Below, in pieces: positions 1 to 64,000 of a stretch of DNA of 64,000 nt (within the stretch, counting starts at the first letter, position 1; every line of letters begins with the position of its first letter). A model generated the notes under the pieces. The model did no database searches, had not been told where the DNA came from, and saw only the letters and a list, made by a program, of their open reading frames with translations. Source of the stretch: Terriglobus sp. TAA 43. Its GTDB lineage: Bacteria; Acidobacteriota; Terriglobia; Terriglobales; Acidobacteriaceae. Both the position numbers and the translations under genes were made by a program. The stretch lies in NCBI RefSeq assembly GCF_000800015.1, contig NZ_JUGR01000001.1, positions 3,286,001 through 3,350,000 on the forward strand, read 5' to 3'.

Positions 1-1
1 G

Positions 2-52
2 GGCAAAGTGAAGTTCACCCTCGTGAAGGGCGAAGTGAAGTACCGCGCATAA
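2..52 (+). CDS. C-terminal end of a truncated gene
   Basis: An open frame runs in from the left edge and ends at TAA (50-52). Only 16 codons are present, reading GKVKFTLVKGEVKYRA. The alternating charged and hydrophobic residues suggest a beta-rich tail, but nothing identifies the family. It ends 14 bases before the convergent stop of the next gene. Confidence 0.5.
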   Translation, partial: GKVKFTLVKGEVKYRA

Positions 53-65
53 ACTGCGCGGTGCT

Positions 66-434
66 TCAGTGTTTTGCCTTCTCGAAGCGGTTGTTGTTTC
101 CACGGCTGCTGTAACGCGTTTCCGGATCGCTGACGAAGACAACGTTGTCGTTGCCTTCCACCGGCACCGTCGTGAACTGGTCCACCCACACGTGGTTCTT
201 GTTGCCCTGCACGCGGACGAAGCGGCAGCGGCCGTGCACCTGCACTTCGTTTTCCTGGCCTTCCACATACACGGCGGTTCCGCTTTCACACGTAACGCTT
301 TGCTTCTGCTGATTGCCTGCAATCACGGTGTCGTGTTCGCCGGGCTGGTCAAAGTCGTGCGGTGCGACCTGGCGCTGTGCCAATAGGGATACGGAGAACG
401 TGACGGTCATCACAGCGACGGCAAACGGCTTCAT
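66..434 (-). CDS. Secreted DUF3060-like repeat protein
   Basis: A 122-residue protein beginning MKPFAVAVMT, with a signal peptide (about residues 1-20, ending SLLAQ). The mature part carries repeated Asn-rich turns (ENEV, GNKNHVWV, GNDNVVFV, GNNNRF), the pattern of DUF3060 proteins, which are predicted to form short beta-helical repeats. Two cysteines sit in the middle (VTCESG, GRCRF) and could form a disulfide. The start was placed at 434 because GAGGAAG lies a few bases upstream and the signal peptide begins there; a longer frame to 569 would overlap the divergent neighbour. The function of the family is unknown. It diverges from the gene at 466 with 31 bases between, so the two probably share a promoter region. 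Confidence 0.7.
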   Translation of the reverse strand: MKPFAVAVMTVTFSVSLLAQRQVAPHDFDQPGEHDTVIAGNQQKQSVTCESGTAVYVEGQENEVQVHGRCRFVRVQGNKNHVWVDQFTTVPVEGNDNVVFVSDPETRYSSRGNNNRFEKAKH

Positions 435-465
435 ATAGGCTTCCTCATAAGAAGGTGCAGAAGGT

Positions 466-855
466 ATGAGCAGAGTAACCCGTCCTCGCGATGCCCGCCG
501 ATTTTTCAGCCGCGTCATTGGCTGTTGCGTGATGTTGTGCGGTGTGGCCTTGCTGATCTCCGCTGCCATGGCAATGCGTCGTTCGCACCGCGCTCTGCAA
601 CAGGATCAGGCGATTCTGACAAACTTTCGTGCGGAGTTCGAATCGGCCTCCGATGACACGTTGCGGCAGCGTGCCGAACAGCGCGGCGCTGTGATGTTGC
701 TCGCAAGCAACGAGACGCAGTACCTGTTCCGTATCCGTCGCGAAAATGGCCCGTGGTATTGCAGCGCCGTCGATGTGAATGTGGCGGTCAGCGCGCAGAT
801 TCACGCGGGCAAGCGCGACGTGAGCCTGCAAAAGATGCCCGTGGATTGTCTCTGA
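466..855 (+). CDS. Small membrane-anchored hypothetical protein
   Basis: A 129-residue protein not assigned to a family. It has a basic N-terminus (RVTRPRDARRFF), one hydrophobic segment at about residues 16-36 (VIGCCVMLCGVALLISAAMA), then a soluble region of about 90 residues with a helical first half (DQAILTNFRAEF) and a mixed second half ending PVDCL. The topology suggests an inner-membrane anchor with a periplasmic domain. Its stop lies 3 bases from the convergent lipA stop, and it diverges from the DUF3060-like gene. Confidence 0.55.
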   Translation: MSRVTRPRDARRFFSRVIGCCVMLCGVALLISAAMAMRRSHRALQQDQAILTNFRAEFESASDDTLRQRAEQRGAVMLLASNETQYLFRIRRENGPWYCSAVDVNVAVSAQIHAGKRDVSLQKMPVDCL

Positions 856-858
856 GAT

Positions 859-1770
859 TTACTTCAGTCCGGTGGACTGAGCCTGCTCGTGCGCGTGATA
901 GCTGGAGCGCACCAGCGGTCCACTCTCCACATGCTTGAATCCCATGCGCAGCGCCTCTTCCTTCAGGAACTCAAACTCCTGCGGCGTGTAGTAACGCTTC
1001 ATGGGGATGTGGTCTTTCGACGGACGCAGGTACTGGCCGATGGTCAGAATGTCGACCTTGATGGCAGCAAGATCGCGGAAGACGTCGAGTAGCTCATGCG
1101 TCTCTTCGCCCATGCCCACGATGATGCCGGTCTTCGTCACCTGTTTCGGATTCAGTTCTTTTGCAAGACGCAGATAGCCGATGCTGCGCTCGTAGCGTCC
1201 ACCGGATTTCGCCACGCGATACAACCGCGGCACCGTCTCAATGTTGTGGTTCAGAATCTCCGGACCGGCGGCAACAACAAGGCGGATCGCCTCTTCCGTG
1301 CCCTGGAAGTCCGGCGTCAGAATCTCCACCTGGCATCCGGGCGCCTGCTTGCGGATCTCATGGATGACGTTGACGAAGGCAGTGGCTGCGCCCACGTTGT
1401 CATCGTCGCGATTCACGCTGGTGATGACGGCGTGCTGCAGTCCAAGCGTTGCAACGGCATAGGCCACGCGGCGAGGCTCATCGTGATCGATCGGCTCTGG
1501 CTTGCCGCTGGGCACTGCGCAGAAACCGCAGCGACGCGTGCAGCTATTGCCCAGCATCATGAACGTGGCGGTCTTGTGGTTCCAGCACTCGCCAATGTTC
1601 GGGCAGTGAGCGCTTTCGCAGACGGTGTGCAGGCCCTGCTCGCGCGTGAGCTTCTTCAGCGCATGGAAGGTCTCGCCCATGGGCGCGCGCGCCTTCAGCC
1701 ACTCCGGCTTGGGCGTAGGCTTCTTCGGTGAGAGATCAATCTGGATCAGTTCCGATGCGGCAGGCGTCAC
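859..1770 (-). CDS. lipA: Lipoyl synthase
   Basis: Radical-SAM lipoyl synthase, 303 residues, which inserts two sulfurs into octanoyl groups on lipoyl domains of 2-oxoacid dehydrogenases and the glycine cleavage H protein. Both iron-sulfur cluster motifs are intact: the auxiliary cluster C51-C56-C62 (CESAHCPNIGEC) and the SAM cluster C77-C81-C84 (CTRRCGFC). The C-terminal RSSY motif, whose serine ligates the auxiliary cluster in known enzymes, is present (GPLVRSSYHA). Length is normal for the family. The start codon is GTG at 1770 with a purine-rich stretch directly upstream. No lipB lies next to it in the window. Confidence 0.95.
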   Translation of the reverse strand: MTPAASELIQIDLSPKKPTPKPEWLKARAPMGETFHALKKLTREQGLHTVCESAHCPNIGECWNHKTATFMMLGNSCTRRCGFCAVPSGKPEPIDHDEPRRVAYAVATLGLQHAVITSVNRDDDNVGAATAFVNVIHEIRKQAPGCQVEILTPDFQGTEEAIRLVVAAGPEILNHNIETVPRLYRVAKSGGRYERSIGYLRLAKELNPKQVTKTGIIVGMGEETHELLDVFRDLAAIKVDILTIGQYLRPSKDHIPMKRYYTPQEFEFLKEEALRMGFKHVESGPLVRSSYHAHEQAQSTGLK

Positions 1771-1868
1771 TTCTTCATTCTACGCCTGTGTCCTGAACGG
1801 GGTTTAGTATGGCTGCGCGACGCACTGACGCGATTTCTTGCTGCCATTTATTTAGGGGATTTTTGTCC

Positions 1869-3041
1869 ATGAGTGTTAACACCAGCCGCCGCACCTTTCT
1901 GCTTGCCACGGGCATGACAGCCCTTGCATCGCGTTCTGCTTTTGGAGCCAACCAGCGCCTTCGCGTTGGTGTCATCGGCGCTGGCGGGCGCATGAAGTCT
2001 TTGCTGAATGCAGCGGAAGCCAGCGGCTTTGATTTTGAGATTGTTGCCGTCAGCGACGTGTACGTACCCAATCGCGAACAGGTGAAGACACGGCCCTCGG
2101 CTACGAATGCCACGTTGCACAACGACTATCGCGAAGTCACGGACAACAAGAACATCGACGCCGTGATTATCGCCACGCCGGATCACTGGCATGTGCGCGT
2201 GGCCACCGCGGCGCTGGCGGCGGGCAAGGATGTCTACCTGGAAAAGCCCGTCAACCACACCATTGAAGAGGGCGAGACGCTGCGCAAGGCGGTGCGTTCC
2301 GGCAAGCGCATTTTGCAGTGCGGCATGCAGCAGCGTAGCTGGTCGCAATTTCGCGATGCAGTTGCACTGGTGCAGAGCGGCGCGCTGGGCCGCGTGCCGC
2401 AGGTGCGCACCTACTGGTGGCAGAACTATGCGGTGAGTTGGGTGCCGAAGCCGGTAGACCTGGCGCAGCTTGATTGGAAGCAGTGGCTCGGCGGCGCGCC
2501 GGATCAGCCGTATGACGCGGAGAAGTTCTTCCGCTGGCGTTGGTACTGGAACTTTGGCGGCGGCGCCATGACGGACCTGTTCGCGCACTGGATCGACGTC
2601 GTGCATTGGGCCATGAAGACCGACGCACCGTTGATGGCCACCATGCTCGGCGACAAGCACGTGTTCACCAACTGGGATTGCCCGGACACCATCCAGGCGG
2701 CGTTCCGTTATCCCGGCTTTGACGTGGTGTACGAGGGCATGATGAGTTCGTCTATCGACGACGGCGGGCTGGAGTTCCGCGGCACCGAGGCCACGCTGAA
2801 GCTCACGCGCGGCGGCATGACGGTGTGGCGCGAAGGCCTGAAGGGCGCACAAAATCCCATCCTGAAGGAAGAGTCCTTCCGCGATGGCACCATCGACCAC
2901 ATGACGAACTTCTTCCAGTGCCTGGAGTCGCGGAAGGAGCCAAACGCGCCGGTAGAGGCGGGTGTTGCGGCGGCAAATGCCGGTCATATCGGGAATCTTG
3001 CCTATAAAAATGGCGGAGTCTGGCAGGCAAAACGCGGCTAA
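1869..3041 (+). CDS. Tat-exported Gfo/Idh/MocA-family oxidoreductase
   Basis: A 390-residue NAD(P)-dependent oxidoreductase. It starts with a twin-arginine signal (NTSRRTFLLATGM, then a hydrophobic stretch ending SAFGA), followed by a Rossmann domain with the dinucleotide motif GVIGAGGR. The family signature EKPVNHT (Lys-Pro pair) and the C-terminal alpha/beta domain (FRWRWYWNFGGGAMTDLFAHW) follow. Family members oxidise or reduce sugars, inositols or their derivatives; exported members such as glucose-fructose oxidoreductase carry tightly bound cofactor (established knowledge), so a periplasmic role is likely. The substrate cannot be read from sequence. The start at 1869 is preferred over 1809 because the Tat signal begins there and an AGGGGAT sequence precedes it. 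Confidence 0.85.
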   Translation: MSVNTSRRTFLLATGMTALASRSAFGANQRLRVGVIGAGGRMKSLLNAAEASGFDFEIVAVSDVYVPNREQVKTRPSATNATLHNDYREVTDNKNIDAVIIATPDHWHVRVATAALAAGKDVYLEKPVNHTIEEGETLRKAVRSGKRILQCGMQQRSWSQFRDAVALVQSGALGRVPQVRTYWWQNYAVSWVPKPVDLAQLDWKQWLGGAPDQPYDAEKFFRWRWYWNFGGGAMTDLFAHWIDVVHWAMKTDAPLMATMLGDKHVFTNWDCPDTIQAAFRYPGFDVVYEGMMSSSIDDGGLEFRGTEATLKLTRGGMTVWREGLKGAQNPILKEESFRDGTIDHMTNFFQCLESRKEPNAPVEAGVAAANAGHIGNLAYKNGGVWQAKRG

Positions 3042-3086
3042 AGCCTTCTCCTGTGGTGGAATAGAGCAAACGCACACACAGGAGAC

Positions 3087-3656
3087 ATGCAGCCCATGCT
3101 GAAATCTTGGCGGGGAGATCGCTGGTTTCACGCGCACGAAACAGCACGCTTCGACGAGCTGAACGGCCTGCCGCTGGCCAGCTTCAAGCGTCGCGCGTGG
3201 GCGTTCATGATCGACGCTCTCATCATTGGCATCCTGAAGGCGCCCTTCCGGCATTTCCATTTCCTGCCGGAGGCGCATAGCAGCGTGGAGCTGGTCAACG
3301 AGGTCACCGAGAAGATACCGGAACTCATCAAGTCCATTGTTTACTTCGGTGTGGCGTTAAAGCTCGGCAAAGGACAGACACCGGGCAAGTGGCTGATGAA
3401 GATCAGGGTCATGTCGCTGACGCATGACAGCATCGGCTGGTGGCAGTCCATTGAGCGTGGTCTGGGATACGGCGCGTCGCTGCTGGAGGGCGGTTTTGGC
3501 TTCTTCCAGTACTTCCTGAACGCCAACCGGATGTGCGTGCACGACCGCATCGCTGAGACCATCGTGGTGGATCTACAGAAGTTGCGGGTGCGCCCGGCCC
3601 TGCACCCGGAAATTGACTGCGAAGAGCGCCAAATTGAGGCGGAAGCAGCCGTCTGA
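3087..3656 (+). CDS. RDD-family membrane protein
   Basis: A 189-residue protein of the RDD type. The diagnostic stretch FKRRAWAFMIDALIIGIL (residues about 31-48) holds the Arg and Asp residues that name the family, followed by a second hydrophobic segment near residue 85 (SIVYFGVALKLG) and the characteristic TPGKWLMKIRV motif. RDD proteins are small multi-span membrane proteins, some linked to ion or proton exchange, but most have no known role. AGGAG lies just upstream of the ATG at 3087. The C-terminus (after about residue 155) is charged and probably cytoplasmic. It follows the oxidoreductase gene by 45 bases but there is no evidence for a functional link. Confidence 0.75.
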   Translation: MQPMLKSWRGDRWFHAHETARFDELNGLPLASFKRRAWAFMIDALIIGILKAPFRHFHFLPEAHSSVELVNEVTEKIPELIKSIVYFGVALKLGKGQTPGKWLMKIRVMSLTHDSIGWWQSIERGLGYGASLLEGGFGFFQYFLNANRMCVHDRIAETIVVDLQKLRVRPALHPEIDCEERQIEAEAAV

Positions 3657-3707
3657 AGTGGGACGGAAAGGGCGGTCCCGCGTTCTCTGAATTTTCTTCA
3701 AGACGCG

Positions 3708-3737
3708 TTGACTGCCATTATCAATAACTCGTAGTAT
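3708..3737 (+). promoter_or_regulatory. Sigma-70-like promoter for the dehydrogenase module
   Basis: TTGACT (3708-3713), an 18-base spacer, and TAGTAT (3732-3737) form a good housekeeping-type promoter. The -10 box ends only seven bases before the ATG at 3745, so the predicted start of transcription coincides with the start codon and the mRNA would be leaderless or nearly so. No Shine-Dalgarno sequence is visible in the gap, which agrees with this. Confidence 0.5.
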
Positions 3738-3744
3738 TGCGCCC

Positions 3745-4500
3745 ATGAAACGGCGTGAATTTGTTAAGGGGTTAGCGGTAACGGCCGCGGCCACCACTGC
3801 CCTTGCCCAACAGAAGAAGGCTTCGCCAAATGCGGCGAATCCTGTGCCCAACACCAGCACTATTACCCAGGGCGAGCAGGCCGTTGCTCCCAATAACGCA
3901 TCTGCACCGGCAGCGCAGGCGCGCCAGCGGCAGATGGCATCTTTCAAAACGCCGAACATTCCGCTGTCCCAACCGGACGTTGTCGCGGTTACGGACGTGC
4001 GTTATTTCACGCCAGCGCGCTATGCCACGCTGGTGCGTTTCGCTGATCTGCTGGTTCCCCCATCGCAGGGTGCTCCCGGTGCACTGCAGGCTGGGGCTCC
4101 GGAGTTTCTGGACTTCCTCATCGGCGCATCGCCGGCGGATCGTCAGGCCATGTACAACGACGGTCTGGATCGCCTGAACGCAGATTGCATGAAGAAGTCT
4201 GGCGTTTCGTTTGCGAAGTCTTCGGCTGCGCAGGCTGATGCTGTTATTCGCCCCTATCTGAAGGGCTGGATCAACGATCATCCTCCCATTGAGAAGCACG
4301 AGAACTTTATCGCGCTGTCGCACCGCGACATTCGCCAGGCCACGATGAATTCGGTTGCATGGGCACAAGCTGCGGAAGTTTCGGGCGAGCGCGTGAGCGT
4401 TGGTCTGTATGTGCATCCGCTGGATCCGGGCATTGAGACCTGGGTGAACCACGGTGCACCCAAGGCGTCCGCGCCGCTAACCAAGCAGGCCCACTCCTAA
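3745..4500 (+). CDS. Gluconate 2-dehydrogenase subunit 3-like protein (small subunit of GMC dehydrogenase)
   Basis: A 251-residue protein with a Tat signal (MKRREFVKGLAVTAAATTALAQ region), an Ala/Pro/Gln-rich linker, and from about residue 85 the helical domain typical of gluconate 2-dehydrogenase subunit 3 (RYATLVRFADLLVPPS, LIGASPADRQAMYNDGLDRL, FIALSHRDIRQATMNSV). In known complexes this small subunit carries the Tat signal and escorts the signal-less flavoprotein to the periplasm (established knowledge). The GMC gene follows after 27 bases, as expected for such a pair. The linker is unusually long and rich in Ala, Pro, Asn and Gln. The gene seems to be transcribed from the promoter that abuts its ATG. 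Confidence 0.85.
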   Translation: MKRREFVKGLAVTAAATTALAQQKKASPNAANPVPNTSTITQGEQAVAPNNASAPAAQARQRQMASFKTPNIPLSQPDVVAVTDVRYFTPARYATLVRFADLLVPPSQGAPGALQAGAPEFLDFLIGASPADRQAMYNDGLDRLNADCMKKSGVSFAKSSAAQADAVIRPYLKGWINDHPPIEKHENFIALSHRDIRQATMNSVAWAQAAEVSGERVSVGLYVHPLDPGIETWVNHGAPKASAPLTKQAHS

Positions 4501-4527
4501 ACGGTTCTGAAGAGACGAGAGAGCGAC

Positions 4528-6093
4528 ATGGCAGAGAAGAAGGTTGACGTACTGATTATCGGTTCGGGACACACCGGCGGCATGGCCGCGAAGATCCTGA
4601 CGCAGAAGGGCATTGCAGTCACCATGCTGGATGCAGGTCCTGCAATTGACTGGGAAAAGGATCGCTCGCTGAAGCCGGCGAACCAGCTCCCGTACAAGGG
4701 TTTTGATGCTCCGGGTCGCCACCCGCACATCTTCCAGGCAAGCGAGTTCAGCGCGAACCAGTGGGTCGATGAGAAGGTGATTCCCTACAACTATCCGGCT
4801 GGCCAGCAGTACAACTGGGTGCGCGTGCGCAGCCTGGGTGGACGTTCGCCGTACTGGGGCCGCCAGAGCTTCCGCCTGTCGGATTTTGAGTTCAAGTGCA
4901 AGGATCACGACGGCTTCGGCGAGAACTGGCCGATCTCGTTGAAGGACCTCGCGCCCTACTATGACCGCGTGGAAGAGATCTTCCAGGTGAGCGGTCACCA
5001 TGACAACCTGCCGCAGTATCCGGATGGCAACTTTGTCGAGGACAAATCGCCCTGGTCGCCTGCGATGCAGCGGTTTGTAGACGCTGGCAAGAAGCAGGGC
5101 GTTCCCGTCACCAAGGCACGCTCCGCGCGCGGCCGTGACGGCATGGCTGCTTCGTTGAACCTGCTGATTCCCGACGCAGTGGCAACGGGCAAGCTGACCA
5201 CCATCACCAACGCCATCGTCCGCAAGATCACCACGGACAAGAACAGCGGCAAGGTAGACGGTGTGATCTTCATTGATCGCCACTCGCACCGCGAAATGGT
5301 GCTGAAGGCACGCGTTGTCATCGTGGCCTGCGGCACGCTGGAAACCACGCGTCTGCTCATGATCTCTGAGCTTGCGAACTCCAGCGGCCTGCTGGGACAC
5401 CACCTGGCAGATCAGATTTACGGCGCAGGTATCACGGCATCGGTTCCTGAAGCACGCGGCGGCAAGCCGGGTGTTATCGGCGGCGGCGCTCTGATTCCGC
5501 GTTTCCGTAACCTTGAAACGAAGACGCCGGGCTTCATGCGCGGTTATGCCGTCAACGTTTCCTCCAGCCCGGGCCCGATGGACTCGCGCTCCTTCCCCGA
5601 GTACGGCGCAGCTCTGGATAAAAAGCTGGAAGAGTACAACGGCAGCGGCTTTAGCTGCAACATCATGGGCGAGACGCTGGGCCACTACGAAAACCATGTG
5701 TACCTGAACAAGCAGGTTCTGGACGCATGGGGTATGCCGACCCTGACCATCAGCACCAAGTACGGCCTCAACGAAGACAACATGGCGAAAGACATGGTCG
5801 ACACGATGGCTTCCATGGCTGAGGGAGCTGGCTTTGAAGTTCTGGTGAAGAACTACAAGTACAACCCGGCTGGTTACTCGATCCACGAGCAGGGCACCGC
5901 TCGTATGAGCGACGACCCGAAGAAGGGCGTTGTGAACCAGTGGAACCAGACGCACGATCACAAGAACATGTTCATCTCGGACGCCAGCGTGATGGTGTGC
6001 GCCGGATGGCAGAACCCAACCATGACGATCCTGTCGCTGGCCATGCGCGCTTCGGAGTATCTGGCCGAAGAGATGCGCAAGGGCAACGTCTAG
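4528..6093 (+). CDS. GMC-family FAD-dependent sugar dehydrogenase, large subunit
   Basis: A 521-residue flavoprotein of the glucose-methanol-choline family. The FAD-binding motif is near the N-terminus (VLIIGSGHTGG, residues 8-18), followed by the substrate-side motif GGRSPYWG and the C-terminal catalytic region HEQGTARM (H453) and WQNPTMTI (N496). There is no signal peptide, consistent with Tat co-export by the small subunit encoded just upstream. Related two- or three-subunit enzymes oxidise gluconate, fructose, sorbitol or glucosides (for instance to 3-keto-glycosides) and pass electrons to a c-type cytochrome; which sugar is used here is not readable. The next gene encodes a multihaem cytochrome, the likely electron acceptor. 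Confidence 0.88.
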   Translation: MAEKKVDVLIIGSGHTGGMAAKILTQKGIAVTMLDAGPAIDWEKDRSLKPANQLPYKGFDAPGRHPHIFQASEFSANQWVDEKVIPYNYPAGQQYNWVRVRSLGGRSPYWGRQSFRLSDFEFKCKDHDGFGENWPISLKDLAPYYDRVEEIFQVSGHHDNLPQYPDGNFVEDKSPWSPAMQRFVDAGKKQGVPVTKARSARGRDGMAASLNLLIPDAVATGKLTTITNAIVRKITTDKNSGKVDGVIFIDRHSHREMVLKARVVIVACGTLETTRLLMISELANSSGLLGHHLADQIYGAGITASVPEARGGKPGVIGGGALIPRFRNLETKTPGFMRGYAVNVSSSPGPMDSRSFPEYGAALDKKLEEYNGSGFSCNIMGETLGHYENHVYLNKQVLDAWGMPTLTISTKYGLNEDNMAKDMVDTMASMAEGAGFEVLVKNYKYNPAGYSIHEQGTARMSDDPKKGVVNQWNQTHDHKNMFISDASVMVCAGWQNPTMTILSLAMRASEYLAEEMRKGNV

Positions 6094-6132
6094 CTCTCGG
6101 CGTCATCTAAACAGAAGTACACTTGCAGTAAC

Positions 6133-6170
6133 GGAACGTGCCGTTTCCCATCAGGGAGCGGCACGTTTCC
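6133..6170 (+). promoter_or_regulatory. Strong hairpin between GMC gene and cytochrome gene
   Basis: The arms GGAACGTGCCG (6133-6143) and CGGCACGTTTCC (6159-6170) pair over 11 base pairs with one bulged T, and CCC/GGG (6047-6049 style inner pair at 6147-6149 and 6154-6156) extends it towards a four-base loop. There is no long T-run after it, so it may be a weak terminator, an mRNA-stabilising 3' end for the dehydrogenase message, or both. It covers a possible GTG start at 6138, which makes the downstream TTG the better start for the cytochrome. Confidence 0.5.
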
Positions 6171-6188
6171 ATCAGGGGAGAACGTTCG

Positions 6189-6938
6189 TTGAAGAAGTTG
6201 TTGCTGGCAGTTGCGTTGATGTTCGCATTCGCTCTGGGAGCGCACGCGCAGGATGATTCCATGGGCGCGCCACCGGCGGGTGATGCTGCGCAGGTGGCAT
6301 CGCCAGCCGATGTAGCCAAGGCATCTGCGCCGAATGTCACGGGCAATACCGCTCCAGGGCAGCCCATCAACTTCAATCACCAACTGCACGTCGGTACAGC
6401 CAAGCTCGGTTGCAATGACTGCCACGAGCCCAACCGCGGCGGCGCAACGCTTGCCATCCCGCAGCCTTCGAAGTGCATGCTGTGCCATGCCGCCATTGCC
6501 ACGGATAAGCCCGACATCAAGCACCTGGCCGATGCGGCAAAGAACAACGAACTCATCCAGTGGGTGCGCGTCTATCGCGTCCCGTCATTCGTGACCTTCA
6601 GCCACAAGACACATATCTCTGCAGGCGCCACCTGCGAAGGCTGCCACGGCCCTGTCGCCCAGCGCACAGCCATCGCGGAAGAGAAGAACCTGCACATGGC
6701 GGGCTGCATTGCGTGCCATCAGCAGGTAAGTGCACCTGCCACCTGCGATACCTGCCACGCCATCATGTCGAAGAATGGGCAGTCTCCGTTCGATGCAGAC
6801 AAGACGGTGCTGGCTCGTCTGCACATTCCTGCCGGAACTTCGCGTACCGCGGCGCCGTCAGCCCAACGTAGCACCGCGTCGCTTCTCGCAGCGTCTCTCA
6901 TGAGCGTTGCACCTTATCTCCACGCTCCATCGCTTTAA
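6189..6938 (+). CDS. Five-haem cytochrome c3/c7-type protein, periplasmic
   Basis: A 249-residue protein with a signal peptide (LKKLLLAVALMFAFALGAHAQ) and five CxxCH haem-binding motifs: CNDCH (C75), CMLCH (C96), CEGCH (C149), CIACH (C173) and CDTCH (C186). Histidines spaced before the motifs (NHQLH, SHKTH) fit bis-histidine ligation as in class III cytochromes. A hydrophobic C-terminal stretch (about residues 225-245) might anchor it. The start is TTG at 6189: CAGGGGAG lies about ten bases upstream and the signal peptide begins there. An in-frame GTG at 6138 sits inside the preceding hairpin and is less likely. Position after the GMC gene suggests it takes electrons from the sugar dehydrogenase (inference). 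Confidence 0.85.
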   Translation: MKKLLLAVALMFAFALGAHAQDDSMGAPPAGDAAQVASPADVAKASAPNVTGNTAPGQPINFNHQLHVGTAKLGCNDCHEPNRGGATLAIPQPSKCMLCHAAIATDKPDIKHLADAAKNNELIQWVRVYRVPSFVTFSHKTHISAGATCEGCHGPVAQRTAIAEEKNLHMAGCIACHQQVSAPATCDTCHAIMSKNGQSPFDADKTVLARLHIPAGTSRTAAPSAQRSTASLLAASLMSVAPYLHAPSL

Positions 6939-6960
6939 GCGCACTTGAGATTGATTAGGT

Positions 6961-6988
6961 AAGGGCACGGCGAAAGCCGTGCCCTTTA
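6961..6988 (+). terminator. Intrinsic terminator after cytochrome gene
   Basis: A perfect stem AAGGGCACGGC / GCCGTGCCCTT with a GAAA tetraloop, followed by a short T-rich stretch. It lies 22 bases after the cytochrome stop and closes the dehydrogenase module. Confidence 0.75.
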
Positions 6989-7062
6989 CTCTTGGGAATC
7001 GCTGCGCTATCGCCAGTGCAGGCAATCGTTGGAGTGATCGTAAGCATCTGTCAAAGTGAGGC

Positions 7063-8973
7063 ATGGCGCTCTTCCTTCAACTCGCAACCCTGGGTGATGC
7101 TCTTGCGGAAACCTCCAGCAAGCTGAAGAAGCGTGCGGCAATTGCCGAGTGCCTGGTACAGGTGCGCGACGACGCCGGTCTGCTGGCGCTGTATCTCTCC
7201 GGCGAGGCGTTTCCGGAATCGGATGCACGCAAACTGAGCATTGGCGGCGCCATGCTGTCGCGTGTCCTGCGGGATATCGTGCGACCGTCGGAGGAGCAGT
7301 TCACGGCGGCCTGGCGTCGGCATGGCGATATCGGCGCAGCCGCGGGCGACCTGTTCGCCGAGCAAGGACATCTACCCGAGCCGAGCCTAACCTTCGCCCA
7401 GGTCGCAGAGGCGTTTGCGGCCATCCCCGCGGCAAAAACGACAGCGCAACGACAGGCGCTGCTTACGGGCTTACTGGAGCGGTGTTCGCCCGTCGAGGCG
7501 AAGTACCTGGTGAAGCTCATCAGCGGCGACATGCGCATTGGAGTGAAGCAGGCGCTGATTGAGGAAGCCATCGCCGTCGCCGCGGAGCAGCCGCTAGCTG
7601 AAGTACGTAACGCAGTGATGCTGGAAGCGGACCTCGCGCGCGCCACGCAGATGGCCTTCAGCGTTACGTTGCGCGAGGCGCGTATGCGGCTCTTCCATCC
7701 GCTGGGGTTCATGCTGGCTTCTCCTGTGGACACACCGGAAGAGGCGGTGAAACGGTTCGCCTCCAAGCCAGAGGCTGCAGAGGAAGCGGGCATCAGTGTG
7801 CCGCCGCAATCGCACGCCGAACCAGAACCGCATATTCGCGCAGAGGATGAGTCTGCACTGGATGATGCGGAGCAGGAACACGCGGCGTTGCAGGCAATCC
7901 ATCTCGATGCGCAGGTAGAAGACAAGTTCGATGGCATGCGCGTGCAACTGCACTTTGGCAGCAGCGATGATCCGGGACGCGTCGCGCTGTACTCACGCAA
8001 TCGTGAGGATGTGACCGCAAGTTATCCGGAGATTGTGGAAGCCTTCGCTGCGGTGAGCGAGGCTGTGATCGGCAATAGCAGCGGCGTGATTCTGGATGGT
8101 GAGTTGTTAGCGTGGGATGTTCGCAGTGAACGCGCGTTACCGTTTGCAATGCTGTCGCCTCGCATCGGTCGCAAGAAGGTCACGAACGCAGTCCGCAGCG
8201 GAACGCCGGTTGTTTACATGGCATTCGACATCCTCTTCGCGCATGGTGAGTTGTTGCTGGACTTGCCGTTGAGTGAACGTCGCCGCCGTTTGGAAGCACT
8301 GGCTTCGCGCATGCAGGCAGTGACGCTTTCGCCGTTGGAGGCCGAAGCCCCTCTGCCTTCGGGTGGGCTTTTTGTTGACGATTCTGCTGCGACTCCGCAG
8401 GGAGAACAACGGTTGCTTCTCTCGCAGGTGGTGGAGGCGCACTCGGCAAGCGATCTGGATCGTGCCTATGTCGCGGCGCGTGATCGCGGTAACGAGGGCG
8501 TCATGATCAAGTCTTCCGGCTCGCTCTATCAGCCGGGTCGTCGTGGACTTTCGTGGATGAAGCTGAAGCGCCATCTCGACACGCTGGATGTGGTCATCAC
8601 CGGCGCAGAGTATGGTCACGGACGGCGCTCGCAGCTCCTGTCCGACTACACATTCGCAGTGCGCGCTAGCGATGGCTCTCTGCAGAACGTGGGCAAAGCG
8701 TACGGCGGTCTGACCGATGCGGAGATCGTGGAGCTTACTGACTGGAGCAAAGCGCATACGCTCGAAGACTACGGACACTTCCGCAGCGTTGAGCCTCTCG
8801 TAGTGCTGGAGATTGCGTTCAATAACATCATGCGCAGCGATCGTCACGCATCAGGATTCGCGCTGCGGTTTCCGCGCATTGTGCAGATCCGTCGAGATAA
8901 GTCGGTCGACGATATCGACACAGTGGAACGCGTGGAAGAGATTTATCAATCACAACCAGACAAACCGGTGTAG
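7063..8973 (+). CDS. ATP-dependent DNA ligase
   Basis: A 636-residue ligase of the archaeal/LigB-like type. The N-terminal DNA-binding domain (residues 1 to about 225) is followed by an acidic linker (about 245-275), then the adenylation domain with motif I EDKFDGMR (Lys288 is the AMP-accepting lysine), motif III region YMAFDILFAHGE, motif IV GNEGVMIKS and motif V SWMKLKR. The OB-fold domain closes the protein (DTLDVVITGAEYGHGRR). It joins nicked DNA using ATP, in addition to the NAD-dependent LigA that bacteria use for replication; a repair role is likely. GTGAGG precedes the ATG. No ligase-associated helicase or nuclease gene lies beside it. A variable insert sits at about residues 428-450. 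Confidence 0.9.
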   Translation: MALFLQLATLGDALAETSSKLKKRAAIAECLVQVRDDAGLLALYLSGEAFPESDARKLSIGGAMLSRVLRDIVRPSEEQFTAAWRRHGDIGAAAGDLFAEQGHLPEPSLTFAQVAEAFAAIPAAKTTAQRQALLTGLLERCSPVEAKYLVKLISGDMRIGVKQALIEEAIAVAAEQPLAEVRNAVMLEADLARATQMAFSVTLREARMRLFHPLGFMLASPVDTPEEAVKRFASKPEAAEEAGISVPPQSHAEPEPHIRAEDESALDDAEQEHAALQAIHLDAQVEDKFDGMRVQLHFGSSDDPGRVALYSRNREDVTASYPEIVEAFAAVSEAVIGNSSGVILDGELLAWDVRSERALPFAMLSPRIGRKKVTNAVRSGTPVVYMAFDILFAHGELLLDLPLSERRRRLEALASRMQAVTLSPLEAEAPLPSGGLFVDDSAATPQGEQRLLLSQVVEAHSASDLDRAYVAARDRGNEGVMIKSSGSLYQPGRRGLSWMKLKRHLDTLDVVITGAEYGHGRRSQLLSDYTFAVRASDGSLQNVGKAYGGLTDAEIVELTDWSKAHTLEDYGHFRSVEPLVVLEIAFNNIMRSDRHASGFALRFPRIVQIRRDKSVDDIDTVERVEEIYQSQPDKPV

Positions 8974-9000
8974 CGCTTCGCGCCAACGCAACGCATGATG

Positions 9001-10293
9001 TCATGCGATCTTTGCGCCAGCCTCTGCTTCCACCAGTTCGTCTTCGCCAATCGGTGGCTTCGGGAATCCTCCACCAAACTTCCACACCAGCAGCAAAACC
9101 AGCGTGCCCAGCACAAGGCTCAAAAGCGCATCGGTCACCAGCGCGCCATGCACTCCAAAGTGGTCTGCGCCTACGCCATCCATCTTCACGGAGCCGGTAA
9201 TGGCCAGGTTGCAGGCCGCAATCGAAACCGCATACTGCGTCGCGCTCAGTGGATTGTTCTTGCCCACAATCTGGAAAACCAGCGCGCTGGTTGCTGTGTA
9301 ATTGATGCCTGCCATCAGGTTGTAAAAGAAAAGCCCGGCTGCAAACACCCACGGTGTTTTCGGACCAAATGCCATCGCAAGCGATCCCAGCGCAGCCAGC
9401 ATCGCCGGTGCAATAAATAGAAACCGACGATCAAAGCGATTACTCAAAGGCCCACCGACAGCCGCGCCAATCGCGCATGCAATGGTGAACAGTAGCCCTA
9501 CCGAAAGATTGGTCAACTCCGGGCTGGCATGAAAGTCCGCGCCCATTCCGCCGAACAGATTCTGCAACGCAAACGTCGAAGACGGGATCACGAATACCAG
9601 CAGCGCGAACAGATAACTCGGTTGCCGCGCCGTCTCCCATAGATCGCTGAACAGTTTGTGCATCGCCTCGCCCACCCGGCGCGGGATGCGGTCTTCCTTC
9701 GGGATGAAGAAGAGTGGTGTTGCGCCCAGAAGAATGGGAATGGGCACAGTGAACATCGCCACATGAACCGGTAGATTGCGCACTTCCCACACGCAAAGCG
9801 CGCCGCCCGCTCCTGTCAGCGCAAGGTAGCTGATGTTGAGCCACGCACTCGCCGCCGAATGCTGCGAAGGACGCACCAGATTCGGAACCATGCCACCAAT
9901 GGTGCTGGTGTACATCTGGTTGCACAGATAACCGAAGAACACCACCAGCATCAACGCGGTGGCATGCGGGCCGTGGCCTCCATTTTCCGCTCCAGCCGCG
10001 AGCATAGGCACAGAGAAACAAAGACATGCCGCTGCGGTAATGGCCAACAACCCCGCCCACACACGACGCGGCAAAGCGCAGTCCACCAGCGGCGTCAGCA
10101 GAAAACTGACGTAGCTGGCCGTCAGAATCAGGGCGATCATATCGGCGGTGCGACCCAGCGTCACACCGTGCTCAGGCATCAGTTGCGAAAGACTTACAGA
10201 CGCAAAGCCGTTGTAGGTGCCGCCGTAGAGAACGCCAGTGATCCATGCGGGCATGTAACGGCGTTGTGATGCAGTGGGAGCGGCGGAAGACAT
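9001..10293 (-). CDS. MFS transporter, AmpG-like
   Basis: A 430-residue inner-membrane protein with about twelve hydrophobic segments of the major facilitator type. The N-terminus (PAWITGVLYGGTYNGFASVS) and the first half resemble AmpG-like permeases, which import muropeptides or sugars, but no substrate-defining motif is visible and the assignment within MFS is weak. A short cytoplasmic loop with charged residues (PKEDRIPRRVGEAMHKLFSD) separates the two halves. The start is ATG at 10293. It is convergent with the DNA ligase gene (27 bases between stops) and divergent from the hydrolase gene at 10466. Confidence 0.75.
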   Translation of the reverse strand: MSSAAPTASQRRYMPAWITGVLYGGTYNGFASVSLSQLMPEHGVTLGRTADMIALILTASYVSFLLTPLVDCALPRRVWAGLLAITAAACLCFSVPMLAAGAENGGHGPHATALMLVVFFGYLCNQMYTSTIGGMVPNLVRPSQHSAASAWLNISYLALTGAGGALCVWEVRNLPVHVAMFTVPIPILLGATPLFFIPKEDRIPRRVGEAMHKLFSDLWETARQPSYLFALLVFVIPSSTFALQNLFGGMGADFHASPELTNLSVGLLFTIACAIGAAVGGPLSNRFDRRFLFIAPAMLAALGSLAMAFGPKTPWVFAAGLFFYNLMAGINYTATSALVFQIVGKNNPLSATQYAVSIAACNLAITGSVKMDGVGADHFGVHGALVTDALLSLVLGTLVLLLVWKFGGGFPKPPIGEDELVEAEAGAKIA

Positions 10294-10465
10294 TGCGTTA
10301 TCGTAGCTGCTGTCCGTGTTGCCAGCCGCGGAAATTCTTCGCCATCCTCAGCCTATGAAGGCACTTGTGCACTGGGGCTGCATCGCTTTTGCATCGTAGA
10401 TGTAGATGTGGAACGGTATCATCTCGCGGCACGTACTACGGCTTGATATGCTGAGAGACATACCC

Positions 10466-11644
10466 ATGAACCTTGGTGCCTCACGTCGGCTTTTGTGCTG
10501 CGCTGCTGCCGCATTCTTTGCGGTGCTGCCAGCCGCGGCGGTGGGTCAGGCGTCGCCCACACCCACGGGCGAGCCGGAAGTGCTGCACGGCAACAACGGT
10601 TCCATCACCGAGGTAGGCGTATTAGGGCGCGCCGAATATCGCATTGACATACCCGCATCGTGGAACCGTTCCCTGGTCGTCTTCTATCACGGCTACTCGG
10701 AATCGCCGTTCCGCTTCCGTCTTGACGGCAGCATCGGCGCGCAGCCCGAGCAGATGTACCGACGCGGCTTCGCCGTTATCCAGAGCGGTTACAGCGAAAC
10801 CGGATGGGCACTGCAGGCGGGATACGGAGATACCGAATCGCTGCGCCGCTACTTCGTGAAGAAGTACGGCACCCCGCGCGAGACCTTCGCCGCAGGCGGC
10901 TCCATGGGGGGTGCGCTCACCATGATCACCATGGAGCTGAATAGCAAGAACACCTACACGGGCGGCCTGAACCTGTGCGGAGCGGTCGGCCCAAGCTACG
11001 TGCATCTCGATCGCCGCTTCGCTACGCGCGCCGCGTTCGATTTCTACTTCCCCGGCCTGATGGGCCCGCTAGACCCGGTCCCGCCGAACTTTGAAGAGAG
11101 TGAAGCGCTGCGGCAGAAGGTACTCACCGCGCTGCGTGCCAAGCCGGACGCCGCGCTGGCCATGCGCGAACTCATGCAGCTGCACTCGGACGTGGAGGTG
11201 GCTCGCGCCATCGGCTACTTCACATACGTCATCGGCGATCTGCAGAGGAAGGCTGGCGGCAATCCCTTCGACAACCGCAACTGGATCTACACCGGCACCA
11301 GCGTGACCACGGCCACCGACTACGCGCTGAACGACGGCGTACGCCGCTACGCACCCGATAAACCAGCCCGCGACTACCTGATGGCGCACTACTGGCCCAG
11401 CGGTCGTCTCACCAAACCCATGCTGGCGCTGCACACCATCTACGACCCATTGATCCCTGCGAACTCCCTGACGCTATACGCCAGCGAAGTAGCGCACGCC
11501 GGCTTTGCTGACAACCTCGTACAGCAATACGTCCACCGCGAAGGGCACTGCACCTTTACTCCCGACGAAGTCGGCCACGCTTTTGACGAATTGCTGACAT
11601 GGGTCCACAGCGGCAAGGCCCCACAAGCAGGCCTGCTGCACTAG
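10466..11644 (+). CDS. Secreted alpha/beta hydrolase
   Basis: A 392-residue protein with a signal peptide (LLCCAAAAFFAVLPAAAVGQA) and an alpha/beta-hydrolase fold. The nucleophile elbow is GGSMGG, the acid is probably the Asp in TIYDPLIP and the histidine that in EGHCTFT. The oxyanion region reads FYHGYSESPF. Substrates of such exported hydrolases include esters and peptides; nothing here picks one. Upstream in-frame starts at 10406 and 10448 exist, but the signal peptide begins at 10466 and a GAGAGA sequence precedes it. It stands alone, divergent from the MFS gene and convergent with the small gene at 11661. Confidence 0.75.
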   Translation: MNLGASRRLLCCAAAAFFAVLPAAAVGQASPTPTGEPEVLHGNNGSITEVGVLGRAEYRIDIPASWNRSLVVFYHGYSESPFRFRLDGSIGAQPEQMYRRGFAVIQSGYSETGWALQAGYGDTESLRRYFVKKYGTPRETFAAGGSMGGALTMITMELNSKNTYTGGLNLCGAVGPSYVHLDRRFATRAAFDFYFPGLMGPLDPVPPNFEESEALRQKVLTALRAKPDAALAMRELMQLHSDVEVARAIGYFTYVIGDLQRKAGGNPFDNRNWIYTGTSVTTATDYALNDGVRRYAPDKPARDYLMAHYWPSGRLTKPMLALHTIYDPLIPANSLTLYASEVAHAGFADNLVQQYVHREGHCTFTPDEVGHAFDELLTWVHSGKAPQAGLLH

Positions 11645-11660
11645 GGAAACGCTGCGCCGG

Positions 11661-12020
11661 TTACGGCAGCTTCAGCGTTATCTCCTGGACCTTTTTGGTG
11701 TCGAAGGAGCTGAGATTCTTGCTGTCGGACTTCTGTCCGTTCAGATCCGCCCACAGCTCATAATCCGTCGACGTGGAGAGCTGGGCAAAGCGAAACTGCC
11801 CGTCATCCGCCGTAATATAGCTGCGCTGCGACAGTGCGCGTGTGTCCTTCAGATGGACAACGGCACCCTTCACCATGGCCCCGGACTTGTCCACCACGGT
11901 GCCGGTCACGCTGCGTGTGGCAGCGGCGGCCTGCGCCTGTGCGGTGGGCATGGTGACGCTTACAGGAGCCAGCAGAAGGCCTCCGGCAAACAGAAACGGA
12001 AGGATGCGCAATCGGTTCAT
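11661..12020 (-). CDS. Secreted carboxypeptidase-regulatory-like domain protein
   Basis: A 119-residue protein: signal peptide at about residues 1-27 (LPFLFAGGLLLAP) then a single carboxypeptidase-regulatory-like beta-sandwich (VTGTVVDKSGAMVKGAVVHL, then ADDGQFRFAQL). Such domains cap many acidobacterial outer-membrane proteins and TonB-dependent receptors; as a free-standing protein its role is unknown. The start at 12020 places the signal peptide at the N-terminus; a longer frame to 12065 adds 15 polar residues with no better ribosome site. Confidence 0.7.
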   Translation of the reverse strand: MNRLRILPFLFAGGLLLAPVSVTMPTAQAQAAAATRSVTGTVVDKSGAMVKGAVVHLKDTRALSQRSYITADDGQFRFAQLSTSTDYELWADLNGQKSDSKNLSSFDTKKVQEITLKLP

Positions 12021-12111
12021 GTATCGCCTGTGCGATGGCTGCCGGGGAGTCTCCGCGGCAACCATCGTCCCTTATATCGGATTAAACCCGAAGTCATCGC
12101 GGGAGTCGCGA

Positions 12112-12324
12112 TTACTCCTCGTCCTCGTCATCGTCATGAGAACGGCCATAATCGTCGTCCTCGTCGTCGTAGCCTTCGGCATCCACCGGTGCAATTTGCA
12201 GGGGCTCGGTGGAGACAATCTCCAGTTCTGTCCCACACTCGTCGCAGGTGATGGTTTCGCCCTCTTCAACCTCGTCCACATCGATGTCGAGCTGGTTATC
12301 GCACTCTGGGCAAGTCGCTGCCAT
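12112..12324 (-). CDS. LysW-like zinc-ribbon protein with acidic tail
   Basis: A 70-residue protein with two CxxC knuckles (C5-C8, C27-C30) in the arrangement TCPECDNQL ... TCDECGTELEIV, followed by PLQI and a very acidic tail that includes EDDDYG and ends in two glutamates. The first 50 residues resemble LysW, the amino-group carrier protein of lysine/arginine biosynthesis in Thermus and archaea, which ends in an EDWGE-like sequence and is loaded on its C-terminal glutamate (established knowledge). Here the tail is longer and no lysX, argB-like or other LysW-pathway gene is nearby. It could be a carrier protein or a structural zinc-ribbon relative. Confidence 0.65.
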   Translation of the reverse strand: MAATCPECDNQLDIDVDEVEEGETITCDECGTELEIVSTEPLQIAPVDAEGYDDEDDDYGRSHDDDEDEE

Positions 12325-12562
12325 GATCGTTCCCTCTAGCGTTTTTGTGTTGTGTTGCAGGTCCGGTACATGCCGGTGCCCATCGTTTTGTTTTCCCGCT
12401 CAGATGCAGTTGTGGCTGCGTTATTTGCTACAGACGCAAACCGCGCCGCGCGGGGTTGTTTCGAACGGCATTCTTCAGCCGCTAAGACGCTCGTGCCACT
12501 TCAGCAGAGTACACGTCTCTCTTTACGCATGCCGACAACGAACTGTGATGAAATGATGGTTG

Positions 12563-13420
12563 ATGTCTCCGCGCGACCCAGTCACGCTCACCCTGCCACC
12601 CTTCCGCGGCGCCGTTCGCCGCCTCGTGATTGCGCTGCTGGCTGTGTATCTTCTCACAGGATTGCTGGCGCTGGTATCACCCGCTGTGGGGCGGTTTCTG
12701 CAACTTTTCTTCCTGCTCACACCGTGGGCTGTCGTCCGCCACGGCTACGTCTGGCAATTGCTCACGTACCCGTTTTTCAATAGCGGCATCATCTCCTTCG
12801 CCTTTGCACTGCTGAATCTCTGGTTCACCGGCGCCATGCTGGAAGACATTCGCGGATCACGCTGGTTCACGGAGCTGTTTTACGTCTCGGCACTCGGCGG
12901 CAGCATCCTGGCCACACTCCTTACCGCGTTGCCGCCACTGGTCACCGGTGGCCGCGTCATCCTGCCCCACCTCGATCCCACCATCGCGGTGGGAGGCGTA
13001 GGCGCGCCGCTCTTCGGCGTCCTCATAGCCTTCGCCGTCTTCTTCGGCGACACAGAATTTCTCCTCTTCTTCGTCCTCCGCGCCAAGGCAAAATATGTCG
13101 TCTGGATGGGTGGCCTGATCTACGTGGCCATGCTGATCTTTGAAGGCAATGCGCTCTGGGCACTGCTCGCCATCTGCAGCGGACTCAGCGGCTACGCCTA
13201 CACAAAACTGGCACGCCGCACCGGCCTGTCTGCCTCCACCAGCGAACGTTGGTACGGCATGCGTAACGGCTACTACCGCTGGAAGCGCCGTCGCGCCGCA
13301 CGCAAGTTTGAGGTCTACATGCGCAAGCAGGACCGCATCGTGAAATTCGATGAAGACGGCCGCTACATCGCGCCCGAAGAAGAAGAGCGCAATCCGCAAG
13401 ATCGCAAGTGGATGAACTAA
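12563..13420 (+). CDS. Rhomboid-fold membrane protein lacking catalytic residues
   Basis: A 285-residue protein with about six hydrophobic segments between residues 15 and 215 and a basic C-terminal cytosolic tail (KRRRAARKFEVYMRKQD). The fold looks rhomboid-like: VWQLLTYPFFNSG in the first loop and GGVGAPLFGVLIAF at about residue 143, which lines up with the GASGAIFG-type active-site motif of rhomboid proteases. The serine position is Gly here, and the later histidine helix reads ICSGLSGYAY with no His. It is therefore probably an inactive rhomboid relative, perhaps a scaffold or chaperone of membrane proteins (inference). ATG at 12563 is used; a TTG codon directly precedes it. Confidence 0.7.
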   Translation: MSPRDPVTLTLPPFRGAVRRLVIALLAVYLLTGLLALVSPAVGRFLQLFFLLTPWAVVRHGYVWQLLTYPFFNSGIISFAFALLNLWFTGAMLEDIRGSRWFTELFYVSALGGSILATLLTALPPLVTGGRVILPHLDPTIAVGGVGAPLFGVLIAFAVFFGDTEFLLFFVLRAKAKYVVWMGGLIYVAMLIFEGNALWALLAICSGLSGYAYTKLARRTGLSASTSERWYGMRNGYYRWKRRRAARKFEVYMRKQDRIVKFDEDGRYIAPEEEERNPQDRKWMN

Positions 13421-13457
13421 CTATGACGGTACGCTCATGCGCCCTTATAGTGGGCGC

Positions 13458-13928
13458 ATGAGCTATTACTTGGCGGTATTCGATCCTGAAAATATTCCGC
13501 TAGAGCGAGATGCATTTCTGGAGTGGTTTCGGGGCCAGACGGATTGGAATGAGCCGATCGATTACGACAATCCCGCAAATGCAACGGTAAGACTGCGATC
13601 TTTCATCGCGGATATTTTCCCAATTTTCCCTCCGCTCAATGGACCTTTAGCAGAAGAAGAACTCCCCGGTGATGAAGCTACTGCAGCGGACTACTGTATC
13701 GCTCCGAACATGGTTTACATCGCATTTGCTTGGTCAAAATCCGCGCAGGCGAATGAAACCGTCTTCCGTCTAGCCGCAAAGAACAAGTTGGGTTTCTACG
13801 ATGTAAGTTCTCCAAGCGGAGAAGTGTGGTTGCCCAAGAACGGTACTTTAGTTCTGAGTTCAAAGCACAAGCTTAGCCTGCTTACTCGTGCCCGAAAGCT
13901 CATTCACGCCTACCGCTCATTGCCGTGA
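13458..13928 (+). CDS. Uncharacterised cytosolic protein, possibly immunity-type
   Basis: A 156-residue soluble protein beginning MSYYLAVFDPENIP. Features are FLEWFRGQTDW, a central IFPPLNGPL motif, and YIAFAWSKSAQANETVFRLA followed by GFYDVSSPSGEVWLP. From memory these motifs belong to a family of small proteins scattered across Proteobacteria and other phyla, sometimes near polymorphic toxins, where an immunity role has been suspected; this is not verified. No toxin gene is next to it. The base composition is lower in GC than the neighbours (27 of 60 bases at 13561-13620). The start at 13458 fits the conserved N-terminus; an upstream ATG at 13437 is in frame. Confidence 0.6.
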   Translation: MSYYLAVFDPENIPLERDAFLEWFRGQTDWNEPIDYDNPANATVRLRSFIADIFPIFPPLNGPLAEEELPGDEATAADYCIAPNMVYIAFAWSKSAQANETVFRLAAKNKLGFYDVSSPSGEVWLPKNGTLVLSSKHKLSLLTRARKLIHAYRSLP

Positions 13929-13940
13929 GAAATCTCTACC

Positions 13941-15506
13941 TCAGCGGCCCCGGATCCGCTGCAGCTTCTCACGCAGCCTTTGCACAATCTCCGGATGTTC
14001 ACTCGCCAGGTTGTGCAACTCATAGGGATCGGCTTTCAGATCGTAGAGTTCCAACGGCGAAGTCGGATAAGCAGGCTGCCCCCAGAACTGCCGCGTAGAC
14101 TTCTCATTCAAACCACCCGTCTCCGGCTTGGTATGAATGCCGGGCCGCTGCGAACGATCCACCAATTTCCACTGGCCTTCCACAACCGCCAGCACCGTTG
14201 CCTCTTCCACTAGTGATTCACGACCAGCAGTACTGCGCCCCAACAACGGCTGCAACATGTTCTGACTATCCTGCGCAGACCCCGCAGGAACCGCCTGTTT
14301 GGTAAGCGCAGCAAAGCTCGCCAAGAAGTCCACCTGGCTGATCAAAGCATCAGAAACGCCCGGCTTCACCGTGCCCAGCCAGCGCACAAGAAACGGCACA
14401 CGCGTGCCGCCCTCTTGTATCGAATACTTCCCACCACGCCACGGCCCTGCAGGTTTGTGCTGTCCCAGCTTGCGATCGGATCCATCGTCATAACCATCAT
14501 TCACAACAGGCCCGTTGTCTGAAGTGAATACAACAAGAGTGTTCTCATCCAGATGATTGCGCTTCAGCGCATCCAGCACCTGCCCCACACTCCAGTCCAA
14601 CTGGCTGATCACATCGCAGCGCACACCGCACGTGTTCTTACCCGCGAACTCTGAAGCAGGAGCACGCGGCACGTGAATATCGCTGGGCGTGAAGTACAGC
14701 AGAAAAGGCTTGTCATGGTTGCGATCAATAAACTCCACAGCCTTACCCGTGAAGGTCGCGGCCATCTTCTCATCCACCCATCGCGCAGACTTGCCGCCCT
14801 CCATCCAACCAATGCGGCTAATGCCATCCACAATGGTGCCGTCATGCCCTTCGCTTAGCTTCATCTTCAGCAGCTCAGGGTCTTCTTTACCGGTAGGTTC
14901 GTTACCTATCTTTGTCTTATACGAAACATGGATCGGATCAGCAGGATCAAGATTCACCACACGATGATTGTGGATGTAAACCGTAGGCACTCGATCCGCC
15001 GTAGCAGCAAAGAAGAACGCATCATCAAATCCAAGCTCGCACGGCCCCGGCGTGATCTCGCCATTCCAATCAATCGTTCCATCGCCCAGACCAATATGCC
15101 ATTTGCCCACAAGCCCCGTCGTGTAGCCAGCAGATTTCAGCACCGACGCAATCGTCGCCTGCTGCGGATCGATCAACAGCTTCGCATCGCCCGGCAACAC
15201 GGCGATGCCATCCTTGCGCCACGCATAACTGCCGGTCATCATCGCGTAGCGTGAAGGCGTGCACGTGGCGGCATCTGTATGTGCATTCGTAAATCGCAAA
15301 CCCTGCTTCGCAAGCGAATCAATATTCGGAGTAGCAACATCCTTCGCGCCATAGCTCGACACATCGCCATAGCCAAGATCGTCCGCCAGAATCACCACAA
15401 TGTTGGGTCTGCGCGTCGCAGCAGCCAGCAGGCTGGGTGCAGATGTAACAACAGCAGCCGCCGCCAGCCCACCAAGAAACCGTCTGCGATTCATGCGCAT
15501 GTCCAT
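13941..15506 (-). CDS. Tat-exported arylsulfatase-type sulfatase
   Basis: A 521-residue alkaline-phosphatase-superfamily sulfatase. It has a Tat signal (NRRRFLGGLAAAAVVTSAPS), the metal-binding start ILADDLGYGD, and the sulfatase signature CTPSRYAMMTG, in which Cys82 would be converted to formylglycine. Later metal ligands are in VVFTSDNGP. Sulfatases of this group remove sulfate from aryl compounds or polysaccharides; the neighbourhood gives no specific substrate and no anaerobic maturase or FGE gene is in the window. Several in-frame starts exist (15512 GTG, 15506, 15500, 15494); 15506 has a purine-rich site upstream, and any of the last three keeps the Tat signal. Confidence 0.88.
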   Translation of the reverse strand: MDMRMNRRRFLGGLAAAAVVTSAPSLLAAATRRPNIVVILADDLGYGDVSSYGAKDVATPNIDSLAKQGLRFTNAHTDAATCTPSRYAMMTGSYAWRKDGIAVLPGDAKLLIDPQQATIASVLKSAGYTTGLVGKWHIGLGDGTIDWNGEITPGPCELGFDDAFFFAATADRVPTVYIHNHRVVNLDPADPIHVSYKTKIGNEPTGKEDPELLKMKLSEGHDGTIVDGISRIGWMEGGKSARWVDEKMAATFTGKAVEFIDRNHDKPFLLYFTPSDIHVPRAPASEFAGKNTCGVRCDVISQLDWSVGQVLDALKRNHLDENTLVVFTSDNGPVVNDGYDDGSDRKLGQHKPAGPWRGGKYSIQEGGTRVPFLVRWLGTVKPGVSDALISQVDFLASFAALTKQAVPAGSAQDSQNMLQPLLGRSTAGRESLVEEATVLAVVEGQWKLVDRSQRPGIHTKPETGGLNEKSTRQFWGQPAYPTSPLELYDLKADPYELHNLASEHPEIVQRLREKLQRIRGR

Positions 15507-15670
15507 AGTCACTGCTCTCTGTCTCCCATCTCGTGCTGCTCAAAGCACATGCCCACGCAGCGGGATGATTCTTTCACACAACCGAAATATGAACGTTCAG
15601 TAACGTGTGTCCTCGCTCGTTTCTCCAACATCATTTCGCGCATCCAAGCCATGCGAAGGAGATTTTTCCA

Positions 15671-16063
15671 ATGGCTGATCTGGCAACACTGCAGCAGAAG
15701 TATGAACCCGTCCTGAAAGCAATTGATCGCTTCACACCGGAAGGCGCGCAACTGCAGGATGTATCCCTCGCAGGCGACAAGCTGCACGTAAAGGCAACAC
15801 TGCCCTCGCAGGTAACGCTCAACTTCGTATGGGATCAGATCAAGAAAGTCGACGCGCAATACGCTGACCTGCAACACGAACTCATCAACAGCGGCGGACA
15901 GGATCAGCCCTACACCACCAAGCCCGGCGACATGCTCAGCAAAATCGCCCAGCACTTCTACGGCGACGGCAATCTCTACGGCATCATCGTAAAGGCCAAC
16001 AACATCGCCGACCCAAACAAGCTAGCCGCAGGCACAACACTGAACATCCCAGTGCGCAGTTAA
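15671..16063 (+). CDS. LysM-domain protein, Kbp/YgaU-like
   Basis: A 130-residue protein without a signal peptide. Residues 1 to about 78 form an alpha/beta region (LATLQQKYEPVLKAID, then LHVKATLPSQ), and residues about 82-128 form one LysM domain (YTTKPGDMLSKIAQHFYGDG, ADPNKLAAGTTLNIP). The layout recalls the potassium-binding protein Kbp (YgaU), which has a BON-like domain followed by LysM, but the N-terminal half here is not clearly BON. AAGGAG lies about nine bases before the ATG. It is monocistronic, with a terminator 22 bases after the stop. Confidence 0.75.
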   Translation: MADLATLQQKYEPVLKAIDRFTPEGAQLQDVSLAGDKLHVKATLPSQVTLNFVWDQIKKVDAQYADLQHELINSGGQDQPYTTKPGDMLSKIAQHFYGDGNLYGIIVKANNIADPNKLAAGTTLNIPVRS

Positions 16064-16084
16064 CAGCGCAACAAGCTGCATGAC

Positions 16085-16116
16085 AAAGGGCCGAGGCAAT
16101 CGCCTCGGCCCTTTCT
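16085..16116 (+). terminator. Bidirectional intrinsic terminator
   Basis: AAAGGGCCGAGGC and its exact complement GCCTCGGCCCTTT flank a four-base loop. The A-run on one side and T-run on the other let it serve both the LysM gene and the convergent glycine-zipper gene. Confidence 0.8.
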
Positions 16117-16130
16117 AACATCGTTAAAAC

Positions 16131-16535
16131 TTAGTAGCCGTAATAACCACGACGCGAATTCTGATTCGCAGCACCGGCAATCGCACCCACACCAGCGCCC
16201 GCAGCGCCGCCAATCAGCGCACCCTTACCGCCGCCCAGCAATCCGCCAAGCACAACACCGGCAATGCCACCAATCGCCGCACCCGTACCCGGTCCAACGC
16301 CGTTGTAGTGATTGCCATAGTAGTAGCGACCATCGTTGCGATAACCACCGTTATAACCGCCACGATAATCCGTGTCGCGATAGCTGTTGTTGCGGTAGCC
16401 ATCATTGCGATACCCATTGCCGTAATAGCTGCTGGCATACTGCCCCGGCCGAGGACCCTGCGCCGAAGCCGCCACTGGAGCCACCATACCCGCCAGCAAA
16501 ACACCCGACATCACCACACGTCCAAACCGTTTCAT
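16131..16535 (-). CDS. Secreted glycine-zipper protein
   Basis: A 134-residue protein with a signal peptide (MKRFGRVVMSGVLLAGMVAP, cleaved near ASAQG). The middle is rich in Tyr, Asn, Gly and Arg (repeats of the NGYRNDGYRNNSYRD kind). The C-terminal part is a glycine zipper (AIGGIAGVVLGGLLGGG, then GALIGGAAGAGVGAIAG), which can form membrane-embedded helical hairpins. Similar proteins occur at 19297 and 55031 in this window, so this is a small paralogous family. The function is unknown; an outer-membrane or periplasmic structural role is a guess. Confidence 0.7.
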   Translation of the reverse strand: MKRFGRVVMSGVLLAGMVAPVAASAQGPRPGQYASSYYGNGYRNDGYRNNSYRDTDYRGGYNGGYRNDGRYYYGNHYNGVGPGTGAAIGGIAGVVLGGLLGGGKGALIGGAAGAGVGAIAGAANQNSRRGYYGY

Positions 16536-16677
16536 GACCAACCGTCCTACGGCCCCCAGATCGCCGCGGCGCCCATCGCCGTCGTCGTCAAAAGCACGCA
16601 TCAGTATGAACACACATCACGCAGAAAGTTGCGTTGCTTCATCCCGCTTGTCTTCGAAGCATCAAGAAACAAGCCGC

Positions 16678-18690
16678 TTACCAAACAGAGCATTGCTCCG
16701 CTGTTGGCCGTACCATCGCATCGCCTTCCTTGCACGCAAACGCCTTATCAAACTCGGGCATATTGCTCAGCGGGCCCAGCACACGATAGCGCCCCGGCGG
16801 ATGCGGATCAGTGGACACTGCAGTGCGTGCCATCTCCGGGCGTGCCAATGCGCCACGCCACTGTCCTTCCGCCAGGAAGAACTGTTGTTCCGGTGTCAAT
16901 CCGTCCACCGTTGGCTCTGGTCCTTTGCCCTCACGCGATCGCTCGTATGCGCGGAATGCAAGATTCACGCCACCCAGATCACCCAGTGATTCACCTGTCA
17001 CCAGCTTGCCCTGCAGGTGTAGTCCCGGCTCCACAAAGTAGTTGTCATACTGCTTCGTGGTGCATGCTGTGCGCTCCGTGAAGTTCTTATAGTCGGCATC
17101 CGTCCACCACTTCAGCAGCCGACCATCTGCAGCATACTGTGCGCCCTCATCATCCACACCGTGGCTTATCTCATGGCCAATGCTCACACCCACCGCGCCA
17201 TAATTAATGGCATCCAGTCCCTTCGGATCAAAGCCCGGCGGCTGCAGATATCCCGCAGGCACCACCACCTCGTTCATCAGCGGGTTGTAATACGCATTCA
17301 TTGTGGGCGGCGTCATGTCCCAGCGACCACGATCCACTGGCTTGCCAATCTGCTGCAGATCATCACGCACCGAGTACCGGCGCGCGCTGATGACGTTCTC
17401 CAGAAACGTGTCGCGCTTCACCACCACACCTTCGTATGTCTTCCATTTGTCTGGATAGCCAATCTTGATGTTCAGCGCATTCACCTTCTCCAGCGCCTTC
17501 GTCTTTGTCTCCGCAGTCATCCAGTCACGTGTCTGGATGGACAGCTTTAACTCATTCACAATGTTCACGGCCATGGTGCGCGCACGAGCCTTTGCTTCGG
17601 GTGGCAGGTAGCGGTCCACGTACTCGTGGCCCAGCGCCTCGCCCAGCATGCGGTCCGTTGTGATCACGCAGCGCTGCCACCGTGGGCGTTGTTCCTTCGT
17701 GCCACTCAATACTGTGCCGCGAAACGCAAACGACGTTTCTTCAAAGTTGTCCGCTAATGAAGCCGCATTGCCATCCAGCAGATGCCACCGCAGGTACGCC
17801 TTCCACTCCGCCAACGACACGGAAGTCAGCAGCCCATCAAACGCCTGCACCACCTTCGGTTGCCCCACATTCATGTGGCCCGTCGTTGGAATATGTTTTG
17901 CCTTGAAGTCTGCATCCCAGTCATAGTGCGGAGCCAGTGTCTTTAACTCTGCAAAGGTCGTCGGATGGTCTGTCGCCTTCGGATCGCGCAACTCCACACG
18001 GCTCATCCGCGCCTGCGCCAATGCTGTTTCAATCTTCATTACAGCAGCGGAGTCAGTCGTGGCCTGTTCAGCGTTTTCACCCGCCAGCGCGTACATCTTC
18101 TTCATGTACTCCATGTACTCTTCGCGCACATGTTTGAATCGGGCTTCATCGCGTAGGTAGTAATCGCGGTCCGGCATCCCCAGTCCGCCAATCTGTATCT
18201 CCGCAATCATCTTCGTGGTGTCATGCGAGTCCTGCGTCGCACCCTCACCCACAGGCGCATCCATCCCCATCGCAGCCATCGTCACCATGGCTGCATTCAG
18301 TGCCTTCACGTCGCGAATGCTGTCCACGGCGTGCAGCATCGGCTCCAGCGGCTTTAGCCCCGCGCTGTTAATGGCCGCATCATCCATGCACGCGCCGTAG
18401 AAGTCGCCGGTTAGCTGAGCAGGCGAACCCTTCGGCGACGTCTTTTTCATGTCGTCTTCCGCAATCGTCCGCAGACGCGCCCACGTATCGTCCTGGGTCA
18501 CGCTCCGAATCGCCCATGTCGCCTGCCGTTCCGGCATCGGATGCGTCTTACGCCATCCGCCCACGGCAAACGCCTCAAAGTCATTGCACGGGTTCACAGA
18601 GCGGTCCAGATTCTCCACTGGCACACCGCGCAACTGCTGCGCAGGCAACGAAAGCGTACAAACCAGAAGCGCACAAGCCACAAAGCGCAT
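16678..18690 (-). CDS. M13-family zinc metallopeptidase (neprilysin-like)
   Basis: A 670-residue exported endopeptidase: signal peptide (MRFVACALLVCTLSLPA), the long N-terminal peptidase M13 domain, and a C-terminal catalytic domain with the zinc motif HEISH (H506, H510) inside GVSIGHEISHGVDDEG. The downstream glutamate ligand lies in GESLGDLGG. The protein ends in CSVW, the Cys-x-x-Trp tail typical of neprilysin relatives. It would cleave short peptides in the periplasm or outside the cell. The start at 18690 puts the signal peptide first; the frame can be extended to 18747 without adding recognisable sequence. Codon use matches its neighbours. Confidence 0.9.
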   Translation of the reverse strand: MRFVACALLVCTLSLPAQQLRGVPVENLDRSVNPCNDFEAFAVGGWRKTHPMPERQATWAIRSVTQDDTWARLRTIAEDDMKKTSPKGSPAQLTGDFYGACMDDAAINSAGLKPLEPMLHAVDSIRDVKALNAAMVTMAAMGMDAPVGEGATQDSHDTTKMIAEIQIGGLGMPDRDYYLRDEARFKHVREEYMEYMKKMYALAGENAEQATTDSAAVMKIETALAQARMSRVELRDPKATDHPTTFAELKTLAPHYDWDADFKAKHIPTTGHMNVGQPKVVQAFDGLLTSVSLAEWKAYLRWHLLDGNAASLADNFEETSFAFRGTVLSGTKEQRPRWQRCVITTDRMLGEALGHEYVDRYLPPEAKARARTMAVNIVNELKLSIQTRDWMTAETKTKALEKVNALNIKIGYPDKWKTYEGVVVKRDTFLENVISARRYSVRDDLQQIGKPVDRGRWDMTPPTMNAYYNPLMNEVVVPAGYLQPPGFDPKGLDAINYGAVGVSIGHEISHGVDDEGAQYAADGRLLKWWTDADYKNFTERTACTTKQYDNYFVEPGLHLQGKLVTGESLGDLGGVNLAFRAYERSREGKGPEPTVDGLTPEQQFFLAEGQWRGALARPEMARTAVSTDPHPPGRYRVLGPLSNMPEFDKAFACKEGDAMVRPTAEQCSVW

Positions 18691-18794
18691 GGAAGAAAAC
18701 CTCGACTCGCAAAGTGTCTTCACAATACATCCTGAAGTCGCCCCCAAGGAGTGTTTCTAGGCGTTTGTGAAAGCGCTGGGCCTCCGCCATTTCT

Positions 18795-18853
18795 ACTGAC
18801 AGAGACAACGGCGACCAATAACCCCAAAGAACGCAAAGACGCCCGACACCCGC
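18795..18853 (+). repeat. Degenerate copy of the gyrA 5' end
   Basis: Two colinear blocks resemble the start of gyrA one kilobase downstream. Block one (18795-18812) matches 19844-19861 at 16 of 18 bases and covers the sequence leading into the gyrA ATG; here the start codon is changed to ACG. Block two (18817-18853) resembles 19902-19939 with a few changes and a two-base gap. About 36 bases of gyrA sequence are missing between the blocks. It cannot encode a protein and overlaps the hairpin at 18837. Confidence 0.45.
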
Positions 18854-18876
18854 GTTGCCCTCGGTGTCGGGCGTCT
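18837..18876 (-). terminator. Intrinsic terminator for the small secreted protein gene
   Basis: A 14-base-pair perfect stem (AGACGCCCGACACC and its complement) with a 12-base loop lies just beyond the stop of the gene at 18898. On the minus strand it is followed by a T-rich tract, as expected for an intrinsic terminator. Confidence 0.7.
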
Positions 18877-18897
18877 CCGCTCATCAAAATCGAATAG

Positions 18898-19281
18898 CTA
18901 TTTAGTATTAGCGGCTGTCGTCGGCGTAGCTGTCTGCCTCACGGCAGCATCCACCACCGCATACAGCAACTGGTCCGAATCACGACGAGACGCTGTCTTG
19001 ATCAGCATGCCCATCTTTCGCCCTGCGGCTTCGGTGTCCGGCAGCGTTAGGCCACGCTTCTGGGCGCTTAGGTTCGCGCACACCTGCACCATCTCAAAGA
19101 ACTTGTCTTCGTTTCGCCCGCTCTCCACCCACGCTTCATGAACCGTGCTGGTCAACAGTTCCTGGCTCACCGGCATAACAGTCGCACTTGCTGCCGGTTT
19201 GCTCTGTGCCTGCACCGCCATCGGAGCCACCATCAATCCGCCTACCAGCGCTGCCCGTAGTACCCAATGCTTCATCATCAT
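18898..19281 (-). CDS. Small secreted hypothetical protein
   Basis: A 127-residue protein with a signal peptide ([23 protein letters not shown]) and a mature part of about 100 residues that looks mostly helical ([50 protein letters not shown]). No family was recognised. Three consecutive ATG codons form the start (19281, 19278, 19275); a GAGAGG site is best spaced for the second. It lies 15 bases downstream of the glycine-zipper gene on the same strand and may be co-transcribed with it. Confidence 0.6.
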
Positions 19282-19296
19282 TCTGTCCTCTCGCGC

Positions 19297-19674
19297 TTAG
19301 CGGCGATAGCCGTGGTTGTAGTCACGATAGTCGCGATCATTGCGGCTATCAGCATTCGCCTTGCCCAGCAGCGCACCACCTCCGGCGCCAACCGCGCCGC
19401 CGATCAGTGCGCCCTTCAGGCCGCCGCCAATCAAACCGCCCAGCAAAGCACCCGCACCGCCGCCAATCAGTGCGCCCTTGCCCGGCCCAATCCCACCACT
19501 CTTGTGGTTGTCTTGGTACCGGCTGCGGTCATACCGGTCGTCATACGGATGTGTCCCGCGGTAGCCGTTGTCATATCCGCCGTGATGCTGCGCCTCCGCT
19601 GGCTGAACCACGACCGCAGGGGCCACCGTTCCCAACAGCAACGCCCCGCTTAAAACCATTCCGAGTCGCTTCAT
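19297..19674 (-). CDS. Secreted glycine-zipper protein
   Basis: A 125-residue relative of the protein at 16131, with the same plan: signal peptide ([19 protein letters not shown]), a Tyr/Asp/Arg-rich region ([16 protein letters not shown]), and a long glycine zipper ([18 protein letters not shown], then [17 protein letters not shown]) before a basic tail. The role is unknown. It diverges from gyrA with 182 bases between the starts and is probably the first gene of a two-gene unit with 18898. Confidence 0.7.
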
Positions 19675-19856
19675 CCTCTATCCAATCCGCTCTGCAGCCA
19701 AAGGCAGCAGCGCTGTGCTGGAAGGTAGATGCCTCAACCCGCCACCGGTGTCAGCTAAACCCACGTAAATTCATGGGGAACCGATTCGGAACACCAGCGC
19801 AAAAGCCGCGTAAATCGGGCCTCTGCAAAGAGCCAGCAGTTATACTGATAGAGACA

Positions 19857-22838
<2,982 letters not shown>

Positions 22839-22854
22839 GACCCAACAAGCACTT

Positions 22855-22896
22855 AATTCAAAGGCCAGTGCAAATTCGCACTGGCCTTTTGAATTA
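22855..22896 (+). terminator. Bidirectional terminator between gyrA and the defence-like gene
   Basis: AATTCAAAGGCCAGTGC and GCACTGGCCTTTTGAATT pair almost completely around a five-base loop. The A/T ends on both sides suit both gyrA and the convergent gene at 22948. Confidence 0.8.
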
Positions 22897-22947
22897 GGTG
22901 CTTTGACAGAGCATCTAGAAGATACGTCGAAGTAGTATTCTCTGGAG

Positions 22948-24573
22948 CTAAACTACATAGCTCGCCACAGCATTTTTTAAGGCTTGGTCCTCACGCAAAT
23001 AGGTCTGCACTTTATGAATGTATAGTTCGGGTGACAAGCCGATGTTGCTTGCTATTTGTTTGTAGAGGTTTTTTCTATTTAGCAGCTTTAGCTTTTCCTT
23101 CAGATTCGAAGAATGTGCGGCGTTGTTGTAGAGATCACGACTAGTCCGGAATATTGCTTCGACATCAAGTGCCGATACAAATGTTGTCACTTCGGAACTC
23201 ATCGAAGTAGCGTCGGTCGGCCGATGGGATGCAGAGAAGGTGGCCATCCGATTCCTAATTTGCTGCAACGCATGCTTAGCAGTCTGATCTATAAGAGCTG
23301 AGTCGAACGCAGATGTTATGACGTCTAGCGCAGATTGTTCCTTAGCTGCGGCGTCGGCTCGGCCGCCATACTCCTTGTTACAAACGAAACTTACGATTTC
23401 TGGCACGCAATAGAGGTTCTCAACTTCCGCGACCTCAAGAACTGCGATTTTCTTATCCCGTAGATATGCAATTTCATCTTCCGAGCGAAAATCTCGGTCA
23501 ACTATTCCTGTTATGTCTTTGTCGCTCAAGAGAACTTCTGCATTGGCTGCTCTGACGAGCATCGAAACATCGTCGCAACCTCCAACGGGCTTTATCCTGT
23601 CGTTCGGAAATAGGAGGCGGTATAAGGATGCATCCAGGCTTCCCTGCGTGCCTTCAATGAAACGAATCGCTTTACGGGTGCCAAGAACTTCAAGCATTAA
23701 CTGTTTTGGGAAATCCTCACTGGGTGGTATCTCTTGCCAATCCCAAGCTGAACCCGAAAAAGACTTCACCCAGATTGTTCTCGAAGCCTCCCTTGTGCTC
23801 GCAAACTCGAGATCTTGAGTGAGGTATATGAATTGGCAATCGGGCCTTGCTTGCTCTAAGAGATCCCAAAGCCTACCCGTTAGCGCCTTGTGGACATGCA
23901 ATTCTGGCTCATCCACGATGAGGATATTGCCCTCTACTGCGATTAGGGTTTGTGCACAGAGGTAGAAAATAACTCTTTCCCCGTCACTCATCTTGGACCC
24001 TGAATAATCTGCTGAGCCGTTGTTAGCCGTAATCTTGTCGTCCGCCAGCGAAATATTTACGGATGGAAGCAGTTCCTTCCAGATTCGAAGAAGGACATCG
24101 CTTGCGTCTTTAGTGAGTTCGGGGAGTTCACCAATGCGCCCTCCTTCCTCATAGGTTTTGATTTTATCCACGTAAAGCGCGTTGCGACGGCGCATCGATG
24201 CGAAAAGTAGGCTTATAACGACGTCGAAGTCATCCAGGGGTTTGCCGATTCCGAAATCATTTTGCCAGCGATGGAAATTTCTTTGTTGCATGAGTTGACC
24301 TGTAGTTGCAAATTGGTTCAGATCAACATGCTGTGTCCCAACGATTAGAAGTTTTCTCGCCTGATCTTCCGGAATTAATTGCAAATTATCAGAAATGCTA
24401 AGAATCTTATGAGCACTTATGCGATGTACCTTATGGGCCTGCGCCTCTTCTATGCGCGCTCCCATACGGCTCTTGCCGGCGCCATTTGCTCCCACAATAA
24501 CTAGGGATGTGTCGACATCAAACGAGATTAATGAGGTGCTGTTGGGTTCTGGAATCAATACAGTGGTTGGCAT
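22948..24573 (-). CDS. Fused AAA ATPase-DUF4435 protein (PARIS-like defence candidate)
   Basis: A 541-residue protein with two parts. Residues 1 to about 290 are an ABC/AAA-type ATPase: Walker A GANGAGKS (28-35), signature SDGER (196-200), Walker B ILIVDEPELH (217-226). Residues about 300-540 look like DUF4435, a TOPRIM-related domain: FIEG (E307), GGCDDV, GIVDRDF (D359, D361) and EVENLY. In the PARIS anti-phage system, AriA (ATPase) and AriB (DUF4435/TOPRIM effector) occur as two genes or as one merged gene (established knowledge). The ATPase part here is shorter than a typical AriA, so a related AAA/TOPRIM system is the alternative. The gene is much AT-richer than its neighbours (20 G/C of 60 at 23041-23100), a sign of transfer. 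It stands alone. Confidence 0.75.
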   Translation of the reverse strand: MPTTVLIPEPNSTSLISFDVDTSLVIVGANGAGKSRMGARIEEAQAHKVHRISAHKILSISDNLQLIPEDQARKLLIVGTQHVDLNQFATTGQLMQQRNFHRWQNDFGIGKPLDDFDVVISLLFASMRRRNALYVDKIKTYEEGGRIGELPELTKDASDVLLRIWKELLPSVNISLADDKITANNGSADYSGSKMSDGERVIFYLCAQTLIAVEGNILIVDEPELHVHKALTGRLWDLLEQARPDCQFIYLTQDLEFASTREASRTIWVKSFSGSAWDWQEIPPSEDFPKQLMLEVLGTRKAIRFIEGTQGSLDASLYRLLFPNDRIKPVGGCDDVSMLVRAANAEVLLSDKDITGIVDRDFRSEDEIAYLRDKKIAVLEVAEVENLYCVPEIVSFVCNKEYGGRADAAAKEQSALDVITSAFDSALIDQTAKHALQQIRNRMATFSASHRPTDATSMSSEVTTFVSALDVEAIFRTSRDLYNNAAHSSNLKEKLKLLNRKNLYKQIASNIGLSPELYIHKVQTYLREDQALKNAVASYVV

Positions 24574-24640
24574 AACGAAAATCTAACGCTCCAAATGCAG
24601 GTCTTATATGCAGATTTACATCGATAACTTATGCTGATAT

Positions 24641-24868
24641 CTAAGTTGTAGCAAGCAGATATGGCCCATCCAAATCCACTTTCGGTTTAGCCAAGGCCTT
24701 CCACGCGTACTGCACGCCCCAGAACAGGATCAGCAATCCCAGCGCGCCGCTGCCGAACGACACGAACAACATATAAAACGGCGAGATCAATCCCAGCCCC
24801 AGGACCCTCGTCACGCTATAGACCCACCCATGCGACTCGAACTTACTTGCATTCGTAGCGTTTCGCAT
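24641..24868 (-). CDS. Small membrane hypothetical protein
   Basis: A 75-residue protein with one or two hydrophobic segments (VLGLGLISPFYMLFVSFGSG, then LGLLILFWGVQYAWKAL) and a polar C-terminus. No family recognised. Its ATG at 24868 lies inside the end of the upstream gene (26-base overlap), so translation is probably coupled. A distinct ribosome site is not obvious. Confidence 0.5.
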   Translation of the reverse strand: MRNATNASKFESHGWVYSVTRVLGLGLISPFYMLFVSFGSGALGLLILFWGVQYAWKALAKPKVDLDGPYLLATT

Positions 24869-25499
24869 TCACGAAATCATCGCGATACGAAAAGGTGCTG
24901 AGTCGAACCAGCCCTTGGCTGGCGACTATCTCGGGAGGGTTCTGCCACGCAATCCAAAAGCCTTTGCTGCCAAGGGAAACGATGCGGTCAGCGATCTCTT
25001 CGGAGGACAGGTTCTCGCTTGCAGGCAGATGCACCACCTCTTCCTCACTATTGCTTATGCTATCGATACCGAAAGCGCGCTTCGGATCGGCAACGGTGCC
25101 CATCCACCCGTTCAGAATCATCCCCATCTCTCGCATGACGCTATTCTGAGCAGGAAAGCGCTCCCAACGGTGTTGCAGTGCCTCGTTAAGCGCATCCGGC
25201 ACACCATCCTTCGGTGTCACCAGAAGCACAGGCCCGCTCTCATCCACGTGATACCCATACTGATCTGCAATCATGCGTAACCGCTGCATCGGATCGGTGG
25301 GAAGAGGCTCCGCAGAAGCACCCCGCTCATGGCAAATATCGGAGCCCTTCCGCAACACAATCCCAGCAGGCACCCCGGCCTCTTTCGCAGCCACAGCCAT
25401 CGTCATCAGAACAGACTCCGGATCCTTATGCTGCTGCTGCGCGCTCGCAACCCCACCGAATCCACCCACCAGCGCGACGAGGATAAGCCACCGTTTCAT
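24843..25499 (-). CDS. Secreted hypothetical protein
   Basis: A 218-residue protein with a clear signal peptide (MKRWLILVALVGGFGGVASA). The mature part contains two stretches that look like repeated STN- or secretin-type alpha/beta folds (GVPAGIVLRKGSDIC, then MQRLRMIADQYGYHVDESGP), and a conserved-looking end (GFWIAWQNPPEIVASQGLV). The idea of an STN-like fold rests only on pattern and is weak. Two cysteines, one at the C-terminal end (YECK), may pair. It overlaps the 75-residue gene downstream and these two probably form a unit. Confidence 0.6.
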   Translation of the reverse strand: MKRWLILVALVGGFGGVASAQQQHKDPESVLMTMAVAAKEAGVPAGIVLRKGSDICHERGASAEPLPTDPMQRLRMIADQYGYHVDESGPVLLVTPKDGVPDALNEALQHRWERFPAQNSVMREMGMILNGWMGTVADPKRAFGIDSISNSEEEVVHLPASENLSSEEIADRIVSLGSKGFWIAWQNPPEIVASQGLVRLSTFSYRDDFVNAKRYECK

Positions 25500-25553
25500 G
25501 CGCAGAATCCTACACGTCCCGTCGCGCTTTCATAAGCAGCTCCGGACTCGACT

Positions 25554-26078
25554 TCAGTTCGCTAGCGCGACTAGTCGGCGAAGTTCAGCTTCCGCTGTTC
25601 CATCATTTGCAAGAAAAAGACCTGTCGATGGCAGGAAGATTCCGCAGCAGCGTTCATCGGTGACCTGTAGCAATAACTTCGCTAGTACGCCGTAAGCCTC
25701 TTCTTCAGGCAGGTCGTTATTCTGTACATCGAAAGCAGCCCATGCTCGCTGCTCTCGCCAAAACCTACCGGCATCCTCAGGCAGGTAGGCTGCTCCTGCT
25801 TCCACGTCATCTTCTGTTTTGCCGCCGTAAGCTCCGAATTTATGGAACACGGTGATCAGGTAACTTCCCGCTTTAAGCCACACCAGATCCGGACTCTGTT
25901 GCGAAAAATACATCGGATTCGAGCCGTCATATGGCACACCAAACGCCTTCGTTGCGGGTTCTCGAATCGCTTCTTCACCAAGAAAGAACGGCTTCCGCAT
26001 CAACAACACCATTGAGACCAGAGGTTCACCTTTCACCCTCCGTCCTAACAATGCACGCACCCAATCAAACAATCCCAT
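25554..26078 (-). CDS. Hypothetical cytosolic protein
   Basis: A 174-residue protein starting MGLFDWVRALLGRR, without a signal peptide. It reads as a globular alpha/beta protein: MVLLMRKPFFLGEEAIREPA, DLVWLKAGSYLITVFHKFG, then ERCCGIFLPSTGLFLANDGT near the end. The last motif and overall order recall families of uncharacterised proteins that monitor or bind ligands (DUF4261-like), but this is not firm. The start at 26078 was chosen over 26183 because the longer form adds 35 low-complexity residues. Confidence 0.5.
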   Translation of the reverse strand: MGLFDWVRALLGRRVKGEPLVSMVLLMRKPFFLGEEAIREPATKAFGVPYDGSNPMYFSQQSPDLVWLKAGSYLITVFHKFGAYGGKTEDDVEAGAAYLPEDAGRFWREQRAWAAFDVQNNDLPEEEAYGVLAKLLLQVTDERCCGIFLPSTGLFLANDGTAEAELRRLVALAN

Positions 26079-26260
26079 AGCGCAAAGCATAACCGCGCGG
26101 CCCAAGCCGCTAGCAGGAGTAAACCGCATCGCGCCGCGCCCCTCAGAATCCCGCGGCTGGCTGCGCAGCGCCGAGAACCGCACGAAGTGCTGTCAACCCC
26201 ACAACACCCCATCCATCCCAATAAACCCATCCCCAACAACCACTTAAAAGCCAAACTTTG

Positions 26261-26456
26261 TTGGCATGATCACCCACCCAGACTTTCTAAAATAAGAAAG
26301 AGCCCATACCTCAACCAACTCACTAAACCGCTAAGTCCTTTGGAAAGACGATTTTGCCTCTAACCCCAATAGTAAGACGATTTTAGAGACACCAAAACCG
26401 TAACTCCAATAGAAAGACGATTTTGCAAAAACAGGGGGGGGAGGGGGAGGGTACCC
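26261..26456. repeat. Intergenic repeat element, copy A
   Basis: The 466-base gap between 26078 and 26545 holds no gene but a structured element shared with 44563-44753. In order: TTGGCATG (26261-26268), TAAAAT (26288-26293), a variable part, and three boxes with AGACGATTTT (12-mers at 26344-26355, 26373-26384, 26413-26424), then an A-run, a G-tract (G8-A-G5-A-G3) and the palindrome GGGTACCC ending at 26456. Box-to-box distances are 29 and 40 bases, the same in both copies. The first two boxes are joined by CCTCTAACCCCAAT in both. TTGGCA and TAAAAT could be a promoter with a long spacer. The rest of the gap shows nothing. Confidence 0.75.
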
Positions 26457-26544
26457 ACCCTGCCGGAATCCGCCGCCTGCTCTCAACGCCCCGCAAACCT
26501 GCTTCTAAGAGGGAAGATTTGCAAATCCTTCAGCGGGAGCGCCG

Positions 26545-27651
26545 ATGCGCCTGGGAATCTTTCACGTCTGGCACGGTTGGTTCGTACCCTTCTTCGTCTT
26601 CTGCGCAGCGGTAGCGTTTTCCAACGCCTTCCACTGGCTTGTCTTCCGGTTCGTCCGTAAGGAGGAGGGCAAGCAGAACCCACGCTTCTCCATCGGTCTA
26701 GGACTGCAGCAGCACCTCGGTAAACCAGCGCGGGCCATCTTCCTCATCACCTGCCTGTTCTTCGTCCTCCCATTCGTCCCGGTTCCCGAGAACGTCCACG
26801 CCATCCTCCGCGAGATCCTCGCACTCGCCATGGTGTGCTCACTGGGCTGGTTCGCTGTCGGCACGGTCTACGTCGTGCAGAGCATCCTCTATCGCCGCTA
26901 CGACGTCACGTTGGAGAACAACGTAGACGCACGCCGCTTCCGCACGCAGTTCCAGCTCCTCCGCCGAGTCATCGTCGCATTCATCATCGTCATCACCATC
27001 GCGGCCTGCGCGTACACCTTCCACGACGACCGTCTCTGGCGCGCCGGCACCGGTCTGTTGGCCTCAGCGGGGCTCGCCTCGTTGGTACTGGCAAGTGCCG
27101 CGAAGTCCACTGTGGGCAATTTTCTTGCGGGCATGCAGATCGCCTTGACACAACCCATCCGTATCGATGACGTGGTCGTCGTGTCAGGGGAGTGGGGCCG
27201 CATCGAAGAAATCAACTCCGCCTACGTCGTCATCAAGATCTGGGACTTGCGTCGACTTATCGTTCCACTCAGTTGGTTCATTGAGAACAGTTTCGCCAAC
27301 TGGACACGTGAGTCATCAGAGATCCTCGGCACAGCCTTCCTCTATCTCGACTACTCCGTCCCAGTCGAACCACTACGCCAGAAGCTCAGCGACATCGTTC
27401 ACTCCGCGAAGCAATGGGATGGCAAAGTCGTCGGCCTGCAAGTCACGGATCTCCGCGAACACACCATGGAACTTCGTTGCCTCGTCAGCAGTCGCAACAG
27501 CAGCGAGAACTTCGATCTGCGCTGCACCGTGCGCGAGGAGATGATGACGTTCGTGCGTGAGAACTACCCAGATGCATTTCCCACAGCGCGCTTCCTGGCA
27601 CGCCCAAAAGACCAGCCCAGCCAGTTTGAGATACCGGCGCCTACGGCATAA
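26545..27651 (+). CDS. MscS-family mechanosensitive channel protein
   Basis: A 368-residue membrane protein. Four or five hydrophobic segments cover residues about 8-185, with a basic cytoplasmic loop (FRFVRKEEGK). The pore-lining/MscS domain begins near residue 168 (LASAGLASLVLASAAKSTVG), followed by the beta-domain PIRIDDVVVVSGEWGRIEEI and the conserved tail VPLSWFIENSFANW. Such proteins release solutes on membrane tension. The cytosolic domain ends in a Pro-rich tail. The gene is single, convergent with the DUF1003 gene. Confidence 0.88.
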   Translation: MRLGIFHVWHGWFVPFFVFCAAVAFSNAFHWLVFRFVRKEEGKQNPRFSIGLGLQQHLGKPARAIFLITCLFFVLPFVPVPENVHAILREILALAMVCSLGWFAVGTVYVVQSILYRRYDVTLENNVDARRFRTQFQLLRRVIVAFIIVITIAACAYTFHDDRLWRAGTGLLASAGLASLVLASAAKSTVGNFLAGMQIALTQPIRIDDVVVVSGEWGRIEEINSAYVVIKIWDLRRLIVPLSWFIENSFANWTRESSEILGTAFLYLDYSVPVEPLRQKLSDIVHSAKQWDGKVVGLQVTDLREHTMELRCLVSSRNSSENFDLRCTVREEMMTFVRENYPDAFPTARFLARPKDQPSQFEIPAPTA

Positions 27652-27654
27652 CGA

Positions 27655-28260
27655 TCACTGCTCTTCGGTAAGGTTCTCGCGGATATTCTCCGCCACTTGC
27701 TCAATGGAGGTTTCCTGGCTCAGCGCAGCCACATCGACATCGCGTGCCACACCGTACATGCCAAACTTCTCCGCCATCTCGCGGTTAATTTGCAGCAGCG
27801 CCGTGGTCTCTTTTTCCGTTAGCAGCAGTACTTGCAGCATCAGGTGCTCGCGCTCATCGGAGCGGCGACCCATGCGTTGTTGTCGCATCAGGATGAAACT
27901 CGCCAGCAGAATCGCCTCAAGCGCCACGATCGTGTCCAGCATCGCGAACGGATAGGGATCGAACCGCCATTGCTGAAAGCGCTGCAGTGTATTGCACAGA
28001 ATCCAGCCAGCGAAAAAGACCAGGTGCAGGACGACAAATCGCATACTCCCGGCAAATCCGGCGATAACATCGCCAGCCCGTTCGGCAGCGGTCCGCTTCT
28101 CCGAGAACTCCTGCTCGTGTCGCGCGATCAGGTCAATGTGTTCCTGCACATGCTGGTGTGACAAGGCGGTAGGGTGCTCCTGCAACGGCGAATATGGCCG
28201 CTTGTGCAAGTGAGATGACAATTCGGTCTGCTGCGCCATCACGATCCGAGAGATTTCCAT
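27655..28260 (-). CDS. DUF1003 membrane protein
   Basis: A 201-residue protein of the DUF1003 family. After a polar N-terminus of 60 residues come the family features: GFAGSMRFVVLHLVFFAGWI, a short loop (FDPYPFAMLDTIVALEA) and a second membrane helix (ILLASFILMRQQRMGRRSDE), then a long helical cytosolic region (LLLTEKETTALLQINREMAEK). The family often accompanies magnesium or cyclic-nucleotide domains, but its role is unproved. Start codons at 28260 and 28239 are both possible. It is convergent with mscS (3 bases between stops) and divergent from the barrel gene at 28347. Confidence 0.8.
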   Translation of the reverse strand: MEISRIVMAQQTELSSHLHKRPYSPLQEHPTALSHQHVQEHIDLIARHEQEFSEKRTAAERAGDVIAGFAGSMRFVVLHLVFFAGWILCNTLQRFQQWRFDPYPFAMLDTIVALEAILLASFILMRQQRMGRRSDEREHLMLQVLLLTEKETTALLQINREMAEKFGMYGVARDVDVAALSQETSIEQVAENIRENLTEEQ

Positions 28261-28346
28261 CTCCGTCGATACCTTTACGAATTCCTAATGGCTTCTTTAT
28301 GGATTTCCTACGATCTTTCCGCCTCTACTCGAGAGTGAGGGAAACG

Positions 28347-29759
28347 ATGCGTCTTGCAGCTTGTTCATTGCTCACATTGGCTCTTATAGGTCCCACCCAG
28401 CTTTACTCTCAGGTTCAACCCTCCGCACCACAACCGGACCGCAACTTCTTCCAGCGTTTGGGCGATGCGTATTGGCAGGACTGGAAGCCTTCTCCCTCAG
28501 CATCTACACCCGTATTAGCGCGCCGCGGCTATCGGGCACCCTTGGATTCCCCGCCATTTCCATCCACTGACTACTCTGTTGGCGGAACACCTGTTATCGG
28601 CGCGCCCGATACGCAGACTTACATCCTGATGCAGGCCATGAACCAGAACCGCTCGCGTATCAAGGTCTACGGTTGGTTGAATGGTGGCTTCAACGTTTCC
28701 ACTTCCAACAAAGGCGACGGCGCAAACTCTCCCGCGGCGTATTACTACAACCCGAATCGCATCACTGCTGATCAGGCCGTGCTGTACATCGAACGCCTCC
28801 CAGACACAGTGCAGACGGGCCATGTTGACTGGGGTTTCCGTATCGCGCAGCTCTATGGGCAGGACTATCGCTACACCACCGCCAAGGGCATCCTGTCGCA
28901 ACAACTACTCGTTCACAACCGCGAAAATGGCTACGACCCCGTCATGGCCTATATCGACCTCTACATTCCCAAGGTCGCTGAGGGGATGAATATTCGAGTA
29001 GGTCGCTACATTTCATTGCCCGACATTGAGGCGCAACTCGCACCGAACAACTACACCTACTCGCACTCCCTGCTTTACGGGGTCGATCCGTATACGCAGA
29101 CAGGTATCGTAGCCAGCATCAAACTCTCAGATCACTGGCTGGTACAAGCGGGCCTGTCCGCAGGTAACGACGTGGCGCCGTGGACGAAAGATGCCAAGCC
29201 TACGCTTACTGCTTGCGTGGATTACACGTGGAACAAGGGCGGAGACGCGCTCTATACCTGTGCCAATTCCGTCAACGATGGCAAGTATGCCTACAACAAT
29301 GTGCAGGGGTACTACGAAACCTGGTATCACCGAATCAACTCCACTTGGCATACCGACACCGAGACATGGTTCATGTATCAGCGTCAGGTCCCCAACATTG
29401 CCGGAAATGTTGCCGATCCTATACCCACTGAGACAGGAGCGAATGGCGCTTTTTGCTCTGCGGGTGAACGTACCTGTTTCGCACCGGAAGTGGCAGTAGT
29501 GAATTATCTTGAGCATCAATTCAACGCGCATCGCTATCTTTCCATCCGCAACGAGTTCCTTGACGACATCAAAGGCCAGCGTACTGGCTACACAACGAAG
29601 TACTCCGAACATCTGGTGAGCTACGGCATGTGGGTGGGATCGACGATTCTCTTTCGCCCAGAACTACGGCTGGAACACTCCTACGATTTGGCTGCATACG
29701 ATCTGGGTACCAAGCGCACTCAATTCATCGTTGCAGGTGACCTAACCTATCACTTTTAG
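28347..29759 (+). CDS. Outer-membrane beta-barrel porin (BBP2-like)
   Basis: A 470-residue outer-membrane protein with a signal peptide (MRLAACSLLTLALIGPTQLYS). The body alternates polar and aromatic residues typical of barrel strands (IKVYGWLNGGFNVSTSNKGD, MNIRVGRYISLPDIEAQLAP, LVQAGLSAGNDV) and ends in YHF, the C-terminal aromatic residue recognised by the BAM complex. This is the putative beta-barrel porin-2 pattern found in acidobacteria and planctomycetes. A hexapeptide motif MYQRQVPN and two cysteine pairs occur in loops. GTGAGGG precedes the ATG; an upstream in-frame ATG at 28299 would bury the signal peptide. The solute is unknown. Confidence 0.8.
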   Translation: MRLAACSLLTLALIGPTQLYSQVQPSAPQPDRNFFQRLGDAYWQDWKPSPSASTPVLARRGYRAPLDSPPFPSTDYSVGGTPVIGAPDTQTYILMQAMNQNRSRIKVYGWLNGGFNVSTSNKGDGANSPAAYYYNPNRITADQAVLYIERLPDTVQTGHVDWGFRIAQLYGQDYRYTTAKGILSQQLLVHNRENGYDPVMAYIDLYIPKVAEGMNIRVGRYISLPDIEAQLAPNNYTYSHSLLYGVDPYTQTGIVASIKLSDHWLVQAGLSAGNDVAPWTKDAKPTLTACVDYTWNKGGDALYTCANSVNDGKYAYNNVQGYYETWYHRINSTWHTDTETWFMYQRQVPNIAGNVADPIPTETGANGAFCSAGERTCFAPEVAVVNYLEHQFNAHRYLSIRNEFLDDIKGQRTGYTTKYSEHLVSYGMWVGSTILFRPELRLEHSYDLAAYDLGTKRTQFIVAGDLTYHF

Positions 29760-29886
29760 GAAACACTTCCCGGTTGCGTCATCACAGCATCGCCGGGAAC
29801 AATTCGGCATTCTTATACATCCTGTTGCATCAGCGTGCATCTCAATCCGCAACTTTGCTTTACGAAGATTGTTCTGAGGTGACGTA

Positions 29887-30042
29887 ATGCTGATCGTTCT
29901 TCTGATTGTTCTGCTTCTCGTCTTCGGTGGCGGCGGATACTACATGGGCCCTGGCATTGGGTATTACGGTGGCGGTGGTATCAGCTTGATCCTGCTGCTG
30001 GTCATACTGTGGCTGCTGTTCGGCGCAAGCCGCGAGCTCTAA
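29887..30042 (+). CDS. DUF3309-like tiny membrane protein
   Basis: A 51-residue protein: a hydrophobic segment (MLIVLLIVLLLVFGGGG), a Gly/Tyr-rich turn (YYMGPGIGYYGGGG), a second hydrophobic segment (ISLILLLVILWLLFG) and a short end ASREL. This hairpin plan is that of DUF3309 proteins, abundant in soil bacteria but of unknown role. GAGGTGA lies six bases before the ATG. It sits between two unrelated genes. Confidence 0.75.
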   Translation: MLIVLLIVLLLVFGGGGYYMGPGIGYYGGGGISLILLLVILWLLFGASREL

Positions 30043-30150
30043 AAGAGTCGGCCTCCTCGACGTCGTACGCAAGTAGGCGCGATGAGGCCATCGCTTTCGC
30101 TGATCTCGGGCAGGTACGGGGCAACGTAGGCAATACGCTTGCTCCAAGTT

Positions 30151-31104
30151 ATGCATCTCATAGTAACGATGCCGGTTGCTACTCGAACGAATGCCATACG
30201 CCTGCAACCATTGCGGGCATTGAAAGAACACATTGTTGCGCTGGATGCGGCAATGCTTGTTGCCATCACCTCGACGGAGGTCGGTGCAGTCCATAAGCTG
30301 CGCACTACCACACGCCGTGTGCAGTCTCATCTTGAGTTGTTGGAGCTGTTGGGCCACGGCGACCACCCCATGCGTCTGCCGGAACATCACTCTCAAGCAC
30401 GTGCAGTCACGCAGCGCCTGCGCCGCATTCGACGCGCTGCCGGTGCTGTGCGCGATTTGGATGTGCAGACCAGCATGATTGCGCTGGACGCACCGCAAAA
30501 GGCAGCAGTGCATAACGGCAGCACGGGTGATGTGGTGCGAAAGCAGGCCAAGAAGCTTCGCAAACATCTCGAAGCACAACGTGACGATGAAGCGAAGAAA
30601 CTCGTGGCCGTGCTGAAAGACGAAGAACAGGATCTGGCCGCATCCCTGCGCGATCTGGAACAAATGATCAAACCTGCAAATCGACGCGGCATTACATCGG
30701 CCGCGCTGCTGGAACATGCGGAAGAGTTCTTCGCGACGCATGTAAAATCCGCGTTGCGCGAGCGTCGGCCACGAAAAAACGAAGACGCGCATGAGCGCTT
30801 GCAACGCCGACTGGAACGGCTCGATGAAGACGCGCTTCATACCATCCGCAAGGCTGCGAAATTATGCCGCTACATGGTGGAAACAGCTCCGGAAGGCACA
30901 CCGGCGCGTGAGGCAGCCGCGCAGTTCGAGGCAGTGCAGGAAGCGGGCGGCCACTGGCATGACTGGCTGCTGTTGCAACAACTGGCCACAGACTTTCACG
31001 GGCGCAACGCAGAGTTGGCGCATCGATACGAGACACACACCAATGCAGCATTGGCAGACTATCGTTTGCGCTTGTCGGAGCTACTACCAAAGCTAACGGC
31101 GTAA
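30151..31104 (+). CDS. CHAD-domain protein
   Basis: A 317-residue helical protein. The CHAD features are the early VHKLRTTTRRVQSHLELL (conserved His, Lys and Arg pairs), RLRRIRRAAGAVRDLDVQ, and later DALHTIRKAAKLCRYMVE and HWHDWLLLQQLA, all rich in His, Lys and Arg on helix faces. CHAD domains bind polyphosphate granules (established for several members). No CYTH domain or ppk gene is adjacent. The true start is uncertain: ATG at 30151 or 30169, or TTG at 30139; none has a convincing ribosome site. Confidence 0.85.
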   Translation: MHLIVTMPVATRTNAIRLQPLRALKEHIVALDAAMLVAITSTEVGAVHKLRTTTRRVQSHLELLELLGHGDHPMRLPEHHSQARAVTQRLRRIRRAAGAVRDLDVQTSMIALDAPQKAAVHNGSTGDVVRKQAKKLRKHLEAQRDDEAKKLVAVLKDEEQDLAASLRDLEQMIKPANRRGITSAALLEHAEEFFATHVKSALRERRPRKNEDAHERLQRRLERLDEDALHTIRKAAKLCRYMVETAPEGTPAREAAAQFEAVQEAGGHWHDWLLLQQLATDFHGRNAELAHRYETHTNAALADYRLRLSELLPKLTA

Positions 31105-31148
31105 ATGTCCATCGACACTTACGCCGGTAGCTTGCATCGTGAATAGCC

Positions 31149-31991
31149 CTACTGTTTTGGCGGTTCGCTCTGCTGCTTCTCGGGCTTGCTCTCGTTTGTA
31201 ATGTCCTGGCCGTTGTAAATGATGCGTGCTGACGAACGATAGCGGCGATAGTCGGTGTACTTCACCGTGTTGCGCATGTGAATGTCATTGGCCGGGCCGT
31301 CTTTGCTGGCGGCAAAGTGTACGGTGCCATCGGCGCGCGTGTAGGTGGGGAACCAGTTCACCGTATCCACCTGCTCGTAATACGTAGTGAAGGGAATCGA
31401 GAAGTGGCCGTGCTTGATGTCGTCAGGCACGTTCTTGCCATTGATCATCACAATCTCAAGATCCTTCTGATCTACCCAGACGCGTCCTTCGAAAAAGCGA
31501 TGCTTGAAGTCAGCGTTCTTTGGTGAAGCGTCGAAGACGTACGTGTCCAGCTCATCCACCTTCTGTTTACCCACGTACTTCACGTCATAGTTCGGAAGCT
31601 CTTCCGTGGTCAGGACAAGTGGAATACGCTTCGCCACGTCTTCAAGATCGTAGGCGTCCAGGATCACGCGCTCCATGGTGTTCTGCGGCGCGAACACGAC
31701 AGTCTCATTGCGCTTGCCGTCTTTATCAAAGCCGATGTCGGTCACCTGGCGATATTCACCATCCGGCTTGCCATTGTCGTCGTTGATCGTCTGCATCACC
31801 ACGGCTTGGCGAAAGGTGTAGTTGTCGCGTGCCTTTACAAACTGCGACTCCTTCTTGCCCATCTCCGTAACGATCTGTTCCGGCGTCATGCCGGTGGGCT
31901 GCGAGGTGTCCAGTTTGCCCAGGCCGCTTTGCGCGACCGCAGTGGTCGCCATCAAGAATCCCGCCATTACACCTGCCAACACGTGCCGCAT
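31149..31991 (-). CDS. Secreted LolA-fold (outer-membrane lipoprotein-sorting-like) protein
   Basis: A 280-residue exported protein with signal peptide MRHVLAGVMAGFLMATTAVA. The mature part has the beta-sheet plan of LolA/LolB/MucB-like proteins: ARDNYTFRQAVVMQTI, EYRQVTDIGFDKDGKRNETV, NYDVKYVGKQKVDELDTYVF, and HRFFEGRVWVDQKDLEIVM. Acidobacteria have many such proteins, often annotated as outer membrane lipoprotein-sorting proteins; a real role in lipoprotein transport is not shown. The C-terminus is a Lys/Glu/Pro/Gln-rich tail. The start at 31991 is the first Met before the signal peptide; the frame is open much further upstream but that stretch overlaps the divergent gene at 32115. Confidence 0.7.
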   Translation of the reverse strand: MRHVLAGVMAGFLMATTAVAQSGLGKLDTSQPTGMTPEQIVTEMGKKESQFVKARDNYTFRQAVVMQTINDDNGKPDGEYRQVTDIGFDKDGKRNETVVFAPQNTMERVILDAYDLEDVAKRIPLVLTTEELPNYDVKYVGKQKVDELDTYVFDASPKNADFKHRFFEGRVWVDQKDLEIVMINGKNVPDDIKHGHFSIPFTTYYEQVDTVNWFPTYTRADGTVHFAASKDGPANDIHMRNTVKYTDYRRYRSSARIIYNGQDITNESKPEKQQSEPPKQ

Positions 31992-32114
31992 GCGTACGCT
32001 ACTCCTAACCTTCGTATAGTTTGACGTGGACGGACCACTACTGGCGTACTTTGTTCCGCCGGTGTAACGTGGATACGTCTTTTGGCACGGTAGATGCCCT
32101 GGAGTGAATACAAA

Positions 32115-33320
32115 GTGAGTGCGAACGAGTCTGTCAATCGTCGTGAGTTTTTCCGTCGCGCGGGCGCAATGGGAATGCTGGGAGCCATGCCCGATGTAAT
32201 GGCATTTGCGGAAGGCGGCCAGTCCAACGTGCAGCACGAAGTGGTGCCGAAACAAGAGGTTCCGGCTCCTACAGACACCATCAACTTTGCCGTCTGCGGC
32301 ATGAGCCACGACCATATCTATGGAATGGTGGGCGCCATCATTCGCGGCGGCGGCAAACTGGTGGCTTGGCACGGCGCAGAGCCAAACAAGATTGCACGCT
32401 TCGCCAAGGCGTTCCCCAACGTGAAACAGGCGCACAGCGAAGAAGAAATTCTGAACGACAAGAGCATTCACCTTGTGCTCAGCAGCACCATTGCAAACGA
32501 GCGCGCCCCGTTGGGCATCCGCGCCATGAAGGCAGGCAAGGATTTCCTATCCGACAAGCCGGGCGCCACCACGCTGGAGCAGGTAGAAGCCATCCGCAAG
32601 ACGGTGAAGGAAACGGGCCGCATCTACGCCATCCTGTACAGCGAACTTCTCGAAGTGAAGGCCGCCGTCTATGCAGGCGAACTCGTCAAGCAGGGCAAGA
32701 TTGGCCGCGTGATCCAGACCATCAACATCGCTCCGCACCAGATCGTGCAGGGCTCCGGCAATGCCGGAAACGGTGGTGCCGATGCGCGTCCGGATTGGTT
32801 CTGGGTACCGGAGCAGTACGGCGGAATCCTGTGCGACATCGGCTCGCACCAGGTGGAACAGTTCCTGTATTACACGGGCTCCAAATCGGCTGAGGTTGTC
32901 GAATCACAGATCAGCAACATCGCTCACCCCGAACATCCCAAGTTCCAGGACTTCGGCGACATGGTGTTGCGTGGCGATAAAGGCTTCGGCTATGTCCGCC
33001 TCGACTGGTTCACACCGGATGCACTCGGCACATGGGGCGACGGACGCCTCTTCATCCTCGGCACCAAGGGCTACATCGAAGTCCGCAAGTACACCAACGT
33101 CGGTGTGAACAAGGCAGGCAACAACCTGTTCATGGTGAACGGAACAGAGCAGAAGTTCATCGACTGCAACAACGTCGATCTGCCCTTCGGTCGCCAGTTC
33201 GTTTCAGACGTGGTGCACCGCACGCACACTGCGCAGGACCAGGCGCAGGCACTGCTCGCCGCAGAGTTGGTAGTGCGCGCGCAGAAGCAGGCGAAGTGGG
33301 TCAAGTTAGATCAGGCATAA
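32115..33320 (+). CDS. Tat-exported Gfo/Idh/MocA-family oxidoreductase
   Basis: A 401-residue oxidoreductase with a twin-arginine signal (NRREFFRRAGAMGMLGAMPD). The Rossmann domain starts NFAVCGMSHDHIYGMVGAII, an unusual variant in which the normal GxGxxG is replaced by GMSHDHIYG, so cofactor binding may differ. The family motif is DKPGATT instead of EKP, and the C-terminal domain holds WFWVPEQYGGILCDIGSHQV. The GTG start at 32115 has GGAG upstream; an ATG at 32094 would add seven residues. It forms a pair with the TIM-barrel gene 43 bases downstream, a common arrangement for sugar catabolism genes. Confidence 0.82.
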   Translation: MSANESVNRREFFRRAGAMGMLGAMPDVMAFAEGGQSNVQHEVVPKQEVPAPTDTINFAVCGMSHDHIYGMVGAIIRGGGKLVAWHGAEPNKIARFAKAFPNVKQAHSEEEILNDKSIHLVLSSTIANERAPLGIRAMKAGKDFLSDKPGATTLEQVEAIRKTVKETGRIYAILYSELLEVKAAVYAGELVKQGKIGRVIQTINIAPHQIVQGSGNAGNGGADARPDWFWVPEQYGGILCDIGSHQVEQFLYYTGSKSAEVVESQISNIAHPEHPKFQDFGDMVLRGDKGFGYVRLDWFTPDALGTWGDGRLFILGTKGYIEVRKYTNVGVNKAGNNLFMVNGTEQKFIDCNNVDLPFGRQFVSDVVHRTHTAQDQAQALLAAELVVRAQKQAKWVKLDQA

Positions 33321-33363
33321 GGCTTTTGCAAAACCGGAAATTATTTCGTTAGGAGAATGAACC

Positions 33364-34215
33364 ATGTCGCATCGTACGTTTACGCGCCGTAGCGCCCTGA
33401 AGGGGCTTGGTCTTGCTGCAGCCGCGTCGGCAACACCGCGCTTCCTTTCGGCCATGGCACTCAAGCCTTCGCCCATCCGTCTGGGCATCGCCAGCTACAC
33501 CTTCCGTGAGTTCAAGCAGCCGCAGCAGCTTGTCGACTTCATGCACCAGCTGAACCTGAAGAACATCAACCTCAAGGACTTCCATCTGCCCATGGGGCCG
33601 CTCGATGAGGTGAAGAAGAACGCCGACTGGTATCGCAGCCAGGGCCTCGTCATCACGGGCGGTGGCACCATCTACTTCCCTAAGGACGAGGACGAAGACA
33701 TCAAGGCGAAGTTCGACTACGCCAAGGCTGCAGGCTTTCCGATGATCATCGGATCGCCCTCGCACGCTGCTCTGGAACGCGTCGCAAGCTTTGTAAAGAA
33801 GTACGACATCAAGCTCGCCATCCACAACCACGGCCCCGAAGACAAGGAATGGCCGTCGCCGCAGGACATTCTTGCGAAGATCGGCAACCTCGATAAGCGC
33901 GTGGGCTTCTGCGTCGACGTAGGTCACACCATGCGCGCAGGCAAGGACGTTCCTGAAACCATCAAGGAAGTTGGCTCGCGCCTGTACTGCATCCACATGA
34001 AGGATCTGGCCGAGAAGGACAAGAAGGAAAGCCAGGTTGCCGTCGGCGAAGGCATCATGCCGGTGAAGCAGATCTTCGAAACGCTGGTCAAAATCAAGTA
34101 CCCCGGCTGCGTCGATCTCGAATACGAGATCAACGGCAAGGACCCTATGCCGGGCGTCACCAAGAGCATCGCAACAGAGCGCAAAGTGCTCGAAGAGATG
34201 GGCTACTCCGCGTAG
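33364..34215 (+). CDS. Tat-exported sugar isomerase/epimerase-like TIM-barrel protein
   Basis: A 283-residue xylose-isomerase-like TIM barrel preceded by a Tat signal (FTRRSALKGLGLAAAASATP). Metal-ligand candidates are in the usual strands: the Glu of the DLEYEIN motif near the end, the His and Glu region IHNHGPEDKEW, the Asp/His of FCVDVGHTMRAG and the later CIHMKD. Members act as sugar-phosphate or keto-sugar epimerases and lyases with a divalent metal. AGGAGAATGAACC precedes the ATG. It is co-transcribed with the oxidoreductase at 32115, which together with the Tat signals suggests both enzymes work in the periplasm on the same sugar derivative (inference). Confidence 0.85.
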   Translation: MSHRTFTRRSALKGLGLAAAASATPRFLSAMALKPSPIRLGIASYTFREFKQPQQLVDFMHQLNLKNINLKDFHLPMGPLDEVKKNADWYRSQGLVITGGGTIYFPKDEDEDIKAKFDYAKAAGFPMIIGSPSHAALERVASFVKKYDIKLAIHNHGPEDKEWPSPQDILAKIGNLDKRVGFCVDVGHTMRAGKDVPETIKEVGSRLYCIHMKDLAEKDKKESQVAVGEGIMPVKQIFETLVKIKYPGCVDLEYEINGKDPMPGVTKSIATERKVLEEMGYSA

Positions 34216-34230
34216 TCGCGATATCCCGAG

Positions 34231-34274
34231 AAACACAACAGCCGCTGGCATCGACCAGCGGCTGTTGTGTTTTT
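34231..34274 (+). terminator. Intrinsic terminator after the TIM-barrel gene
   Basis: AAACACAACAGCCGCTGG pairs with CCAGCGGCTGTTGTGTTT around a six-base loop and is followed by a T-run. The stem is about 18 base pairs and perfect, making it one of the strongest terminators in the window. Confidence 0.85.
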
Positions 34275-34287
34275 AGCCATAGACAAA

Positions 34288-34318
34288 GAGAAAGGCCTCG
34301 CCGAAGCGAGGCCTCTTC
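34288..34318 (-). terminator. Intrinsic terminator for the convergent oxidoreductase gene
   Basis: AGGCCTCGC / GCGAGGCCT around CGAA, with an A-rich left side that reads as a T-run on the minus strand. It serves the gene ending at 34340, so two terminators lie back to back here. Confidence 0.75.
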
Positions 34319-34339
34319 TGTAAAGCGATGCAGTGGATG

Positions 34340-35671
34340 TTAGACCGTCGGCTCCCAGCCCTTTTCGTAAGTGCGCTTGCGCTTCGCGGTAGCAGCGGGA
34401 TCGTTCACGAACTGGCCCGTTTCCGGGTTTACCTTCAGTTCCTTCTTCAGGTCATAGGCAACGTTCGCCATCAGCAGCGAACCTACAGAGCGTGCCGCGT
34501 CTTCAATCGGCTGGTCCTGCTTCGTGCTGCTGTCCTTGATGCAATCAAGCCAGTTCTTGAAGTGGACGTCGGTCATGCCATCGCGGCCCACGGTGTCCAT
34601 GCTGCTGGTCGTGCCAGCCTTGGGAACCTTCCACTCCTTAACGGTCTTGCCCTTCAGGTCGTGGATTTCGTAGCCATCGCGATCAATGATCACAGTGCCT
34701 TCCGTTCCCACAACGGCGGTACCGCGATCACGGCCCCAGTACTTGAGATGGTTGCAGCACAGGCACTCCCACTCAATCAGCTTGTTGTCGTACTCAAAGC
34801 TGGCGTTCAGGGTGTCGTAGAATTCCCAATCGTCCTTGAAGTGGTAACGACCGCCGGAGACAGAGACACGCTGCGGATACTTCACATCCAGGAACCAGCG
34901 AGCCACGTCGAACTCATGCGTACCGTTGTTCAGGGCTTCACCTGTGCCCCACACATGGAACCAGTGCCAGTTATACGGATGGACGTTGTCCTTGTAAGCC
35001 TGGCGCGGAGCCGGTCCCTGCCACAGGTCCCAATCAAGATTCGCCGGAACGGGAATGGGCTTGCCCACACCAATGCTCTTACGCTCGTTGGTGTACCAGG
35101 TCTTGGCATAGTAGGCGCGGCCAATAAGATTGCCGTCGCGCACTGCCTGCACCATTTCTCGGGTGTAGTCGGACGAGTGCTGCTGGTTGCCCATTACCAC
35201 AACCTTGCCGTACTTCTTCTGCGCGGCAACCAGCAGTTCGGTCTCGTGCAGATTCTGGCTGCAGGGCTTTTCCACGTAAACGTGCTTGCCAGCCTTCAGG
35301 CCGTAGATGGCCAGCGGCGTGTGCCAGTGGTCAGGCGTGGCAATGGTGATGGCGTCCACGTCCTTCTGTTCCAGCGTCTTGCGGAAATCTCTGTCGGCCT
35401 TGGGCGCAACGCCGAAGTCCTTCTCGGTGGCGGCGGCATACTTGGCCAGGATCTTTGAGTCGACGTCGACGACATGCGTGATGTTGACGGCGGACTGGTT
35501 TGCCTTCAGGCTGCTCAGATGCGCGTAGGCGCGGCTGTTCAGGCCGATCACCGCCACGTTCACACGATCGTTTGCGCCCAGAATGCGTGCATAGCTGTTT
35601 GCGGTGGAGGTCAAAGCAAGACCGGCGGCAGTGGCGACGGCGTTGCGGGAAAATTCGCGGCGCGTGAGCAT
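34340..35671 (-). CDS. Tat-exported Gfo/Idh/MocA-family oxidoreductase
   Basis: A 443-residue member with a twin-arginine signal (LTRREFSRNAVATAAGLALT). The Rossmann part reads VAVIGLNSRAY, so like the gene at 32115 the glycine motif is altered. The family sequence EKPCSQN is intact, and the second domain has NWHWFHVWGTGEALNNGTHE and VSVSGGRYHFKDDWEFYD. The C-terminus ends in a Lys-rich region (KRKRTYEKGWEP). This subgroup, common in acidobacteria and planctomycetes, usually lies with sugar-catabolic genes. ATG at 35671 has AAGGAGA a few bases upstream. Confidence 0.85.
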   Translation of the reverse strand: MLTRREFSRNAVATAAGLALTSTANSYARILGANDRVNVAVIGLNSRAYAHLSSLKANQSAVNITHVVDVDSKILAKYAAATEKDFGVAPKADRDFRKTLEQKDVDAITIATPDHWHTPLAIYGLKAGKHVYVEKPCSQNLHETELLVAAQKKYGKVVVMGNQQHSSDYTREMVQAVRDGNLIGRAYYAKTWYTNERKSIGVGKPIPVPANLDWDLWQGPAPRQAYKDNVHPYNWHWFHVWGTGEALNNGTHEFDVARWFLDVKYPQRVSVSGGRYHFKDDWEFYDTLNASFEYDNKLIEWECLCCNHLKYWGRDRGTAVVGTEGTVIIDRDGYEIHDLKGKTVKEWKVPKAGTTSSMDTVGRDGMTDVHFKNWLDCIKDSSTKQDQPIEDAARSVGSLLMANVAYDLKKELKVNPETGQFVNDPAATAKRKRTYEKGWEPTV

Positions 35672-35744
35672 AATTTCTCCTTGCGGATGCCCATTTTATA
35701 CACACAGCACCCCAATGGTCATACCACTTGCTAATCTTTCTTTC

Positions 35745-36290
35745 ATGGCATTCGGTCGTCCACGCGCCACACGCACACCGCTCGATCGCGAACAGTTGAT
35801 GGAGTATGCACTTAAGTCGCTCGGCGCACGCATGCAGAGCGTTCGTGACCTGCGCCGCAAGCTCATCGATCGCGCCGAACCCGGGCCGTCCGGAACCGAA
35901 GCCGTGGACTGGGTGCTGGCAAAGCTGCAGGAGTTGCGCTACCTCTCGGACGATCGCTTCGCCGCGGATTTCACACGTCTGCGGCAGGAGAATCGCAGCT
36001 TCGGCAGGCGTCGCGTTCAGCAGGATCTCCAGGCAAAGGGCATCGCGTCGGAAGTTATTCAAACCACTCTGGATGAGGCCTACGAAGGTGTCGACGAACA
36101 GGCATTGGTGCGGCAGCATCTGGAGCGCCGCCGCATCGCTGCACCGACGGACGAAAAGAGCACCGCGCGCGTTCTGCGCAGACTGACGGCGGCAGGGTTT
36201 TCGTCGAAGGCGATCTTTGCCGTGCTGCGAAGTCTGAAGAGCGGAGAGGAAGCTCTGGATCGCGCGGAGACAGATGCGCAGGACGAATAA
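35745..36290 (+). CDS. recX: Regulatory protein RecX
   Basis: A 181-residue RecX, which binds along RecA filaments and limits their activity. It shows the three-helix repeats of the family: ALKSLGARMQSVRDLRRKL, YLSDDRFAADFTRLRQ with FGRRRVQQDLQAKGI, and RRLTAAGFSSKAIFAVLRSL. Length is normal. The gene is not next to recA. The start at 35745 gives the natural N-terminus (MAFGRPRATRTPLDREQL) but has no good ribosome site; an ATG at 35715 is an alternative. The stop overlaps the start of the next gene by 17 bases. Confidence 0.85.
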   Translation: MAFGRPRATRTPLDREQLMEYALKSLGARMQSVRDLRRKLIDRAEPGPSGTEAVDWVLAKLQELRYLSDDRFAADFTRLRQENRSFGRRRVQQDLQAKGIASEVIQTTLDEAYEGVDEQALVRQHLERRRIAAPTDEKSTARVLRRLTAAGFSSKAIFAVLRSLKSGEEALDRAETDAQDE

Positions 36291-37191
36291 TCCCACGCAT
36301 CCAAGCAAAGTGATGTTGCCTTCCACCATCATCGCCATCGACTGGTCCGGACGCGTGGACATCGCCGGGCAGCGGCGCCATATCGTTGCCGCAACGTGGC
36401 ACGCGGGCAAGGTGCGCGTGGAGAGCGGCAGAACCCGCGACGAGGTTGTGGAGTGGCTCATCGCACAGGTGAAGAAGGATCCCGCCATGGTCGTGGGATT
36501 CGATTTCTGTTTCAGCTTCCCGGCGTGGTTCCTGCGTGAAGTGGGCGTCCACAGCGCGCCAAGGTTCTGGGATGTAGTCGCTGAACATGGTGAACGATGG
36601 CTGTCGCGCGAGAATGAAGATCGCCGTTTCTGGGGCAAGCCGCACAAGCGTCCCGCGGAGTTCAGTGGTGAACAACTGCATCGCATGCTGCGGGCCACGG
36701 ACATTGACTGCAAGCTTGTCGCGCACATTCCTGAGGAAGAGCGCGCACTACGCGTAAAGGGCATCACGCCCAAGTCGGTGTTTCAGATCGGCGGTTCCGG
36801 TTCAGTGGGAACGGCCTCACTGCGCGGCGTGAAGACACTGCAGCAACTCCATGAAGCTGGCTTCCGTATATGGCCGTTTGATCGGCCAAAGGCGGGCCAG
36901 CCGCTGATCGTTGAGATGTATACCCGGCTGAATACCGGCCCTGTCCATAAATCGAATGCCGAGGCCAGAGCTGCGTATCTGGCGCGCAAGCGAAAGGAAG
37001 ACGTGGCATATTCACGGCTCGGACCGGCAGCGATTGCAAAGGCGAAGGCCAGCGAAGACGCGTTCGACGCACTGGTCTCCTGCATGGTGATGGCAGAACA
37101 CCGCGAGCAGTTTTATACGTTGAACCAGCCGCGCGATCCGGCTTATGCGTTGGAAGGATGGACCTGGGCGCCGCCGCCTTCCGGTCGATGA
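36274..37191 (+). CDS. DUF429-like RNase H-fold protein
   Basis: A 305-residue protein resembling DUF429 and related RNase H-fold families. The first strand reads IIAIDWSGRVD with an Asp where the catalytic acid of this fold sits, a second acid is in VVGFDFCFSFP, and the C-terminal helix has KASEDAFDALVSCMVMA, with another Asp. These three acids would form a two-metal site, so a nuclease or nucleotide-binding function is plausible but unproved. GGAGACAG precedes the ATG at 36274, which overlaps the end of recX, so the two may be translated together. Its 3' end overlaps the convergent diguanylate cyclase gene by 49 bases. Confidence 0.6.
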   Translation: MRRTNNPTHPSKVMLPSTIIAIDWSGRVDIAGQRRHIVAATWHAGKVRVESGRTRDEVVEWLIAQVKKDPAMVVGFDFCFSFPAWFLREVGVHSAPRFWDVVAEHGERWLSRENEDRRFWGKPHKRPAEFSGEQLHRMLRATDIDCKLVAHIPEEERALRVKGITPKSVFQIGGSGSVGTASLRGVKTLQQLHEAGFRIWPFDRPKAGQPLIVEMYTRLNTGPVHKSNAEARAAYLARKRKEDVAYSRLGPAAIAKAKASEDAFDALVSCMVMAEHREQFYTLNQPRDPAYALEGWTWAPPPSGR

Positions 37192-38327
37192 TCCTTCAGA
37201 AGCATTGCGGCAACCTTGCTCCGGCTGATCTGCTTCTCGCGGTAGAGCAGGATGTCGCTGGCGTGTAGAAGGTCTTGCACGGTCATTTCATGGCCGGAAG
37301 ACGTGGCCACGCCGATGCTGACCTGGATGCGAAAGGGCGTATTGTCCATGGCAAATAACGTGCATCCGGAAACGCCCTGTCGGATCTGGTTTGCGATCCG
37401 TTCCGCGTTGTCCTCTCCGCATTCGGGAAGCAGAACGAAGAACTCATCGCCACCGTGCCGGGTGATCACGTCATCCGTCGGCCGCAGCATCGCCTGCAGA
37501 ACCCCGGCCACGGCGCGCAGGGCAGCGTCGCCCGCGGCATGACCCATGTTGTCATTGATCTCCTTAAAGCGATCAATGTCCATCATGAGCGCAGAGCAGG
37601 GCTTTTCTGAACGAATGCAACGCTGCAACTCGCGGTGTGCCACTACCTCCAGCGCACGCCGATTCAGCAAGCCAGTCAGGGGATCAGTCATGGCAATGCG
37701 TTCCATCTCATGGCGCGAACGCAGAGACTCCATGCCCAGAAAGCTGCCGCCCAGTCCCACAATAATGGTCATGCCAGCGTAAGCAAGCCAGCGTTGATGG
37801 AAGCTATCCGTAATGATGTCGCCGGTCCGTATGGCGAAGACCACAACATGCAACAACAGGAAGACGGCCATGGCGATATTTGCCAGTCGCGTTGGACTAT
37901 CCTTCCGGCGCAACAGGAACCACACGTTCATTGCCTGCATCAGCGGGATAGAAAAAACGGCTGGCGCACGCCGAATGGGCCAGTTCGGAATAACGATGTT
38001 CAGGAGTACGGTGCCGAGAAAGCAGCCTACGGTGATGCCAATCATCCAGGGCAGCGTCTTGCGTACGCTCTGCCGGGTGGCGGACCCTATCGCAACGTGC
38101 AGGATGTTCGGCGTCGCCACAAAGAGAACAATGCCAGCCCAGTGAAGGGCATTCGAGCTGGTGCTCAGCGCAACCAGGCCGAGACCACCGCAGAAACACG
38201 TGGCCGCAATCCAGTATGCGGAACGATCTGTCTTTTCAGTTTGAATGGCACGGTACAGCATCGCCACTGCAAAGCCTGTGGACAGTAGCAATAAACCGTA
38301 CATCCGGTAGATAGACAGGTTTTCCAT
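37143..38327 (-). CDS. Membrane-bound diguanylate cyclase (GGDEF)
   Basis: A 394-residue protein. Residues 1 to about 205 hold six or seven hydrophobic segments (YGLLLLSTGFAVAMLYRAI, then TLPWMIGITVGCFLGTVLLN), forming a membrane sensor of unknown ligand. A GGDEF domain follows (about 225-380): MTDPLTGLLNRRALE, then RHGGDEFFVLLP. The active-site motif is intact, so c-di-GMP synthesis is expected. The inhibitory-site RxxD is displaced (RPTDD), so product inhibition may be lost. The next gene in the same direction is its paralogue, and the two arose by duplication. The start at 38327 precedes the first membrane helix; upstream frame is not supported. Confidence 0.85.
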   Translation of the reverse strand: MENLSIYRMYGLLLLSTGFAVAMLYRAIQTEKTDRSAYWIAATCFCGGLGLVALSTSSNALHWAGIVLFVATPNILHVAIGSATRQSVRKTLPWMIGITVGCFLGTVLLNIVIPNWPIRRAPAVFSIPLMQAMNVWFLLRRKDSPTRLANIAMAVFLLLHVVVFAIRTGDIITDSFHQRWLAYAGMTIIVGLGGSFLGMESLRSRHEMERIAMTDPLTGLLNRRALEVVAHRELQRCIRSEKPCSALMMDIDRFKEINDNMGHAAGDAALRAVAGVLQAMLRPTDDVITRHGGDEFFVLLPECGEDNAERIANQIRQGVSGCTLFAMDNTPFRIQVSIGVATSSGHEMTVQDLLHASDILLYREKQISRSKVAAMLLKDHRPEGGGAQVHPSNA

Positions 38328-38457
38328 GAAAAAAGACAGACCAGGGAGAAGAACTAAGTGGAAACAATACCGCAGCGCAACTACACTATCTTCCGGTTCG
38401 GTATAGAAGGGTGTCAATTGTTTGTTTTTGTTACCCTTCGCCGCTGAAACTCACCAG

Positions 38458-39648
38458 CTACGCGTTATAGGGTTGAACCCGCCGTGGACCGGGCACGGGC
38501 ACCGGTTGTGGCTTCATCTCAGGCGAAGTTTCCGCCCGCAAAGCCTGCTTTTCGCGGTAGAGCATCATGTCGCTGCCGTGCAGCAGTTCTTCCAGCGTCG
38601 CGTCCTGCCCACTCAGGGTGACGCAGCCAATGCTGGTGCTAATCGTGAACACCACTTCACTCATCGTTTTCAGCCGCAACCCGTGGATGGCCGATTTCAA
38701 ACGCATTACAACCTCGGTCGCCTGTGCCTCGCTGCAGTCCGGCAGCAGGACAAAGAACTCGTCGCCGCCCAGGCGCGTTGCAATATCGGTAAGCCGCAGG
38801 GTCTTTTGCAGCGTATCCGCCACGGCGCACAGCGAGGCGTCTCCAGCCGCGTGCCCCAGGCCATCGTTGATCTGTTTAAAGCTATCCACATCCATCATCA
38901 GTGCGGAACACGGCAGGTTGCGGCGACGGATGCGCTCCAACTCTCGCATGGCAAACACATCCAGGGCGCGCCGGTTAAACAGGCCCGTCAGAGGATCGGT
39001 CATGGCCGACCGCTCCAGCTCTGCATGCATCCGCAAATTGCCAATCCACAGATAGCTGAGCGCCAACCCGGCAATGGTGATGATGCCGCTCCAGGAGAAC
39101 CACGCATCCGGAATCTGATACTTCCAGGCCAGCGCCACTCGAACGAAATTAGGCAGTGACTGCATGGCGAAACAGACAATGATGGCGTTGACTGCCGGAC
39201 GGATCACTTCGTCCTTGTTTCGCAGGAGGAGGTCAATGCAGGCCAGATACATCACTGCAAGAATCGGCACCGCCTCAACCGTTCGAAGCACCACGTTCGG
39301 CTGCCACCACGTGTAATAGGCGTAATTCATCACCGTCGCAGCATTCAGCAGCAGCAGCCACACCAGATAGTCGCGCTTCTGATCGGTGGTTTTGGCAATG
39401 GCCCGGTTCGCCAGCGGACCAAACATCAGGAACAGACCATTGCCAAACAGGATGCTGATCACATCCGAGATCTGCCCGCGATACGCCTGCAGCCCAAGTC
39501 CCAGTCCCGCGCAGAAATACGCTGCCGCAAACCATACGGAACCCTTGTCCCGGCGGTTTCTCGATTGGAAGTATGAGGACGCGAGGATGACGCCGCCCAA
39601 AAATATGAGCAGGCCGGCCTGCACCGTGAATAATGTCCGTCGGTCCAT
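38458..39648 (-). CDS. Membrane-bound diguanylate cyclase (GGDEF), paralogue
   Basis: A 396-residue paralogue of the protein at 37143 with the same plan: N-terminal membrane sensor of about 210 residues (QAGLLIFLGGVILASSYF, AAYFCAGLGLGLQAY), then GGDEF (MTDPLTGLFNRRALDVFAM, RLGGDEFFVLLP). Here the inhibitory-site RLTD lies at the correct distance, five residues before GGDEF, so product feedback should work, unlike its neighbour. It ends in a basic, Pro-rich tail. ATG at 39648 was chosen just before the first membrane helix; the frame is open to a GTG at 39723. Confidence 0.85.
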   Translation of the reverse strand: MDRRTLFTVQAGLLIFLGGVILASSYFQSRNRRDKGSVWFAAAYFCAGLGLGLQAYRGQISDVISILFGNGLFLMFGPLANRAIAKTTDQKRDYLVWLLLLNAATVMNYAYYTWWQPNVVLRTVEAVPILAVMYLACIDLLLRNKDEVIRPAVNAIIVCFAMQSLPNFVRVALAWKYQIPDAWFSWSGIITIAGLALSYLWIGNLRMHAELERSAMTDPLTGLFNRRALDVFAMRELERIRRRNLPCSALMMDVDSFKQINDGLGHAAGDASLCAVADTLQKTLRLTDIATRLGGDEFFVLLPDCSEAQATEVVMRLKSAIHGLRLKTMSEVVFTISTSIGCVTLSGQDATLEELLHGSDMMLYREKQALRAETSPEMKPQPVPVPGPRRVQPYNA

Positions 39649-39798
39649 GCGTTCGAAGGCGCGACTAATAATGTCGACACGAAGCCGCGAAACCCGACTC
39701 GAATTAAGACGGGTAGATGGCACAGTGTAGCATTTTGGTACACTGCCGTTCGCCTCAATCCCAGACGTTTTCCAAGGCTTTTTACATCAGGCGTGAGG

Positions 39799-41274
39799 CT
39801 AGTCCTGATTCAGGAAACAGCCCCACTCGCTCAGCGCCACCGGTGCCGCACTCCGAACACTCAGCCGCACTTCGGTCGCCTGAATAGCGGCTTCCAATCG
39901 CACAATGCGGCAGTTCCCAATGCTCTCACCCGACGCGACACGAACCCACGGGCCACTGCCATCGCGTACTTCCAGCCGGAACTCCCGTACCCGCTGACCC
40001 AGGCCGATTTGCTCCCGCAGCCGGAACAGATTGAACGTCTTTCTGTCCGCGAACTTCGCGGTAACATTCGCTTCCGTCAGGTTGTCCGCAGTACTCCAGA
40101 AGGTGTCCGCATCGCCATCCACCAGCTTCGCCGGGGAGTACTTGGCCGAGCGCACATTCGACGCCGTCAGCTTCGCCCCGCGCAGCAAATTCGTGGCAAA
40201 CATCTTCTGCACACGTGCTGCGAAACCGTACAAAACATCCGCGTCCGCATCCGCAATCAGCCCGCGCGTATCCGGCGGAATATTCAACAGCAAACCCGCT
40301 CCATGCCCCACAGACTTCTCGTAAATGTTCAACAGTGCGTCAACGGACTTCGGCTTCTCCTCCGGGTGATAAAACCAGCCCTTACGGATCGACACATCGC
40401 ACTCCGCCGGAATCCACTCTTTGCCATAAGCAGAACCCGCACCAGACAGCTTCGTGTCCACATCGCCAGGAACGGCAGTAGCGTCATGATGCTCACTCAG
40501 CAGAGTCACCGTGTTCCAGCAATTCTCTGCGGCAATACCGCGTTCGTTACCCACCCAGCGAATGTCCGGCCCAGCATCGCTAAAGATCACCGCACCCGGC
40601 TGCAGCTTGCGAACCAGTCCCCACGTGTTAGCCCAGTCGTAATAGGTGTGCTTGTCGATGGTCCGCTTCTCCCGCGCCCCACCATAGAAACCATCGCCAC
40701 CATTCGCGCCATCAAACCACACTTCAAAGATCGGCCCATAGTGCGTCAGCAACTCAGTGATCTGTTGCCGATACGTCGTGATGTACTCCGGCTTGCCATA
40801 GTTCGCATTGTTCCGGTCCCACGGCGAAACATACACACCAAACTTCAACCCATGCTTCTTCGCCGCAGCCGAGATGTCGCGGACAATGTCGCCCTTGCCG
40901 CCCTGAAACTTGCTCTTGCTGATGTTGTGATCGGTCGACTTCGTAGGCCACAGGCAGAAGCCATCATGGTGCTTGCAGGTCAGAATCACACCCTTAATGC
41001 CGCCCTGCTTCAGCGTCAGCACAATACTGTCCGCATTGAACTCGGTCGGGTTAAAGATATTGGGGTCTTCATCACCCAACCCCCACTCACGCCCGGTAAA
41101 GGTGTTCACGGTGAAGTGCAGGAAAGCGGTGGTCTCCATACGCTGCCAGCGGAGTTGCCGCAGCGAAGGCGTCGGACCAAACTTTGCAGGCGCACCTGTG
41201 CCTTTGGTCTGCGCTGCAGCTGTTATGCCGGTTGCCAATGCACTGCTTATAAACGTCCGACGTGAAAGTTTCAT
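39799..41274 (-). CDS. Tat-exported alpha-L-fucosidase (GH29)
   Basis: A 491-residue enzyme with a Tat signal (LSRRTFISSALATGITAAAQ), a GH29 catalytic TIM barrel (about residues 35-345) and a C-terminal discoidin-like beta-sandwich (TEANVTAKFADRKTFNLFRL, then GSGPWVRVASGE). Catalytic-barrel motifs are GVILTCKHHDGFCLWPTKST, KFGVYVSPWDRN and EVWFDGANGG; the Asp of the last is the usual nucleophile. It would release fucose from glycans. GGAAG is found just before ATG 41274, which is inside a short upstream in-frame extension. The neighbours give no fucose catabolic genes. Confidence 0.88.
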   Translation of the reverse strand: MKLSRRTFISSALATGITAAAQTKGTGAPAKFGPTPSLRQLRWQRMETTAFLHFTVNTFTGREWGLGDEDPNIFNPTEFNADSIVLTLKQGGIKGVILTCKHHDGFCLWPTKSTDHNISKSKFQGGKGDIVRDISAAAKKHGLKFGVYVSPWDRNNANYGKPEYITTYRQQITELLTHYGPIFEVWFDGANGGDGFYGGAREKRTIDKHTYYDWANTWGLVRKLQPGAVIFSDAGPDIRWVGNERGIAAENCWNTVTLLSEHHDATAVPGDVDTKLSGAGSAYGKEWIPAECDVSIRKGWFYHPEEKPKSVDALLNIYEKSVGHGAGLLLNIPPDTRGLIADADADVLYGFAARVQKMFATNLLRGAKLTASNVRSAKYSPAKLVDGDADTFWSTADNLTEANVTAKFADRKTFNLFRLREQIGLGQRVREFRLEVRDGSGPWVRVASGESIGNCRIVRLEAAIQATEVRLSVRSAAPVALSEWGCFLNQD

Positions 41275-41296
41275 GGCTTCCATCGTAAGACAGCGG

Positions 41297-41779
41297 CTAG
41301 AAGATGCCGAGGAAGCGCTTGCGAATCTTCTTGCCTGCCGGGTCTACGCTTGTATAGAAAGGAAGCGTTGTCGCGGTAATGGAATAGTGCAGTGGCGTGA
41401 TCGTTGTTCGCTTGATATCCGCACCCAGCATGTCTCCGTGAAAATCTGGGGGAATCTGCTCTCGCATGGCAAAGATTACTGAGAGCAGGCAGGTGCGGCT
41501 TCCTCCATACTCGTTCGCCTGAAGTCCCTTCACAAACGACAGAACGTTTTCGCGCAACATCTCTGGCCCACGCCAAACTTCTGCCGTTTCAACCATTCCG
41601 TCTTTGGCAAATTCCACCCGTACGATGACCAGACCGGTGACGTGGGCCTCGCTAGCGATTGGCGGATAAGTGATCGTAGTGGTCTCTTTCACACCGCTAA
41701 CGCCGCAGGGCGGCTCCTGCGCAAGAAGGTTCGCACCGCCGCAAAGCAGCATTGCACCGAGACAGACTTGCGCGGGCAT
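41297..41779 (-). CDS. Secreted TonB C-terminal-like domain protein
   Basis: A 160-residue protein with a signal peptide (PAQVCLGAMLLCGGANLLAQ) and one domain resembling the TonB C-terminus (TYPPIASEAHVTGLVIVRVE, FAKDGMVETAEVWRGPEML). There is no long membrane-spanning proline-rich stalk, so it is not a full energy transducer; similar short proteins are frequent in acidobacteria. It ends in a basic motif (GKKIRKRFLGIF). Start options are ATG 41779 and GTG 41785. It lies 22 bases upstream of the GH29 gene on the same strand, so the two may be co-transcribed. Confidence 0.65.
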   Translation of the reverse strand: MPAQVCLGAMLLCGGANLLAQEPPCGVSGVKETTTITYPPIASEAHVTGLVIVRVEFAKDGMVETAEVWRGPEMLRENVLSFVKGLQANEYGGSRTCLLSVIFAMREQIPPDFHGDMLGADIKRTTITPLHYSITATTLPFYTSVDPAGKKIRKRFLGIF

Positions 41780-41803
41780 ACTCACTGCTAGACTTTATAG
41801 GTC

Positions 41804-44491
41804 ATGCAATACCGTTCCGGAAGCCAGATTCGCGAAGATTTTCTGCGGTTTTTTGAGGGCAAGGGCCATCGCCGCATCCACTCGTCGTCGCTCGTGCCGC
41901 ACAACGACCCCACGCTGCTCTTTGCCAACGCGGGTATGAACCAGTTCAAGGACGTCTTCCTTGGCTCGGACGTGCGCACCTACTCCCGCGCCACCACCTC
42001 GCAGAAGTGCGTCCGCGCGGGCGGCAAGCATAACGATCTGGAAAACGTCGGCTTCACGCGTCGCCACCACACCTTCTTTGAAATGCTGGGCAACTTCAGC
42101 TTCGGCGACTACTTCAAGAAAGACGCCATCGCCTTCGCGTGGGAACTCCTCACCTCGCCCGATTGGTTCGGCATCGACAAGGACAAGCTCTACGTCACCA
42201 TCTTCGAGGGCGACGCGCAGACCCCGCGCGACGACGAAGCGGAACAGTTCTGGATTGAAGCAGGCGTGCCCAAGAGCCGCATCTATGAACTGGGCGCCAA
42301 GGACAACTTCTGGCAGATGGGCGAAACCGGCCCCTGCGGCCCCTGCTCTGAGATCTATTACGACCTCGGCCTCGCCGCCAGCGAAACCGGCGAAGACAAG
42401 CCCTTCGGCGAAGACGACCAGCGCTACATGGAGATCTGGAACCTCGTCTTCATGCAGTTCGATCGTCACATCACACCCGGCGGCCTGCCGGAACTCACGC
42501 CGCTGCCCAAGCCCTCCATCGACACCGGCATGGGCCTCGAGCGTATCTCCTGTGTGCTGCAGGGCAAGCTCTCCAACTATCAGAGCGATCTGTTTGTTCC
42601 GTTGATCGATGCTGCGATTCGTCTGACAGGGTTCTCCGCCATGAACGCGGAGGAAGGCTCTGTCAGCGATGCAAAGGGCGCGGCCTCACTTCGCATCATC
42701 GCAGACCACGCACGCGCCGCAACGTTCCTCATCGCCGATGGCATTCAGCCCGCGAATGAAGGCCGCGGTTACGTACTGCGCAAAATCCTTCGTCGCGGCA
42801 TCCGTCACGGACGCCTGCTCGGTCAGGATCAACCCTTCATGCACGAGATGGTGCACGCCGTCGTAGGCGAAATGAAGGTCGCATATCCTGAACTGCTGGA
42901 TGCAGAAGAGCGCGTTGCAAAGACAGTGCTGCAGGAAGAGCAGCAGTTCGCACGCACGCTGCAGCTTGGCCTCGCACGCATGACCAATGAAGTTCTGCAG
43001 GATGGCGCACAGGCATTCTCGCTGTACGAAACCTTCGGCATGCCGCTCGACTTCATGACCGATGCCGCGCGTGACGCGGGCATCGAGTTCGATATGGTCG
43101 GCTTCGAACGAGCCAAGGAAGAAGAACAGAAGCGCGCACGCGCCTCATGGAAGGGTGGTTCGCAGAAGACCGCATCGCCAGCCTTCGCATCTCTCGACAA
43201 GACCGACTTCGTCGGTTACACCGGCCTCCGTGCTGACAGCGCAGAAGTCATCGCGCTGGTGAAAGACGGCGTCGGTGTACAGGTTCTGCAACCCGGCGAT
43301 ACAGGCGAAGTCGTTCTCGACCGCACATCCTTCTATGCAGACAGCGGTGGACAGGTGGGCGACACCGGCTGGCTCTTCCCAACCGATCACACCAGCACCA
43401 TCGCGGAAGTGCACGGCTGCACCAAGCCCGTCGCGGGCGTCTTCGCGCACAAGGTCACGGTCAAGCGCCCCATCGCCGTGGGCGACAAGGTAGACGCAGT
43501 GGTCGATGGCGCAGAACGCACCGCCACCACCCGCAACCACACCGGCACGCACCTGATTCAGGCTGCGCTCCGCGAGGTGTTGGGCACGCATGTGAAGCAG
43601 GCCGGATCGCTGAACAACCGCAACCGTCTTCGGTTTGACTTCTCACACTTCGCCCAGGTGGCAGATGAGGAGTTGCAGGAGATTGAAGACATCGTCAATC
43701 AGCACGTGCTGGCCAACACCAAGGTAGAAACCTTCGTGGATGTGCCCATCGACGTCGCCATCAATGAGTACAAGGCCACTGCACTCTTCGGCGAAAAGTA
43801 CGGTGACAAGGTACGCGTCGTTAAGATCGGCGACTTCTCCACCGAACTCTGCGGCGGCACCCACACGCTCGCCACCGGCGAAATCGGTTTGCTGAAGCTC
43901 ACCGGCGAATCGTCGGTAAGCAGCGGCATCCGTCGCGTGGAAGCCATCACCGGCACCGGTTCGCTGTCTGAGTTCCGCAAGGGCTTCGCGCTTGCGAAGA
44001 TGGCTTCGACGCTCGTCGGTGCCAACGATGCCGAAGGCTTCCAGGCAAAGCTCTCCGCTCAGGAAGAGGAGTTGAAGAAGCTGCGCCGCGAACTCGATCA
44101 GGCACGCATGAAGTCGGCTTCGGCCTCCACGGAGAACGCTGCGGAATCTGCGGTCGAAGTGAAGGGCATTAAGGTACTCGCGCAGAAGGTCAGCGGTCTC
44201 GACCGTAACCAGATGCGTACGCTCGTTGACACACTGCGCACGCGCCTCGGCTCCGGTGTCGTCGTCCTCGGCGCAGCCACGGAAGATGGCAAAGTCGCGC
44301 TGATCGCTGGCGTAACCAAGGACCTCACGGGCAAGGTGCAGGCAGGTAAGGTCGTCGGCGCCGTCGCAGCAAAGGTTGGCGGCAAAGGCGGCGGACGTCC
44401 GGACCTCGCAGAAGCCGGCGGCACCGATCCCTCGCAGCTTGATGCCGCGTTGGCTTCCGTACCCGATACCGTAGGGGGCCTGATCGCCTAG
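41804..44491 (+). CDS. alaS: Alanine-tRNA ligase
   Basis: A complete 895-residue alanyl-tRNA synthetase. The class II core starts [17 protein letters not shown] and includes motif 3 ([10 protein letters not shown] type: [15 protein letters not shown]). The editing domain has the zinc motifs HTGTH (in [11 protein letters not shown]) and CGGTHT. The C-Ala domain, needed for tRNA binding, ends with [15 protein letters not shown]. It charges tRNA-Ala with alanine and clears mischarged Ser and Gly. It stands alone and is divergent from the TonB-like gene, with a 24-base gap between the starts. Confidence 0.97.
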
Positions 44492-44562
44492 CAACCGGTG
44501 TCCGGGACAAAAGCTGTCAAGCCACGGTCCCGTCCAACTCAAACAAAGCAAAAGAAATAGAG

Positions 44563-44753
44563 TTGGCATGGTATTTCCGCCAAACCTCTAAAATAGAGAT
44601 AGAGCAAAAGAGCAGGGCCGCAGCGATGCGGCCCTAACTCCTTTAGAAAGACGATTTTGCCTCTAACCCCAATGGATAGACGATTTTACAGCCACTAAAA
44701 GCTTAACTCTTTTAGAAAGACGATTTTAGAAAAACAGGGGGGAGGGGGTACCC
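44563..44753. repeat. Intergenic repeat element, copy B
   Basis: The 306-base gap after alaS (44492-44797) has no gene but holds the second copy of the element described at 26261. In order: TTGGCATG (44563-44570), TAAAAT (44589-44594), a hairpin, three boxes at 44647-44658, 44676-44687 and 44716-44727 (second box ATAGACGATTTT), an A-run, G6-A-G5 and GTACCC (44748-44753). The box spacings of 29 and 40 bases equal those of copy A. The centre, between TAAAAT and the first box, is different in sequence but nearly equal in length (58 against 56 bases). Confidence 0.75.
44614..44635 (+). terminator. Perfect hairpin inside repeat copy B
   Basis: AGGGCCGCA and TGCGGCCCT pair exactly around GCGA. No T-run follows (TAACTCC), so if it ends the alaS transcript it is not a typical terminator. 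Copy A has no such hairpin at this place. It may be a terminator-like insert or a structural part of the element. Confidence 0.5.
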
Positions 44754-44797
44754 CTGCGATACCAGGTCCTCAAGTCGATAAAGCCTGTTGCTGTGGC

Positions 44798-45061
44798 CTA
44801 AAAGCAGCGCGCCGAAAACGCGCGACAACTGCAAGCGTTCTTGTCAGCGCAGCAGCCATCCGCAAACTCTTCCGGTCGAAGTTCCACATGGCAGACGTTG
44901 CAGAGCGAAACATGCTTGTGCAGAACCGCATCGTGCATCTTGTGGCCCACATCGGTGATCTTGTGCCCGGCATTGTGCATGCCGTGCTTCAGTGCGGACA
45001 TCACATCGTGCAGCGAAGTGTGGTGCGGATTGTGGGTTCCATGGGTGTTGGTGTCGGGCAT
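44798..45061 (-). CDS. Small Cys/His-rich protein
   Basis: An 87-residue protein with a His-rich N-terminal half (NTHGTHNPHHTSLHDVMSAL, KHGMHNAGHKITDVGHKMHD) and a C-terminal cysteine cluster: CNVCH, then GCCADKNACSC and a final RCF. With seven Cys and about a dozen His, it looks built to bind metal, possibly zinc or a heavy metal, or to form disulfides. There is no signal peptide. The family was not recognised. GGGAGG lies 11 bases before the ATG at 45061. Confidence 0.6.
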   Translation of the reverse strand: MPDTNTHGTHNPHHTSLHDVMSALKHGMHNAGHKITDVGHKMHDAVLHKHVSLCNVCHVELRPEEFADGCCADKNACSCRAFSARCF

Positions 45062-45184
45062 CTCACTGCCTCCCGGTCGTAGCCTGTCAACGCCTATGTT
45101 GTATTCCCACCGCAATAGTTTTGGCTACTGGTTTGTGACGGCGCACGGTTGCGGTGTGCGGCAACCGTCACTACAGTGGAAGCC

Positions 45185-45868
45185 ATGCTGGATGTCCATC
45201 CACCCCACACCCCCGCACACGGCGTAGGCGACTTTTTCTTACACCTGTTCACCATCACCGTCGGTCTGCTGATCGCCGTCGGAATTGAGGGAATGGTGAC
45301 GCGCCACGAGCACAAGAACCTGGCCGAAGAAGCGCGCGAGACGTTGACGGCGGAAATCCGCCACAACATGGCAAATACAGATGACGCGGTGCGCGACATC
45401 GCCGCCCAGCAAGACCGTATGAAGAAGAACCTGGACACGCTGGAGAAGATCCAGACCGCCCCAAAAGGATCGGCCGCAGACAACGCCGATATCAATGCCG
45501 CCTACGGTTCCACCGGTCTGGAGAAGACAGCCTGGCGCACCGCACAGGCCACAGGAGCCCTAAGCTACATGCCCTACGAGGAAGCCCAGCGCTTCAGCGG
45601 CATCTATGACGAGGTCGACAACTTCGAGAACGCACAGAAAGCCCTCGTTGAAGATGAGGCGCAATTCTTCGGCGCGCTTGCCAGCCATCCCATCGTGAAC
45701 GGCCACATCACCAAAGAGGGTGCCGACGCCATGGCGGAGCGGTTCGGTATATGGCAGGGCCACCTCCTCAACCTGCACATCGCCGCCCGCGTATTGCAGG
45801 AACATGAACGTGCCTTTTTGGAACATCGTGCGCCGTTGAACCATATGTCAGAAAAGATAGGGAATTAG
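45185..45868 (+). CDS. Membrane-anchored hypothetical protein with coiled-coil region
   Basis: A 227-residue protein: a short polar N-terminus (MLDVHPPHTPAHGVGD), one membrane helix (FLHLFTITVGLLIAVGIEG), then a charged helical region that may be coiled coil (RHEHKNLAEEARETLTAEI, IAAQQDRMKKNLDTLEKI), and a further helical domain. This layout matches uncharacterised DUF6090-type proteins, though the match is from memory only. ATG 45185 starts the natural N-terminus; the frame is open to 45149. Confidence 0.6.
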   Translation: MLDVHPPHTPAHGVGDFFLHLFTITVGLLIAVGIEGMVTRHEHKNLAEEARETLTAEIRHNMANTDDAVRDIAAQQDRMKKNLDTLEKIQTAPKGSAADNADINAAYGSTGLEKTAWRTAQATGALSYMPYEEAQRFSGIYDEVDNFENAQKALVEDEAQFFGALASHPIVNGHITKEGADAMAERFGIWQGHLLNLHIAARVLQEHERAFLEHRAPLNHMSEKIGN

Positions 45869-45912
45869 CGCAACGGTGTCGGTCTGAGACGGTAATCACG
45901 GAAGCTACCCCG

Positions 45913-48288
45913 TTGGCTTTCGTCCCCAAAACAGCTGGGAGACCTCGATACACTGAAGCCGGTTTGGCTTCTCTAGCTCCATCCCGAAGCGCACGATGCG
46001 TTGTCGCTGCGGCTCTACTGTTGCCGTTGGCGTTGAGCGCCGTCGCGCAAAGACCACGGACATCGTCGAGTGCATCTGCCACCAGGAAGAAGGCTGTCGA
46101 GCAGACGCCATGGCAGATCGCCGAGGCAGCGCGCGAACAGTTGATGGCCATTCCGCCAGAGCAGCGCACCCGCGACGACTACACGACGGTGATGGATGCG
46201 TACCGGCTGATCTATCACGGCAATCCCGCGGACGTGCATTCGCCAGAGTCCATCTACAACGTAGGCCTGCTACTGGCCGACCAGGCCATGACGCTGCACG
46301 AGCCAAAGATGCTCACCGCGGCGATTGGGCAGTTTGAGTTCCTGCGGACACAGTATCCGCGATCCAGCTTCCGCATCCTGGCATTGCTGGAAGAAGCGCA
46401 TGTTGCCGCGAATGATCTGCATGATGTGAAGCTGGCGCGGACGAAGTATTCGGCGTTTGTCGAGGAGTATCCACAGTCGTCGCATATCGACGAAGCACAG
46501 GCCGCACTCAAGAGCCTGAAGGCCGGCGTCCTGCCAACTTCTCCCGATACAGCGCAGGCCAGTGTTAAGCCGCAGGTGGTTGCGCAACCGAAGGGATCAC
46601 GCCTGCCGGAAGGCAGCGCGTCCGCCTCTAATGGCGTCCCGGCCTCGACAGTTCCACATGAGATCCGAGACGCTGCAAACGCTGCTGCCTCGCAGTCATC
46701 CACGCTGCCCGCACTGAAGCCGACGACGCGTATGCAGGAAGTGGAAGACGCATCCGCGAATGTGCCAACGCATACCCGCAACGGCTTGGCGACGGTCTCG
46801 GCCATCCGCCACTGGTCCACCCCCACCTACACCCGCGTGGCCATCGACCTGGGCGACGAAGTGCAGTATGAAGCGGCACGCGTGCCAAATCCGGATCGCA
46901 TCTTCTTCGATCTGCATGGAACGCGACTGGCGCAGGAGTTGAGCGGCAAGGCATTCAGCGTAACGGACGATGGCTTCTTGAAGAAGATCCGCGTGGCGCA
47001 GTACTCGAACGATGTCGTACGCGTGGTACTCGACGTGAATGATGTGACCGAGTATTCGGCGTTTCTGCTGCCGAATCCGTACCGACTGATCATTGATATC
47101 CATGGTGGTGCGAAGAGTTCCACCTCGTCCGTTCAGCCGCCTACAACTACGGCTACTCCTCAGACCGACAAACTGCGTGGAGATGATCTGCTGCATGCGC
47201 CGACGGTGACGCAGAGCGCAGCCAACAACGCGAATCGGTCAACGGGTCTGTCGTCTGGGGTCTCACTGCCTCCCGCTCCAGTTCCTGCAGATACCGCTGC
47301 GGTTCCAAGCACAGTTGCGACGCGCAGCAGCGGTCGCGACGTGGCCAGCTTAAGCAAGGCTCCCGATACGCAGAAGGCGACGTTGTTGCCGACGAGCAAA
47401 CCGATTGCGGTGGTTGCGGATACCCGCACCGGCGACATCCCTGTGCCGACGCACAAGAACGGCAAGCGGAATGAGAAGGCGGTCGAAGCTGCGGAGCCGG
47501 GGCAGGCGGCTGCACCCACCGCAGATGGCGCACGCACTCTGCAGCGCGCGCTGGGACTCAAGATCAACCGCATCGTGATTGATGCGGGACATGGTGGCCA
47601 CGACAGTGGAACGCTGGGCGTGGGCGGCATCATGGAGAAGGACGTCGTTCTGGATGTGGCGCTGAAGCTGGGCAAGCTGCTGCAGGACAAGCTGGGTGCG
47701 CAGGTAATCTACACCCGCAGCGACGACACATTCATTCCGTTGGAAACGCGCACAGCGATCGCCAATAAAGCTGAGGCGGACTTGTTCCTCAGCATTCATG
47801 CGAACAGCTCGCAGGACGAAACAGCGCGTGGCGTGGAGACGTATTACCTGAACTTCACCTCACAGCCAGATGCGCTGGATGTTGCAGCGCGTGAAAACGC
47901 GGTCAGCGATCAATCCGTGCATCAACTTGCGGACCTGGTGAAGAAGATAACGCTGAAGGACAAGTTGGATGAGTCGCGAGAGTTCGCTGCGGACGTGGAC
48001 AAGTCCCTGTTCGAGGGACTGCATCGCGGTAACGAAGGACTGAAGGATCGCGGCGTGAAGAAGGCTCCATTTGTGGTGCTGATCGGAGCGAATATGCCGT
48101 CGATCCTGACAGAGATCAGCTTTGTAACGAACCCTCGTGACGCATCGCAGTTACGGACACCGGAGTACCGCGAACGCATCGCGGAGTCTATCTATAAAGG
48201 CGTCGCTCGGTACACCAGTGGTTTAAGTAGCGGTTCTGTGACGACGCGGGTTGCGAAGACTTCCTCACCTGACCCTCGCGGGCAGTAG
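45913..48288 (+). CDS. N-acetylmuramoyl-L-alanine amidase with TPR-like and AMIN domains
   Basis: A 791-residue cell-wall amidase. An N-terminal signal segment (CVVAAALLLPLALSAVAQ) is followed by a TPR-like helical part (about 95-200: NVGLLLADQAMTLHEPK, FVEEYPQSSHIDEAQAALK), a low-complexity linker, an AMIN domain (about 300-400: YTRVAIDLGDEVQYEA), a second Ser/Thr/Pro-rich linker, and the zinc amidase domain from residue 553 (IVIDAGHGGHDSGTLG, then LFLSIHANSSQ, ILTEISFVTNPRD). It splits the bond between MurNAc and the stem peptide, needed for daughter-cell separation. The start is TTG at 45913 or TTG at 45964; no ATG is available before the signal peptide. Confidence 0.88.
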   Translation: MAFVPKTAGRPRYTEAGLASLAPSRSARCVVAAALLLPLALSAVAQRPRTSSSASATRKKAVEQTPWQIAEAAREQLMAIPPEQRTRDDYTTVMDAYRLIYHGNPADVHSPESIYNVGLLLADQAMTLHEPKMLTAAIGQFEFLRTQYPRSSFRILALLEEAHVAANDLHDVKLARTKYSAFVEEYPQSSHIDEAQAALKSLKAGVLPTSPDTAQASVKPQVVAQPKGSRLPEGSASASNGVPASTVPHEIRDAANAAASQSSTLPALKPTTRMQEVEDASANVPTHTRNGLATVSAIRHWSTPTYTRVAIDLGDEVQYEAARVPNPDRIFFDLHGTRLAQELSGKAFSVTDDGFLKKIRVAQYSNDVVRVVLDVNDVTEYSAFLLPNPYRLIIDIHGGAKSSTSSVQPPTTTATPQTDKLRGDDLLHAPTVTQSAANNANRSTGLSSGVSLPPAPVPADTAAVPSTVATRSSGRDVASLSKAPDTQKATLLPTSKPIAVVADTRTGDIPVPTHKNGKRNEKAVEAAEPGQAAAPTADGARTLQRALGLKINRIVIDAGHGGHDSGTLGVGGIMEKDVVLDVALKLGKLLQDKLGAQVIYTRSDDTFIPLETRTAIANKAEADLFLSIHANSSQDETARGVETYYLNFTSQPDALDVAARENAVSDQSVHQLADLVKKITLKDKLDESREFAADVDKSLFEGLHRGNEGLKDRGVKKAPFVVLIGANMPSILTEISFVTNPRDASQLRTPEYRERIAESIYKGVARYTSGLSSGSVTTRVAKTSSPDPRGQ

Positions 48289-48329
48289 CCGCTTTCCTTT
48301 GGGCGATGGTGGTAGTCTCACTTTGAGTG

Positions 48330-49466
48330 ATGCTGCGTATTGCCCATTTCGCGCTTGTTTCCGCTCTGCTGGTTTCCTCTGCCGTAGCGCAGACGCCAGC
48401 AGCTTCTACGACGGTTTCTGTTCCGCCTGCACCTCTGTTGGCTGATCACTTTGGTCCTTGGCAGGCTTCCGCTCCTGCCACGGTCAATGACATCCATCTG
48501 CCGGATGATGTGGCGAAGGAACTGATCGTCAAGCGGTCGGCCGCGAAGATCTACGAGGCAGAGGGGAACAAGGCTGCAGTTTCGGCAGTGGAACTCGCCG
48601 ACGCGACTGGTGCTTACAGCGCATTCACTTATCTGCGTACGACAGAGATGCGTCCGTGCTCGGCGGGTAACAGCCTGGGTGTCGATTGCGCGGTGTCCTG
48701 TGGTCGGTTGCTGTTCTGGCAGGGCGATACGGTGGTAATCGTCGCGCCCGCGGGGCTGAAGGGCATTGCAGCAGGTTCGTTTACAGATCTAGTCGGTACG
48801 TTGCCGAAGCCTAGTGGTGCGAAAGCCGCGCATCCGTTGCTGCCAGGCAAGTTGCCTACCGACGGTTTGGAAAAAACCAGCCTGCGTTATGCCGTTGGCC
48901 AGAGTACATACGCAGCCGGTGGTGGCGCGATTCCGGCTTCGGCGCTGGACTTCAGCAAGTCGCCTGAAATTCTTACCGCGCACTATCGCTCGTCGAAGAG
49001 CGGTACCGGATTGTTGACGCTGATCTTCTATCCCACGCCGACGATCGCAGGCGATCGCATGCGTGCGATTCAGAAGGCGATGGACGACAAGCAGATGCCT
49101 GCTTCATTCTTGGCGGGTGAGCCTCAGATCGCGCGTTCGGGACCGATTGTTGCGATTGCTTCCAGTGGCTTCACGGCGAAGGAGGCTGCGAAGCTGGTCG
49201 GCGGTGTGAAGTACCAGGCGCAGATTGCGTGGGACAAGCCCGAAGGCTACATGGAGCAGTTCAAAGTCTCTGCCGCAGCCAGTGTGTTGGTGCAGATCAT
49301 GATCTTCGTATTCGTGATGTGCGGTGCTGCGCTAGCGTTGGGAATTGTGTTCGGCGGGGGACGCGCTGCCTTCCGAATTTCGCGCGGTAAGTCGGCTTCG
49401 TCGCTTGCGGACATGGAAGTCATCAGCCTGGGTTTGCGCGGCAAGCCGGAACACAAACTCGAGTAG
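48330..49466 (+). CDS. Secreted and membrane-anchored hypothetical protein
   Basis: A 378-residue protein with a signal peptide (MLRIAHFALVSALLVSSAVA), a large extracytoplasmic region and a C-terminal membrane helix (AASVLVQIMIFVFVMCGAALALGIVFG trimmed here to its core, IMIFVFVMCGAALALGIVF), ending in a short basic cytoplasmic tail. The extracytoplasmic part contains paired cysteines (RPCSAGNSLGVDCAVSCGR in sequence) and YPTPTIAGDRMRAIQKAMDD. It may belong to the DUF6599 family seen in acidobacteria, but that is from memory. The ATG at 48330 is preceded by a GTG codon at 48327. It follows the amidase gene by 41 bases and may be in its operon. Confidence 0.6.
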   Translation: MLRIAHFALVSALLVSSAVAQTPAASTTVSVPPAPLLADHFGPWQASAPATVNDIHLPDDVAKELIVKRSAAKIYEAEGNKAAVSAVELADATGAYSAFTYLRTTEMRPCSAGNSLGVDCAVSCGRLLFWQGDTVVIVAPAGLKGIAAGSFTDLVGTLPKPSGAKAAHPLLPGKLPTDGLEKTSLRYAVGQSTYAAGGGAIPASALDFSKSPEILTAHYRSSKSGTGLLTLIFYPTPTIAGDRMRAIQKAMDDKQMPASFLAGEPQIARSGPIVAIASSGFTAKEAAKLVGGVKYQAQIAWDKPEGYMEQFKVSAAASVLVQIMIFVFVMCGAALALGIVFGGGRAAFRISRGKSASSLADMEVISLGLRGKPEHKLE

Positions 49467-49590
49467 TCGATCTCGATTCTCATACGTTTGGCGCTAGTGA
49501 GTAAAAGAGAAAGAAAAGCGAAACCGTACGCGCGCCAAGTAATAAAATCTCTTCGCTAAAAGCATATTTTTCAATGAGATGCGATTCTCC

Positions 49591-49703
49591 TTGACACCGC
49601 CTGAAGTGGAGCCATAGACTTTCGCCAGAAAGTTCAGATGGCTTTGCCTCCGTCCGGACTATTCTCCCTGAGAAAAAGCCGCCCGCTCCGCAGGCGGCTT
49701 TTT
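49591..49703 (+). ncRNA. Candidate small RNA with promoter and terminator
   Basis: The 320-base gap from 49467 to 49786 holds no convincing gene but a complete small transcription unit. TTGACA (49591-49596), an 18-base spacer and TAGACT (49615-49620) form a promoter. Transcription would start near 49627. A perfect intrinsic terminator follows: AAAAAGCCGCC (49673-49683) and GGCGGCTTTTT (49693-49703). The RNA would be about 77 bases. A 26-codon open frame begins at ATG 49638 but has no ribosome site and runs through the terminator, so a non-coding RNA is preferred. Confidence 0.5.
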
Positions 49704-49786
49704 CGTGCCCGATTTTGAACCCGGAAAACGCTCCCTAGAGCGCGATTTGGCACACACGGCAACCCACGATAGAATCGTTAAGGAAC

Positions 49787-49862
49787 GCCGACGTAGCTCA
49801 GTTGGTAGAGCAGCTGATTCGTAATCAGCAGGTCAACGGTTCAAGTCCGTTCGTCGGCTCCA
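49787..49862 (+). tRNA. tRNA-Thr (CGT)
   Basis: A full cloverleaf: acceptor GCCGACG / CGTCGGC, D-arm GCTCAGTTGGTAGAGC, anticodon stem GCTGA/TCAGC with loop TTCGTAA (anticodon CGT, codon ACG), T-arm with GGTTCAAGTCC, and an encoded CCA end. The length is 76 bases. Confidence 0.96.
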
Positions 49863-50278
49863 TACGCGTTCCATTTATGGATTTAACATCGCCTCCTCGC
49901 AGGCGATTTTTTATTGCCCGGCGAAGGGGGCGGAGACCGTTGGTGCCATCCGCCGTCGTTTTGAGAACGTCAGGATCAGGGTTGTCGCGGAGGTCGTGCG
50001 GGATTCTTTGTCGCGAATTGGGAGCGGGGGACGCACACCTTCATCTCGAAGTTGGTGGTGGGTAGACTCGCGATGCAAGAGGCGGAAAAGAGCCGGAACG
50101 CTTGGTTTGCTCATGAAATGTTGGGGGACCGTGAAAAAAGAATCAGTTGTGGTACAGGTTACCCACAAGATTCTTCATTTCGTGGTTATAGGTATCTTGC
50201 GCGCAATGTCCGACGGCATCATACTCGGCATTAGGTGAGCAAAAACGCAAGGAACCGCTCACTGCTGGAGCACAGACG
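49863..50278. other. Intergenic region with terminator and inverted repeats, no gene seen
   Basis: An intrinsic terminator for the tRNA (ATCGCCT, six-base loop, AGGCGAT, then a T-run) lies at 49888-49915. Nearer to the downstream regulator gene are two inverted repeats: TTGTGG-N10-CCACAA (50147-50168) and GTGAGC-N16-GCTCAC (50235-50262), which could be operators. Open frames here are short, lack ribosome sites and show no composition or motif of a real protein. Confidence 0.6.
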
Positions 50279-51199
50279 ATGCCCGTAATGACAGCGCCTG
50301 TTTCCCGTTACAGCCGAGCTCAGGCCGGACGGATCCTGGGTGTTCCCGAACGCCAGGTGACTTCGTGGCAGCGAGCCGGGCTGATTGCCGACACCTCTGA
50401 CTTCACCATTCGCGACTTGGCCAGGATGCGGAGTCTGCGTGATCTGCAGCATAAGCGGCATTCTGCGAGATCCATTCGCGTATCGCTGGAGGCGATGCAG
50501 CGCGCGGGGTTTGCTGATCCGCTGCACAACTTTGCTCCCGTGTCGCAAGGGGCGAAGCTGGTCTTCCGCCATGCCGGAGCGCTACTGGATCCTCTGACAC
50601 AGCAGCTTGCCTTTGATTTTGAAGCGCCGAAGCGGGCGTTGACTGTCGTGCGGCGCGAGCTGCCGCGCGACCAGCAGCTCCGTGATCAGGCGCGCGCCCA
50701 GGAGATTTTCCAGCGCGCTGTGCAGTTGGAAGAGAGGCAAGAGACGCTGGCTGAGGCAGCCGACCTGTACGAGCAGGTACTGGCCATCTGGCCGAAGCAT
50801 GCTCCCGCTTCCATCAATCTGGGAACGATTCTTTATAACGACCGCAGATTTGAAGAGGCGGAGAAGCGGTATCGCGCGGCTGCTGAGATTGATCCGGACT
50901 ATGCGCTGGCTTTCTTCGACCTGGGCAATGTGCTGGATGAGTTGCGACGTCTTCCGGAAGCGATCGTGGCTTACCATCGGGCGATTCAGCTCGTGCCGCA
51001 GTATGCCGATGCGCACTACAACCTGGCGTTGGCCTATGAACGCACAGGCGAGAAGCGCAAGGCATTGCGGCACTGGCTCTGTTATGTGCGACTGGACCCC
51101 GTGGGTCCGTGGGCGACGCACGCACGCCTTCAGGCGCGACGGACGCTGGCGAGTGAGCGGCTCAGTATCGTTTCGCGATTTGGGAAGATGGCTGGGTAG
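50279..51199 (+). CDS. MerR-type regulator fused to TPR repeats
   Basis: A 306-residue protein with an N-terminal MerR-like helix-turn-helix (about residues 10-78: YSRAQAGRILGVPERQVTSW, then FTIRDLARMRSLRDLQH), a linker, and from residue about 140 at least three TPR repeats (EIFQRAVQLEERQETLAEAA, INLGTILYNDRRFEEAEKRY, FFDLGNVLDELRRLPEAIVA, YNLALAYERTGEKRKALRHW). The TPR part is in place of the usual MerR dimer/effector domain and suggests regulation by a protein partner (inference). Two inverted repeats upstream could be its own operator. It is convergent with infC. Confidence 0.75.
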   Translation: MPVMTAPVSRYSRAQAGRILGVPERQVTSWQRAGLIADTSDFTIRDLARMRSLRDLQHKRHSARSIRVSLEAMQRAGFADPLHNFAPVSQGAKLVFRHAGALLDPLTQQLAFDFEAPKRALTVVRRELPRDQQLRDQARAQEIFQRAVQLEERQETLAEAADLYEQVLAIWPKHAPASINLGTILYNDRRFEEAEKRYRAAAEIDPDYALAFFDLGNVLDELRRLPEAIVAYHRAIQLVPQYADAHYNLALAYERTGEKRKALRHWLCYVRLDPVGPWATHARLQARRTLASERLSIVSRFGKMAG

Positions 51200-51273
51200 A
51201 ACTCCCAGGAAGAATGTGAAAAAGAAAATGCGCGGCGAGAGCCGCGCATTGCTGTATCTGAGAGAAGAGGAGC

Positions 51274-51873
51274 TTACGCTTCAGCCGGTGTTGCTGCTTC
51301 TTCCGTGGCTGGCTTCTTGGGTGCGGGTGCTTCCTGCTTCTTGCTGGGAGCGATGATGGCGTGGAGCGTGGTGCCTTCCATGCGCGGCATGAATTCCACG
51401 ATGCCAGCCGGGCCCACGTCCATGATGAGGCGGTTGATGATCTTGTAGCCCAGATCGCGATGTGCCATCTGGCGGCCACGGAAGCGGAGGCTGGCCTTCA
51501 CCTTGTCGCCGTCGTTGAGGAAGCGAACAGCCTGGTTCTTCTTCGTCTGGTAGTCATGTTCGTCCACGGTGACGGAGAACTTAACTTCCTTAATGACGAT
51601 GACCTTCTGCTTCTTACGTGCAGCGCGGTCGCTCTTGTCCTTCTCGTAAAGGTACTTGCCGTAATCCTGAATGCGGCAGACGGGCGGCACTGCATTGGGG
51701 GAGATTTCCACGAGATCCAGCGAACGCTCGCGCGCGATCTTCAGCGCGTCGAACGGGGCCATGATGCCAAGCTGTTCGCCATTTTCATCGATCACGCGGA
51801 TTTCGCGCGCGCGGATTTTTTCGTTGGTGCGGATGAAACTCTTGACGGAACGCTTGTCAGTAAACGGTGGAAT
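51274..51873 (-). CDS. infC: Translation initiation factor IF-3
   Basis: A 199-residue IF-3, which binds the 30S subunit and checks start-codon selection. The N-terminal domain reads FIRTNEKIRAREIRVIDENG, the linker is basic, and the C-terminal domain has RFRGRQMAHRDLGYKIINRL. The protein ends in an Ala/Pro/Glu/Lys tail. The start is taken as ATT (51873-51871): GGAGG lies seven bases upstream and the protein then begins PPFTDKR as in relatives. A rare ATT start is the known basis of infC autoregulation. A GTG at 51894 would lie before the Shine-Dalgarno and is rejected. The usual followers rpmI and rplT are absent; the neighbours are unrelated. Confidence 0.95.
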   Translation of the reverse strand: MPPFTDKRSVKSFIRTNEKIRAREIRVIDENGEQLGIMAPFDALKIARERSLDLVEISPNAVPPVCRIQDYGKYLYEKDKSDRAARKKQKVIVIKEVKFSVTVDEHDYQTKKNQAVRFLNDGDKVKASLRFRGRQMAHRDLGYKIINRLIMDVGPAGIVEFMPRMEGTTLHAIIAPSKKQEAPAPKKPATEEAATPAEA

Positions 51874-52116
51874 AGTCGGGCCTCCGCAGCGCACTTAGAC
51901 GTGCCTCTGCACGAACCAGTATACAACGTGGTGCCACCGTTCAAGTGATTTCTCTATGTCATCAATAGCCGAATCTGTGCCTTGCGGGCTTTCCCAGGTG
52001 TGCTGTCAAGAACGAAAAGTGCCCTTGAAGGCGGTACATAGCAGACAGAAAGAGTTATGCTTGCATGTGGTGCACAGGCGGGCGAGGTTCTGGCGCACGG
52101 GAGATAGACACGTTCC

Positions 52117-52731
52117 ATGAAACGTCGCATTCTGCTGGTTGATGATGAAGTTGCCGTTCTGCTTACCCTCAAGGCGGTTCTTGAGATCAGCGGATTTGAT
52201 GTGGATACGGCCACAAGCGCACGCGAAGGCAAGAGCCGAATCCGCCATCGCGAATACGAGATGGTGATCACGGACATGCGCATGGAAGATGAACATGCCG
52301 GCACCGAAGTGATTGCGGCGGCCAAGGAAGCTCCTTACAATCCCGCAGTTGCCCTGCTCACTGCGTTTCCCGTGGATGATGAAGCACTTTCAACCATGGG
52401 CGCGGACAAGATGCTGGTGAAGCCAATGCATACGCGCATTCTTCTGCAGCAGCTTGAGGCGTTGTTTGCCCGGCATATCGCAGCGAAGGAAAAGACTTCG
52501 GGGAAAAAGCCTGTGAAGTCGGCTGCGAAGAAATCTGCTGCCGTGGTGAAGAAGTCAGCTCCCGCAAAGAAGGCGGTTGTGGCGAAGAAGGCTGCGCCCG
52601 TAGCCAAGAAGGCCATTCCAGCGAAGAAAAATGCGCCTGCGAAGAAGGTTGCTGCCAAAAAAGTTGTGCCGGTCAAGAAGGCCGCTGCGAAAAAGCCGGT
52701 GGCTAAAAAAGCTGCGAAGAAATCGCGTTAA
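52117..52731 (+). CDS. Response regulator with histone H1-like Lys/Ala tail
   Basis: A 204-residue protein. Residues 1 to about 120 are a complete receiver domain: acidic pair D9-D10, phosphoacceptor D53 (VITDMRM), T82 and K102 (LVKP). Instead of a winged-helix or enzymatic output domain, residues about 124-204 are a low-complexity tail of Lys, Ala, Pro and Val with repeated AKK and PAKK units, like histone H1 and bacterial nucleoid-associated proteins. Such tails bind DNA without sequence specificity (established for H1-like proteins). This suggests phosphorylation-controlled DNA packaging, or a tail that tethers a receiver to the nucleoid (inference). A terminator follows 28 bases after the stop. 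Confidence 0.85.
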   Translation: MKRRILLVDDEVAVLLTLKAVLEISGFDVDTATSAREGKSRIRHREYEMVITDMRMEDEHAGTEVIAAAKEAPYNPAVALLTAFPVDDEALSTMGADKMLVKPMHTRILLQQLEALFARHIAAKEKTSGKKPVKSAAKKSAAVVKKSAPAKKAVVAKKAAPVAKKAIPAKKNAPAKKVAAKKVVPVKKAAAKKPVAKKAAKKSR

Positions 52732-52758
52732 TCACGCGGGATAGATCTCTCACAAATA

Positions 52759-52790
52759 AGAAAGGCGCTCCGGAAGGAGCGCCTTTCTAT
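52759..52790 (+). terminator. Intrinsic terminator
   Basis: AGAAAGGCGCTCC pairs with GGAGCGCCTTTCT around a GGAA tetraloop, flanked by A- and T-rich sequence. It ends the receiver-protein transcript and probably the convergent one at 52805. Confidence 0.8.
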
Positions 52791-52804
52791 ATTTCCGTGG
52801 TGCG

Positions 52805-53068
52805 TTATTTCGGGCTGTGCGTCTTGATGTAGCTGCGCAGTGCGAGATTGATTTCAAGCGCCTTGCTGGTACCGTTGTCGAGCATGTGTAACCAGTCGCT
52901 GGCGGGCGATTTCAGCCCTGCCGTGCTGAGCAGGTAGCCGGTCTGCACAATGATTTCAAGGGCATTGCTAAGGTCGTGTGCCAACTTGCGGATCTCAAGG
53001 GCAAGATCTTCCGGAATTACAGATTCGGTTGTGGGGGCAGAAGGCGAGTTTACGTTGCTCTGGTCCAT
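52805..53068 (-). CDS. Stand-alone DHp-like (histidine kinase dimerisation-type) small protein
   Basis: An 87-residue protein with a polar, Ser/Pro/Thr-rich start and a helical hairpin: IRKLAHDLSNALEIIVQTGY (His31 followed by Asp) and then SKALEINLALRSYI. The AHDLSN motif resembles the H-box of sensor kinases (HDLxN type), but no ATP-binding domain follows. It could be a phosphotransfer or DHp-only protein, or a partner that serves the receiver protein encoded in the opposite direction next to it (inference). ATG at 53068; no strong ribosome site was seen. Confidence 0.5.
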   Translation of the reverse strand: MDQSNVNSPSAPTTESVIPEDLALEIRKLAHDLSNALEIIVQTGYLLSTAGLKSPASDWLHMLDNGTSKALEINLALRSYIKTHSPK

Positions 53069-53246
53069 GCGGAAACGGTGCTCCCAGCTAGTTCTGTGTG
53101 TGCTGCGCTTTGGATGCTACTGAAAAGTCTGAAGGTTGGATAGAAAGTGATGATGAGGCCGTCTGGTTTGACATCCTGTTCATCCTTTGGGACACTGAAA
53201 GAGCTGCAAGCGAAGTTCTGGCTCATGCCTGTGACGCTCGCTCCGT

Positions 53247-53333
53247 GCCGAAATGGCGGAATTGGCAGACGCGCATGGTTCAGGTCCATGTACTCGCAAG
53301 GGTGTGGAGGTTCGAGTCCTCTTTTCGGCACCA
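53247..53333 (+). tRNA. tRNA-Leu (CAG)
   Basis: A class II tRNA of 87 bases with acceptor GCCGAAA / TTTCGGC, D-loop with AATTGGCAGACGC, anticodon stem CATGG/CCATG with loop TTCAGGT (anticodon CAG, codon CUG), a long variable arm, T-arm GGTTCGAGTCC and encoded ACCA end. Confidence 0.96.
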
Positions 53334-53353
53334 TCAAGTTCTGTAAGGAACGT

Positions 53354-53390
53354 CAGAAGCGCGATGCGAAAGCATCGCGCTTCTGCTTTT
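53354..53390 (+). terminator. Intrinsic terminator after tRNA-Leu
   Basis: A 14-base-pair perfect stem, CAGAAGCGCGATGC / GCATCGCGCTTCTG, with GAAA loop, then CTTTTTGC. Confidence 0.85.
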
Positions 53391-53439
53391 TGCAGAATTT
53401 GCAGCCTTCTTTCTGGCCGGGTTTAGCATTAGAACAGCC

Positions 53440-54240
53440 ATGACGCATCTTGATCGCATTCTTGTTCAGACCCGTATCGCACTTTCGCAACGGCGGTCGC
53501 CCGACCGTTTGCGTGAACTGGAACGGATGGCCGCAGACCATACGCCGCGAGGCTTTGCCGCGGCACTGCGGACAGCAGCGAAGACTCGTCCGGCGGTGAT
53601 TGCGGAGTTGAAGAAAGCTTCGCCCAGCAAGGGATTGATCCGGCCGGAGTTCGACCCGGCATGGCTGGCGCAGTCGCTGGAACGTGGCGGTGCGGCGTGC
53701 TTGAGCGTACTGACGGATGAACCGTTCTTTCAAGGATCGCTTCGGAATCTAGAGATTGCTTCGCAATCGGTGAAACTGCCGTGCCTGCGCAAGGACTTTA
53801 TGGTGGATGAGTTTCAGATTGTCGAAGCGCGTGCGTACCGGGCGGATGCGATTCTGCTGATTGTGGCGGCACTGACCGATGCGGAACTTCGCAAGCTACG
53901 CGCGGCTGCAAAGAATGCCGAGCTGGATGTGTTGTGCGAGGTGCATGACCGCGAGGAACTGGCTCGGGCTTTGGACCTGGGATGCGAGATGTTTGGCGTA
54001 AACAGCCGCAATCTGCGCACCTTTGAGGTGAACACGGCAGAGGCGGAGAAGCTGGCGGAGTTGTTGCCGACGGACGCAGTGCGTGTGGCCGAGAGCGGTA
54101 TCGGATCTGCTGCGGATATTCGACGCATGACATCTGCTGGCTATAACGCGTTTCTGATTGGCGAATCGTTGATGCGGAAGGATGATCCGGGCGACGCGCT
54201 GGCTGCACTGTTGCAACCGCAGCTTGTCGCGGCGGAGTAA
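53440..54240 (+). CDS. trpC: Indole-3-glycerol-phosphate synthase
   Basis: A 266-residue TIM barrel that closes the indole ring in tryptophan synthesis. Signatures are VIAELKKASPSKGLI (catalytic Lys and Glu region), PCLRKDFMVDEFQI with the general-acid Lys, and LCEVHDREEL, GVNSRNLRTFEV, and VAESGIG near the end. All active-site stretches are intact. The ATG follows a tRNA terminator, and trpF begins five bases after the stop, so the two are one unit. trpE, trpG and trpD are not in this window. Confidence 0.95.
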   Translation: MTHLDRILVQTRIALSQRRSPDRLRELERMAADHTPRGFAAALRTAAKTRPAVIAELKKASPSKGLIRPEFDPAWLAQSLERGGAACLSVLTDEPFFQGSLRNLEIASQSVKLPCLRKDFMVDEFQIVEARAYRADAILLIVAALTDAELRKLRAAAKNAELDVLCEVHDREELARALDLGCEMFGVNSRNLRTFEVNTAEAEKLAELLPTDAVRVAESGIGSAADIRRMTSAGYNAFLIGESLMRKDDPGDALAALLQPQLVAAE

Positions 54241-54245
54241 ATCCG

Positions 54246-54929
54246 ATGTGGGTGAAAATCTGCGGGAATACGCGGCTGGAAGATTGTCAGCGCGCTGTTG
54301 ACCTTGGCGCGGATGCTCTGGGGTTCATCTTTGCGCACGGCAAGCGGCTGGTGACGGCGGAGGACGTGCGGACGATTACGTCGCAGCTGCCGGCACATGT
54401 GCCCACCTTCGGTGTGTTCACACAAAGTGATCCGGAGTTCATTCTGCACACGGCAGAAGTAGCGGGAATTTCAGGCATTCAGATGCATGGCGTTTTTGAT
54501 CCTTCGCTGGTGTCGGCCCTGCGTGTGCGTTTTCCGAAGGGCGATTCGCCACGGCTGATCCAGGTAGTGCATTGGGATGTGGATGAGGCTCTGGAACTGC
54601 AGCAGGCTCGGCTTCGTGGGGAACTGAACGCGCTGGCAGATACCGGCTTAGTGGATGCTGCATTGATGGACTCGCGCACGAAGCAGGGCAGTGGCGGAAC
54701 AGGCGTGATGTTTGATTGGGTCGCTGCCGCTGAAGTGGTTCGTGAGTCGCGTTTGCCGGTGATTGCAGCGGGTGGTTTGCGACCGGAGAACGTGGCGGAA
54801 GCTGTTCGTGTCCTCAAACCCTGGGGTGTGGATGTTTCCAGTGGTGTGGAAGCTTCGCCTGGCGTGAAGGATCACGCGCGGATGGAGCAGTTTATCCAGG
54901 CCGCGCGGAGCGGCTCCGCGGAAAGATAA
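54246..54929 (+). CDS. trpF: Phosphoribosylanthranilate isomerase
   Basis: A 227-residue barrel beginning MWVKICGNTRLEDC, with the catalytic Cys in KICGNT and the catalytic Asp in ALMDSRTKQGSGGTG. The phosphate-binding end reads VIAAGGLRPENVAEAV and WGVDVSSGVEASPGVKD. It rearranges N-phosphoribosyl anthranilate before TrpC acts. A hairpin follows the stop at 54938-54965 (AGGGCGAG/CTCGCCCT, not followed by a T-run). It lies in one unit with trpC, but trpB and trpA are separated from it by an unrelated minus-strand gene. Confidence 0.94.
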   Translation: MWVKICGNTRLEDCQRAVDLGADALGFIFAHGKRLVTAEDVRTITSQLPAHVPTFGVFTQSDPEFILHTAEVAGISGIQMHGVFDPSLVSALRVRFPKGDSPRLIQVVHWDVDEALELQQARLRGELNALADTGLVDAALMDSRTKQGSGGTGVMFDWVAAAEVVRESRLPVIAAGGLRPENVAEAVRVLKPWGVDVSSGVEASPGVKDHARMEQFIQAARSGSAER

Positions 54930-55030
54930 AAAGATAAAGGGCGAGCGGCCGTCGCCACTCGCCCTGCTTGTCCTCGCCAAAGGACAAAGTTGGACTTCAT
55001 ATTCGCTCTTTTCGGGAGCGAATACAAGTG

Positions 55031-55345
55031 TTATCTGGGTTCATCCGGATGCGCCGTCTCTTCGCGCTTCTCGATGGACTTATGCTTGCGTACTTTGTTG
55101 GCAACGACGCCACCGGTCGCGCCTACACCTGCTCCGACAACTGCCCCTACCGGGCCACCTACAAGTGCGCCTGTAGCTGCGCCACCCGCGGCACTGCCGC
55201 CAACGATCTTCGCCTTGTTGTGATGCTTCGCGTCGTGTTCTTCCACCTGGGCTTTGGCATCGGCATGAGATTCCTGCGCCATTACTGCAAAGGGAGCCAA
55301 CATTCCTGCCACTGCAATCGCTGCTGCCATTTTCTTCATGAACAT
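55031..55345 (-). CDS. Secreted glycine-zipper protein
   Basis: A 104-residue relative of the proteins at 16131 and 19297: signal peptide (MKKMAAAIAVAGMLAPFAVM), a His/Lys/Asp-rich stretch (EEHDAKHHNKAKIVGG) and a glycine zipper (GAATGALVGGPVGAVVGAG), then a basic tail. The role is unknown. It splits trpC-trpF from trpB and divides the aromatic cluster into two transcription units. Several ATG codons lie close together (55345, 55339); a GGGAGAG site fits 55345. Confidence 0.7.
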   Translation of the reverse strand: MFMKKMAAAIAVAGMLAPFAVMAQESHADAKAQVEEHDAKHHNKAKIVGGSAAGGAATGALVGGPVGAVVGAGVGATGGVVANKVRKHKSIEKREETAHPDEPR

Positions 55346-55464
55346 CGCATCTCTCCCGCGAGGCCGTTTGGGGGACCGGCCAACGCACGTGATGTGGATG
55401 GATGGGATCGCTGGCGGGAAGGTTTCCTTTTCAAACCGCGTAATTTCAGGTAGAGTTTTCCCTG

Positions 55465-55545
55465 ATGGTGCGTTCTGTCTATTTTTGGCGATTTACTTTC
55501 CGTTACGGGGCAACCCCCGCGGCGCCAATGGAACACGCTCTCTAA
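55465..55545 (+). CDS. Aromatic-rich leader peptide upstream of trpB
   Basis: A 26-codon frame (ATG 55465, TAA 55543-55545). Codons 6-14 (55480-55506) read Tyr-Phe-Trp-Arg-Phe-Thr-Phe-Arg-Tyr, that is six aromatic residues in nine, covering all three aromatic amino acids. The rest contains Gly, Ala, Thr and Pro. An AGGTAGAG sequence is 13 bases upstream, so translation is plausible but not strong. It is placed 51 bases before a terminator hairpin and 119 bases before trpB, as expected for an attenuation leader. The downstream operon makes Trp, Phe and Tyr, which matches the amino acids tested by the peptide. Confidence 0.5.
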   Translation: MVRSVYFWRFTFRYGATPAAPMEHAL

Positions 55546-55632
55546 GCAATCGCTGCCAAGACAGGGCAGCAGAGTAAGAGACAAAGATTCCCGGAGCCGC
55601 GGACCCACTAGGGCCGCGGTTTTTAGTTTTTG
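55517..55632 (+). promoter_or_regulatory. Putative transcription attenuator before trpB
   Basis: Terminator: CCGCGG (55597-55602), one bulged A, CCC (55604-55606), a four-base loop, GGG (55611-55613) and CCGCGG (55614-55619), then TTTTTAGTTTTT. Antiterminator: CCGCGGC at 55517-55523, inside the leader frame ten codons after the aromatic run, pairs exactly with GCCGCGG at 55596-55602, the 5' arm of the terminator; two more pairs (55525-55526 with 55593-55594) extend it past one mismatch. A third hairpin (GCTGCC at 55552, GGCAGC at 55565) lies between them. A ribosome stalled on the aromatic codons would leave 55517-55523 free to stop the terminator from forming; a ribosome reaching the stop would cover it. 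Confidence 0.55.
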
Positions 55633-55664
55633 AACGCAGAACAGACGTAGAGGGACAGCAAGAG

Positions 55665-56900
55665 ATGCCAGTTGTGGAATCGACAACGGAAGTAAGCCGC
55701 TCGCTGGGCGCGGGGCGCTTTGGCGCGTACGGCGGCCGCTATGTGCCGGAGACGCTGATGGCGGCGCTGCTGGAACTGGAACGGGCCTACGTGGAGGCGC
55801 GCGACGACGCAGAGTTTCAGGCAGAGCTTGCAGACCTGCTAAAGCATTACGTGGGACGCCCCACACCGCTGTATTACGCAAAGCGTTTGAGCCAGGAGCT
55901 TGGCGGGGCGCAGATCTATCTGAAGCGTGAAGACCTGCTGCATACCGGTGCACACAAGATCAACAATGCGCTGGGACAGGGCCTGTTAGCGAAGCGGATG
56001 GGCAAGAAGCGCATCATCGCGGAAACGGGCGCGGGGCAGCATGGCGTTGCGACGGCTACAGTCTGCGCGTTGCTTGGCCTTGATTGCGTGATCTACATGG
56101 GCGAAGAGGACATGCGTCGGCAGGACCTGAATGTACTGCGAATGCGTCTTCTGGGCGCTGAAGTGCGCGGCGTGTCCGCTGGTTCGGCCACGCTGAAAGA
56201 TGCCATCAACGAAGCGATGCGTGACTGGGTCACGAACGTCCGGGACACGTTTTACATCCTGGGTTCGGCGCTTGGATCGCATCCGTATCCGACGATGGTG
56301 CGCGACTTCCATCGCGTGATCAGCAAGGAAGCGAAGCAGCAGTTTGCCGAGCAGGTGGGCCGTAATCCCGATGTGGTGATTGCGTGCGTGGGCGGCGGAT
56401 CAAATGCAATCGGTGCGTTCTACGAGTTCATACCGGATGCGAATGTTCGCCTGATTGGTGTTGAGGCTGGCGGTCGCGGTACGGCGCTTGGAGAGCATGC
56501 TGCGCGTTTCAGCGGCGGTTTTCCCGGTGTGCTGCAGGGCACGTACAGCTACGTATTGCAGGACGATGCGGGGCAGGTGGCTTCCACGCATTCAGTGAGT
56601 GCAGGCCTAGACTATGCCAGCGTTGGCCCGGAACATGCCATGCTGCATGACCAGAAGCGCGCGGAGTATGTCAGCGCTACAGATGATGAAGCCCTGCACG
56701 CGGTGAAGGTGCTGGCGCAGACCGAGGGTATTCTGCCTGCGTTGGAGTCTGCACATGCTGTCGCACATGCGATCAAAGTCGCGCCAACCTTGGGTAAAGA
56801 CAAGATCATCATGATTAACGTGAGTGGTCGCGGCGACAAGGACATGGGCATTTTGGCGAAAGAGATGCAACTGCGCGGAGCTGAAGGGAAGGGTTTGTAA
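55665..56900 (+). CDS. trpB: Tryptophan synthase beta subunit
   Basis: A 411-residue PLP enzyme that joins indole to serine. It contains the PLP-lysine motif [13 protein letters not shown], the early [16 protein letters not shown], the phosphate-binding [12 protein letters not shown] and the C-terminal [13 protein letters not shown]. It forms the alpha2-beta2 complex with TrpA. The start is ATG 55665 after an AGGGACAG site. It is the first structural gene after the attenuator, and trpA follows without any gap. Confidence 0.97.
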
Positions 56901-57662
56901 GTGGCGATTGATTTCTCGAACAAGCCTGGACTGGTTGTCTATCTGACTGCAGGTGATCCATCTCTTGATGCGACCTATGACATTGCTCTTGCAGCGATCG
57001 ACAACGGTGCGCAGGTGCTGGAGCTGGGTGTGCCGTTCAGCGATCCTCTGGCCGATGGGCCGGTAATTCAGCGAGCCAGTGAGCGCGCCGTGGCTCGTGG
57101 CGTGCGTTTGAGCGATGTACTGGCGTTGGCGAAGAAGATTCGTGAAGCAAGGCCGCAGGCGGGCATCATCCTGTTTAGCTATCTGAATCCGGTGGTTCGC
57201 ATGGGCCTACCGGACTTCTGCAAGGCCGCGAAGGACGCGGGTGCTGACGGCGTTCTGCTGACGGACATGATTGTTGAGGAAGCAGGCGAATATCTGGCGG
57301 AGATGGCCAAGAATGATCTGGCGCCGGTGTTCCTGGCTGCGCCCACCTCTCCGGACGAGCGTTTGAAGGCCATCGCGGAGCATAGCAAGGGCTTCGTTTA
57401 TGCCATTTCGCGGGTAGGCATTACGGGGACCCAGGCGCAGGTTGCCTCCGACGCGGAGTCGCTGGTGGCGCGGTTGAAGCAATTCGCGAAGATTCCGGTG
57501 GCGGTGGGTTTTGGCATCTCCACGGCGGAGCATGTACGCTCGGTGAGCGAATTTGCGGATGCGGCGATTGTCGGCAGCGCAATTGTGAAGTTGATCGAAG
57601 ACAGCAAGGCCGGTGAAGAGGCCACAAATGTTGGGAAATTCGTGAAGTCTTTGCGGTCGTAG
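56901..57662 (+). CDS. trpA: Tryptophan synthase alpha subunit
   Basis: A 253-residue TIM barrel that splits indole-3-glycerol phosphate. Catalytic Glu is in VLELGVPFSDPLADGPVIQ, with the Asp in DGVLLTDMIVEEA. The phosphate site VGFGISTAEHV is intact. The GTG start at 56901 directly follows the trpB stop, so translation is coupled. The last residues are a short basic tail. Confidence 0.95.
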   Translation: MAIDFSNKPGLVVYLTAGDPSLDATYDIALAAIDNGAQVLELGVPFSDPLADGPVIQRASERAVARGVRLSDVLALAKKIREARPQAGIILFSYLNPVVRMGLPDFCKAAKDAGADGVLLTDMIVEEAGEYLAEMAKNDLAPVFLAAPTSPDERLKAIAEHSKGFVYAISRVGITGTQAQVASDAESLVARLKQFAKIPVAVGFGISTAEHVRSVSEFADAAIVGSAIVKLIEDSKAGEEATNVGKFVKSLRS

Positions 57663-57714
57663 AAGCGGCCGCGCCGGATAATAGAACACAAGACCAAAAG
57701 AGCAGAGGGTAACG

Positions 57715-57978
57715 ATGGAGATTGCAGACTGGCGGCAGAAGATCGACGGTATCGACGAGCAGATCGTCAAGCTCCTGTGCGAGCGCGCAGCGGCAGCCGC
57801 AGCCATTGGCGAGTTGAAGTCGCATAGCGGCAGCAACATCTACGAGCCAGAGCGCGAACAGGCCGTTCTGGCACACGTCGCCGCAAGCAACACGGGCGAG
57901 ATTCCGCAGGCCGAACTGGCCGATATTTACGAACGCATCATGGACGTGATGCGTGGCTTGCAGCGCAAGAAGGCGTAA
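57715..57978 (+). CDS. Chorismate mutase (AroQ type, stand-alone)
   Basis: An 87-residue chorismate mutase of the all-helical AroQ class. Typical features are WRQKIDGIDEQIVKLLCER (first helix, catalytic Arg), the Lys in IGELK, and YEPEREQAVLAHV. It turns chorismate to prephenate for Phe and Tyr. It is not fused to prephenate dehydratase or DAHP synthase. It follows trpA by 52 bases; AGAGGGTAACG precedes the ATG. The same transcript therefore serves Trp, Phe and Tyr branches. Confidence 0.93.
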   Translation: MEIADWRQKIDGIDEQIVKLLCERAAAAAAIGELKSHSGSNIYEPEREQAVLAHVAASNTGEIPQAELADIYERIMDVMRGLQRKKA

Positions 57979-58048
57979 GCCAAAAGTTAGTGAAGAAAAC
58001 GAACGATTCTGCCGTGAGAGCCGGCAGGGAAGCGAAGGAACAGCAGCG

Positions 58049-59068
58049 ATGATCGTGGTGATGCAGGGAACCGCCAGCAGGGAGCAGATCCAGGCGGTAA
58101 TTGAGCAGATGGTGGAGCTCGGCTTCAATGTGCACCGCACCAGCGGTGAAGGTCAGATGATCCTGGCGGGCGTGGGTACGCCGGCAGCTTTTGATGTGGC
58201 GGAGTTTCAGGTACTCGCCGGTGTGCAGACGGCGTATCGCATCTCATCGCCGTACAAACTGGCTGGTCGCGGCTTCCGTCCCGAGGGAACGGTCATCACC
58301 TTCCCCAACGGCGTGAAGGTGGGCGGCGAAAACGTAACCATCATGGCGGGGCCTTGCTCTGTGGAATCGCGTGAGCAGATTCGCCTATCCGCGCAGCAGG
58401 TGAAGGCCGCGGGTGGTCAGTTCCTGCGTGGTGGCGCATACAAGCCGCGTTCTTCGCCGTACAGCTTCCAGGGCATGGGTGTGGAAGGTCTGAAGCTTCT
58501 CCGCGAAGTGGGCGATGAGACTGGCCTGCTGGTCATCACGGAAGTGATGGAGATTTCGCAGATTGAAGTGATGCTGCCGTACATCGACTGCTTCCAGGTG
58601 GGCGCGCGCAATATGCAGAACTTCAACCTGCTGCGTGAACTAGGCCACGTACGCAAGCCGGTGCTGCTGAAGCGCGGCATCGCGGCGACGATTGAAGAGG
58701 TTCTGCTGTCGGCTGAGTACATCCTGTCTGGTGGCAACTATGACCTGATGCTTTGCGAGCGTGGCATCCGCACCTTTGAGACGTTCACGCGCAACACGAT
58801 GGACATCTCGGCTATCCCGGTGCTGAAGTCGTTGACACACCTGCCGGTATTCGGCGATCCGTCGCACGGCGTGGGCAAGCGCGAGTTCGTACCGCCCATG
58901 GCGCTGGCTTCGGTTGCTGCCGGTGCAGACGGTTTGCTGATGGAGATGCACCCGAACCCCGAAAAGGCTATGAGCGATGGCGCTCAGTCGCTGTTCCCGG
59001 AGCAACTGGAAAAGCTGGTGGAACAGCTTCGTCAGCTTGCGCCGATCGTGGGACGCACGGTCGCGTAA
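58049..59068 (+). CDS. aroF: 3-deoxy-7-phosphoheptulonate synthase (DAHP synthase, AroF-type)
   Basis: A 339-residue type I-beta DAHP synthase, the first step of the shikimate pathway. Residues 1 to about 70 form a ferredoxin-like regulatory domain ([20 protein letters not shown]), then the barrel starts with [16 protein letters not shown] and contains [45 protein letters not shown] and [11 protein letters not shown], with conserved metal and PEP ligands. AAGGAAC lies upstream of ATG 58049; the frame extends upstream to 57953 but overlaps the mutase gene. The N-terminal domain may bind an aromatic amino acid for feedback control, as in Thermotoga. Confidence 0.94.
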
Positions 59069-59088
59069 TCCATCGCGCCAGTATGTGC

Positions 59089-59120
59089 AAAGGCCGTGCT
59101 CTTCGGGGCACGGCTTTTGT
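59089..59120 (+). terminator. Terminator after aroF
   Basis: GCCGTGC (59093-59099) and GCACGGC (59108-59114) with an eight-base loop, followed by TTTTGTTC. Some transcription may stop here before the next two genes, which could also have their own promoter. Confidence 0.7.
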
Positions 59121-59171
59121 TCATTGCATGGAACGACGCGCTACACTCAAAACCAACAGGAGACAGCAGTC

Positions 59172-59855
59172 GTGAGTGAGTGGGTAAAGCTGACCGCATC
59201 CGATGGAGTGGAACTGAGCGCGTACGTGTCGCGTCCTGCAGGCGAGCCGAAGGGCGCGCTGGTGGTGGTGCAAGAGATCTTTGGCATCAACGATCACATC
59301 CGCGCGGTAACGGATGAGTGGGCAGCCGAGGGATATATGAGCATTGCGCCCGCCATCTTTGACCGCATTGAGAAGGATGTATTTCTCAACTATGACGAAG
59401 CAGGTTGGGCGAAGGCAGGCCCGCTTTACCAGAAGCTTGATGTGGCGAAATCTCTGCTGGATGTAGAGGCGGCAGTGGCTTGGCTGCGTACCCAGGCGGA
59501 TGTGAAGGTGGGCGTTGTGGGTTACTGCTACGGCGGATCAATGGCCTGGGTTACATCGTGCCGGTCGAAGATTGATGCGGCAGTGGGTTATTACGGCGGC
59601 CTTATTCCGAGCCTGGTGCAGGAGACGCCGCGCAATCCCATCATGCTGCACTTTGGGGGTGCGGACACGCATATCCCCGCAGAGGCGATTGCAAAGATTC
59701 AACTGGCGCATCCAGAAGTGCCGGTGTTCTTGTATCCCGGTGCGGGCCATGCGTTCAATCGGAAGCCCGATCCGAACAGCTACGTGGCGGATGCCGCGGA
59801 TTTGGCGAAGCGCCGCTCTGTACTCTTCTTTGACGAGCACCTTGCGGCAAAATGA
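59172..59855 (+). CDS. Dienelactone hydrolase-family protein
   Basis: A 227-residue alpha/beta hydrolase. The nucleophile is the Cys in VVGYCYGGSMAW, a hallmark of dienelactone hydrolases, with Asp in FGGADTHIPAE and His in GAGHAFNRK. It begins KLTASDGVELSAYVSRP and includes GALVVVQEIFGINDHI. The start is GTG at 59172 after AGGAGACAGCAGTC. Its stop overlaps the tyrA start by four bases (ATGA), so the two are translated together. A role in aromatic metabolism is not known; opening of a lactone is possible. Confidence 0.88.
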   Translation: MSEWVKLTASDGVELSAYVSRPAGEPKGALVVVQEIFGINDHIRAVTDEWAAEGYMSIAPAIFDRIEKDVFLNYDEAGWAKAGPLYQKLDVAKSLLDVEAAVAWLRTQADVKVGVVGYCYGGSMAWVTSCRSKIDAAVGYYGGLIPSLVQETPRNPIMLHFGGADTHIPAEAIAKIQLAHPEVPVFLYPGAGHAFNRKPDPNSYVADAADLAKRRSVLFFDEHLAAK

Positions 59856-60691
59856 AATCGGTTCTCATCATCGGCACAGGGCTCATCGGTGCATCGGTGG
59901 GCCTTGCGCTGCGTAATGCTGGATTTGCCGGTTCCATCACAGGCATTGATGCCAGTGGGGACGAGCTGAAGGCTGCAGAGGCCTCTGGTGCGATTGATCG
60001 CGCGGCGCGTTCTGCAGAGGAGCATCGTTCGGCAATTGCTGCGTCTGATGTGATTGTTTTGGCTGTTCCGGTGATGGCGATTCTGCAGTGGATGCAGGGC
60101 ATCGCGCCTCAATTGCGACCGGGCCAGTTGGTGACGGACGCGGGCTCCACCAAGAGCGAGATCGTGCGCGCGGCAGAACGACTTATGCCTGAGACCTTCC
60201 TTCCCGGGCATCCTATGGCAGGCAAGGAGAGCTGCGGCGCGACGTTGGCGGAGGCCTCGCTTTTTCGTGGAGCGACGTGGATTTTCACTCCCATGCATGA
60301 GACCACTGCCATTGAAGCTGAGTGGCGCGGATGGGTGGAGAAGTTTGGCGCGAAGCTGCTGGACATGGATGCCGCACGGCACGACGAAATTTGCGCGTGG
60401 GTAAGCCACATGCCGCAGATGGTGTCCACGGCGATGTCGGCCATGTTGGAAGACAAGTTTGGCGATTCTCCAGAATTGCGGGCCATTGGCGGCCGCGCTC
60501 TCCGTGAGATGACGCGGCTCGGCAGTAGCCCGTTCAGCATGTGGCGTGACATTGCCCACACGAATCAGGAGAACATCGCCGAGACGTTGTTGACGCTGGA
60601 GCAGCGACTGCAACACCTGCGCGAGAACCTGAAGACGCCGGAACTGCGCGAAGAGTTCGGGCGCGCCAACGCATTTCGCCGGCAGCTTTAG
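59852..60691 (+). CDS. tyrA: Prephenate/arogenate dehydrogenase
   Basis: A 279-residue NAD(P)-dependent dehydrogenase that makes 4-hydroxyphenylpyruvate (or tyrosine from arogenate). The dinucleotide motif is [15 protein letters not shown], the loop reads [10 protein letters not shown] (conserved His), and [17 protein letters not shown] plus the Arg in [17 protein letters not shown] complete the active site. There is no fused chorismate mutase or ACT domain, so it is a minimal TyrA. ATG 59852 overlaps the hydrolase stop. It is the last clear aromatic gene in the cluster. Confidence 0.92.
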
Positions 60692-60764
60692 AAGGATATT
60701 GCCAAGCGATTCGTGCAGACGGAGTAGTCGGTTTGCGGGTGCGACTCTATACTGTCAGGAACTC

Positions 60765-62222
60765 ATGGACAATCCCGCGCTTCATAAGCCCAATCTGGAC
60801 GGATATCTGCTGGATAATGCGTACGACGAAATGTTCGCCGCACCGGGCGAATTGCGGTCGCACTACCAGGTGTTGATGGAGCAATTCTCCTCGTTGCCCC
60901 GGGCCGAGGTGGAACGGCGCAAACAGGCTGCGGATCTTTCGTTTCTAAACCAAGGCATCACCTTTACGGTGTATGGCCGTGACGAAGGCACAGAGAAGAT
61001 CTTTCCCTACGATTTGCTTCCGCGCATGATTACCGCGGCGGAGTGGGCCGTGGTGGAACGCGGGCTTACGCAGCGCATCACCGCGTTGAACCTATTTCTG
61101 AAGGACATCTATAACGAAGGCCGCATCCTGTCTGACGGTGTGGTTCCGCGCGAGATTGTGTACAGCTGCAAGCAGTTTCGTCGGCACATGATTGGTTTGC
61201 AGGTGCCGCGGAATGTCTATATCTCTGTTACTGGCACGGACCTAATTCGCCTGGAGAATGGTGAGTTTGTCGTGCTGGAGGACAATCTTCGTGTGCCTTC
61301 CGGTGTCAGTTACATGCTGACGAATCGGCGCGTCATGAAGCGCATCTTCCCGGTGATGTTTCGCCGCTATAACGTGCGGCCCATCGAGCAATACACGCAA
61401 TTGTTGCTGAGCACACTGCGTTCGCTTGCTCCGGAAGGCCGGCCGGAGCCGAACATTGTTCTGCTTACTCCTGGTGTATTCAACTCGGCGTATTACGAGC
61501 ATGCTTACCTCGCGCGTCAGATGGGCATTGAACTTGTGGAAGGACGCGATCTGACCACGCATGACAACGTGGTGTACATGCGCACCACCAGCGGGTTGCG
61601 CCGAGTGGATGTGATCTACCGTCGTGTGGACGATGACTTCATTGATCCCATGAGCTTTCGTCCGGATTCCATGCTTGGTGTCGCAGGGCTATTCAACGCG
61701 TATCGTGCGGGCAATGTCACGTTGACGAATGCGTTTGGTACAGGTGTGGCAGATGACAAGGCGATGTATGCGTATGTGCCGGATATCATCCGTTACTACC
61801 TGTCAGAAGAGCCGGTGTTGAAGAACGTGGAAACGTACCTTTGTGCACGCGATTCTGAACGCTCCCATGTGTTGGCTAATCTCGACAAGATGGTGGTGAA
61901 GGCTGTCGGTGAGAGCGGCGGCTATGGCATGTTGATTGGGCCGCAAAGCACGAAGGAGCAACGCGAAGAGTTTGCACGAAAGATTCAGGCTGATCCGCGC
62001 AACTACATTGCTCAGCCCACCATTACCTTCAGTCGTGCGCCTTGCCTGTTTGGCGAAGGATTTGAACCCCGTCACGTGGATCTTCGTCCCTATGTCCTGT
62101 ATGGCGATAAGGTCCGCATTGTTCCCGGCGGATTAACGCGCGTGGCACTGAAGAAAGGTTCGCTGGTGGTGAATAGCAGCCAGGGCGGCGGCAGCAAAGA
62201 CACCTGGGTATTGAGCCAGTAA
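60765..62222 (+). CDS. Circularly permuted ATP-grasp type 2 protein
   Basis: A 485-residue protein of the DUF404/DUF407 circularly permuted ATP-grasp family. Motifs seen are [35 protein letters not shown] (nucleotide-binding Glu/Asp residues), [36 protein letters not shown] and [15 protein letters not shown]. The family probably joins amino acids or modifies peptides, and often lies with alpha-E and transglutaminase genes, but here the next gene is a porin. Its ATG (60765) follows CAGGAACTC. It is 73 bases after tyrA and may be in the same operon. Confidence 0.88.
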
Positions 62223-62537
62223 TAAAGACATTTTCATAAAACAAGAGGCCCACACCGGGCCTTTTGTTGTGTTGCAAACTTACGACTTCTTTATGCCGGA
62301 TACGGCGGTACCCGTGACACAATGGCGGAGGCGCAACTGCGCAGGGGATTTATCAATGACCGTTACAGTTCAGGAGCCTCCGAGTACGGACGGCCGGCTG
62401 CTGTGACGATGCGGATGTAACTGGACTTCGCTTCGTCATGGTTTTCAAGAAACATGACAAGCGTCGTTGCAGCGCCACTCTTTTTCGAAGGTCGCTTCGA
62501 ACGCATGCTTATCGCGCGTGACGAAAGAAGTTTCGAA
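62223..62537. other. Intergenic region with terminator and short leader-like frame
   Basis: An intrinsic terminator for the ATP-grasp gene is at 62240-62268 (AACAAGAGGCCC / GGGCCTTTTGTT). Beyond it is a 16-codon frame (62356-62406) with AGGGG eight bases before its ATG; it has no recognisable sense and could be a leader or a chance frame. No other feature was found in the remainder. Confidence 0.6.
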
Positions 62538-63953
62538 ATGATCTCCATGTTCCTCGTCTCACGGCTCTTTGCCGCCTCCCTACTTTGTGGCTCGTTTAGC
62601 CTGGAAGCGCAGACTGCGGATGTGCCGCAGGCGCCTTCGCCTTCCCCGACGATTTTCCCGCATTCTGACAATGCTCCGTGGTTTGTTGCAGGGCAGTTCA
62701 ACACCATCCTGCAAGGACATCCTGTGTTTCATTCGCCATACGAAGGCACAAATAGCTTGCGGTCGCGGGGCGAGTACAAAGTCTCCATGGTGGGTACGCT
62801 TTATCTGGGGCTGCAGCCCTGGCAAATGCTGGGAAATCACGGAACATCTGCAAAACGATATAACACCGACGTCATTCTAGATGTGGAATCGGCCGGTGGA
62901 CGCGGAATCAGTCAGGCGTTGGGCCTTGCCGGCTTTACGAATCTGGATGTCGTGCGCAATCCAAACCTGGGATCGAAGCCGTACATCGCACGAGTTGGGA
63001 TACACCAGACCGTTGGCTTTACAAACGAGATGACGGAGAACCAGCGCGGACCGTATGCATTGGCCACTGAGGTTCCAGTGAGACGGCTGGAACTGCGTGT
63101 CGGAAAAATGTCGTCCCCGGATGTGTTCGATATCAATAGCGTGCTGAGCGACAGCCATCTGCAGTTCACGAACTGGAGTATTGATAACAACGGTGCGTGG
63201 GATTATGCCGCGGATACGCGTGGATACACCTATGGCGCGGTGGCGGAGTACCAGGATCGCGATTGGGCTGTGCGGTACGGGCTGATGTTGATGCCTACGG
63301 TTGCCAATGGCATTGATCTGGATTGGAGTATCAAACGCAGCCGTGGTCAGAACATGGAAGCAGAACTACGCCATGGATGGTTGCCGGGGCATGAAGGTGT
63401 GCAGCGCGTACTGGCCTTTGTGAACAATGCGCACATGGGAAGCTATCGTGAGGCGATTGCAGCCTTTCATGACGGTACGGACAGCACACCCGACATCACG
63501 AAGCATGAGCATTTTAGTGCCGTGAAGTATGGCTTTGGATACAACTTTGAGCAATCGATCACGAGCAATCTCACGATCGCGGGACGCTTTGGCTGGAATG
63601 ATGGCGCGACGGAGTCCTACGCCTACACCGAGATTGAGCAGACGGTTACGCTGGGCGGAAGTTACACCGGAAATCAGTGGGGACGTCCCCTCGACAAAGC
63701 GGGACTTGCGTTCAGTTCCAACGCGATCAAGCGCGATCATCAGCAGTATCTGGCTGCTGGCGGCCTGGGGTTCATTCTGGGGGACGGAGCGCTGCGTTAC
63801 GGCCGAGAGAACATCGTCGAGGCTTACTACAACGCGCATGCGTGGCGTGGTCTGTACTTTGCGCCAGGGCTCTCCCATATCAATAATCCGGGATACAACC
63901 GCGATCGTGGACCCGTCTGGGTACCATCGCTCCGCGCGCATGTTGACTTTTAG
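62538..63953 (+). CDS. OprB-like carbohydrate porin
   Basis: A 471-residue outer-membrane protein with a signal peptide (MFLVSRLFAASLLCGSFSLE region). The body has the OprB pattern: AGQFNTILQGHPVFHSPYEG, LELRVGKMSSPDVFDINSVL, GAWDYAADTRGYTYGAVAEY, and ends in LRAHVDF with a C-terminal Phe. It would let sugars cross the outer membrane. Several glycine-rich turns and a long strand set of about sixteen segments fit a porin. ATG at 62538 and 62547 are both possible; GAAAGAAG lies before the first. It lies downstream of the ATP-grasp gene and ends 47 bases before the window edge. Confidence 0.82.
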   Translation: MISMFLVSRLFAASLLCGSFSLEAQTADVPQAPSPSPTIFPHSDNAPWFVAGQFNTILQGHPVFHSPYEGTNSLRSRGEYKVSMVGTLYLGLQPWQMLGNHGTSAKRYNTDVILDVESAGGRGISQALGLAGFTNLDVVRNPNLGSKPYIARVGIHQTVGFTNEMTENQRGPYALATEVPVRRLELRVGKMSSPDVFDINSVLSDSHLQFTNWSIDNNGAWDYAADTRGYTYGAVAEYQDRDWAVRYGLMLMPTVANGIDLDWSIKRSRGQNMEAELRHGWLPGHEGVQRVLAFVNNAHMGSYREAIAAFHDGTDSTPDITKHEHFSAVKYGFGYNFEQSITSNLTIAGRFGWNDGATESYAYTEIEQTVTLGGSYTGNQWGRPLDKAGLAFSSNAIKRDHQQYLAAGGLGFILGDGALRYGRENIVEAYYNAHAWRGLYFAPGLSHINNPGYNRDRGPVWVPSLRAHVDF

Positions 63954-64000
63954 GGGCATTTGAACGCACTCAAGCCAGCGCCCGGTAGGAGCGAAACCGT

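Follow-up and report, generated by a model that had tools for sequence, protein, structure and literature searches.

The trpL and pheL attenuators of E. coli place the cognate codons of a leader peptide over strand 1 of four RNA strands, which pair as 1:2, 2:3 and 3:4 and end in an intrinsic terminator, and enterobacteria also have leaders with mixed codons, of the Thr/Ile and Ile/Val/Leu kinds. The T-box riboswitches for Trp, Tyr and Phe read aminoacylation and often act on terminators. A leader peptide before aroF of Corynebacterium glutamicum, AroR, was reportedly described by Neshat et al. in 2014. The existence of the E. coli trpL and pheL attenuators is also noted in the part of PMC11802643 drawn on here, in which attenuation by AroR, the Phe-Tyr-Phe leader preceding aroF (PMC11802643, PMC4046766), is enhanced by ribosome stalling on Phe limitation and shows no response to Tyr. 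The consulted portions of other sources give a candidate uORF with Phe codons and a terminator upstream of Acholeplasma aroF, the uORFC-13-1 motif (PMC8632094); putative attenuators of the Merino database ahead of tyrA supraoperons (PMC1173090, Table 7); and a leader peptide with a function in trans, peTrpL of Sinorhizobium (PMC7298713).

The region upstream of trpB in the window, the stretch of 64,000 nucleotides that was analysed, is very probably a ribosome-mediated transcription attenuator of the trp/phe type, controlling trpB-trpA-aroQ-aroF-tyrA. The parts characteristic of the trp type can be recognized by comparison of sequences: an aromatic leader ORF, a putative 1:2 pairing over the control codons, a competing 2:3 pairing and a predicted 3:4 terminator with a T tract. 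Attenuation by the ribosome is an established kind of control, here with mixed codons for three residues and before several operons; mixed-residue leaders are not new, since the Phe-Tyr-Phe leader AroR stands before aroF in C. glutamicum. AroR appears to be the nearest described relative, by likeness of function and codons only, being likewise a ribosome-mediated attenuator whose aromatic codons are mixed and which precedes a DAHP synthase gene. It differs, by description and not by sequence, in its single gene context and its other phylum, and a Trp codon is not mentioned in the part of its description used here, whereas the acidobacterial family precedes four kinds of operon and usually has all three codon kinds (Phe, Tyr and Trp in 75 of the 98 aligned leaders defined below). 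With trpL and pheL the acidobacterial leaders share the cognate codons over strand 1, the four strands and the intrinsic terminator; unlike these single-amino-acid leaders they are mixed, mostly without a Shine-Dalgarno-like site. The uORFC-13-1 motif is alike in its Phe uORF with a terminator ahead of aroF but, as far as its partial description goes, differs in being limited to Acholeplasma and environmental sequences and in having at least one Phe codon in a U run. The Merino-database predictions are alike in standing before aro/tyrA clusters and differ in that the part of the table consulted has no leader-peptide analysis and no acidobacterium among the rows listed. No published description of this attenuator family was found in the literature searched, and further material may be contained in Vitreschak 2004, Panina 2001 and Lopatovskaya 2010. 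The T-box likewise shares the aminoacylation readout and the control of a terminator, and was rejected as a candidate: Rfam scans of the window and of the relatives' loci gave no T-box match, and a translated ORF is conserved instead. Rfam 15 gave no match of a leader family, Trp_leader included, above the gathering score in the window or in 15 relatives' loci, and at E up to 10 one chance match in window 55400-55680.

The leader ORF of 26 codons, MVRSVYFWRFTFRYGATPAAPMEHAL, occupies 55465..55545 of the plus strand, as the earlier note had claimed, and six of its nine codons 6-14 are aromatic (Y6 F7 W8 R F10 T F12 R Y14; 55480..55506, plus strand, read from the sequence). The Trp8 codon (55486-55488, plus strand) lies upstream of the predicted stall window, with F10, F12 and Y14 inside it. 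Strand 1, the 5' arm of the putative anti-antiterminator (55500..55510, plus strand), overlaps codons 12-16 and is delimited by the fold and by 1:2 covariation in relatives. Strand 2 (55515..55534, plus strand), delimited by folds and the permutation test, would pair through 55515-55522 with strand 1 and through 55517-55534 with strand 3. The latter (55588..55606, plus strand) would pair either through 55588-55602 with strand 2, as the antiterminator, or through 55593-55606 with strand 4, as the terminator, which the sequence and the fold complete at 55611..55631 (plus strand) by strand 4 (55611-55623) and the T-rich tail TTTTTAGTTTTT (55620-55631). The heptamer GCCGCGG of the terminator 5' arm was located at 55596-55602, the 3' arm and T tract agree with the note as well, and so does its distance of about 40 nt between the terminator and the trpB ATG at 55665. 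The complementary CCGCGGC was misplaced there as lying ten codons later, since it covers 55517-55523 and begins ten bases after the last Tyr codon (55504-55506). The terminator stem has a one-base bulge, and a strict gapless terminator scan of the window did not list it. For the whole window leader the fold combines 1:2 with 3:4 (z -3.5, 0 of 200 dinucleotide shuffles as good), and the 2:3 fragment, that is, the piece from 55512 which a ribosome near codons 12-13 would free while strand 4 is still unmade, reaches z -4.3, with 1 of 200 dinucleotide shuffles as good.

The order trpB-trpA-chorismate mutase-aroF-tyrA is borne out by a domain match for each gene: trpB, the first structural gene (55665..56900; TIGR00263, above its cut-off), trpA (56901..57662; PF00290, E 4e-81), the aroQ-type chorismate mutase (57715..57978; PF01817, E 4e-23), aroF for the DAHP synthase with a ferredoxin-like domain, starting at ATG 58049 (58049..59068; PF00793, PF18152), and tyrA for prephenate dehydrogenase (59852..60691; PF02153, PF20463), all on the plus strand, with an extra dienelactone-hydrolase-family gene between aroF and tyrA (58977-59855; PF01738, E 3e-42). 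The operon downstream serves the synthesis of the amino acids for which the leader has codons. Between trpF and the leader there is a small minus-strand ORF (55031-55345) with a weak glycine-zipper match below the cut-off (PF13488), and this opposite-strand ORF separates trpB from trpC-trpF. The trpE gene of the window genome is unlinked (C1:2857130), and no leader of the family was noticed before it in the model search at E <= 1.

Among the 61 genomes in which trpB was searched, a homologous leader ORF precedes it in 19 of the 19 same-genus genomes and on two further Acidobacteriaceae contigs (L031 and L032), and no such ORF was seen before trpB at eleven loci (L020-L030) belonging to other genera of this family. 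Two covariance models, R1 from 21 leaders and R2 from 76 leaders, were built for a wider search. In the window genome R1 gave at E <= 1 only two good matches, the trpB leader and C2:99141-99295 (E 3e-12; locus L141:642-796), MTQFTQPASFWYRYCFTGAALADSAVLKH, which stands before aroK (shikimate kinase, PF01202); a third, weak match at C1:2654009 (E 0.4; L160) is without an aromatic ORF and was rejected as a leader. The attenuator element is thus not confined to the trpB operon, as this genome has a further copy ahead of aroK. At least two matches were found in 18 of the 19 same-genus genomes, the exception, G014, being a draft, and the second matches fetched from nine of these genomes (L141-L149) all stand before aroK. 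In the family R1 matched at E <= 0.01 in 135 of 300 genomes and 30 of 79 genera, and R2 matched at E <= 0.001 in 157 of 298 genomes of the order, 84 of 299 of the class, including the families f5, f7 and f12, and 38 of 396 of the phylum; the samples contain near relatives, so that these rates are not estimates of prevalence. Four of the phylum matches lie outside the class (L266-L269; E 8e-7 to 5e-4), with pheA- and aroF-like genes following all of them, and the three frames translated and read by eye, that of L267 not being among them, are rich in Phe/Tyr and without Trp (e.g., MFVDDRSRFYFYFYFPP...); these four may be distant or convergent members of the family.

The inspected leaders are followed by trpB-trpA-aroQ-aroF(-tyrA), by aroK, by aroF, or by aroQ and/or pheA with aroF, the labels coming from tblastn with reference proteins of the window, L141 and L188, among them one that we take to be PheA. 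By this sequence comparison, the window attenuator appears to be a member of a family of the phylum that precedes aroK, aroF and aroQ-pheA-aroF as well. At three loci from two genera (L177, L178 and L188), the leader-controlled aroQ or pheA-aroF genes lie near a gene that is presumably lpxC-like, judging by its sequence. The inspected set comprises 119 loci (L001-L019, L031, L032, L141-L200 minus L160 and L192, and L226-L265); the model matches were fetched in part, and the set leaves out L111-L140 and L201-L225, many of which are the same places. For L168 a second match on the other strand was dropped. Setting aside 20 near-duplicates, all of them checked, left 99 of the 119, and the removal of L259, whose Arg anchor was misplaced by the alignment although its ORF is itself aromatic, gave the 98 leaders, which were aligned on the conserved Arg codon as position 0.

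Loss or shift of the leader frame in relatives, which the earlier note had named as evidence against its reading, was found at none of the 119 inspected loci, each of which keeps an aromatic leader ORF. At least four aromatic codons in nine are present in 118 of them and three in L258, with the reservation that loci picked by models trained on aromatic leaders favour the finding of aromatic leaders. ATG is the start codon of 97 of the 98 aligned leaders, and in 87 the Arg anchor lies 11-13 codons downstream of the start. The aromatic frequency is 0.90 at position -3, 0.89 at -1, 0.89 at +1, 0.63 at +2 (57 of these codons being Trp) and 0.63 at +3, and it is low at -4 (0.11), -2 (0.06) and the Arg position (0.02). 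At this depth variability is much the same at all three codon positions (0.48, 0.50 and 0.54) and gives no frame signal; among 13 leaders of the genus, synonymous changes make up 100 of 187 single-base codon differences, 0.53 versus 0.27 expected, in pairs that are not independent. The conserved frame suggests that the leader ORF is translated.

Trp content was observed to differ with the operon. Within -10 to +5 a Trp codon occurs in 33 of 33 trpB, 20 of 20 aroK, 18 of 23 aroF and 5 of 21 aroQ/pheA leaders, and the difference between the trpB plus aroK leaders and the aroQ/pheA leaders has a Fisher p of 3e-12, in a test that does not fully remove relatedness. The first 20 residues at the 119 loci give a similar picture (trpB 42/42, aroK 21/21, aroF 21/27, aroQ/pheA 6/28). 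The contrast is partly confounded with family, because most of the aroQ/pheA leaders come from other families; within the window's own family the counts are 33/33, 20/20, 13/16 and 0/3 in the same order.

The seven complementary bases alone are weak evidence for the 2:3 pairing, since CCGCGG is its own reverse complement, and GC-rich palindromic hexamers are easily complementary, which speaks for a rival reading in which the region would hold just a promoter with a constitutive terminator or an mRNA-processing hairpin and the aromatic ORF would be a chance frame. Chance complementarity was ruled out, given that the leader ORF precedes trpB in 19 of 19 same-genus genomes and that the strands co-evolve in the 98 leaders. 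When the duplex energy of each leader's own strands was compared with that of permuted partners, z was -15.1 for 1:2, -13.2 for 2:3 and -14.8 for 3:4, and with permutation only within operon class and family -11.9, -9.2 and -11.4, each with 0 of 1000 permutations as extreme; such permutations do not fully remove relatedness, and 2:3 was not part of the model in this test. The control pairings 1:3 and 2:4 stayed near zero. A third control, 1:4, gave z -3.5 overall (0/1000) and 0.0 within class and family, which implies that relatedness alone can act on the statistic. On the alignments A2, of 21 rows, and A3, which is fitted to the model, two-sided changes in 1:2 and 3:4 affect 8 and 12 of the 19 pairs, and 0 of 500 shuffles reached any of five measures of their covariation. 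For 2:3 the base-pair covariation on A2 was uninformative, 398 of 500 shuffles reaching the observed percentage paired, because the GCGG:CCGC core is invariant or barely varies, so that the support for the antiterminator comes from the permutation tests and the folds. The compensatory changes that the earlier note had proposed to look for in relatives are thereby found, 1:2, 2:3 and 3:4 each co-evolving across the 98 leaders. With the frame, the codon positions and three co-evolving helices recurring before different operons in many genera, the explanation by a constitutive hairpin and a chance frame retains a negligible probability.

The same co-evolution bears on the proposal that the ORF encodes a small peptide acting in trans, like peTrpL of Sinorhizobium, with an incidental terminator. 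The precedent, as given in the part of PMC7298713 used here, and the synonymous share of 0.53 against 0.27, which points to selection on the peptide within the genus, speak for it. Against these stand the RNA strands, which co-evolve, and the peptide ends, N-termini and lengths (17 to 36 residues), which vary widely while the positions relative to strand 1 are kept, and this reading is accordingly held to be highly improbable; besides its part in attenuation, the peptide may have some further role in trans.

The attenuator reading further predicts where a ribosome should stall, and this was followed by equilibrium folds in which the sequence through 10 bases past the A-site codon was hidden and the upstream pairing of strand 3 was scored at P > 0.5. 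Such pairing is reached in 97-98 of the 98 leaders when the A-site codon is one of those from -3 to +1, in 94 at +2 and in 42 at +3, with no more than a modest decrease at the stall positions -9 to -4 (81 to 93 of 98); offsets of 7 and 13 shift the window by one codon. The predicted antitermination stall window thus coincides with the conserved aromatic codons, and by this modelling these codons are placed so that a stalled ribosome would cover strand 1 and not strand 2. The claim of the earlier note that the geometry fits ribosome-controlled attenuation is sustained by the conserved frame, the three co-evolving pairings and the folds around the stalled ribosome. In the folds with no ribosome, 2:3 is also predicted to win, with P > 0.5 in 78 of the 98 leaders and 0.93 in the window leader L001; as 2:3 is favoured at equilibrium, termination must depend on the folding order, with 1:2 and 3:4 forming faster.

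A different allocation of the control codons should be weighed here, namely that the attenuation is real and the window clade responds to Phe and Tyr only, Trp8 being ineffective and the trp genes being controlled through the Phe/Tyr supply. W8 of the window leader is situated five codons before the Arg anchor, outside the clear window of about -3 to +2, and 6 of the 33 trpB leaders have no Trp at -3 to +4. The AroR leader of C. glutamicum, with its Phe-Tyr-Phe codons, sets a precedent by acting on Phe limitation and not on Tyr, according to the part of PMC11802643 considered. However, all 33 trpB leaders, including those 6, keep Trp somewhere in -10 to +5, and with the ribosome at W8 the equilibrium fold of the window clade also gives the antiterminator (P 1.0 in L001). 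A response to Phe and Tyr only is on this evidence a serious possibility, with about one chance in three in our estimate, and the codons of the window leader suggest that it may sense all three aromatic amino acids.

A further alternative keeps the stall but changes its cause: the nascent peptide F-T-[FY]-R-[YF]-W would arrest the ribosome in a metabolite-dependent manner, as TnaC does, instead of slow decoding of aromatic codons. The peptide does show some conservation of this sort, with the non-aromatic Thr at -2, outside the stem, in 70 of the 98 leaders and the Arg at 11-13 codons from the start in 87 of 98, and Phe at -3 is encoded by TTT in 83 and by TTC in 2, against 111:129 for the other leader Phe codons, a bias that selection by the sequence model may inflate. 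Yet the Arg, through its pairing with the almost invariant GCGG in strand 2, is under constraint from the RNA; the TTT bias acts on codons and not on the peptide; and the peptide varies at -9 to -6 and at -4. Moreover, Phe and Tyr interchange freely at the key positions and Trp differs by downstream genes, which fits codon sensing, and arrest by the peptide is therefore considered unlikely.

For the preferred reading, attenuation by slow decoding of the aromatic codons, the proposed course of events is as follows. When the tRNAs for Phe, Tyr and Trp are charged, the ribosome would pass the aromatic codons and cover strand 2, leaving 3:4 to form the terminator; if no ribosome starts, 1:2 would form first and the terminator would form too. 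A ribosome waiting at F10 to Y14, and in most relatives also at the Trp two codons after the conserved Arg, would cover strand 1 and free strand 2 for pairing with strand 3 while strand 4 is still to be transcribed, and the polymerase would enter trpB. Of this scheme, comparison of sequences shows the conserved frame, the co-evolving strands, the placement of the aromatic codons with respect to strand 1 and the kind of genes that follow; the folding order and the response to starvation are inferred.

It may be suggested more tentatively, and with somewhat less than even confidence, that one acidobacterial attenuator family responds to the aromatic amino acids collectively. In this scenario the ancestor would be a Phe/Tyr leader of aroQ-pheA-aroF, copied to the trpB and aroK operons and re-tuned by Trp codons gained in the stall window. 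A single conserved RNA switch (F-T-[FY]-R-[YF]-W, a near-leaderless start and a TTT-biased first control codon) would then integrate three tRNA charging levels and coordinate a number of aromatic operons that are not linked to one another, the conserved nascent peptide perhaps playing a part as well. If so, one switch would be common to several aromatic operons, two of them in the window genome, and the codon content differing by operon product would represent a natural experiment on the gain and loss of control codons. The Phe/Tyr-only leaders before the pheA operons would be predicted to ignore Trp, and the trpB and aroK leaders to respond to it.

As to the start of the transcript, a strict two-hexamer promoter scan of the window found no promoter at the leader. 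In a search from -40 to -6 relative to the leader ATG, the best -10-like hexamer of 66 of the 98 leaders begins 18 to 13 bases upstream of that codon, and Shine-Dalgarno-like 4-mers are present in 6 of the 98. The position of the hexamer and the scarcity of such sites suggest that the leader transcripts are leaderless or nearly so, starting within a few bases of the ATG. In the window the -10-like hexamer, picked by eye, is TAGAGT at 55451..55456 of the plus strand.
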